A stretch of 34,384 bases of DNA from contig PEYI01000033.1 in NCBI GenBank assembly GCA_002774445.1, forward strand, positions 1 to 34,384. Reading direction: 5' to 3'. Of this stretch, positions 1 to 34,384 are shown in pieces. Position 1 is the stretch's first letter. Every line of letters begins with the position of its first letter. The position numbers were made by a program, and so were the translations under genes. The DNA comes from Candidatus Omnitrophica bacterium CG08_land_8_20_14_0_20_41_16. Lineage in GTDB: Bacteria > Omnitrophota > Gorgyraeia > Gygaellales > Profunditerraquicolaceae. The notes under the pieces are model-generated. The model made no database searches. It saw nothing but the letters and a program-made list of their open reading frames with translations, and had not been told where the DNA came from.

Positions 1-130
1 GTTGCTTGAACCCAAGTACCTTTAGACGAGTGGTTATCGGAAAGCCGTGTGAGGGAAAACCTCACGCACGGTTTGATGAGGAGGCGGTGGAAACACAATT
101 CGGCTGTGCGCCACTGCTCTACTCTACTAA
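1..130 (+). mobile_element. Group II intron, 3' end (domains V-VI)
   Basis: Positions 41-74 have the sequence and fold of group II intron domain V: an AGC-type start, a CCGTG/CACGG lower stem (45-49 with 67-71) and a GTGAGG/CCTCAC upper stem with an AAAA-type loop. Positions 75-125 fit domain VI: GCGGTGG pairs with CCACTGC, CACA pairs with TGTG inside it, and the stem ends in a pyrimidine-rich CTACTCTACT tract where the branch-point adenosine is expected. The intron-encoded reverse transcriptase would lie left of the window. Resemblance to bacterial class C introns is recalled from known examples, not computed. The exact 3' boundary, near 128-131, is uncertain by a few bases. Confidence 0.78.
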
Positions 131-157
131 TCAGGTATAATCCATAATTATACCTGA
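131..157. repeat. Perfect 11-bp palindrome downstream of the intron
   Basis: TCAGGTATAAT (131-141) and ATTATACCTGA (147-157) are perfect inverted repeats around a 5-nt loop. A further inverted copy of the core, GATTATACC, follows at 159-167, just before the Shine-Dalgarno of the next gene. The palindrome contains a TATAAT-like hexamer, so it could be an operator/promoter, a small hairpin, or part of the intron target site. The sequence does not decide between these. Confidence 0.6.
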
Positions 158-177
158 AGATTATACCAGGAGAGTGT

Positions 178-951
178 ATGATACGAAACGCGAATTTACG
201 CGAATTAGCGAAGCGAATTTACGCGAATAAATTAGCGAGAATTAGCGACAAACGCGAATTTACGCGAATATTAGCGCTAATTAGCGTTATAATTCTTTTC
301 AATTCTGTTATTTTTATTCCTAAAGCTGAAGCGGGAATAACTCTGCGCTTGGTGGCAGTGAACCCGGCGGATATTGAGCAAACTGTTCCGGTGAAGGTTT
401 ATCTGCCGATGGAAACTAAACCCGAGGATATTCTTTATAAAGAAGACCTGGAGGTTGGTTATGATACGCAGCAGGGTTCTTATTATGTTCATGGCGAGTA
501 TACGCTTAAGCCCAAGGAAGTCTTGGAGAAGGAGATTGAGCTTAAAGATATCTGGGTGATCGATGAAACCCAAATCTCTTTATTGCGTCAAGAGGCTAAG
601 AGTACTACGGATGATTTTAAGAAAACCAATTTCGCAGAAAAGGCGGCATTGATTTATCAAGGTATTGATAAGAAGCTTCAGGAAGTTAGTGAGATGCAGA
701 AGGCTGCGACAATTAGCCCTGGATATCATATCTCTAATTATCGCAGTAGTATCGGTTTGTTGAATTCGGCTAAGGCGGACTTGCTGGCGGCGAAAACACT
801 TTTGGCGGAAGTAGCGCCAAAGGGGATGGCGAAATTTACCTGGAAGATCATCCTGTTTATTATTATTTTCTTGGGCGTTTTGGGTTTGGGTTTCTTTTTT
901 ATTTGGCAGCGGCAAACCAAAATTGAAGCTGAGCAAAAACCTCAGGATTAA
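178..951 (+). CDS. Exported membrane-anchored hypothetical protein
   Basis: 257 residues, product not recognised. ATG 178 follows a clear AGGAGA ribosome site. The first 30 residues are basic and are encoded by an AATTTACGCG-type DNA repeat. A hydrophobic signal-like stretch (about residues 31-52, ending near AEAG) follows, then a beta-rich region (about 55-130, with a VKVYLP...YYVHGEYTLKPKE pattern), a charged, probably helical region (about 140-215) and a C-terminal transmembrane helix (about 223-243) with a short charged tail. This suggests export with the bulk outside the cytoplasm and a C-terminal anchor. I recall similar beta modules in uncharacterised envelope proteins of environmental bacteria, but no function follows. 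No downstream ATG exists before the hydrophobic segment, so the repeat-encoded N-terminus is probably real. Confidence 0.7.
   Translation: MIRNANLRELAKRIYANKLARISDKREFTRILALISVIILFNSVIFIPKAEAGITLRLVAVNPADIEQTVPVKVYLPMETKPEDILYKEDLEVGYDTQQGSYYVHGEYTLKPKEVLEKEIELKDIWVIDETQISLLRQEAKSTTDDFKKTNFAEKAALIYQGIDKKLQEVSEMQKAATISPGYHISNYRSSIGLLNSAKADLLAAKTLLAEVAPKGMAKFTWKIILFIIIFLGVLGLGFFFIWQRQTKIEAEQKPQD
190..290. repeat. AATTTACGCG/TTAGCG repeat cluster inside the CDS
   Basis: The 16-mer GCGAATTTACGCGAAT occurs exactly three times (190-205, 213-228, 254-269), interleaved with ATTAGCG-type units (204-210, 231-237, 241-247, 270-276, 280-286). The cluster encodes the basic N-terminus of the protein starting at 178 and contains no stop in that frame. 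Units are too short and irregularly spaced for a CRISPR array. It looks like a degenerate intergenic repeat family captured by, or inserted into, the 5' end of the gene. Confidence 0.8.
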
Positions 952-1014
952 TAGGGACAGCGACTATTTTTCATATTATGTTTTATCCAATAAATAGTCG
1001 CTGTCCCTAATTAA
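948..1014. repeat. REP-like hairpin, GGGACAGCGAC family
   Basis: TAGGGACAGCGACTATTT (952-969) pairs perfectly with AAATAGTCGCTGTCCCTA (992-1009), with weaker pairing beyond it, around a 22-nt loop. It starts at the stop codon of the upstream gene and fills the gap to the next start. The same arm recurs alone at 1844-1861, and a variant hairpin lies at 4802-4870. REP sequences with a GGGACAG core are known from many bacteria, often mobilised by REP-associated Y1 transposases; none is seen in this window. Confidence 0.85.
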
Positions 1015-1019
1015 TAAAT

Positions 1020-1793
1020 ATGAAAAAACTACTTCTTTCCCTCTTTATTCTATTTTCCTTTTCCCGGGGGATTTGCGCGGAAGTTGACAGCTCTCTTTGG
1101 CAAACGGAAAAATCCCAGCACTTCATTATTTATTACCAGGAGGATACTACCGGTTTTGTCAAGGAGTTGATCAACCAGGCGGAGAAATATTATAATAGCA
1201 TTGTGGAGAATATGGGGTTCCGCCGGTTTGATTTTTGGAGTTGGGATAACCGCGCGAAAATTTATTTATTTAATGATAATGCTGGTTATAGCAAAGAAAC
1301 CCGGCAGGCAACCCAGAGCGGAGCGATGGTTTCCGTAAAAAACCGTACGATTAAGACCTATCTTGGGCAGGATGTTTTTTTTGATTCTATTCTTCCGCAT
1401 GAGATGACGCATATTATCTTCCGCGAATTCGTCGGATCAGATAAAGAGCTGCCGCTTTGGTTGGATGAAGGAATTGCCTGTTCTCAGGAAAAGAGCAGTT
1501 TGGTTAGCCGCATGGCCATAACTAAAAATATTATTAATCAAAACAACTATCTTAAATTTGATAAGCTTTTTGAGATTCGGGATTTTGCCTTAATTGTGCC
1601 GTATACGTTTTATTCCGAAAGCGCCTCAATCATTATTTTTTTAATGGAAGAGTATGGCAGTGAAAAGTTCCTAGATTTTTGCCGAAAATTACGGGACGCA
1701 GAGCCTTGGAAACAGGCGTTGTTGGAGACATATCATTTTTTTAATTCTGAGGAGATGGAGCGGGCCTGGAAGAGTTATATTTTACATAGATAG
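1020..1793 (+). CDS. Secreted gluzincin-like zinc peptidase (peptidase MA-like)
   Basis: 257 residues. A typical signal peptide (MKK, then a hydrophobic core, ending near GICA at about residue 20) predicts export. The motif H127-E-M-T-H131 is a canonical HExxH zinc site in the context LPHEMTHIIF, and D149-E150-G-I-A supplies the likely third ligand, Glu150, 19 residues after the second His. This layout, with a C-terminal helical region containing a YGSEKFLDF segment, is that of peptidase MA-like proteins. Substrate is unknown. The start follows directly on a REP hairpin and no good Shine-Dalgarno is visible. The stop codon TAG doubles as the first unit of a TAGG heptamer array. Zinc-protease assignment is confident; the role is not. 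Confidence 0.8.
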   Translation: MKKLLLSLFILFSFSRGICAEVDSSLWQTEKSQHFIIYYQEDTTGFVKELINQAEKYYNSIVENMGFRRFDFWSWDNRAKIYLFNDNAGYSKETRQATQSGAMVSVKNRTIKTYLGQDVFFDSILPHEMTHIIFREFVGSDKELPLWLDEGIACSQEKSSLVSRMAITKNIINQNNYLKFDKLFEIRDFALIVPYTFYSESASIIIFLMEEYGSEKFLDFCRKLRDAEPWKQALLETYHFFNSEEMERAWKSYILHR

Positions 1794-1825
1794 GTGTTAG
1801 GTTCTCGGTTCTCGGTTCTCTAGGA
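1791..1825. repeat. Heptamer array A (TAGGTNN-like)
   Basis: Seven-bp periodic units run in strict phase: TAGGTGT (1791), TAGGTTC (1798), TCGGTTC (1805), TCGGTTC (1812), then TCTAGGA. The first unit contains the stop codon of the upstream gene. This is the most degenerate of four such arrays in the window. Confidence 0.7.
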
Positions 1826-1843
1826 TAAATAGGTAAATATAAA

Positions 1844-1915
1844 TAGGGACAGCGACTATTTTTTAGAGCATCATCCCCACGAAAGCGGGGATCAGATTCC
1901 CGCCTGCGCGGGAAT
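1844..1915. repeat. Solo REP arm fused to two small inverted repeats
   Basis: One arm of the GGGACAGCGAC family (TAGGGACAGCGACTATTT, 1844-1861) has no partner arm nearby. It is followed by ATCCCC/GGGGAT (1873-1878 with 1887-1892) and ATTCCCGC/GCGGGAAT (1896-1903 with 1908-1915). The latter is the widespread ATTCCCGC...GCGGGAAT intergenic repeat of many bacteria. The arrangement looks like repeats nested into or truncating each other. Confidence 0.75.
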
Positions 1916-1937
1916 GACAAGAGAAGCAGGAGAGAAG

Positions 1938-2237
1938 ATGGAAAATAAATATATAGAAAAATTAAAACAGTTGACATTGGCTTCATTAGATGGAGAGAAG
2001 GTAAAGGTGGTGCTTTTTGGCTCTCGAGCCCGGCAGGAGCACCGCAGGACTTCGGATGTTGACATAGGTCTGATACCTTCCGGCGCGCTTAATAAAAAAA
2101 AGCTGGTTTTGTTGAAGGACAAGGTAGAGGAGTTGAATATTCCTTATAAGGTGGAGATTGTGGATTTTTCGCAGGCCTCTTCGGATTTTAAAAAGGAAAC
2201 GATGAAGGGAGCGGTAATATGGAAAGACTGGAATTAA
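1938..2237 (+). CDS. mntA: MNT-type nucleotidyltransferase antitoxin, MntA-like
   Basis: 99 residues from ATG 1938, preceded by an AGGAGAG ribosome site. An upstream in-frame ATG at 1914 lies in a repeat and was rejected. The motif G28-S29, ten residues, then D40-V-D42 is the GSX10DXD signature of minimal nucleotidyltransferases, with a further Glu (VEIVDF) near residue 73 as candidate third acidic ligand. In characterised HEPN/MNT modules this protein AMPylates a tyrosine of the partner HEPN toxin and so neutralises it. The next gene overlaps by 19 bp and encodes a HEPN-type partner, which supports that role. The pair lies in a repeat-rich accessory stretch, as toxin-antitoxin modules often do. 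Confidence 0.87.
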   Translation: MENKYIEKLKQLTLASLDGEKVKVVLFGSRARQEHRRTSDVDIGLIPSGALNKKKLVLLKDKVEELNIPYKVEIVDFSQASSDFKKETMKGAVIWKDWN

Positions 2238-2596
2238 AACATCGCGACGCGTTGAAAGCCTTAAGTACTCTTAAGGATATTTTAAGAGAGCCGTTTTCCG
2301 TGATTGTGCGGGACGCGGCCATACAGCGGTTTGAATATACGTTTGAGGCCTTCTGGAAGTTTATCCGGGAATACCTAAAGGAAAAAGAGGGGATTATCGC
2401 GAATTCCCCCAAGTCCTGTTTTAAGGAGGTTTTTTCCCTCGGGCTTGCCAGCGAGGATGAAACTGTGGCGCTGCAGGAAATGACTGATAAAAGAAACGAT
2501 ACCTCGCACACCTATAAAGAAAACGTCGCGCAGGGAATTTATGAAAAACTCCAGGAGTATTGCGCGCTTATGGAAAAGATACTTGCAGGGATCTAA
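2219..2596 (+). CDS. hepT: HEPN-domain toxin, HepT/HI0074-like
   Basis: 125 residues, all-helical in appearance. R92-N-D-T-S-H97-T-Y99 matches the RX4HXY motif of HepT-type HEPN ribonucleases; Arg and His are the catalytic pair, and the Tyr is the residue AMPylated by MntA in characterised systems. The protein also resembles the HI0074 family, long annotated as nucleotidyltransferase substrate-binding protein. ATG 2219 lies inside the 3' end of the antitoxin gene (19-bp overlap) behind a GGGAG site, so the pair is probably translationally coupled. Predicted activity is RNA cleavage when unmodified. The exact subfamily and RNA target cannot be read from sequence. Confidence 0.85.
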   Translation: MERLELKHRDALKALSTLKDILREPFSVIVRDAAIQRFEYTFEAFWKFIREYLKEKEGIIANSPKSCFKEVFSLGLASEDETVALQEMTDKRNDTSHTYKENVAQGIYEKLQEYCALMEKILAGI

Positions 2597-2618
2597 ACAT
2601 GGACGAGAAGGAGAAAAT

Positions 2619-3497
2619 ATGGCAAAAGAGGTAAATGTTTTGATTATCGATGAGGATGCGGCTCTGGCTGCGCAGCTGGATAATACGCTTAAGGCCGTTG
2701 GTTACCATACGTGGGTAGTGACGAACCCCAAAGAAGGAATAAACCTCCTGCACAGCAGCGCCTTTAGTGTGGTAATAACCGAAATGCGTTCAGCCAAGAT
2801 GAACGGGGCGCAGGTTATTCAGGCAGTGCATAAGATTTCGGAACAGACCAATGTCATTGTAATTACTCCGTATTCTTTTATCAGCTCGGCGATTGAAGCG
2901 ATGGAGGCAGGCGCTTACGGCTATATTACCAAGCCTTTAAACAGCTCGGAGGTCAGGATTGTCATAGAGCGGGCGGTAGAAAGGTATTTTCTGCTTTACG
3001 GTAACGAAGAAAAAGAATTTCTTGTTGATCTTGCCGTGCGCGACGGCTTAACCGGGTTATTTAACCGCAGGTATTTTAATGAGTTGATTACGGTAGAAGT
3101 CAACCACCTGAAGCGCTCTCCGGCGGCGCTCTCCTTACTAATGCTTGACATCGATAATTTTAAAAATTATAATGATAGCCAAGGCCATCCGGCAGGGGAT
3201 GTTTTGCTTAAGGATGCGGCCAAAGTTTTTAAGAATTCTGTGCGCCCCTCAGATCTAGTTTGCCGCTACGGCGGAGAAGAGTTTATGATTATCCTGCCGC
3301 AGACGAATAAAATGGCTGCCAAAATTGTTGCCGAGCGCCTGCGGGTTCAAGTCGGGTTGTACCTGCCGACAACCGTAAGCATAGGTATTGCCGGTATCCC
3401 CGAAGACGCGCAGGAGATTAGCGTGCTGATCGAAAAGGCGGATAACGCTTTATATCAGGCGAAAAAGACCGGCAAAAACAAGTGGTGCGCAGCTTAA
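2619..3497 (+). CDS. Response-regulator diguanylate cyclase (REC-GGDEF)
   Basis: 292 residues from ATG 2619, behind an AAGGAG site. An in-frame start at 2541 inside hepT is less likely. Residues about 5-120 are a receiver domain with the acidic pair (IIDED), the conserved Thr (VITPYS) and Lys (ITKPL). The phospho-acceptor position, however, is Glu55 (VVITEMRSAKMNG) rather than Asp. Residues about 135-290 form a GGDEF domain with the active motif G218-G-E-E-F222 and an inhibitory-site RxxD at R209-D212, so it should make cyclic di-GMP and be product-inhibited. Glu at the phosphorylation site often mimics the phosphorylated state, so the enzyme may be constitutively on. The stop codon lies inside the left arm of a 17-bp inverted repeat. 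Confidence 0.9.
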   Translation: MAKEVNVLIIDEDAALAAQLDNTLKAVGYHTWVVTNPKEGINLLHSSAFSVVITEMRSAKMNGAQVIQAVHKISEQTNVIVITPYSFISSAIEAMEAGAYGYITKPLNSSEVRIVIERAVERYFLLYGNEEKEFLVDLAVRDGLTGLFNRRYFNELITVEVNHLKRSPAALSLLMLDIDNFKNYNDSQGHPAGDVLLKDAAKVFKNSVRPSDLVCRYGGEEFMIILPQTNKMAAKIVAERLRVQVGLYLPTTVSIGIAGIPEDAQEISVLIEKADNALYQAKKTGKNKWCAA

Positions 3498-3571
3498 CCC
3501 CGCACCTTCTTAATATTTAAATATAGAAAGACGTGAGGGTTAGAATAAATAAACAGAAGGTGCGGGGTTAA
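3494..3571. repeat. 17-bp perfect inverted repeat before the atp genes
   Basis: TTAACCCCGCACCTTCT (3494-3510) and AGAAGGTGCGGGGTTAA (3555-3571) are perfect inverted repeats around a 44-nt loop. The left arm contains the stop codon of the cyclase gene. The right arm ends one base before the ATG of the epsilon gene and contains the only G-rich ribosome-site candidate for it. It may act as a transcription or translation barrier, or may be a REP-like element of another family. Confidence 0.85.
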
Positions 3572-3572
3572 A

Positions 3573-3797
3573 ATGCAGGTTTCTATATTAGAGCCGAAAA
3601 AAGTAGTCTGGGAAGGCCGGGCAAAAGAGGTGCGCTTACCGGCTGAAGACGGCGATATTTGCGTTTTAGATTTTCACCAACCTTTTTTGATTCGTTTACG
3701 CCAAGGTGTGGTAAGAAGTGATAAAGAGCGTACGGCAATTAAAGACGGAATTGCTTTTTTACGTAGTAATAAGTTAATTTTATTTGTGGAGATTTAA
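3573..3797 (+). CDS. atpC: ATP synthase F1 epsilon subunit, short form
   Basis: 74 residues, corresponding only to the N-terminal beta-sandwich of epsilon: the start MQVSILEPKKVVWEG and the LPAEDGDICVL segment match the family's MxLxIVTPExxxF and PGxxGxxxIL pattern. The usual protein is about 130-140 residues and has a C-terminal helical hairpin that inhibits ATP hydrolysis; that hairpin is absent and the gene ends cleanly. The protein should still link gamma to the c-ring but lack self-inhibition. It is the first gene of the cluster, 9 bp before the c-subunit gene. Placing epsilon first recalls N-type (alternate) ATPase operons, in which beta and epsilon lead. Confidence 0.8.
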   Translation: MQVSILEPKKVVWEGRAKEVRLPAEDGDICVLDFHQPFLIRLRQGVVRSDKERTAIKDGIAFLRSNKLILFVEI

Positions 3798-3806
3798 TCA
3801 CTTAAT

Positions 3807-4019
3807 ATGTCAACTTTAGCCCTGATTTTTGTTATGTTTCTGAGTACTGCCGGTCCGGCGGCAGTTATTGCCCTGGTCGGCTCGGCGGCAGTTAAGGCAG
3901 TGGCGCGCAACCCTTCGGCATCAGCCAAGATTTTTATCGTCATGATTTTATCATTTATTTTTTCCGAAGCCATAGCGGTTTTAGCATTATTGATTATTTA
4001 TAATTTATTTGCTAAATAG
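3807..4019 (+). CDS. atpE: ATP synthase F0 subunit c
   Basis: 70 residues forming one membrane hairpin. Helix 1 (about 5-30) leads to a polar loop with the diagnostic A-R-N-P sequence, and helix 2 (about 42-67) carries the ion-binding Glu in the context FSEAIAV. In sodium-binding c-subunits this Glu is usually followed by Ser or Thr and helix 1 carries a Gln. Here the residues after Glu are Ala-Ile and the Gln position is apparently Ile, so proton use is more likely. It sits 9 bp after epsilon; a heptamer repeat array follows the stop codon before the b-delta gene. Confidence 0.9.
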   Translation: MSTLALIFVMFLSTAGPAAVIALVGSAAVKAVARNPSASAKIFIVMILSFIFSEAIAVLALLIIYNLFAK

Positions 4020-4022
4020 AAT

Positions 4023-4053
4023 TAGGTTTTAGGTTATAGGTTCTAGGTGTTAG
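4023..4053. repeat. Heptamer array B (TAGGTNN)4
   Basis: Four perfectly phased units, TAGGTTT (4023), TAGGTTA (4030), TAGGTTC (4037) and TAGGTGT (4044), followed by TAGAATA. It starts 4 bp after the stop codon of the c-subunit gene. Because 7 is not a multiple of 3, the TAG triplets fall in all three forward frames. Confidence 0.85.
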
Positions 4054-4084
4054 AATAACGAAAATAGCGGGGAGAAGGGAGAAC

Positions 4085-4804
4085 ATGCTTTTAAATTTAT
4101 TAATTATTCAGACGGTTACCTTTATTGGAATATTTTTCCTTTTACGTTTTCTTTTTTCCCGCCATTTGAATGCTGCTCTGGCCAGATTAAATACCCTGCA
4201 TGAAGAGAATTTAATTAAGGAGCAACAGCTCACAGATGAACTTAAACGCGCCAAAGAAGAGGGTGATGCGCAGATTAAGCGGGCTAAAGATGAAGCCGGC
4301 TTAATTATTGAAGAGGCGCGCAATGAAGGTATCAAGTTACGCGCGAATCTGGAGGAGCAGGCCAAAACTCAAGTAACTAAAATTATTGCCGATGGCAATA
4401 ATGAGGCAGAGAGATTTAAAGAAAAATATTTGAAAGAGACCGAGGTCCACAGTTTGGATTTAGCCATGAAACTGGTCGAGCAGCTCTTAAGTGAAAAAGA
4501 TAAAGAAAATTTGCAGCAAGAGTTTATCTCTGAGATAATCTTTGAGATCGCTAAACTCTCTAAAAATCAATTCAGTGTAGTTTCGGATCGGGTCAAGGTT
4601 ATTTCTAGTCAATTACTTAGGAAAGATCAGAAAGAAAATTTGCAGCAGGTCTTAAAAGAAAAGACCGGCAGGGAGATGATTTTTGAGGAGATTTTGAGAA
4701 AGGATCTCATCGGCGGATTAATTGTTGAAATCGGCGGCTTAGTAATTGACGGAACTTTAAAAAATAAACTGCAAAGAATTCTTCCTTATTTTAAAAAAAA
4801 TTAA
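4085..4804 (+). CDS. atpFH: ATP synthase b-delta fusion subunit
   Basis: 239 residues. One N-terminal transmembrane helix (about 2-24) is followed by a long charged coiled coil (about 30-135, rich in KRAKEEG and EEARNEG patterns) typical of subunit b. The C-terminal third (about 165-235) matches the end of delta/OSCP, with the closing LIGGLIVEIGGLVIDGTLKNKLQRI pattern that corresponds to delta's DPxLIGGxxxxxGxxxxDxSxxxxLxxL. The protein therefore joins the peripheral stalk and its F1 attachment in one chain, which explains the lack of a separate atpH. ATG 4085 follows GGGAGAAGGGAG. The stop codon is the foot of a 24-bp hairpin that separates it from atpA. Confidence 0.88.
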   Translation: MLLNLLIIQTVTFIGIFFLLRFLFSRHLNAALARLNTLHEENLIKEQQLTDELKRAKEEGDAQIKRAKDEAGLIIEEARNEGIKLRANLEEQAKTQVTKIIADGNNEAERFKEKYLKETEVHSLDLAMKLVEQLLSEKDKENLQQEFISEIIFEIAKLSKNQFSVVSDRVKVISSQLLRKDQKENLQQVLKEKTGREMIFEEILRKDLIGGLIVEIGGLVIDGTLKNKLQRILPYFKKN

Positions 4805-4870
4805 ATAGGGACAGCAACCATTTTTAACTTATCGCTGCCCTATTTAAAAAATGGTTGCTGTCCCTATTTA
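4802..4870. repeat. 24-bp perfect REP-like hairpin between atpFH and atpA
   Basis: Positions 4802-4825 pair without mismatch with 4847-4870 around a 21-nt loop. The arm carries AAATAGGGACAGCAACCATT, a variant of the GGGACAGCGAC family with GCGACTATTT changed to GCAACCATTT in both arms. The stem begins at the stop codon of the b-delta gene and ends on the A of the atpA start codon, so the whole intergenic gap is this element. No Shine-Dalgarno is visible for atpA. The loop itself holds a partial copy (ATCGCTGCCCTATTTA). Confidence 0.9.
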
Positions 4871-6330
4871 TGCAAATTCAAGCTTTAGATATTAAAGAAG
4901 TCGGTAAGATCGAAGAGGTCAGGCAGGGGATTATCAAAATAAGCGGCCTGCCCAGTTGTTCTTATGGCGAGGTTATTGAGCTGGCTAATGGCTATAAAGG
5001 GATGATTATTGAATTTAATCCTAGCGGAGCCTACGGAATTGTCTTTGGTGATGAGCAGGGGGTCAACGTTGGGGACTCGGTTTCTAGTAAAGGCGAATTA
5101 TTAAACGTTCCGGTGGGAGAAAATTTTATCGGCCGGGTAGTTGATGCCTTAGGCAGGCCTTTGGATGGCAAAGAAGAGATTGAACCGGCAGGTTTTAACC
5201 CGGCATTTCGGGAAGCAGCCGGGGTTATGGAACGTGAACCGATTAATCAGGCGCTGCATACGGGAATTAAGATTATTGATCTTTTAATTCCTTTAGGCAA
5301 GGGGCAGCGTGAGTTAGTCGTCGGTGACCGGCAGATCGGTAAGACCAGCGTTGGCTTGGATACGATTATTAATCAAAAGGAGAAAAATGTTATTTGTATC
5401 TATTGTTGGATTGGGGGTAATAACGCTGCTTTTAATAAAATTATCCAACAGTTAAAACAAAAAGGTTTAATGGATTATGTTTTGGCGGTTTCAGCTTCTG
5501 CCGGAAGCTCTACTGCCGAGCAGTATCTTTGTCCTTATACCGCAGCTTCTTTAGGTGAATATTTTATGTATAAAGGTAAAGATGTTTTAATAGTTTTTGA
5601 TGACCTGACCAAACACAGCTGGGTTTACCGGCAGATGTCACTCCTGTTAGAACGCGCACCCGGGCGCGAAGCGTATCCGGGAGATATTTTCTTTCTGCAT
5701 TCCCAGCTTATGGAGCGGGCGGGCAGGTTAAAAACTAAATTTGGCGGTGGATCAATGACTTTTCTCCCCCTAGCGGAAACCTTACAAGGGGATATTACCG
5801 GCTATATTTGTTCAAATCTTGTTTCGATGACCGACGGACAGATTTATTTAAGCACCAATCTTTTTCAGGAAGGGTTTAAACCGGGGATTGATTTAGAGTT
5901 ATCGGTTTCACGTATTGGCAGCAAGGTGCAATGCCCAGCGATTAAAGAATTGAGCAAGGGCCTGCGGTATGAGTATGTACAGTTTCGATCTTTATTGCGT
6001 TTAACGCGCTTGAGGACCAAACTTTCTCCGGAGGCTGCTGCTCAACTACAGCGTGGCCGCACGCTTTATGAGATTTTAACGCAGGAAAATAATGCCCCGG
6101 TTTCTCAGGCCGAAGAAATTGCCCTATTTTATGCTTTTCAGAAAAGGATTTTAGAGGCATTGAATATCGCCCAAGTGAAAATATTTAAAAATGAATTTTT
6201 TAAACATTTAGAAAAATATAATCAGAGTCTGATTGATGATTTAAATAAACGGGGGGAGTTAACCGAAGAGGTTAAATTGCAGTTAGATAAAGTGATTAAG
6301 GAGTTCTTTAGAACTCTTATGCTAGGCTAA
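4870..6330 (+). CDS. atpA: ATP synthase F1 alpha subunit
   Basis: 486 residues from ATG 4870; a TTG 15 bp upstream lies inside the hairpin and is unlikely. The P-loop is G152-D-R-Q-I-G-K-T159 (the usual GDRQTGKT with Ile for Thr). The GGREAYPGD-type block appears as APGREAYPGDIFFLHSQLMERAG, and the arginine finger is R348 in SVSRIGSKVQ. Length is slightly below the usual 500-510, with a short N-terminal crown. It forms the non-catalytic half of the F1 hexamer. Translation may depend on coupling from the upstream gene or on disruption of the hairpin, since no ribosome site is seen. The gamma gene follows after 13 bp. Confidence 0.95.
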   Translation: MQIQALDIKEVGKIEEVRQGIIKISGLPSCSYGEVIELANGYKGMIIEFNPSGAYGIVFGDEQGVNVGDSVSSKGELLNVPVGENFIGRVVDALGRPLDGKEEIEPAGFNPAFREAAGVMEREPINQALHTGIKIIDLLIPLGKGQRELVVGDRQIGKTSVGLDTIINQKEKNVICIYCWIGGNNAAFNKIIQQLKQKGLMDYVLAVSASAGSSTAEQYLCPYTAASLGEYFMYKGKDVLIVFDDLTKHSWVYRQMSLLLERAPGREAYPGDIFFLHSQLMERAGRLKTKFGGGSMTFLPLAETLQGDITGYICSNLVSMTDGQIYLSTNLFQEGFKPGIDLELSVSRIGSKVQCPAIKELSKGLRYEYVQFRSLLRLTRLRTKLSPEAAAQLQRGRTLYEILTQENNAPVSQAEEIALFYAFQKRILEALNIAQVKIFKNEFFKHLEKYNQSLIDDLNKRGELTEEVKLQLDKVIKEFFRTLMLG

Positions 6331-6343
6331 TTTTAGACTCAGT

Positions 6344-7183
6344 ATGATCCCAATCGGTAAGTTAAAGCAGAACCTGTTCTTTAATATGAATCTCGGGGAT
6401 TTAATTGAGGTGATGAAGATGGCGGCTACCTTGCAGTTTAATCAGTTCCGCGTGCATCAGGAGCCTGCAGAAAACTTTTATACTTTACTGAATTCCGCTT
6501 ATAGCTCATTACCATTAGATGTCTCGACAAATAGTTTTTTTAATCCACCGGAAAATTTACCGGGTTTGATTGTTTTGGTTAGTTCCGACGGAGGGTTCTT
6601 AGGGGAACTGACTATTTTTCTGATCAATCGCCTTTTGGATACTAAGCGCAAACAAGATGAAATTGTCGTTTTAGGCCAACAGGGGATTAACTATCTTAAT
6701 GAAGCTAAAATTAGTTTTATTAGTTTTGAATCGCCGGGAGATAAGTTGGATACTCAAAGAATTGGCCTGCTTAGGGATTATCTGGCCAAGCGTTATTTTA
6801 AACAGGAGATTAGCCGGGTAACCGTAATTTATTCCCGGTTTATCAATATTACTGCCCAGCAGACGGAGGTAGAAAATCTTTTGCCTTTAGAGCGCAAAGA
6901 AGATGTTGTGCGTAAAGGTAAGGAGATTCTAATTGAGCCGAATATTAAATCAGTCCTAGAGGGCTGGATTAAATTATGGTTAGATTTTCGTTTTTATCAT
7001 ATTTTCTGGTCAAGTAAGTTGGCAGAGTATGCTGCCCGGACTATGCATCTGGAAGGAAGCGTTCAAGAGTTGACCAAGATTAATCAGCATTTGCGTATGG
7101 AGTATTTTAAATATTTACATGGGCTTTCGGATAAATTAATCCGCGAACTTTACGCGGCGCGGGTGGTGAGAAGAAATAATTAA
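6344..7183 (+). CDS. atpG: ATP synthase F1 gamma subunit, divergent
   Basis: 279 residues. Long N- and C-terminal helices flank a Rossmann-like middle. LIVLVSSDGGFLGEL (about residues 76-90) corresponds to the gamma signature TSDRGLCGGFN with the core altered. The C-terminal segment (AEYAARTMHLEGSVQELTKINQHLRMEYFKYLHGLSDKLIRELYAA) keeps the SExxARxxAMxxAxxNAxxL pattern and the terminal helix that fits the alpha-beta barrel. Its position between alpha and beta supports the call. Divergence is comparable to that seen in alternate (N-type) ATPases. Confidence 0.87.
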   Translation: MIPIGKLKQNLFFNMNLGDLIEVMKMAATLQFNQFRVHQEPAENFYTLLNSAYSSLPLDVSTNSFFNPPENLPGLIVLVSSDGGFLGELTIFLINRLLDTKRKQDEIVVLGQQGINYLNEAKISFISFESPGDKLDTQRIGLLRDYLAKRYFKQEISRVTVIYSRFINITAQQTEVENLLPLERKEDVVRKGKEILIEPNIKSVLEGWIKLWLDFRFYHIFWSSKLAEYAARTMHLEGSVQELTKINQHLRMEYFKYLHGLSDKLIRELYAARVVRRNN

Positions 7184-10227
<3,044 letters not shown>

Positions 10228-10228
10228 G

Positions 10229-11458
10229 ATGGAATTTAAATATAAAGCTAAAAAGAACCTTAATGAGATTGTTGAGGGCAAGATTCAGGGAGCGAATGTC
10301 GAAGCGGTGCTCGAGGATCTTCAGAGTAAAGGCCTGGTGCCGATCTGTGTTGAACCTTTAGCTGTCTCACCGGCGGCGGCTGCCGCGGCGTTAAATTTAA
10401 AAAGTAACGTAAAATTAAGAACCGGTAAATATGGTTTAAAGCAGTTAGTTTTATTTACGCAAAAACTTTATAATTTAATTAATTCTCGCGTAGAGTTATT
10501 AAGTGCTTTAAGGCTCCTAGAAAAGAACTCGGATAATCAACTGGAGAAAACATTGCTTGCCGAGATTATTCGAGATATTAAAGAAGGTGTTCCATTTTCG
10601 ACATGTTTAAGCCGTTATCCGAAATATTTTCCCCGGCTTTATGTAAATATTGTGCATACCGGTGAGTTAACCGGAAAACTCAAAGAGGCCTTAATTCAGC
10701 TTCTAGATTATTTACGCCGGCTCCAGGATTTAAGGTTAAAAGTTAAGCAAGCCCTGGCTTATCCGATATTTATGAGCTTAGTCGGCGTAGGCACAATTTT
10801 TGTAATGCTTACTTTTGTGCTTCCACGTTTAGCGGGGATGTTTGATGATTTTCAGGCTCAGCTTCCCATGCCCACGTTAATTTTGCTTAAAATCTCTAGT
10901 TTTCTGCAAAGCTATTGGTGGGTAATCATTATTCTAATTGCGCTGGTTGTTTTTACCTTAAAGATTAAGCGTGCGGGTAAAGAAAGCATTTTTAGCCGTT
11001 TAAAATACCATATTCCGCTGGTTAAGGATATTGTTTATAAACAGTCAGTGGCTAGTTTTTCCAGAAGTTTATCGTTGCTTTTACAAAGCGGAGTAAATTT
11101 ACTTTCCGCGCTCGCGGATGCCGGGCCGGTAATTGGCAATCCAATTTATATTTCTCAGTTAGAACAGGCGCGCAAAGATATTGCTGAAGGGGTTCCTTTT
11201 TCCGATGCCCTGGCAAAATTTAAGATTTTTCCGGTTTTCTTTGTGCAGATGGTCCGGGTAGGTGAGGAAGGCGGCAGATTAGAAAGTGTCTTAGCGGATA
11301 TCGCGGAAGCTTATGAAAAAGAGATTGAATCAGATTTGAAAACTTTGAGTTCTTTAATTGAGCCGGCAATAATTTTAGTTTTAGGTTTAGTGATCGGAGC
11401 AATGGTGATTGCTATGCTGCTACCAATATTTAATATGAATAGTATTGTTGGCGGTTAA
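10229..11458 (+). CDS. gspF: Type II secretion/pilus inner-membrane platform GspF/PilC
   Basis: 409 residues, the normal length. Two homologous T2SSF domains (about 68-190 and 270-395), each with the conserved FTxxLxxLxxxGxxLxxAL-type helix, alternate with membrane segments near 170-195 (YPIFMSLVGVGTIFVMLTFVLP), 225-245 and 380-402 (IILVLGLVIGAMVIAMLLPIF). A small N-terminal ARCN-like domain precedes them. It forms the membrane platform contacted by GspE. It starts 1 bp after the gspE stop, in the usual E-F order. Confidence 0.94.
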   Translation: MEFKYKAKKNLNEIVEGKIQGANVEAVLEDLQSKGLVPICVEPLAVSPAAAAAALNLKSNVKLRTGKYGLKQLVLFTQKLYNLINSRVELLSALRLLEKNSDNQLEKTLLAEIIRDIKEGVPFSTCLSRYPKYFPRLYVNIVHTGELTGKLKEALIQLLDYLRRLQDLRLKVKQALAYPIFMSLVGVGTIFVMLTFVLPRLAGMFDDFQAQLPMPTLILLKISSFLQSYWWVIIILIALVVFTLKIKRAGKESIFSRLKYHIPLVKDIVYKQSVASFSRSLSLLLQSGVNLLSALADAGPVIGNPIYISQLEQARKDIAEGVPFSDALAKFKIFPVFFVQMVRVGEEGGRLESVLADIAEAYEKEIESDLKTLSSLIEPAIILVLGLVIGAMVIAMLLPIFNMNSIVGG

Positions 11459-11467
11459 AAGATAAAA

Positions 11468-12841
11468 ATGCGTACAAAAATAGTTATTGAGGTCTTGGAA
11501 CACTGGTTGAAGGTGAGCGTTGGCCATAAAGTTGCCGTTGAGCCTCTGGTTAATGTTGAGCCAGGGAGTATCTCTGCGGCATTAAATTCAATATTAAAGC
11601 AATATAAATGCGGTAAAGATTTGGATGTTTCGGTAGTGCTTAGCCGGAATAAAATTACAGTTCGCCGGGTGGATCTTCCTTCGCAAGACCCCAAAGAGAT
11701 TGAACAGATGCTCGGGCTTTATCTGATTCGCCAGATTCCGTATCATAAAGAAGAGGTGATCTGGGCTTATCAAAACCTGGGATTTGATGGCGTTAGTAAT
11801 AGTCATTTAATCTTGGCCGTTGCCTTAAAGAGTGTTTTTAAAAATATTGTTAGCTCTTTTGTTCCGGTGAGCATTCTTCCTGAATCTATTCTGATGAGCT
11901 CTCAGGGGTTGGTGCATTATGTAGTTGATGCGGCAAAAAATAAAGTTGCTTTACCAAATTCATATATGATTTTAGATATAGATACAAATTACAGCGACTT
12001 GGTTTTGGTACATAATCAAAAATTAGGCTCAAGCGTCGTTATCCCCCAAGGGGCTGAGCAACTGAAGGATTCTTTGGAAAAGGATAAATTTGCTGTGGAG
12101 TTTAAGCAGGCCCTGGTGGCTTTAAATAATGAGATACCCGATGCCCGTTGTGAGAAACTATTTTTAACCGGCGCAGCGAGTTCTCAATTGGTGTTTATGG
12201 AAATTATCTTAGGCAGGGATTTTAATTTGAAGGCCCAGTATCTTTCTTCTAAGGAGTATGATAATTTTCTGGCTTCTGGTTTTAAAGATGTTTCTTTGTC
12301 TGCGGTATTGGGTTTTAGCACGCATGTGGCCAAGGATGATCTTAAATTTATGCTTCCGGAAATCCAGATCAAGAAGGAGATGAAATTTAAGTTACAGCAA
12401 TTAATGATTTTGGGGGTAGGTTTAATTTATATTTTAATTATGTTGGGGGGGATTGCTTTAGTCAGGTTAGTTCAACAGCAATCTTATGCCGCGGATTTAA
12501 AAAATAGGGTTATCTCTTCGGGCAAGGAGGCTAAAGAGTTGGAGGATATTACAAGTAAATTAAAGATTGCCCGGCAATACGTGGATGCTAAATCTTCAGC
12601 ATTAACTTATCTTAATGGTTTGAACCGCTTGTGTCCGGATAATATTGTTATTACCAATTACAATTGGGAATTAGGCAAGGCGTTTACCATCAGAGGCTAT
12701 GCTCAAACAATCCCTGATATTTTGGATTTTACCAATACCTTGGGCAGTTCGGAAATTTTTAAAGGCGCCCAGAATCGTTACACGCGTCGAAGGAAATTAA
12801 AAGATAAAGATGTAATAGATTTTGAGATTTTCCTAAAATGA
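11468..12841 (+). CDS. gspL: PilM-PilN fusion/GspL-like assembly protein
   Basis: 457 residues. The N-terminal part (about 1-295) resembles the actin-like PilM/GspL cytoplasmic domain, with VSVVLSRNKITVRRVDLPSQDPKEI and a MILDIDTNYSDLVLVHN phosphate-binding-like segment. One transmembrane helix (about 312-335, LMILGVGLIYILIMLGGIALVRL) is followed by a coiled coil and a PilN-type alpha-beta periplasmic domain (about 375-457, LNRLCPDNIVITNYNW...FTIRGYAQTIPDILDF). A PilM-PilN fusion is the arrangement of GspL. It would anchor GspE to the membrane and contact the next gene product. It overlaps gspM by 4 bp. Confidence 0.85.
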   Translation: MRTKIVIEVLEHWLKVSVGHKVAVEPLVNVEPGSISAALNSILKQYKCGKDLDVSVVLSRNKITVRRVDLPSQDPKEIEQMLGLYLIRQIPYHKEEVIWAYQNLGFDGVSNSHLILAVALKSVFKNIVSSFVPVSILPESILMSSQGLVHYVVDAAKNKVALPNSYMILDIDTNYSDLVLVHNQKLGSSVVIPQGAEQLKDSLEKDKFAVEFKQALVALNNEIPDARCEKLFLTGAASSQLVFMEIILGRDFNLKAQYLSSKEYDNFLASGFKDVSLSAVLGFSTHVAKDDLKFMLPEIQIKKEMKFKLQQLMILGVGLIYILIMLGGIALVRLVQQQSYAADLKNRVISSGKEAKELEDITSKLKIARQYVDAKSSALTYLNGLNRLCPDNIVITNYNWELGKAFTIRGYAQTIPDILDFTNTLGSSEIFKGAQNRYTRRRKLKDKDVIDFEIFLK

Positions 12842-13368
12842 GAAAATTAAACAGTAAAGAAAAAACATTAGTAATTTCGATCGGGGTCTTGTTGATTTTG
12901 TTTGTGCTTAAGATTTTTGTTTTAGGTCCGATCTATGATAAGACGAGTACCTATGCTCAAGAGATTGAACAGGCTAAATTAACGATGCGCAAATATATGG
13001 CTTTAGAACATAACCGCACGGAAATTCTCAAAGCCCAAAAACAGATTGAAGGATACTCAAGCCTTAAAGGAACGGACGAAGATAAATCCGCGATGGTGAT
13101 GAGCAAGATTGAAGCTGAGGCCAGAAGATCTAAATTACAGATATCGGATATGAACTCTGCCGGGGTAACCAAGGTTAAAGGCGGAGTAACTCTTTATCGG
13201 ATTAATTTGAGCTCTGAGGGCCAGTTAAAAAATTTTTTAGATTTTATTTCCGGGATTGAAGGAGCAAATATCCTGCTGCAGGTAGAGAAGATTAATTTAT
13301 CAGTTAAAGATGAAAATATCGGATTATTAAAAATTGATCTGGTTATTTTAGGAGTCGCTTTTACTTAA
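12838..13368 (+). CDS. gspM: GspM/PilO-like inner-membrane assembly protein
   Basis: 176 residues. A short basic cytoplasmic start (MRKLNSKEK), one transmembrane helix (about 10-31), a coiled coil (about 35-75) and a ferredoxin-like C-terminal domain (about 100-175, LYRINLSSEGQLKNFLDFISGIE...LLQVEKINLSV) match GspM/PilO. It should form the periplasmic dimer with GspL/PilN. ATG 12838 overlaps the preceding stop by 4 bp. After it comes a 63-bp gap containing a heptamer array and an AGGGAGG ribosome site for gspG. Family call is good; GspM versus PilO is a matter of naming. Confidence 0.82.
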   Translation: MRKLNSKEKTLVISIGVLLILFVLKIFVLGPIYDKTSTYAQEIEQAKLTMRKYMALEHNRTEILKAQKQIEGYSSLKGTDEDKSAMVMSKIEAEARRSKLQISDMNSAGVTKVKGGVTLYRINLSSEGQLKNFLDFISGIEGANILLQVEKINLSVKDENIGLLKIDLVILGVAFT

Positions 13369-13384
13369 TCATTAGAGATTGTTT

Positions 13385-13425
13385 TAGGTTAGGGGTGTTA
13401 GGTTATAGGCGCTAGATTTAGGGAG
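13385..13425. repeat. Heptamer array C (TAGGTTA-like)
   Basis: Phased seven-bp units TAGGTTA (13385), GGGGTGT (13392), TAGGTTA (13399), TAGGCGC (13406) and TAGATTT (13413) lie between the gspM stop and the gspG ribosome site. TAG triplets occur in all three forward frames. Confidence 0.75.
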
Positions 13426-13431
13426 GTTAGT

Positions 13432-13830
13432 ATGAAAAAAGGGTTTACTTTAATTGAATTAATGTTGGTGGTAATTATTATCGGAGTTTTATCGGCGATG
13501 GTTGTCCCGCGTCTGGCTGGCCGATCTGAACAAGCGCGTATTCAGGCGGCTAAAACCGATATCAATTCCAGTATTCCTTTAGCCTTGGATCTTTATGAAA
13601 TGGATTCAGGCCATTATCCGGAGTTATTGGATTATTTAAGAACCCCGGGAGGAGCTAATGCCGAAAGTTGGCGCGGACCGTATCTAAAGAAAAAACCCCT
13701 GGATCCTTGGGGTAATATATATATTTATAAAGCTCCGGGTGAGCATAATTCTGATAGTTATGATCTTTCCTCTATGGGCAATGATAAAAAGCCGGGTACA
13801 GCCGATGATGTGGTAAACTGGAGTGAGTAA
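13432..13830 (+). CDS. gspG: Major pseudopilin GspG
   Basis: 132 residues. The prepilin leader is short and basic (MKKG), cleaved before F5 in G-FTLIELMLVVIIIGVLSAMVVP, with Glu at mature position 5. The globular part has the GspG pattern: long spine helix, the LDLYEMDSGHYPE segment, WRGPYLKKKPLDPWGNIYIY, and a C-terminal calcium-loop region (SSMGNDKKPGTADDVVNWSE). It is the main building block of the pseudopilus. Its leader shows an uninterrupted GGTTTACTTTA, the empty-site equivalent of the interrupted leaders in gspI and gspJ. It follows AGGGAGG, and its stop overlaps the gspI start. Confidence 0.95.
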   Translation: MKKGFTLIELMLVVIIIGVLSAMVVPRLAGRSEQARIQAAKTDINSSIPLALDLYEMDSGHYPELLDYLRTPGGANAESWRGPYLKKKPLDPWGNIYIYKAPGEHNSDSYDLSSMGNDKKPGTADDVVNWSE

Positions 13831-14356
13831 CTTGCGCGCCTTTACCCCGTTAGAAACAAGATACAAAGGAAGCCCCACGGTTGCCTCCGGCAACCTGTTT
13901 CTAACGGGGTTTACTTTAGTTGAATTAATGATTAGTGTGTTGATTCTGGGTATCGGCCTAACTTCAGTAGCTAATTCTTATATCCTGGCTCTGCGCGGAG
14001 CAAATTCTGCACAAAATAATATCTCCGCATTAATATTAGCCAAAGAAAAATTTGATAATTTAGAGTTTGTCAGCCTTAAAGGGGTTAAGCCGGCTATCGC
14101 TGCTGAGGAAACCATCAAAGGGCCGATTAAAGATTATAAATACCAACAAACAATTTTGAAATTGCCGGAATTTGCCGGTGGTGAGCTGGCCGATGCTGAA
14201 CCAGTAAGCGTTGAAGCAATAAGCCCGGAACCGGCGACTGTTGAATCTGATTATCTGGCTAAATTTTTAGTTTCGGCTTGTTCGACACTTACCTGGCCGG
14301 AGAAAAATTCCTCAAAAAATGTTACTCTCGCGACTTATTTACTCAGAAAAAAATAA
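13823..14356 (+). CDS. gspI: Minor pseudopilin GspI-like, with element-encoded leader
   Basis: 177 residues from GTG 13823, overlapping gspG by 8 bp; TTG 13832 behind GGAGTGAG is an equally possible start. The prepilin motif G-FTLVELMISVLILGIGLTSVANSYILALRG begins only at about residue 30. The preceding 23 codons are a 65-bp palindromic element plus its 4-bp duplication, giving MSNLR-AFTPLET...FLT before the cleavage Gly. The rest of the protein (about 30-177) has the single spine helix and small globular domain of minor pseudopilins, with a Glu/Pro-rich linker near 130. Its position after gspG and before gspJ-gspK identifies it as GspI. Confidence 0.85.
   Translation: MSNLRAFTPLETRYKGSPTVASGNLFLTGFTLVELMISVLILGIGLTSVANSYILALRGANSAQNNISALILAKEKFDNLEFVSLKGVKPAIAAEETIKGPIKDYKYQQTILKLPEFAGGELADAEPVSVEAISPEPATVESDYLAKFLVSACSTLTWPEKNSSKNVTLATYLLRKK
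13841..13913. mobile_element. 65-bp palindromic in-frame element, copy 1 (in gspI)
   Basis: The element spans 13845-13909. Terminal inverted repeats CCCCGTTAGAAACA (13845-13858) and TGTTTCTAACGGGG (13896-13909) are perfect over 14 bp. Direct TTTA repeats flank it (13841-13844 and 13910-13913), as expected for a target duplication. Inside are a 20-bp unique part (13859-13878) and a 7-bp hairpin GGTTGCC-TCC-GGCAACC (13879-13895). In the gspI frame it has no stop; 65+4 = 69 bp = 23 codons. The left end reads FTPLE and the right end LTG-FTLVE. Confidence 0.88.
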
Positions 14357-14993
14357 AATTCCTTATACCCGGCGCGCTTTTACCCCGTTAGAGACAGGCT
14401 GCCGCAGGCAGCCGTCAGACGCCTTCGGTTTCTTGTCTCTAACGGGGTTTACCTTAATCGAGCTATTGATCACGGTAGCTATTTTTTCAGTAGTCAGTAT
14501 CGCTATTTATTCAACTTTTGCCTCGGGTATGTCAGTTTTACGGCGGGTCAAAAATACTGATTTTACCCAGCAAAAATTCCTGCTTAAAACTGAAAGGCTT
14601 GCCCGTGAGTTGCGCCAGCAGCCTGCCTGCCGTAAAAAATTATTCCAGGGTGATAAAACAAAATTAAGTTTTTGTTCTAATGTTGATAATTTTCCTTCCC
14701 GGCTAACCTATTATTTTGATAGTTCAACCTTTGCCTTTAAGCGGGTGGCGGATAGATTAGATAAAATTATTAAAGAAGATGGTAACCTCGACCCGGAGCT
14801 ACGCACTGATCCGGTTATTTTTCTGGCCAAAGTCAAAGAAGTAAAATTTAGCTATCTTTATTTAGATTTGGCCAAAAATGATTATGTTTGGGCGGATAAG
14901 TGGGAGTTTGATTATTTACCGTTAGCGGTAAAATTTATTATTTCTACGGAAAAACAAAACTATGAATCAACCGTCTATTTACCGACAGCCTAA
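14319..14993 (+). CDS. gspJ: Minor pseudopilin GspJ-like, with element-encoded leader
   Basis: 224 residues if it starts at ATG 14319, which overlaps gspI by 38 bp; no Shine-Dalgarno is visible, so the start is uncertain. The cleavage motif G-FTLIELLITVAIFSVVSIAIYSTFASG begins near residue 44. The preceding RRAFTPLETG...LSLT segment is a second copy of the 65-bp palindromic element. The remaining protein has the GspJ-like layout: spine helix, a LKTERLARELRQQPAC helix, and a beta-rich domain ending in VKFIISTEKQNYESTVYLPTA. Position between gspI and gspK supports the call. Before insertion the leader probably read ...RRAFTLIEL. Confidence 0.83.
   Translation: MLLSRLIYSEKNKIPYTRRAFTPLETGCRRQPSDAFGFLSLTGFTLIELLITVAIFSVVSIAIYSTFASGMSVLRRVKNTDFTQQKFLLKTERLARELRQQPACRKKLFQGDKTKLSFCSNVDNFPSRLTYYFDSSTFAFKRVADRLDKIIKEDGNLDPELRTDPVIFLAKVKEVKFSYLYLDLAKNDYVWADKWEFDYLPLAVKFIISTEKQNYESTVYLPTA
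14379..14451. mobile_element. 65-bp palindromic in-frame element, copy 2 (in gspJ), inverted
   Basis: The element spans 14383-14447. Terminal repeats CCCCGTTAGAGACA (14383-14396) and TGTCTCTAACGGGG (14434-14447) are perfect over 14 bp. They differ from copy 1 by one base in each arm (A to G, T to C), which keeps the pairing. TTTA flanks both sides (14379-14382 and 14448-14451). The 7-3-7 hairpin GGCTGCC-GCA-GGCAGCC (14397-14413) lies at the left and the 20-bp part (14414-14433) at the right. That is the reverse of copy 1, so the two copies are in opposite orientations. There is no stop in the gspJ frame. Confidence 0.88.
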
Positions 14994-15879
14994 GCAAGGC
15001 AGTATCTTAGTAGTTTGCCTTTGGACGATTATGATTCTGGGTATTTTAGGCCTAGGAATTACCGGCCTAGTTTTTCAGGAGATCAGGTTTAGTAAAGCCT
15101 ATTCCCGTTTAATTACTTCTTTACCCTTGGCCCAGGGCGCATTAAAAACAGTTTTTTATCTTAGAGAAAAGGATGCTACTCCTACATATGATACCTGGGA
15201 TGAATTGAGTAAAGAAGAAAAAGTAAGTTTATGTGCTAATAATTCTTATCGGTATTTTTTTGTCGATAAAAACGGATCTAAAGATAATCCGGAGATTATT
15301 GATGAAAGTTCTTTGATTAATCTGAACCTGGCTTCGGTTGAGGTTTTGGCGCGCCTGCCGGGGATGGATGAAGATTTAGCGGAAGCTATAATTACTTCTA
15401 ATTTGCGGCCGTTTAGCACAATTAATGAAGTGTTATTGGTTGAGGGGATTACTAAGGAGATTTTTTTGCAATTTAAAGATTTAGTTACGGTTTATGGATT
15501 GGGCAAGGTAAATATTAATACGGTCAGCAAGCCCGTATTAGTGGCTTTAGGTTTAGATGCAGAAGTAGCGGATTTACTGATCCGTTTTCGCCGGGAAAAT
15601 AAGATTACCCCTTTGGATACGGAACCAATTACCGATCCACCAGTAACTCCCACCTATGGTATTTCCAATTTGGGTGGTTTATTGAATGATTTAAGGAAAT
15701 ATGATGACTTGGGTTTACGTCAGGAACAGGATCTCTTGATGCTTCTTCCGGTATTTGAGGTCAAATCAGAATATTCGCGTTTTAATGTTATTACTACCCC
15801 TGGTGGCCAAGAGGGGATGCATTATAGTATAATTATTCATCCACCAACCAAAAAAGTTCTTTCCTGGACTGAGTATTAA
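14962..15879 (+). CDS. gspK: Minor pseudopilin GspK
   Basis: 305 residues, the usual size for GspK, the largest minor pseudopilin and tip component. The N-terminal QGSILVVCLWTIMILGILGLGITGLVFQE is a pilin spine following a basic leader (Gln-Gly before Ser), and it lacks the +5 Glu, as GspK typically does. The middle contains helix-hairpin-helix-like repeats (NLNLASVEVLARLPGMDEDLAEAII and VNINTVSKPVLVALGLDAEVADLLIRFR) diagnostic for the family. It overlaps gspJ by 32 bp and ends the secretion cluster. No gspC, gspD, gspH or prepilin peptidase gene is in the window. Confidence 0.9.
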   Translation: MNQPSIYRQPKQGSILVVCLWTIMILGILGLGITGLVFQEIRFSKAYSRLITSLPLAQGALKTVFYLREKDATPTYDTWDELSKEEKVSLCANNSYRYFFVDKNGSKDNPEIIDESSLINLNLASVEVLARLPGMDEDLAEAIITSNLRPFSTINEVLLVEGITKEIFLQFKDLVTVYGLGKVNINTVSKPVLVALGLDAEVADLLIRFRRENKITPLDTEPITDPPVTPTYGISNLGGLLNDLRKYDDLGLRQEQDLLMLLPVFEVKSEYSRFNVITTPGGQEGMHYSIIIHPPTKKVLSWTEY

Positions 15880-15932
15880 AGTTATTAACAGAGTACAAGC
15901 AGAAGTTACAGGGCAGCTTAACGGATATAAAA

Positions 15933-15975
15933 AGAGGTCTCTGAAAAACTCCCCAAAATGACATCAGAGACCTCT
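15933..15975. repeat. 12-bp inverted repeat downstream of gspK
   Basis: AGAGGTCTCTGA (15933-15944) pairs perfectly with TCAGAGACCTCT (15964-15975) around a 19-nt loop. It is the first of three inverted repeats in the 384-bp gap between gspK and groES. No T-tract follows, so a simple intrinsic terminator is not supported. Confidence 0.8.
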
Positions 15976-15993
15976 GATTATACAGATTACCAG

Positions 15994-16048
15994 AGATTAC
16001 ACAGATTTCTCCGTCGGAGATTTAATCTGTGTAATCTGCTTTTAATCT
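15994..16048. repeat. Long hairpin with AATCTGTGTAATCT arms, possible terminator
   Basis: AGATTACACAGATT (15994-16007) pairs with AATCTGTGTAATCT (16024-16037), and TCTCCG pairs with CGGAGA inside, with a 3-nt bulge: about 20 bp in all. The sequence continues CTTTTAATCTTTT, so it could terminate the atp-gsp transcript. The AATCTGTGTAATCTG arm is a repeat I recall from several unrelated bacterial genomes. Confidence 0.75.
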
Positions 16049-16056
16049 TTTAATCA

Positions 16057-16094
16057 GAGATTGCTGTCTATTTTTAGAATATTTCAGCAATCTC
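16057..16094. repeat. 10-bp inverted repeat upstream of the groES promoter
   Basis: GAGATTGCTG (16057-16066) pairs perfectly with CAGCAATCTC (16085-16094) around an 18-nt loop. An A-run follows on the plus strand, so on the minus strand it would read as a hairpin plus T-run. It ends 11 bp before the -35 box of groESL. Confidence 0.75.
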
Positions 16095-16105
16095 AAAAAA
16101 AATAC

Positions 16106-16133
16106 TTGACAAAAAAAATTTTTAATTTATAAT
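16106..16133 (+). promoter_or_regulatory. Sigma-70-type promoter of groESL
   Basis: TTGACA at 16106-16111 and TATAAT at 16128-16133 are both consensus, with a 16-bp spacer of A/T only. The last base of the -10 box is the first base of the CIRCE element, so repressor and polymerase would compete directly. Confidence 0.88.
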
Positions 16134-16159
16134 TAGCACTCTTAGAGATTAAGTGCTAA
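16133..16159. promoter_or_regulatory. CIRCE operator (HrcA binding site)
   Basis: TTAGCACTC (16133-16141), nine bases, then AAGTGCTAA (16151-16159): the classic TTAGCACTC-N9-GAGTGCTAA inverted repeat with one mismatch in the right arm. It overlaps the groESL promoter, predicting HrcA repression of the chaperonin operon at normal temperature. hrcA itself is not in the window. Confidence 0.95.
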
Positions 16160-16263
16160 AATAGAAATGAAGCTTCTCGCGGAGTTTATCAAATGAAATA
16201 CTTGAGCGGTTATATTTCATCTTCTAGGCCGCGAAAGTACAGATTAAAGGGAGGTGTTTAAAG

Positions 16264-16554
16264 ATGGAGATTAAGCCATTGGGAGACAGAGTTGTAGTCA
16301 AACCTTTAGAGGCAGAGGCTAAATCTAAGGGCGGGATAGTAATACCGGATACAGCTAAAGAAAAACCTCAAGAAGGTAAAGTTGTAGCTGTGGGCAAAGG
16401 TAAAGTTTTAGATAGCGGAAGTATTCAGGCTCCGGAAGTAAAGGCTGGGGATAAGGTCTTATACGGAAAATATTCCGGCAATGAGATTACCACCAAGGAC
16501 GGCGAAGAATTATTGATTATGCGCGAAGAGGACATCCTCGCTATAATAAAATGA
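16264..16554 (+). CDS. groES: Co-chaperonin GroES
   Basis: 96 residues, the normal length. It begins [29 protein letters not shown], with the mobile loop around residues 17-32 that binds GroEL, and ends in EDILAIIK. The start follows AAGGGAGGTG. It caps the GroEL chamber during folding of cytoplasmic proteins. It is the first gene of a two-gene operon under the CIRCE promoter. The 87-bp gap to groEL contains an imperfect inverted repeat. Confidence 0.97.
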
Positions 16555-16621
16555 CAAGTTTCGTGTACTGTTTACCGTTTTCACGATTAACGGTAAGCGG
16601 TTAACGGTAAACGAAATGTCA
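16552..16621. repeat. Imperfect inverted repeat between groES and groEL
   Basis: The right side CGGTAAACGAAATGTCA (16605-16621) pairs with TGACA, TTTCGT and GTTTACCG blocks of the left side (16552-16577), with small interruptions. TTAACGGTAAGCGGTTAACGG in the middle gives alternative pairings. The element begins at the groES stop and ends just before the groEL ribosome site, so it may set the groES:groEL ratio or be a passive repeat. Confidence 0.65.
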
Positions 16622-16641
16622 ATTTTAAGGAGGTAAATGAA

Positions 16642-18291
16642 ATGGCAAAGCAGTTATTGTATCAGGATGAAGGCCGCAGGAAACTTTTAAGCGGTGTTGA
16701 GCAGTTAGCCCGCGCGGTCAAGGTAACCTTAGGGCCCAAAGGCCGCAATGTAGTTATTGATAAGAAATTCGGTTCTCCGACCATTACTAAGGATGGCGTT
16801 ACCGTAGCCAAAGAGATTGATTTAGAAGATCCCTATGAAAATATGGGCGCTCAGATGGTTAAAGAAGTAGCCGAGAAGACTTCAGATATTGCCGGTGATG
16901 GGACCACTACCGCTACAATCTTAGCTGAAGCAATTTATCGCGAAGGCTTAAAGAATGTTACTGCCGGAGCCAATCCTATGGCTTTAAAACGCGGGATTGA
17001 AAAGGCTGTTGAAAAAGTTGTGGAAGAATTAGCCAAGCTTTCCAAACCGATTAATGCCAGAGAGAAAAAAGAGGTGGCTCAGGTAGCCTCAATCGCTGCT
17101 AATGGCGATGTCAGCATAGGTGACCAAATTGCTGAAGCTATGGAAAAGGTCGGCAAAGACGGCGTCATTACCGTTGAAGAAGCAAAAACTACTGCCACTA
17201 CCCTGGAATTAGTTGAAGGTATGCAGTTTGATCAGGGTTATTTATCGCCCTATTTTGTTACTGATGCCGAAAGAATGGAATGCGTCTTAGAGGATGTTTA
17301 TATCTTAATCCATGAGAAAAAGATATCTTCCTTAAAAGACCTTCTTCCGCTTTTGGAAAAGATTGCCCACACCGGCAAGCCGCTTTTAGTTATTGCTGAA
17401 GAGGTTGACGGCGAGGCATTGGCGACTCTGGTTGTAAATAAACTAAAGGGAACATTTGTTTCCTGCGCAGTAAAGGCTCCCGGTTATGGCGACAGACGCA
17501 AGGCTATGCTTGAAGATATAGCAATATTAACCAGCGGTAAAGCCCTGACTGAAGATTTAGGAATAAAGTTAGAAAACGTTGACCTTAATGATTTAGGTAA
17601 GGCAAAAAAAGTAAAGATTAATAAAGAAAACACTACGATAGTTGAAGGCGCAGGCAAACAGGCAGGGGTTAATGCCCGCATTGCCCAATTAAAGAAACAG
17701 ATTGACGATACTGATTCTGATTATGACAAAGAAAAACTGCAGGAGCGCTTGGCAAAGCTTGCCGGAGGCGTAGCGGTAATCAATGTCGGCGCCGCAACCG
17801 AGACTGAAATGAAAGAAAAGAAGGCCCGTGTTGAAGACGCATTACACGCGACCCGCGCGGCAGTTGAAGAGGGTATTATACCCGGCGGAGGTGTTGCATT
17901 AATCCGCTGCATCCCTGTCTTGGATAAACTAAAGCTTGAAGGTGATGAAAAAATAGGCGTGGATATCGTGCGCCGCGCCCTTGAAGAGCCGATCAGGCAG
18001 ATTACCCAAAACGCGGGATTAGAGGGTTCAGTAGTACTAATGCGAGTCAAGCAGGAAAAAACCAACGTAGGTTATGATGTATCTCAGGATGCCTATGTGG
18101 ATATGATTGATGCCGGGGTAATTGACCCGACTAAGGTTACGCGTTCAGCCTTACAGAATGCAGCTAGTATCGCATCGCTACTCTTAACCACTGAAGCTTT
18201 AATCGTAGATAAGCCGGAAAAAGAAAGCGGAATGCCAGGCGGAATGCCACCGGGAGGAATGGGTGGTATGGGTGGCGGAGGGATGTATTAA
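16642..18291 (+). CDS. groEL: Chaperonin GroEL
   Basis: 549 residues, full length. It begins [40 protein letters not shown]. The ATP-site motif [15 protein letters not shown] lies near residue 85, and [12 protein letters not shown] near 412. The C-terminus is the usual Gly-Met-rich tail ([17 protein letters not shown]). With GroES it forms the ATP-driven folding chamber. A strong AAGGAGG ribosome site precedes ATG 16642. A heptamer array and a GGGGACGGTT hairpin follow the stop. Confidence 0.98.
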
Positions 18292-18293
18292 TT

Positions 18294-18321
18294 TAGGTCA
18301 TAGGAATTAGGTTTTAGGCGT
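18294..18321. repeat. Heptamer array D (TAGGNNN)4
   Basis: TAGGTCA (18294), TAGGAAT (18301), TAGGTTT (18308) and TAGGCGT (18315) are in perfect 7-bp phase, starting 2 bp after the groEL stop codon. TAG triplets fall in all three forward frames. It runs directly into the next hairpin. Confidence 0.85.
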
Positions 18322-18322
18322 T

Positions 18323-18366
18323 AAATAAAGGGGGACGGTTGAAAATAGAACCGTCCCCTTTATTTT
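18323..18366. terminator. GGGGACGGTT hairpin, probable groESL terminator/REP-like repeat
   Basis: AAATAAAGGGGGACGGTT (18323-18340) pairs with AACCGTCCCCTTTATTT (18349-18365) with one bulged G and an 8-nt loop. Runs of A on the left and TTTATTTT on the right would let it end transcription in both directions. The symmetric A/T ends and GGGACGG core also resemble the REP-like hairpins elsewhere in the window. Confidence 0.7.
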
Positions 18367-18589
18367 CCACGGTATCGGGAAATTACTCAACGGCCTAAGA
18401 AGATCCAACAGCCACGCAAGCCATCCAAACCAAGAGTGTATAATCCCGCAGCTATGGATAATCCTTGGAGGGCATTTCGGTTGCCAGGTTCACATCAAAC
18501 AAAGATAAGCGAAGAAGTTTTGGCCGGCGCTCTTTAAAAACCAAAAATAGGACATTCTTATCTTGCTATAGCACTACCATAAAAAAAAC
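18367..18589. other. Intergenic stretch, possible decayed coding remnant
   Basis: About 220 bp between the groEL hairpin and the promoter of the giant gene. One forward frame is open from about 18366 to a stop near 18503 and would end ECIIPQLWIILGGHFGCQ plus seven residues, without a plausible start. I do not recognise it. It could be a fragment of a lost gene or chance. No RNA gene or insertion-sequence end is visible here. Confidence 0.25.
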
Positions 18590-18618
18590 TTGACAAATTC
18601 AGCCCGCCATGTTATACT
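18590..18618 (+). promoter_or_regulatory. Sigma-70-type promoter of the giant gene
   Basis: TTGACA at 18590-18595 is perfect, TATACT at 18613-18618 matches five of six, and the spacer is the ideal 17 bp. Transcription would start near 18625, leaving a leader of about 170 nt that contains the structured region and terminator described next. Confidence 0.85.
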
Positions 18619-18636
18619 TTCCAAAATTAAGTGAAA

Positions 18637-18696
18637 TTGATTATATTTTCGGTTATCGGAGGACGACCGAAATCTGCCACGAAATAAAATAATCAA
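18637..18696 (+). ncRNA. Structured 5' leader of the giant gene, candidate cis-regulatory RNA
   Basis: TTGATTAT (18637-18644) pairs perfectly with ATAATCAA (18689-18696), closing a domain. Inside, TTTCGGT (18647-18653) pairs with ACCGAAA (18666-18672) around a 12-nt loop, TATCGGAGGACG, and a 16-nt single-stranded tract follows. The domain abuts a terminator hairpin. The architecture is riboswitch- or attenuator-like, but no known class was recognised by consensus. Confidence 0.5.
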
Positions 18697-18732
18697 GCCG
18701 AACTGATAAGGGTCAGATCGGTTTTCTTTTTT
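18695..18732 (+). terminator. Intrinsic terminator in the giant gene's leader
   Basis: CCGAACTGA (18698-18706) pairs with TCAGATCGG (18713-18721) with one A-A mismatch, loop TAAGGG, followed by TTTTCTTTTTT (18722-18732). It lies between the promoter and the ribosome site (AAGGAGG, about 18783-18789), so it should attenuate transcription of the downstream gene unless antagonised. Confidence 0.72.
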
Positions 18733-18797
18733 CCTGGTTTTAAAGTATTTTAAAAAGTATTTAATAACCTTGTCCTAAAAAGAAGGAGGTTGTAAGA

Positions 18798-21700
18798 ATG
18801 TGGCGTAAAATTTCTTCCATTTTAGTTTCCTTGTGCTTAGTCTTTCAACAGTTAGGTTTCGCCAGCATTGCTACGGAACTTAACCTGGCCGGGCATTTGA
18901 GCAGAATGTCCGGTGGCTTTGTCCAGGACAGGTTTAGGCCGGTGCATATCAGGTTTTTCTCTTATGACGCGCTTAATGATAATATTAAGGTTATGCTGGA
19001 TAAGGGCGATGTCAAGGAGCTTAAAGGAGACCAGTTCAACGCCTCAACCAAGGAATTATTAAATTACTTCTTAGTAGGTATAAATCTTCCTAGCGATAAG
19101 TTTTGGGTAAATCTGCGCCCAGATTCCCAAGATAACATCATAGATGACTACTTAGCCAGGACTGATGTAGGCAAAATCATGCTTGAGACAGACCTGCAGC
19201 TTAAGAAAGATACCGCCCAATTTACCTCACCCGAAACCCCTGAAGGTAAGGAATACTGGAACAGGCTTTACCAGAAGGCCGAAGAGCTCTACGGCTACCA
19301 GGAAGTAACTATTCCTACTTTGACCCGTCCTTGGATAGTCCCCAATGAAATCATTGTCCGCCAAACCAAAGACAGCGCTTATATCTATAAGGCTACATTA
19401 AAGGTAATGCTCGAGCAGGATTTCCTTAAGGATTCCAGCGTTTATAACTTTAAGGATGAGCGCGCCAAGACTCTAAACGAATATTCTTCCCAGTTAATCC
19501 GCGAACTCATAATCCCTAAACTGACCAAAGAAGTTAATCTCTCTAAACGTTACGCCTCCTTAAGGCAGGTCTATTATTCCATTATCCTCTCCCGCTGGTT
19601 TAAGTCTCATTTTACCGGTCAGGCCGGAAAATACGCCTCGCGTATTGATAGAAAAGACCTTACCGGGCTTACTTCTGTTGCAGTTTGGTCTAAGTCTACT
19701 TATTTTGAGGCTTATAAGAAATCCTTCGCTCAAGGCGAATATAATATTAAGGAAACAGTCCGTACTCCTACGGGCCAGGTAATCCGCTCATATTTTAGCG
19801 GCGGCCAAGTCCTTACAGGTCAGGAATTAGATGCGGCAACTCAGGGCGTAAGCTTTTTAGATAGAGCAGCCAGTTCTATAGCCGGTTCGCTGGTATTAGC
19901 GGGATTAACCACGCCTCCCGGGATGGATATGCCAGGACAAGTAAGCAGTCCCGTATCTATTAAGGTAAGAGTAATCAATGACCTTGTCACAGTGGTAAAA
20001 GCTAAAGGCATTGATTCGGGGATGTTAGCCGCTGACTGGAATGTACCGTTAAAAGAAGGAAGGATTGATGATCCCGAAAAGATCGAGGCTTCTACTGAAG
20101 CGATAATCAACCTTTTTGATAATGTCGGTCTTAAATACATTTATGCTATGACTCATGCCGGCAGGCCTGATCCTAAAAAAGGATACGAAAAGGAATCTTC
20201 GCTTGAACCAATGGTAGAATCAGCCAGGGATTTTCTGGCAAAGAAAGGCCTTAAGGACGTAGAAATCGTATTATTGCCTTTTGATTTAGCCCAAGCTGAA
20301 AAAACAATCCAGGAATCTAAGGCTAAATTCAGCGATAAAAGGATAATGTTTGTGCTGGAAAATATCCGTTTTTACCGTGCCGAGCAGCTTAAGGCGGATA
20401 AAAAAGCCAAAGAAAAAGATAACGCCCAACTTATGGCTGAGAAAAAAGCCTTTGAAGAACAGCTCGTAAGTTTAACCGGAAGGACTGTAAATAATTTAGT
20501 TTATGTTAATGAGGCTTTTGACAAGGCCCATAGAGGCGAAGATTCGTCTATTCGGATGGCCTGGCTTTTTCCTGAGGAGAACAGGGCAGCCGGGTTTAAA
20601 TTCGCCAAAGATAGCCAGGCAGTGCTTGATTTTCAAGCTAAGGTTTTAGGGCGCTTAAGCGCTATGTTTGGTGGTAAAAAATTTGATAAATACGCTTCTT
20701 TTGGTAATTTGTCTAAGGCTATACAAGCTTCTGCAGGAACCCTGATGATAGTCGGAGCTCAAGCCAATCCTTATCTTAAGGATCAGGGCAACGAGATAGG
20801 TAAATCAATTATGCCTTCTAAGGAAGCAGATATAAAGAGCGTATCCGGAGGTATTGAAAAAATAAAAGCCTCCAAAGTAAATGTCCTTTTGCCTAAAGAT
20901 TTTGTGGTGTTAGGGAAAGACTCGTCAGTGAAATTAGAGGATATTACTTTAGAAGATTCTCAGATTGATATTGGGGATGAGTCAGCCCAAGAGATTGTTG
21001 CTTATATCAAATCTCTGAAAGCAGGCGACGGTCTGATCTTAAACGGAGGAGCCGGAGTTTTTGATAAAGCCAAAGAAAAAGGCGGCTCTAGTAAAGGAAC
21101 AATTGAAATAGTTTTAGCTGCAAATGAAGCGGCAAAAATAGGCGTAGCTGTTTTCTTTGCCGGCGGAGATATGAATAATGCCCTTAATGTGGTAGAAAAA
21201 GCCACGCCCGGTTTTAAGTTAGATGAAAGCGTTAGGACCTCTACGGCCGGCGGGGCTTTGCTTGAGGCTTTGACTCAAGGAGTAGCTAATCTGGCTGCGG
21301 TGCGGGCCATGCTTAAAATGGATACGGCAGAGTCGCTTTTTGGGATTCATAGTGTAATTAAAAACGCTTTTCCCGGCGCAATGGTTTTGCCTACTATCAG
21401 CACTCTTTCCGAAGATACTTCAATAGATGCCAGCGGCGCTTATAGGCAGGCTGCTTTGGATCTATTTAGGAAAAACGGTATTTATGTGGCGGTTCCAGAT
21501 GGTACCTTTGCCGATCAGGCTAAGTTGATGTATGGTTACATGGTTATGCCTATAGCTATTTTGGCTGAAAATGTCCCGGCAGAGCTTAAGGAAAAATTAG
21601 CTGCGGCTAAAGATGAAAAAGCAGCTACTCTCGCGGTCCAGGAATATCTTAAGAGCCGTTTAACAGAGCAGGGTATAAATATAGCGGATAAACAAATGCG

Positions 21701-24700
21701 TTCCAGTCTTTTAGATGCCGGAAAACTAGGCGCGGCAGCGGTGGATATACCTTCTTTGATCGCGATCAAGACCGATACGAACGACCTGCTTATCCAGATT
21801 CCAATTTGGGCGAAGAAGGATTACCGGGCAGTTGAGTCTTTGAATGAAAAGATTAATTCTGATTTCGAAGCTTTAAAGCCTTCGTTAGTTAACCTTATAA
21901 AAGAGGAACTTTCTTGGCCAAAAGAAAGTATAGATATTTCTACGCCCGAAGCTTCGCTTAATGCCTTGTCCAAATACGCTCCTTTATTTTTTGATGAATT
22001 ATCTAAGGGCGTTCTTACACATGTCAGCCTTTTAAGCAACATAGTCAGGAATATTGAGCCGCAGGCTATTGTTCAAGCCGAGGGCATTAAATATGATAGC
22101 CTGTTAAATTCTTTCGTTTCTAGTAAGGATCAGGAAGGAAAGATACCCGGTTTTGGCAAGAACTTAGAGAGTTTTCTGGGTAGTATTAATAATATGCAGC
22201 AGCTATCTTGGCTTTTGTATCTTTTAGTTACTCCTACGGTTGATGTTAATGCCCAGGCCGGAGTCGCAGTGGATAACCGGGAATTGCAGGATGCTGTCAT
22301 CGGATTTTATGGCCGTTCTTACCGGCACCTGCTTAGTTTAGCGCAGGAAAGTTTTAATGATCCGATGGTCTTTGAGCCGCTTAGGGCTGAAATCGGGAAT
22401 TACGCCCAGAAGTTAAATAAAGCTATACGTGCTCAAGGCGCCCTGGAAATTAACGGGGCCAATCCAGAGGCATTGATTAATTACCTCAGTAAAAAAGGGG
22501 TCAATCTTTCTCAAGCGGAGAAAGATAATATCAACCGGGTTTATGCCAGCTTAGGCAGTAATTTTGCCTATGATATACTACAGTTTGCAGGCATATTAAG
22601 TGAAGCTAATTTTATCTCTATCTTCCGTAATCTTAAGGTTGAAAACCCAAAGATAGTCCTGCCTTCTCAGAAACCCTATGAGGTTGATGATGGAACAGGC
22701 CGCATCGGTAGGCTGGCTTTAGCCTTCCGTCTGGCTAGCGATATCAATGCCCAGGAACCAGGTTATTTGGGCCGCTATTTAGTCAGGACTCGCGAAATTA
22801 AGGGCGCTACCCAAGAGGAGAAATTTGCCGCTGCTTTAGCTTCAACCATAGCAATGTTTAGCGACGCAGTAATTAAAGATTCTGGTTTAGGAATCAGGAC
22901 TCAAGGCGGAGTTTTAATTCCAATCGCTGAACTTATTGCTAATAAGCGGCTTAGTTTTGAGGCCGGTACTAAAGTTTTGACAGCCCAGTTGGATTTTCAA
23001 ACCCAGGCCCAGATATCTAGCGTATATCCGGTGGATATACTTCTGGATAATAAAAAAGTAGGCAGGGTTTATTTTGCCGATATAGCCAGCTTCAATTCCA
23101 GGCTTAAGGCCGAACTGCAAAAAGAAGGTGCTAGTCTGGATAATATTCCCCGTCCGGCTATAATCCAAGAAGAAGGTAAGTCGTATTATTTTGGTATATC
23201 AATTGATGCTATACCCGGCGGAGTAGAAATAGGCGATCAGGCGTTGAACAAAGCTTACAATGATAAGCTGGTAAAGCTTGACGGGCCCACTCTCTGGAGC
23301 ATGGTAGCTAAAGATAATTTAGGATTTTCCAGCGAAAAATTAGGGGATGCGCCGGAAGAATTAATCCGTTTAAAAGAGATATTGGGCCAGATTGAGAATT
23401 CGCGCTTGCCTAAAGGCCAGAAAGATGAGCTTTTTATTTATCTAAAAGCCCAGATCCCCAAAAAGCTGCTTCTTCCTTTAGGAGGCAGTATTAATGTAGC
23501 CGGCAAGTATCTGCAAAAGTTGCCTATGATTAAGCCGAGCGGCGCTGTATACATTAATCCTACGTCGTGTTCTACTAATGGTGGATTTTATGAGGCTCTT
23601 GCTCTATCAACGCTGTTTGGAGGGTTTGGAAGGCGGCAACTCGCTATATTGGGCTTGACTTTACATATGTATACTACCGGAGATAAAAAAGGTATTTACG
23701 GCGATTTTAACCCTAAGTCAACCGGCGCGGCTAAAGGAGTAAAACAACACCTTGCATTAACTACTCTTTTTACAGCCTTGCGTACGCCTACAGCCTATGT
23801 TGACGGCGCTACCGATATTGTGGGCGGGTCAATTTTTGACCTTTTGATTCAGCTTCCCGATAATGTCTCCCAAGAATTAGTGCGTAATTATCTTATCAGG
23901 GTTGGACTGGAATATCCGGAAATCTTAAGGGTATTTAACCCCAGTGATAAGGTTAATGACCGCTATCGCTGGAAGGACACTATTACAGGTCTGCGCACCG
24001 GTTCTATTCTTTATGAGGATTTCATTGAGCAGGTGTTAGGTAATATTTACAGGATGCCTGTTGGTTATGATAATGAGATGAGTTATTCCTTTAAGATGAA
24101 TGAGATGAAAGAGCAGCTTTTGTTAGTCTTAAGCCGCCAGAAGAGTATCGGCGCTTTAATGCAGGCAGCTCCTTTAGCAAATACTGCCATCGCAGTCAGC
24201 TCGGCGATTGAGTTTACTGTGGTAGATGTTGTTCCTTCGCAAACTACTACTTTAGGCGCACCTACATTGAGAGTGGATATACAATTAAAAGGCGGAGCAA
24301 AGGGGCATTTTGTGATTCCTGCGGGCACTTCTACAGGTGAAGGTGAAGCAAAGACTATTATGCAGGATGTTGGTTTTGAACAAGTTGCTAAAAATGTAAG
24401 ATTGGTTAACGAAGAAGCTGCGCGTCTGGGTTTAGGCGCGGATCAAGTAGTTGAAATTGCCAAACTAATGTTAAGTATGGGTAAAGACAAATTAGGCGCA
24501 GAGACAACATTAGGTTATCAAATGCCTTCTGCTTGGGCAGCTGCTAGTCAAATGGGCTTGGAGCCTTATGAGTTTATCCGCCTTCTCGCTCCTGATCTTG
24601 CTTCTAAAGGCGTTCCTAAGACGAAGATACAATATAATATAACTAATGGCGGACAACACGCTGAAAATAGTTTAGACATGCAAGAGTTTATGGTAGTGCC

Positions 24701-26084
24701 AATCGGTAAAACTACAGCTGAAGGCAATATGATGAACGATAATATAGATAGGCAACTCGGCCTGATCTACCAAGCCTTAGGCTTAAAAGCTGACCCGAAT
24801 GATAAAGGCGTTGGTAAATTGAGAGGTAAAGAAGGCGGATATAAAATAGAAGACTTGACTATGGGTAGACTAAAGGAAATTTATCAAAAGGCAAATTCAT
24901 ATAATATTCCTAATTTAGATATTCCTGCTTTAAGGGATCAGGGAATAGGGGTGCATGAGTTTGTCTTAAATTGCAAGATAGCCGCTATTAAGAATTCCGG
25001 GTATGAGCCGTCCACTGCCGGAAAAGTCGGGACTGTAGCATTGGCTTTGGATCCAGCAGCTACTTCTATGCTCGTAGAGGGACATGAGAACCTTTATAAC
25101 TATGAAGGTCGCCAGATTACTTCTAAAGAGCTAGCAGGAATATACGCGTCCTGGGCTAAAAAATATCCGATAGATTCAATTGAAGATGGTGTAGCTGAGA
25201 ATGATTGGGATGGGTTACTGGATCTTGTTGAGGCAGTTGGAGATAAGGTTATGGTTGTTGTGGACGATAATACTGTTTCTCAGGCCAGCCTTCTTTTGAA
25301 ATTCATTAACTTACTTAAAAAAAGAGGATTTATTGGAAAAGATGGCAAAGTAACAAAAAGGATAGGGATTCTCATCAAACTAAATCAGAATGGATTTTTG
25401 ACCACAGGTATAGATGATCCTGCGCAAGGCTACCAGGGAACTTTAGAAGTCATTCGGATCGCTAAAGAGCATGGAATAGAGTGGATAGTATCGCATCGCT
25501 CTAAGGAAGCAGAGCCGGAAGAGAATGAAGTTTCTATAGCTGAGGTTGCTGCAGGCACGAATGCCTATGGCTTAAAATCCGGAGATCATGTACAGGCAAT
25601 ACGCGCGGTTAAAGAAGACCGTTTGGCAGCAATTGATGCCAGGGAAAGGCTTGCCGCCAGCTCGGCGGTAAAAGCTCCGAGTGGTATTGATGCTTCGAAA
25701 AGCTCAGCATCGATTCCGAACAAAGAGGTGGGTGGAATCGATTTCCGTCCCGCTGCTATGCCTATCATTTACCAGCCGATGGGTAATTTCGCCAGCCTAA
25801 ACCCGAAGCTCCCGGTCTTAAGCAAGGCGGAATTGGCTGTTTTTGATATTGATAAAGAGCTTTCCGGAATAGAGAAACTGGTGGATAGCCAAATAGTTCC
25901 TTCCGGCGAGAGAATCAAAGAACTCTTAGCAGCTTGTTCGCAAAAGGGTGAGTTTGAGGGCCGCAGGGAACAATTGATGGCATTACTGGTAAAAATGGGG
26001 ATATTGGAAGAGACCCAGTGCTGTCTGCAGGAGGCCAGCCAGGGATATAAGGAAGCGTTGGTTCTGGCGGATTCCTTAGTATAA
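18798..26084 (+). CDS. Giant secreted protein with PGK-, GAPDH- and enolase-like regions
   Basis: 2428 residues. A signal peptide (about 1-27, MWRKISSILVSLCLVFQQLGFAS) predicts export. Residues about 28-380 are an unrecognised domain. About 395-850 resemble phosphoglycerate kinase: DWNVPLKEG (413-421), THAGRP (452-457), ENIRFYRAE (521-529), VYVNEAFDKAH, AGGD (788-791), STAGGA (815-820). The catalytic Arg equivalents are A411 and K (DDPEKIEA), and Lys of GGAKV is Q655, so kinase activity is doubtful. About 870-1285 are unrecognised. About 1290-1800 resemble GAPDH: GTGRIGR (1299-1305), TSC1591STN, LH1623MYT, STGAAK, YDNE, with about 150 extra residues before the Cys. About 1805-2290 resemble enolase with S1845, H1954, E1963, E2012, D2085, E2129, D2156, K2194, H2233 and K2260 retained. 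A tail with GGIDFRP (2312-2318) ends it. Giant proteins are known in Omnitrophota; the function here is unknown. Confidence 0.85.
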   Translation: MWRKISSILVSLCLVFQQLGFASIATELNLAGHLSRMSGGFVQDRFRPVHIRFFSYDALNDNIKVMLDKGDVKELKGDQFNASTKELLNYFLVGINLPSDKFWVNLRPDSQDNIIDDYLARTDVGKIMLETDLQLKKDTAQFTSPETPEGKEYWNRLYQKAEELYGYQEVTIPTLTRPWIVPNEIIVRQTKDSAYIYKATLKVMLEQDFLKDSSVYNFKDERAKTLNEYSSQLIRELIIPKLTKEVNLSKRYASLRQVYYSIILSRWFKSHFTGQAGKYASRIDRKDLTGLTSVAVWSKSTYFEAYKKSFAQGEYNIKETVRTPTGQVIRSYFSGGQVLTGQELDAATQGVSFLDRAASSIAGSLVLAGLTTPPGMDMPGQVSSPVSIKVRVINDLVTVVKAKGIDSGMLAADWNVPLKEGRIDDPEKIEASTEAIINLFDNVGLKYIYAMTHAGRPDPKKGYEKESSLEPMVESARDFLAKKGLKDVEIVLLPFDLAQAEKTIQESKAKFSDKRIMFVLENIRFYRAEQLKADKKAKEKDNAQLMAEKKAFEEQLVSLTGRTVNNLVYVNEAFDKAHRGEDSSIRMAWLFPEENRAAGFKFAKDSQAVLDFQAKVLGRLSAMFGGKKFDKYASFGNLSKAIQASAGTLMIVGAQANPYLKDQGNEIGKSIMPSKEADIKSVSGGIEKIKASKVNVLLPKDFVVLGKDSSVKLEDITLEDSQIDIGDESAQEIVAYIKSLKAGDGLILNGGAGVFDKAKEKGGSSKGTIEIVLAANEAAKIGVAVFFAGGDMNNALNVVEKATPGFKLDESVRTSTAGGALLEALTQGVANLAAVRAMLKMDTAESLFGIHSVIKNAFPGAMVLPTISTLSEDTSIDASGAYRQAALDLFRKNGIYVAVPDGTFADQAKLMYGYMVMPIAILAENVPAELKEKLAAAKDEKAATLAVQEYLKSRLTEQGINIADKQMRSSLLDAGKLGAAAVDIPSLIAIKTDTNDLLIQIPIWAKKDYRAVESLNEKINSDFEALKPSLVNLIKEELSWPKESIDISTPEASLNALSKYAPLFFDELSKGVLTHVSLLSNIVRNIEPQAIVQAEGIKYDSLLNSFVSSKDQEGKIPGFGKNLESFLGSINNMQQLSWLLYLLVTPTVDVNAQAGVAVDNRELQDAVIGFYGRSYRHLLSLAQESFNDPMVFEPLRAEIGNYAQKLNKAIRAQGALEINGANPEALINYLSKKGVNLSQAEKDNINRVYASLGSNFAYDILQFAGILSEANFISIFRNLKVENPKIVLPSQKPYEVDDGTGRIGRLALAFRLASDINAQEPGYLGRYLVRTREIKGATQEEKFAAALASTIAMFSDAVIKDSGLGIRTQGGVLIPIAELIANKRLSFEAGTKVLTAQLDFQTQAQISSVYPVDILLDNKKVGRVYFADIASFNSRLKAELQKEGASLDNIPRPAIIQEEGKSYYFGISIDAIPGGVEIGDQALNKAYNDKLVKLDGPTLWSMVAKDNLGFSSEKLGDAPEELIRLKEILGQIENSRLPKGQKDELFIYLKAQIPKKLLLPLGGSINVAGKYLQKLPMIKPSGAVYINPTSCSTNGGFYEALALSTLFGGFGRRQLAILGLTLHMYTTGDKKGIYGDFNPKSTGAAKGVKQHLALTTLFTALRTPTAYVDGATDIVGGSIFDLLIQLPDNVSQELVRNYLIRVGLEYPEILRVFNPSDKVNDRYRWKDTITGLRTGSILYEDFIEQVLGNIYRMPVGYDNEMSYSFKMNEMKEQLLLVLSRQKSIGALMQAAPLANTAIAVSSAIEFTVVDVVPSQTTTLGAPTLRVDIQLKGGAKGHFVIPAGTSTGEGEAKTIMQDVGFEQVAKNVRLVNEEAARLGLGADQVVEIAKLMLSMGKDKLGAETTLGYQMPSAWAAASQMGLEPYEFIRLLAPDLASKGVPKTKIQYNITNGGQHAENSLDMQEFMVVPIGKTTAEGNMMNDNIDRQLGLIYQALGLKADPNDKGVGKLRGKEGGYKIEDLTMGRLKEIYQKANSYNIPNLDIPALRDQGIGVHEFVLNCKIAAIKNSGYEPSTAGKVGTVALALDPAATSMLVEGHENLYNYEGRQITSKELAGIYASWAKKYPIDSIEDGVAENDWDGLLDLVEAVGDKVMVVVDDNTVSQASLLLKFINLLKKRGFIGKDGKVTKRIGILIKLNQNGFLTTGIDDPAQGYQGTLEVIRIAKEHGIEWIVSHRSKEAEPEENEVSIAEVAAGTNAYGLKSGDHVQAIRAVKEDRLAAIDARERLAASSAVKAPSGIDASKSSASIPNKEVGGIDFRPAAMPIIYQPMGNFASLNPKLPVLSKAELAVFDIDKELSGIEKLVDSQIVPSGERIKELLAACSQKGEFEGRREQLMALLVKMGILEETQCCLQEASQGYKEALVLADSLV

Positions 26085-26104
26085 GAGATAATTAAGCAGT
26101 TATT

Positions 26105-26137
26105 AAAAGCCCCGGGATTAGAAAACCCGGGGTTTTT
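26105..26137 (+). terminator. Strong intrinsic terminator after the giant gene
   Basis: CCCCGGG (26110-26116) pairs perfectly with CCCGGGG (26126-26132) around a 9-nt loop. It is followed by TTTTT and preceded by AAAAG, so it may work in both directions. It lies 21 bp after the stop codon. Confidence 0.93.
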
Positions 26138-26194
26138 ATATGAACTGACTCTAGCTTAACAATTATCTTGATACTACTTTTCTATTTTTTATCC

Positions 26195-26223
26195 TTGACA
26201 AAATAGGTTACTTGGTGTAAAAT
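26195..26223 (+). promoter_or_regulatory. Sigma-70-type promoter of guaB3-guaA
   Basis: TTGACA at 26195-26200 and TAAAAT at 26218-26223 with a 17-bp spacer. The leader is about 85 nt and ends in AAGAGAGG before the ATG at 26317. Confidence 0.8.
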
Positions 26224-26316
26224 TTTTTATCCTTTCACAGCAAGTCTCAATACCAGAAGCAAAAATACGTAACTTATTGTTAAATAACAGGTTATACAAC
26301 AAGAGAGGTTTATAAA

Positions 26317-27477
26317 ATGGCAGAGTGGATAGGTATAGGCAGGCGCAGCCGCAGATGTTATGGTTTTGATGAAATTGCGCTTGTGCCCGGCGCACAAACA
26401 GTTAATCCTAATGAGGTAGATGTTTTCTTTGAAATAGCAGGCAGGAAATTTAAGGTTCCTATACTCGCTGCAGCTATGGACGGCGTAGTTGATGTCAAAT
26501 TTGTCGAAGAGATGTCTAATCTGGGCGGAATTGCGGTCTTAAATTTAGATGGTATACAGACCCGCTATGAAAACCCGAATTCAGTCCTGGAAAAAATTAC
26601 CAAAGCTTCCCCTCAAAAAGCCACAGAATTAATTCAGTCAGTATATTCAACCCCGATCAAAGAAAAGTTAATTTCTAAGAGGGTCTCTGAAATTAAGAAA
26701 AACAAGGGGACAGCGGTAGTAAGCTGTATACCGGCCAATGCCAATAAATTCTCCAAGCTTGCCATTGCCGCCGGCGCGGATATGTTTGTAGTGCAATCAA
26801 CTGTTACTACCACCAGGCATATCTCAAAAGAATACAAGACATTAGACCTTTATAAATTCTGTAAATCTACCGAAATACCGGTAATCTTAGGGAATTGCGT
26901 AACCTATGAAACAACCTTGGAACTTATGGATACGGGTGCTGCAGCTTTATTAATCGGAGTCGGTCCGGGCGCAGCCTGCACAACCCGCGGCGTATTAGGT
27001 ATAGGTGTACCTCAAGTAACTGCTACGGTTGATGCTGCCGGCGCACGCGATTTTTATTATAAAAGATCCGGGAGATACGTATCTATAATTACTGATGGCG
27101 GGATGAACCGCGGAGGAGATATCTGCAAGGCCTTTGCCTGCGGCGCGGACGCGGTAATGATCGGTTCCAGCTTTGCCAGGGCGAAAGAAGCTCCGGGAAG
27201 AGGTTTCCACTGGGGCATGGCTACATCCCATATTAATCTCCCGCGTGGCACGCGTATTCAGGTAGGGACAACCGGCACTTTAAAAGAAATACTCTTTGGG
27301 CCAGCCAAAGTTGATGACGGTTCGCAAAATTTAGTCGGCGCATTAAAAACCTCCATGGGTTCACTGGGCGCCTCAAACCTAAAAGAAATGCATGATGTTG
27401 AAATTATCATTGCTCCTTCCATACAGACTGAAGGTAAAATATTCCAGGTTGGACAAAGAGTAGGAATGGGGGCGTAA
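26317..27477 (+). CDS. guaB3: IMP dehydrogenase-family protein, GuaB3 type
   Basis: 386 residues. A TIM-barrel IMPDH/GMP reductase protein with the catalytic-cysteine loop GVGPGAACTTRGVLGIGVPQ (about 210-229), the phosphate-binding ITDGGMNRGGDICKAFACGADAVMIGSSFA segment, and a C-terminal SMGSLGASNLKEMH flap-like region. The two CBS domains of canonical GuaB are absent and the length fits the GuaB3 family of actinobacteria, cyanobacteria and others. Direct linkage to guaA (22 bp apart) supports a role in IMP to XMP conversion for guanine nucleotide synthesis. The substrate (IMP or GMP) cannot be decided from motifs alone. Confidence 0.88.
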   Translation: MAEWIGIGRRSRRCYGFDEIALVPGAQTVNPNEVDVFFEIAGRKFKVPILAAAMDGVVDVKFVEEMSNLGGIAVLNLDGIQTRYENPNSVLEKITKASPQKATELIQSVYSTPIKEKLISKRVSEIKKNKGTAVVSCIPANANKFSKLAIAAGADMFVVQSTVTTTRHISKEYKTLDLYKFCKSTEIPVILGNCVTYETTLELMDTGAAALLIGVGPGAACTTRGVLGIGVPQVTATVDAAGARDFYYKRSGRYVSIITDGGMNRGGDICKAFACGADAVMIGSSFARAKEAPGRGFHWGMATSHINLPRGTRIQVGTTGTLKEILFGPAKVDDGSQNLVGALKTSMGSLGASNLKEMHDVEIIIAPSIQTEGKIFQVGQRVGMGA

Positions 27478-27499
27478 AATCAAAGGCAAAAATAAAATT

Positions 27500-29041
27500 A
27501 TGATTAGGCAGACTATATTAATTTTGGATTTCGGTTCTCAATATACGCAGTTAATCGCCCGCAGGGTAAGGGAAAATAAAGTATTTTCAAGGATTATTCC
27601 CTATAATACCCCGGCAAGTGAAATAGCCGCGATGGCTCCTAAGGGTTTAATACTTTCCGGAGGCCCTGCTTCGGTCGTGAATAAGAAAAGCCCCTATCCG
27701 GATAAGGGAATATTCAAATTAGGAATCCCGATATTAGGTATCTGCTACGGCATGCAAGCCATAGCGGAAATGTTCGCAGGCAGAGTCAAACATACTAAGG
27801 AGCGCGAATACGGTAAAGTAGAATTATTTATTGATGATACCCAGAATTTGTTCTCTCATATCCCGGGTAATTTTACTTGTTGGGCAAGCCACGGAGATTT
27901 TGTCACTAAGATGCCGCAAGGATTTCATACCAGCGCCCATACCATGAATACGCCGATAGCGGCAATCTCTAACACTAAGAGAAAAATATTCGCGGTCCAG
28001 TTCCATCCTGAAGTAACGCACACCGAAAAAGGCAGCCAAATCTTAGGTAATTTCTTATTTAAGATATGCGGCGCCTCAAACCGCTGGACTATGCAGTCGT
28101 TCATTAAAGAAACAATTGATAATATCAAGAAAACCGTGGGAAAAGATAAAGTAGTATTAGGTTTAAGCGGCGGAGTAGATTCTTCGGTTACGGCATTATT
28201 ACTACATAAAGCAATAGGCAGGAATTTACGCTGCATCTTTATTAATAACGGTTTATTAAGAAAGGATGAACCAGAACAGATAAGAGGGGTTTTCCGCGGC
28301 ATCTACCACTTAAATCTTGGTTATGTTGACAGGAGCAAAAAATTCCTGGCCCGGCTTAAAGGAATTACTGATCCGGAAGAAAAAAGAAAGATTATAGGCG
28401 GTGAGTTTATAAAAACGTTTGAAGAGGAAGCGGATAAAATTAGTGGTGTAAAGTTTTTGGCCCAAGGTACGCTTTATCCGGACGTAATTGAGTCCATATC
28501 TCCAACGGGCGCCCCTAGCAGAAAAATTAAGAGCCACCATAATGTCGGAGGTTTACCCGCGCATATGAAATTAAAGCTTATCGAACCGCTGCGCGAAATA
28601 TTTAAAGATGAAGTGCGCTCAATCGGCAGAGAACTCGGGCTTCCTGAGGCAATAGTCCAGAGGCAGCCTTTTCCCGGCCCGGGATTAGCGATAAGAATAA
28701 TCGGAGAGATAACCGAAGAACGCCTTAATATATTGCGCGAAGTTGACAAAAGAGTTATTGATGAAATCCGCGCCGCTAATCTTTATGAATCTATCTGGCA
28801 GTCTTTCGCTATATTACTTCCTATAAAAAGTGTGGGCATAATGGGAGACGAACGCACATACGAAAACGTCGCGGCCTTACGCTGTGTCTCCAGTATGGAC
28901 GGCATGACCGCGGACTGGGTCAAGCTTCCTTACGAAATAATGGAGAAGATATCCAACCGCATTATTAATGAAGTAAAGGGTGTTAACCGCGTTGTTTACG
29001 ATATCTCTTCCAAGCCTCCCGCGACCATAGAGTGGGAATAG
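27500..29041 (+). CDS. guaA: GMP synthase (glutamine-hydrolysing)
   Basis: 513 residues, full length, converting XMP to GMP with glutamine and ATP. The class I amidotransferase domain (about 1-190) has nucleophile C82 in GICYGMQA and the His-Glu pair H169-P-E171 in QFHPEV. The ATP pyrophosphatase P-loop is L-S223-G-G-V-D-S-S229. The C-terminal dimerisation domain ends in the expected SSKPPATIEWE. It forms the last step of the guanylate branch with the upstream guaB3 product and is likely co-transcribed with it. The ribosome site is weak (AAAGG). Confidence 0.97.
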   Translation: MIRQTILILDFGSQYTQLIARRVRENKVFSRIIPYNTPASEIAAMAPKGLILSGGPASVVNKKSPYPDKGIFKLGIPILGICYGMQAIAEMFAGRVKHTKEREYGKVELFIDDTQNLFSHIPGNFTCWASHGDFVTKMPQGFHTSAHTMNTPIAAISNTKRKIFAVQFHPEVTHTEKGSQILGNFLFKICGASNRWTMQSFIKETIDNIKKTVGKDKVVLGLSGGVDSSVTALLLHKAIGRNLRCIFINNGLLRKDEPEQIRGVFRGIYHLNLGYVDRSKKFLARLKGITDPEEKRKIIGGEFIKTFEEEADKISGVKFLAQGTLYPDVIESISPTGAPSRKIKSHHNVGGLPAHMKLKLIEPLREIFKDEVRSIGRELGLPEAIVQRQPFPGPGLAIRIIGEITEERLNILREVDKRVIDEIRAANLYESIWQSFAILLPIKSVGIMGDERTYENVAALRCVSSMDGMTADWVKLPYEIMEKISNRIINEVKGVNRVVYDISSKPPATIEWE

Positions 29042-29045
29042 ATTA

Positions 29046-29136
29046 GTTCTTGAGTTCGTGGGTTCTAATGTTCGTAAGTTCTCTAGTTATTGAAACTAAC
29101 GAACTGAAGAACTAACGAACCAGAGAACCTGAGAAC
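29046..29136. repeat. Octamer-periodic palindrome, GTTCN4 x6 / N4GAAC x6
   Basis: GTTC or GTTA occurs at 29046, 29054, 29062, 29070, 29078 and 29086, exactly every 8 bp. The mirror-image GAAC or AAAC follows at 29093, 29101, 29109, 29117, 29125 and 29133, again exactly every 8 bp. The four spacer bases vary. The two halves are inverted, giving an imperfect 43-bp-arm hairpin that fills the gap between guaA and dnaE. Confidence 0.88.
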
Positions 29137-29149
29137 ATAAGAATTTGCA

Positions 29150-32100
29150 ATGTCTAGAAGTGACTTTGTCCACCTGCATCTGCATACCCAATTCAGCCTC
29201 TTAGATGGCGCCTGCCGCATCCCCGAGATTCTAAATCTCGCTAATCAATACAAGATGGATTCTCTGGCGATTACCGACCATGGCAATATGTTTGGGGCAA
29301 TTGATTTCTATTTAGAGGCGCAAAAAGCAGGAATCAAGCCTATTATCGGCTGCGAAGTATATGTCGCGCGGAGAAGCCGATTAGATAAAACCGCGTCAGG
29401 CAGAGAAGGCACCTCCGACCACTTAATATTATTATCCCAGGATGAAATAGGGTATCAAAATTTAATCAAGTTAGTTTCTTTAGGATACCTGGAAGGATTT
29501 TACTATCGTCCGCGTATTGACAAAGATATACTCCTAGAGTATTCCAAGGGGCTTATTGGCTTAAGCGCTTGCTTAAAAGGCGAAATCCCGGTAATGCTTA
29601 AAGAGAAACGTTTCAACGACGCCCTAAAGGCCGCGGATACCTATCTAAATATATTAGGAAAAAATAATTTTTATCTTGAGCTTCAGGAAAACTCTATTCC
29701 CGAACAAAAAATTGTCAATGCCGGATTAATCAAGGTAGGAAAGGAATTGAATATTCCTCTCGTAGCTACAAATGATGTGCATTACCTGACCCGCGACAAT
29801 GCCTCAACCCACGAAGTGCTCCTGTGCATTCAAACCCAGACAACCCTAGACGACCCTAACCGGATGCGCTTTCAGACAGATGAATTTTATTTTAAATCAC
29901 CTGCCGAGATGAAAACTCTCTTTAAGGAGGTGCCCGAGGCTATTGCCAACACCTTAGAAATTGCCTCGCGTTGTAACTTAGAGTTAGATTTTAAACAAAT
30001 CCATCTTCCTAAATACGATCCGCCGGTGGGAGAAACAAAAGAAGAATTCTTAGAAAAACTTTGCGAAGAAGGCCTAAAAAAACGCTTTGATAAAATCACT
30101 CCGGAAATAACCGAGCGTCTTAATCACGAATTAAAAACCATCATAAAGATGGGTTTTGTCAGTTATTTCCTCATTGTCTGGGATTTTATTCATTACGCCA
30201 AAGCCCAAGGAATTCCGGTTGGGCCGGGAAGGGGGAGCGCAGCCGGAAGCTTAGTTAGCTATCTTTTAGGCATCACTGATTTAGATCCTATTAAATACGG
30301 ATTGCTATTTGAAAGGTTTTTAAACCCTGAGCGTATGGGCCTCCCGGATATAGATATAGACTTTTGCTACGAGAGAAGGCAAGAGGTTATTAATTACGTT
30401 ACTCAAAAATACGGGCAGGAGAATGTCGCCCAGATTATTACCTTTGGGACTATGCAGGCGCGCGCGGTATTACGCGATGTAGGAAGGGTAATGGGAATAA
30501 GCTACGCCGATGTTGACCGCATTGCCAAAATGATCCCAAATGAACCTGATATCACCTTAAAGAAGGCGTTAGAGAGCGAGCCAGAACTAAGCAATCTTTA
30601 TAAGAATGACCCGCAAATAAATAAGCTTATTACTGCCGCTTTATCGCTTGAGGGCCTAAATCGCCATGCTTCGGTGCATGCGGCGGGAGTAGTTATCTCA
30701 GATAGGCCTTTAATGAATTATAGCCCATTATTTAAAACCAGCGACGATCAAATTACCACCGGTTTTAGTATGGGGATATTGGAAAAAATCGGGTTATTGA
30801 AGGTAGACTTCTTAGGATTAAGGACGCTGACGGTAATTGACCAAACCGTAAAGCTCATTAAGAAAACCCGCGGTAAAGATGTCGCTATAGAGAAACTCCC
30901 GATAGACGACCCTAATACCTATAAGCTTTTAGCTTCTGCTCAGACAATCGGAATCTTCCAAGTTGAGAGCTCAGGGATGCGCGACCTATTAAAAAAACTT
31001 GACCCCGAACGCTTTGAAGATATAATCGCGCTTTTGGCTTTATACCGGCCGGGCCCGATTGGCTCAGGGATGCTTGACGATTTTATCAAACGCAGGCATA
31101 ACCTAATACCTATTAAATATGAACATCCGAAATTAGAGACAATTTTAAAAGAAACTTACGGGATCATGGTTTATCAGGAACAAATTATGCAGGCCGCTTC
31201 GATTTTAGCCGGTTTTAGCCTTGCGCAAGCGGATATTTTACGCAAGGCTATGGGGAAAAAAATCCCCGAAGTTATGGAAAAACAAAGAAGCGATTTTATC
31301 CACGGCTGCATTAAAAACGGGATTAAGGAGTCAACAGCGACGAAGATTTTTGATTTAATAGAGTATTTTTCAGGCTATGGCTTTAATCGAAGTCATAGCA
31401 CCGCCTATGCGCTTATATCATATCGGACTGCATACCTAAAGGCTAATTATCCGGTTGAGTTTATGACTGCGCTCTTAACTTCTGAGCGTGATAATACGGA
31501 TAAGATAGTTGAGTATGTTAATGAGGCCCAACGGATGGGCCTCACAATCTTGCCTCCGGATATCAATGAAAGCGAGGCTTTATTTAAGGTTATAGATAAC
31601 AAAACCATAAGGTTCGGACTTTTAGCGGTTAAGAATGTAGGGCGTGGGGCTGTGGATTCAATAGTTGAAGCGAGAAAAAATACCAGCTTTGTTTCTTTAG
31701 AAGACCTCTGCCAGCGCATTGATTTACGCATGGCCAATAGGAAAGTTTTAGAGAGCATGATTAAATGCGGCACAATGGATTCTTTTAATATGCCGCGCGC
31801 CCAGATGGTTAGCGCTTTGGATACAATTTTAGAATCTGCTTCCCGCATGCAAAAAGAAAAAGCCAAGGGACAGTTCTCCTTTTTTGATTCGGGATTCGCT
31901 TGTGATGTCTTTAAACAATCAGCAAATAATATTTTGCATATTAAGGAGTGGCCTGAATCGCAATTATTGGCATTTGAAAAAGATATGCTGGGATTTTATA
32001 TATCCGGCCACCCTTTGGCGCGCTATGCCCGGCAGCTTAAACGCTTTGTTTCGTCTTCTATAAGTAATCTACGCCAGCATAGAGATGAGGACGAAGTCAA

Positions 32101-32584
32101 AATAGTCGGCTTGATCTCAAAGATCAAAAATACTACTACTCGCGCTAAGCAAGAAAAAATGGCCATATTAAAGCTTGAAGACCTTGAAGGATCAATAGAA
32201 CTCTTGGTTTTTCCAAGGGCATACCAAAAGGTATCGCGCTATATTCATCCTGGCACCGTGGTTTTGGTAAGAGGCAGCCTCAATTTAAAAGAAGATACCC
32301 CTAAGATAATTGTCAATGACTTGTTTCCTTTTGATGAAATATACCGGTTTATTACAGCGATGAGCATAAATCTCTCCGGTTTAAGAGAAAATGTCTTGAT
32401 AACCCTTAAAGAAATATTGGCAGCCTCGCCCGGAAACATTCCTATATACCTTAAGTTAGATAACCTGGCAAAATCCCGGGTGCAATTAGTAGTGGGAGAG
32501 GAACTTTACGTTACACCATCTGAGAAGTTAATTCAGGGCATAGTTGATTTACTTGGTGAAGAGAGTCTTTCGCTGGTAATATGA
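29150..32584 (+). CDS. dnaE: DNA polymerase III alpha subunit
   Basis: 1144 residues. An N-terminal PHP domain begins HLHLHTQFSLLDG (about 8-20) and keeps the TDHGNMFG motif. The polymerase core has VGPGRGSAAGSL and the catalytic acidic triad P-D400-I-D402-I-D-F and D553 (LLKVDFLGLRTL), matching E. coli D401, D403 and D555. A helix-hairpin-helix region, an OB-fold (KIVGLISKIKNTTTRAKQEKMAILKLEDLEGSIELLVFP, about 985-1025) and a tail follow. It is the main replicative polymerase. ATG 29150 lies 13 bp after the octamer palindrome and has no clear Shine-Dalgarno. Confidence 0.97.
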   Translation: MSRSDFVHLHLHTQFSLLDGACRIPEILNLANQYKMDSLAITDHGNMFGAIDFYLEAQKAGIKPIIGCEVYVARRSRLDKTASGREGTSDHLILLSQDEIGYQNLIKLVSLGYLEGFYYRPRIDKDILLEYSKGLIGLSACLKGEIPVMLKEKRFNDALKAADTYLNILGKNNFYLELQENSIPEQKIVNAGLIKVGKELNIPLVATNDVHYLTRDNASTHEVLLCIQTQTTLDDPNRMRFQTDEFYFKSPAEMKTLFKEVPEAIANTLEIASRCNLELDFKQIHLPKYDPPVGETKEEFLEKLCEEGLKKRFDKITPEITERLNHELKTIIKMGFVSYFLIVWDFIHYAKAQGIPVGPGRGSAAGSLVSYLLGITDLDPIKYGLLFERFLNPERMGLPDIDIDFCYERRQEVINYVTQKYGQENVAQIITFGTMQARAVLRDVGRVMGISYADVDRIAKMIPNEPDITLKKALESEPELSNLYKNDPQINKLITAALSLEGLNRHASVHAAGVVISDRPLMNYSPLFKTSDDQITTGFSMGILEKIGLLKVDFLGLRTLTVIDQTVKLIKKTRGKDVAIEKLPIDDPNTYKLLASAQTIGIFQVESSGMRDLLKKLDPERFEDIIALLALYRPGPIGSGMLDDFIKRRHNLIPIKYEHPKLETILKETYGIMVYQEQIMQAASILAGFSLAQADILRKAMGKKIPEVMEKQRSDFIHGCIKNGIKESTATKIFDLIEYFSGYGFNRSHSTAYALISYRTAYLKANYPVEFMTALLTSERDNTDKIVEYVNEAQRMGLTILPPDINESEALFKVIDNKTIRFGLLAVKNVGRGAVDSIVEARKNTSFVSLEDLCQRIDLRMANRKVLESMIKCGTMDSFNMPRAQMVSALDTILESASRMQKEKAKGQFSFFDSGFACDVFKQSANNILHIKEWPESQLLAFEKDMLGFYISGHPLARYARQLKRFVSSSISNLRQHRDEDEVKIVGLISKIKNTTTRAKQEKMAILKLEDLEGSIELLVFPRAYQKVSRYIHPGTVVLVRGSLNLKEDTPKIIVNDLFPFDEIYRFITAMSINLSGLRENVLITLKEILAASPGNIPIYLKLDNLAKSRVQLVVGEELYVTPSEKLIQGIVDLLGEESLSLVI

Positions 32585-32614
32585 GAGGCCAGAGGTCGGA
32601 CCTCATGAAATTTC

Positions 32615-32643
32615 TTGACACCGTAACTTTTTGCTGGTATTAT
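32615..32643 (+). promoter_or_regulatory. Sigma-70-type promoter of the HU gene
   Basis: TTGACA at 32615-32620, TATTAT at 32638-32643, spacer 17 bp. The leader is short and leads to a G-run (GGGGGGG) ribosome site before ATG 32682. Confidence 0.82.
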
Positions 32644-32681
32644 ACTTCCAATAAATAACTTTTAGGAATGGGGGGGGATAA

Positions 32682-32954
32682 ATGACCAAAAAAGATTTAA
32701 TCTTAAAGGTTAGTGATAAGACTGACCTAAAACAAATCACTGTTAAACTCGTGGTCCAAAAGGTCCTTGATTGTATTATTGAGGCCTTAGTCAGAGGCGA
32801 AAAAATAGAATTACGTAATTTTGGGATTTTTAAAGTTAAACAGAGGAAGAACCGCACAGGAAGAAATCCGCGCACTAATCAGGTCATTCCTATCCCGCCG
32901 AAGAAAGTAGTAATCTTTAAATCCGGATTAGAGATGAAACAAAAGATAAAATGA
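32682..32954 (+). CDS. hup: HU/IHF-family DNA-binding protein
   Basis: 90 residues, the standard HU length. It begins MTKKDLILKVSDKTDL, and the signature IELRNFGIFKVKQRKNRTGRNPRTNQVIPIPPKK (about 46-78) contains the beta-arm and conserved RNP. The DNA-intercalating Pro in RNPRTN is present. It is a nucleoid protein that bends DNA. It has its own promoter; an inverted-repeat-rich gap follows before hisS. HU and IHF cannot be told apart with certainty. Confidence 0.95.
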   Translation: MTKKDLILKVSDKTDLKQITVKLVVQKVLDCIIEALVRGEKIELRNFGIFKVKQRKNRTGRNPRTNQVIPIPPKKVVIFKSGLEMKQKIK

Positions 32955-32996
32955 AGCCGCAATTTCAATTAACGATACTGAATGCGGCTAAATTTT
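32955..32996 (+). terminator. Possible weak terminator after HU
   Basis: AGCCGCA (32955-32961) pairs with TGCGGCT (32983-32989) around a 21-nt loop and is followed by AAATTTT. The short T-run and long loop make termination uncertain. Confidence 0.5.
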
Positions 32997-33049
32997 ACCC
33001 AGCATTTATTTGCTAATAGCTTGTTAATATCTAAATAAGTGCTGGGTAA
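32995..33049. repeat. 17-bp inverted repeat before hisS
   Basis: TTACCCAGCATTTATTT (32995-33011) pairs with AAATAAGTGCTGGGTAA (33033-33049) with a single G-U-type mismatch, around a 21-nt loop. It fills most of the gap between HU and hisS and differs in sequence from the GGGACAG family, although it has the same A/T-tipped layout. Confidence 0.82.
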
Positions 33050-33066
33050 GTTTGGTTAGCTAATTT

Positions 33067-34384
33067 ATGTTCAAGAAAGTATCAGGCACAAAAGATATCC
33101 TGCCTAAGGAGTCGGGTATTTGGCAGGAGATAGAAGAGATTAGCCGCAGGGTATTCTCTCTTTATAATTTTAAAGAGATTCGTTCTCCCCTAATTGAAGA
33201 GGCGGCGTTATTCAACCGTTCTTTAGGCGAAGGCACGGAAATAGTCCAGAAACAGATGTTCCTTATGCAGAATAAAAATGAGCTTTATGCCTTAAGGCCG
33301 GAAGGAACAGCTTCAATTGTCCGCGCTTATATAGAAAATAATTTTGATAAAACCTCGCCTTTCTCCAAATTTTATTATATAGGCCCTATGTTTAGATTAG
33401 AACGCCCGCAAAAAGGCCGGCTGCGGCAATTTAATCATATCGGCTGCGAAGCCATCGGCTCTTATGAACCTGAATTAGATATAGAAATAATATCCCTCGC
33501 GGATAGTTTACTAGATAGCCTCTCTATAACCGGATATAAAATAAAACTTAATAGTTTGGGCTGCCTTAAAGATAAAAATGAACTTACCGAAAGTTTACGT
33601 AGAAATCTTGAAGCCAAGGCAACTGAGCTTTGCGATGATTGCAAGGAACGGATTAAGAATAATCCCTTAAGGGTATTAGATTGCAAAAACGATTCCTGCA
33701 GGCAGATAGTCAAAAACTTAAACCTTAAGACAGCATATCTTTGCGATGATTGCAAGGCGCATTTTGATAAAGTAAGGACAGGGTTAGACTCCTTAAATAT
33801 AAAATATGAACTCGCCCCTTATCTTGTGCGCGGCTTAGATTATTACACTGGAACAGTCTTTGAGATTACTCATAAAGATTTGGGCGCTCAGGATGCAATT
33901 GGCGCGGGAGGCAGATACAATAATCTGGTCAAAGAACTCGGCGGCCCAAGTTTAGGAGCCATTGGTTTCGCGTTCGGAGTTGAAAGACTTTTATTGGTGT
34001 CAAATGTCAGGTGCCAGGTGCCAAGTAAAAATTTGGTATATATAATTACACTCGGGGATAAGGCAAAATCAGCCGGATTAGGAATATTGAATGAATTACG
34101 TTATAAAGGAGTACCTGCTGACACTGACTACGAAGGAAAATCAATTAAAGGAGCCCTGCGTAAAGCAAACGATATGAACGCTCGCTTTGCGCTCATTATC
34201 GGAGATAACGAAATAAAAAAAGATGCGGTAACCTTAAAAGATATGATTTCCGGAGAACAAAAAGAAGTTCGAATTAAAGACCTGACCAAAGAATTAAACC
34301 CTGTTAGAAATACCAAATTTCCTAAGGGGGGAAGCAAAATTTCTAACGGGGTAAACCCTGTTAGAAATACCAAATTTCCTAACG
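33067..34384 (+). CDS. hisS: Histidyl-tRNA synthetase, 3' end beyond window
   Basis: 439 codons from ATG 33067 without a stop; the gene runs off the right edge. Class II motifs are present: motif 2 in FRLERPQKGRLRQFNHIGCEAIG, the HisRS signatures L253-V-R-G-L-D-Y-Y-T and GAGGRYNNL, and motif 3 GAIGFAFGVERLL. The anticodon-binding domain follows (VYIITLGDKAKSAGLGILNELRYKGVPAD). The linker between the two (SNVRCQVPSK) is encoded by a GTGCCAG repeat. The family normally ends at about 415-430 residues; here, after KDLTKEL (about 410), the frame continues through two palindromic elements as NPVRNTKFP...ISNGVNPVRN. It charges tRNA-His with histidine. No Shine-Dalgarno is evident. Confidence 0.93.
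   Translation, partial: MFKKVSGTKDILPKESGIWQEIEEISRRVFSLYNFKEIRSPLIEEAALFNRSLGEGTEIVQKQMFLMQNKNELYALRPEGTASIVRAYIENNFDKTSPFSKFYYIGPMFRLERPQKGRLRQFNHIGCEAIGSYEPELDIEIISLADSLLDSLSITGYKIKLNSLGCLKDKNELTESLRRNLEAKATELCDDCKERIKNNPLRVLDCKNDSCRQIVKNLNLKTAYLCDDCKAHFDKVRTGLDSLNIKYELAPYLVRGLDYYTGTVFEITHKDLGAQDAIGAGGRYNNLVKELGGPSLGAIGFAFGVERLLLVSNVRCQVPSKNLVYIITLGDKAKSAGLGILNELRYKGVPADTDYEGKSIKGALRKANDMNARFALIIGDNEIKKDAVTLKDMISGEQKEVRIKDLTKELNPVRNTKFPKGGSKISNGVNPVRNTKFPN
34005..34023. repeat. GTGCCAG heptad repeat inside hisS linker
   Basis: TGTCAGGTGCCAGGTGCCA contains about 2.5 copies of a 7-bp unit (GTGCCAG). It encodes part of the linker between the catalytic core and the anticodon-binding domain of HisRS. 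The GTGCCAGGTGCCAG string is a common intergenic repeat type in bacteria; here it is in frame. Confidence 0.6.
34295..34355. mobile_element. 53-bp palindromic in-frame element, copy 3 (in hisS)
   Basis: The element spans 34299-34351, with terminal repeats CCCTGTTAGAAAT (34299-34311) and ATTTCTAACGGGG (34339-34351), 12 of 13 positions pairing. TAAA, the complement of TTTA, flanks both ends (34295-34298 and 34352-34355). 53+4 = 57 bp = 19 codons with no stop in the hisS frame. The termini match the gspI and gspJ elements; the 27-bp interior differs. Confidence 0.82.
34356..34384. mobile_element. Palindromic element, copy 4, cut by window edge
   Basis: CCCTGTTAGAAATACCAAAT starts directly after the shared TAAA at 34352-34355 and repeats the left 28 bases of copy 3 (34299-34326), diverging only at the final G. 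The element continues beyond the window. Copies 3 and 4 are therefore a direct tandem sharing one flanking tetranucleotide. Confidence 0.78.

Follow-up and report, generated by a model that had tools for sequence, protein, structure and literature searches.

How does a palindrome with the marks of a mobile element come to lie in frame within the leaders of two neighbouring pseudopilin genes, and what could have put it there? The question is raised by a 34,384-nucleotide stretch of DNA, here called the window, which is contig C31 of an Omnitrophota genome (G000) of 1.18 Mb in 98 contigs. The window carries a T2SS operon in which GspE, GspF, a PilN-like protein, a GspM-like protein, GspG, GspI, GspJ and GspK are recognised by Pfam and NCBIfam, and the features of interest are the following.

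13432..13830, + strand: gspG, major pseudopilin, with an uninterrupted leader, the in-operon control (Pfam T2SSG, 3.4e-25)
13823..14356, + strand: gspI, with an element inside its leader (TIGR01707/PilV/N_methyl)
13841..13844, no strand: TTTA, left target duplication of the gspI copy (from the sequence)
13845..13909, + strand: 65-bp palindromic element in the gspI leader, with 14-bp terminal inverted repeats (TIR), in-frame reading FTPLETRYKGSPTVASGNLFLTG
13907..13924, + strand: restored prepilin cleavage motif of gspI, GGG TTT ACT TTA GTT GAA (G/FTLVE), its Gly codon derived from the element
13910..13913, no strand: TTTA, right target duplication of the gspI copy
14319..14993, + strand: gspJ, with an element inside its leader (TIGR01711/PRK08808/N_methyl)
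14379..14382, no strand: TTTA, left target duplication of the gspJ copy
14383..14447, + strand: 65-bp palindromic element in the gspJ leader, reading FTPLETGCRRQPSDAFGFLSLTG, folding as a stem with two inner hairpins
14445..14462, + strand: restored prepilin cleavage motif of gspJ, GGG TTT ACC TTA ATC GAG (G/FTLIE)
14448..14451, no strand: TTTA, right target duplication of the gspJ copy
34299..34351, + strand: third copy in the window, 53 bp, flanked by a TAAA duplication, in the reading frame of hisS and close to its 3' end (HisS by Pfam), NPVRNTKFPKGGSKISNGV
34356..34384, + strand: fourth copy, in tandem and with TAAA in common with the third, of which only the start is present as the contig ends

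The sequence confirms what a sequence-only reading of this DNA had described, namely two 65-bp elements with perfect 14-bp TIRs and TTTA on both sides in the prepilin leaders of gspI and gspJ, an uninterrupted gspG leader next door, and a length of element plus duplication of 69 bp or 23 codons that is open in the host frame (FTPLE...LTG) in both orientations. The claim that the element restores the Gly(-1)-Phe(+1) pair also holds, as its last codon is Gly before Phe in both genes; the right end in this frame is CTA ACG GGG, encoding Leu-Thr-Gly, behind which the host sequence continues untouched with Phe-Thr-Leu-(Ile/Val)-Glu and the hydrophobic helix. In keeping with this the N_methyl/IV_pilin_GFxxxE match begins right behind the element in both gspI and gspJ, with Gly(-1)-Phe(+1), Glu(+5) and the hydrophobic segment. 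As single strands both elements fold better than 200 of 200 shuffled sequences (z = -6.9 and -8.3). A prepilin peptidase homologue is present in the window genome, and such an enzyme should remove an N-terminal insert together with the leader when the cleavage motif behind the insert is intact. Elsewhere in the window there is another repeated intergenic palindrome (947-1013, 1836-1867 and 4798-4871; TAAATAGGGACAGCGACTATTTTT and its complement), which is probably a separate short repeat family, and a 2428-aa open reading frame (18798-26084) that adjoins a chaperonin gene.

Orthologues with precise empty TTTA sites, which would be anticipated if the elements had been inserted, were found for gspJ in locus L115, from a close relative, and for gspI and gspJ, both uninterrupted, in L301. 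In L115 the gspJ sequence is S-A-F-T-L-V-E, its TTTA being unbroken, and this empty site has Ala at -1, where after insertion the element provides Gly. The gspI of L115 has an insertion in common with the window, also of 65 bp but diverged in its interior. Given that the gspI insertion is common to the two loci and that the gspJ of L115 is empty, the gspI insertion is probably older than the split between the window and L115, and the gspJ insertion younger.

The description of the element as a mobile, MITE-like palindrome is therefore upheld by target duplications, by empty sites and by copies at unrelated loci. Searched with a strict two-ended pattern, the whole window genome has 12 copies, against none for a reversed-pattern control, and a looser scan of loci finds at least 26 related copies in that genome, mostly of 53 bp, with target duplications of TTTA, TAAA, TGAA, TTCA and TTAG; tandem pairs have one duplication in common. 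Identical or near-identical copies occur at unrelated sites, also across genomes, and there are zero-mismatch 65-bp copies in L078, L126 and L214, the first and last of which are possibly one genome whilst L126 is from a different MAG. Among 84,980 species genomes at least 116 stretches match the strict TTTA-flanked pattern, the listed matches coming, by their record titles, from Omnitrophota, several Patescibacteria lineages, Planctomycetota, Elusimicrobia, Nitrospirae, Nitrospinota, Deltaproteobacteria-type MAGs, Cloacimonadota, WOR-3 and Aerophobetes. The spread is patchy, with palindromes in 49 of 285 Omnitrophota genomes and in none of four congeners. There was no match to the strict pattern in 2.9 million viral contigs and phage-borne spread was set aside.

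When 100 copies were chosen with no requirement for a target duplication (TSD), 77 were found to have an exact 4-bp TSD, all of which start with a pyrimidine and end with a purine, so that the TSD has the form Y-N-N-R, most often TTTA or TAAA. The expectation that the genome copies would be flanked by TTTA is thus correct in that TTTA occurs, but other duplications are found too, all of the Y..R form. The flanks are unequal in the remaining 23 copies and still mostly fit Y..R; they may have arisen by recombination between copies or from a donor flank that was carried over. In L059, L212, L215, L216 and L207 the flanks are unequal with CAGG/CCTG recurring on one side and another Y..R tetramer opposite, and this recurrent one-sided flank may possibly be a carried-over donor flank. 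The base after TTTA is C in 62% of sites; an asymmetric 5-bp TSD (TTTAC) was considered and rejected, as copies with another base after TTTA retain the end C and a 4-bp TSD fits better.

The ends of the palindromes are inverted repeats of the form (C/T)CC(C/T)GTTAGA... that pair as a 13-bp stem. Positions 1-10 of the stem are almost invariant because of the search design, however in a set of 209 copies positions 11, 12 and 13 are complementary in 98, 92 and 87%, compared with 53, 69 and 34% on shuffling of the partners. All four Watson-Crick types are present, 137 non-redundant copies give similar values, and at position 14 pairing falls below chance, giving the stem a sharp end at 13. Because positions 11-13 vary and yet stay complementary, it is the pairing of the arms that is conserved beyond their sequence, which points to a hairpin, a cruciform or arm copying in the life cycle of the element. 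A strong covarying stem would also suit sequences that matter as RNA, for example in transcript stability or regulation, and that are not currently mobile, but with duplicated targets, empty sites and copies that agree without a mismatch between unrelated loci and between genomes this is highly improbable.

Palindrome lengths range from 44 to 73 bp and the commonest come in steps of three (44, 47, 50, 53, ... 71). On translation two frames can be used, NPVRN...SNGV and FTPLE...LTG, and the remaining one contains TAG. Most genic copies in the window genome are in the NPVRN...SNGV frame and within unrelated genes, the hosts including those for HisS, AlaS, HolB-like, PilM-like, Sua5/LMW phosphatase and PD-(D/E)XK nuclease proteins. 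For a wider test of frame the flanks of each copy were joined by script and the resulting empty site was scored for a long open frame. Length plus four is divisible by three in 72 of 77 copies where this frame has at least 200 open codons and in 51 of 51 where it has at least 250, against 16 of 37 copies with fewer than 50 open codons (non-coding), which is near one third. That length plus four is a multiple of three consequently holds mainly within coding frames and breaks down in non-coding DNA, where lengths are near random, which gives no support to an intrinsic property of the palindrome; judging from these counts it is mainly a survivor effect in genes.

What then of the prepilins? Fifteen copies in the collected set, from Omnitrophota and Planctomycetota, lie exactly at the prepilin cleavage motif, and L083 has an additional, second copy of this kind near the end of the locus, beyond these fifteen. 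Prepilin cleavage sites hold 9 of the 117 TTTA-flanked copies where about 0.02 would be expected by chance, an estimate based on 209 Gly-Phe-Thr sites with TTTA in forty relatives among about 1.3 million TTTA/TAAA sites, and an enrichment in prepilin leaders, as had been proposed, is therefore real, though more than 90% of copies lie elsewhere. That the element is adapted to prepilins does not follow, indeed the palindrome is not specific to them, as most genic copies are in unrelated genes and in the other frame, and further copies lie in non-coding DNA. An element specialised for prepilin leaders, which would target or exploit prepilin genes as a protected niche, might account for the excess over chance and for the observation that adjacent prepilins can both be struck (the window, L083 and L095), but most copies are in other frames, in other genes or at non-coding positions, and the sites have in common only the short Y-N-N-R core and the frequent C after TTTA, so that we regard such specialisation as hardly credible.

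Another possibility is that the excess reflects gene-family size in Planctomycetota, which are richer in prepilins, together with inherited insertions that are counted repeatedly, and not neutrality at the cleavage site. The cases do come from two phyla and the gspI insertion is common to L115 and the window; however, a prepilin target five times larger still gives p ~1e-15, the copies at cleavage sites are diverse in interior, length (53, 59 and 65 bp) and host, and the gspJ insertion of the window arose after the split from L115, which together make this account distinctly unlikely. The prepilin pattern is better explained by tolerance, together with the frequent occurrence of the TTTA(C) target in Phe-Thr codons, as trimming by the peptidase would make insertion at these sites nearly neutral and so lead to their over-representation.

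It remains to ask what moves the palindromes. Inspection of palindrome ends with no near partner, followed by a PF01541 search, revealed longer units that have the same ends. A 279-bp unit in a Desulfobacteraceae MAG combines the same 14-bp ends with a single gene, for a GIY-YIG nuclease, and the genome of the window has a 268-bp GIY-YIG unit of its own (in G000:C17) with TCCTGTTAGACCT ends and a TGAA duplication (PF01541, 1.4e-15). The same architecture is found in the congener G004 and in G005, and in G036 with GTTCGA in place of GTTAGA. These units are 265-310 bp long and their only gene is that of a UPF0213-like nuclease of about 86 aa, the frame of which spans the unit about end to end; they occur in Omnitrophota, Patescibacteria, Planctomycetota, Nitrospinota and Desulfobacterota-type genomes with the ORF in a constant position. 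Several copies even take their start and stop codons from the flanking duplication. Thus the nuclease gene of G000 and G004 has an ATG and a TGA that both overlap with the duplicated TGAA, and its frame has MNPVRP at its start and GLTG at its end, peptides that are also encoded by the palindromes.

The protein itself belongs to the GIY-YIG nuclease superfamily by its motifs, catalytic Arg and Glu and fold. The protein alignment shows no variation at the Tyr (Y..Y), YTG, Arg, His, Glu and Lys positions. By sequence the protein is related to two UPF0213 entries of the PDB, 1zg2 and 1ywl, and an AlphaFold2 single-sequence model (pLDDT 81) has 1zg2 as its best structural match (E 1.7e-4), with weak, non-significant matches to the structure-specific nuclease Slx1 and to I-TevI. 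Plasmid-borne relatives of the G000 nuclease came to two weak matches only.

The link between gene and ends is seen well beyond these examples. When a five-protein alignment was used as the query for homologues, a 13-bp inverted repeat surrounded the gene in 23 of 30 loci fetched from among the best GIY-YIG matches in 285 Omnitrophota genomes (with a matching TSD in 12 of 30), and in 19 of 30 loci in element-bearing genomes of other phyla (matching TSD in 8 of 30), compared with 47 of 3000 random 255-bp windows of element-bearing loci, 5 of 3000 having a matching TSD as well. More distant GIY-YIG genes from the PF01541 search mostly have no such ends and serve as an internal negative control. 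Furthermore similarity between nucleases predicts similarity between their 13-bp ends (Mantel r=0.60, p=0.0002, n=27 distinct units), and palindromes are present in 21 of 42 Omnitrophota genomes with a strong GIY-YIG homologue (about E<=1e-28 on our reading of the matches) as against 28 of 243 others (OR 7.7, p=6e-8, with relatedness ignored). No strong homologue was found in 28 of the 49 palindrome-bearing Omnitrophota genomes, the MAGs being incomplete. The inner stem bases of the G000 palindromes are AAC, AAT and GAC, compared with CCT in the resident GIY-YIG element, and the resident copy may thus not be the mobiliser of the palindromes in this genome.

Other small GIY-YIG genes lie between unrelated palindromic repeat families (TCGTCATTCTGAGGAGCGAAGCGACG; TGTCATTCCTGCG) in L260 (1410-1764) and L262 (1301-1823), which suggests that GIY-YIG nucleases have partners in more than one family of palindromes. 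Units of this nuclease type with inverted ends of other sequence were seen in L347, L336, L332, L342, L294, L299 and L337 (CCCCACACCTTTT with a TAAA duplication, GCCCAGTGTAAT, ACCCTGTGAAATATT, CCCTGTTAAATAA and CCCCGTTACAAAT), a sign that the family of end types is larger. A GIY-YIG ORF is also found amid ATTCCCGC...GCGGGAAT (dRS3-like) repeats in Neisseria gonorrhoeae (L354, NZ_CP119140.1 1881478-1883356), an association which may be chance, such repeats being common there.

An alternative is that some other, unseen transposase moves both the palindromes and the TIR-bounded units, the GIY-YIG gene being a captured passenger. TIRs with a 4-bp TSD are typical of DDE transposases, and cargo capture does happen: L194 (G040:C50) has at 12483-12613 a 131-bp unit with palindrome-family ends, a TGAG duplication and a complete tRNA-Met(CAT) gene inside, so that these ends can carry cargo. 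However, a search around 20 unpaired ends brought up no longer unit in which these ends are combined with a transposase, and the end-to-end pairs of 0.6-3.6 kb in the loci enclose ordinary genes by their ORFs, with no transposase recognised by eye. A passenger would also not be expected to be the same ORF at the same position in all the phyla listed above, or to co-vary with the ends. Y1/IS200 transposases were considered as the mobiliser and rejected: the genome has two matches, the loci examined in it and in its relatives have none of these ends, and most relatives have Y1 genes whether or not they carry palindromes. One of these genes (G000:C91:34161-34517, L176) is an IS200/IS605-like tnpA with a strong family match and an adjoining tnpB, and is unlinked to palindrome ends. 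Overall an unseen transposase seems unlikely.

We consider it likely, with catalysis deduced from linkage, that the palindromes are non-autonomous, MITE-like members of a widespread GIY-YIG mobile family and are moved in trans by the nuclease. The nuclease would recognise the paired 13-bp stem, excise or nick the element and make a 4-nt staggered break at the target, with host repair completing the insertion, and the palindromes of 44-73 bp, which retain the ends and have no gene, would be mobilised by the same enzyme. Insertion would be broad, genic copies surviving mainly if length plus four is a multiple of three and a stop-free frame (NPVRN..SNGV or FTPLE..LTG) is used. The preference of Slx1-like enzymes for branched DNA is a precedent for recognition of a stem; we know of no GIY-YIG enzyme that leaves a 4-nt TSD. 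The fuller proposal, to which we give somewhat better than an even chance, is that a ~280-bp inverted-repeat element has as its transposase a stand-alone GIY-YIG nuclease of about 86 residues, which recognises the 13-bp hairpin and cuts Y-N-N-R targets, that the gene-less derivatives of this element are the protein-coding palindromes across phyla, and that other GIY-YIG-linked palindromes, possibly RPE-like ones, move likewise.

How do these elements compare with known systems? REPs depend on a Y1 enzyme (RAYT) and have no TSD, and the suggestion that the palindromes are REP-like fails in the strict sense, the linked enzyme here being a GIY-YIG nuclease. Like REP/REPIN-RAYT systems they are palindromic miniature repeats linked to an enzyme gene, unlike them they have TSDs, and the Y1 genes examined are unlinked. 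REPs carry GTAG/CGTC tags (PMC3733652). The RPEs of Rickettsia (Ogata et al. 2000, summarised in PMC2229807 and PMC10969869) are 105-146 bp long, with the TSD marked as unknown and a mobilising enzyme that is not known. Both are short TIR palindromes found in frame in many unrelated conserved protein genes, in coding and non-coding DNA, but compared by description the present palindromes are shorter, have a 4-bp Y-N-N-R TSD and a 13-bp stem, span many phyla and have a linked full-length form that encodes a GIY-YIG nuclease. With bacterial MITEs such as RUP and Correia/NEMIS they share TIRs (14 bp in the window copies, a 13-bp stem family-wide), the TSD in 77 of 100 copies, the lack of a transposase gene, high copy number and presumed mobilisation in trans. 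The proposed partner of RUP is IS630-Spn1, an IS transposase (PMC2229807), whereas for the present palindromes no IS transposase partner was found near the 20 unpaired ends or among the long end pairs, and the unit that shares their ends carries a GIY-YIG nuclease, a putative transposase.

GIY-YIG homing endonucleases and UPF0213 proteins have the same nuclease fold and catalytic motifs (PMC1564403). Homing endonucleases cut the uninterrupted allele and, according to this survey, do not recognise their own mobile DNA; a homing endonuclease acting on its cognate allele only does not fit here, as the units have inverted ends and lie at unrelated sites with short TSDs. By a search for these terms the survey makes no mention of inverted repeats or palindromes. 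In Penelope-like retroelements (PMC3846280) a GIY-YIG nuclease also serves transposition, a role that is putative here, but these are eukaryotic and have a reverse transcriptase, a gene that the present units do not have. In the open-access literature, the scope of our search as distinct from subscription papers and preprints, there is no earlier description of a GIY-YIG transposon, of these end sequences or of the NPVRN/FTPLE peptides, and no RPE or MITE is described as linked to a GIY-YIG unit. Whilst the palindromes alone are of the RPE/MITE kind, the linked system of palindrome and nuclease would be categorically new if the role of the enzyme holds.

Since 2000 it has been an open question by what means protein-coding palindromes like the Rickettsia ones are spread; a review (PMC2229807) treats movement by a transposase as a hypothesis with no experimental support and leaves the mechanism to future work. 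The ends and the target rule that they have in common, together with co-variation, now link such palindromes to a very small candidate enzyme. If this nuclease moves the palindromes, GIY-YIG would be a new class of prokaryotic transposition enzyme with a complete unit of less than 300 bp, and the ~280-bp element would be among the smallest gene-carrying transposons. The prepilin case adds that the processing of a host protein could erase an insertion in DNA at the level of the protein.
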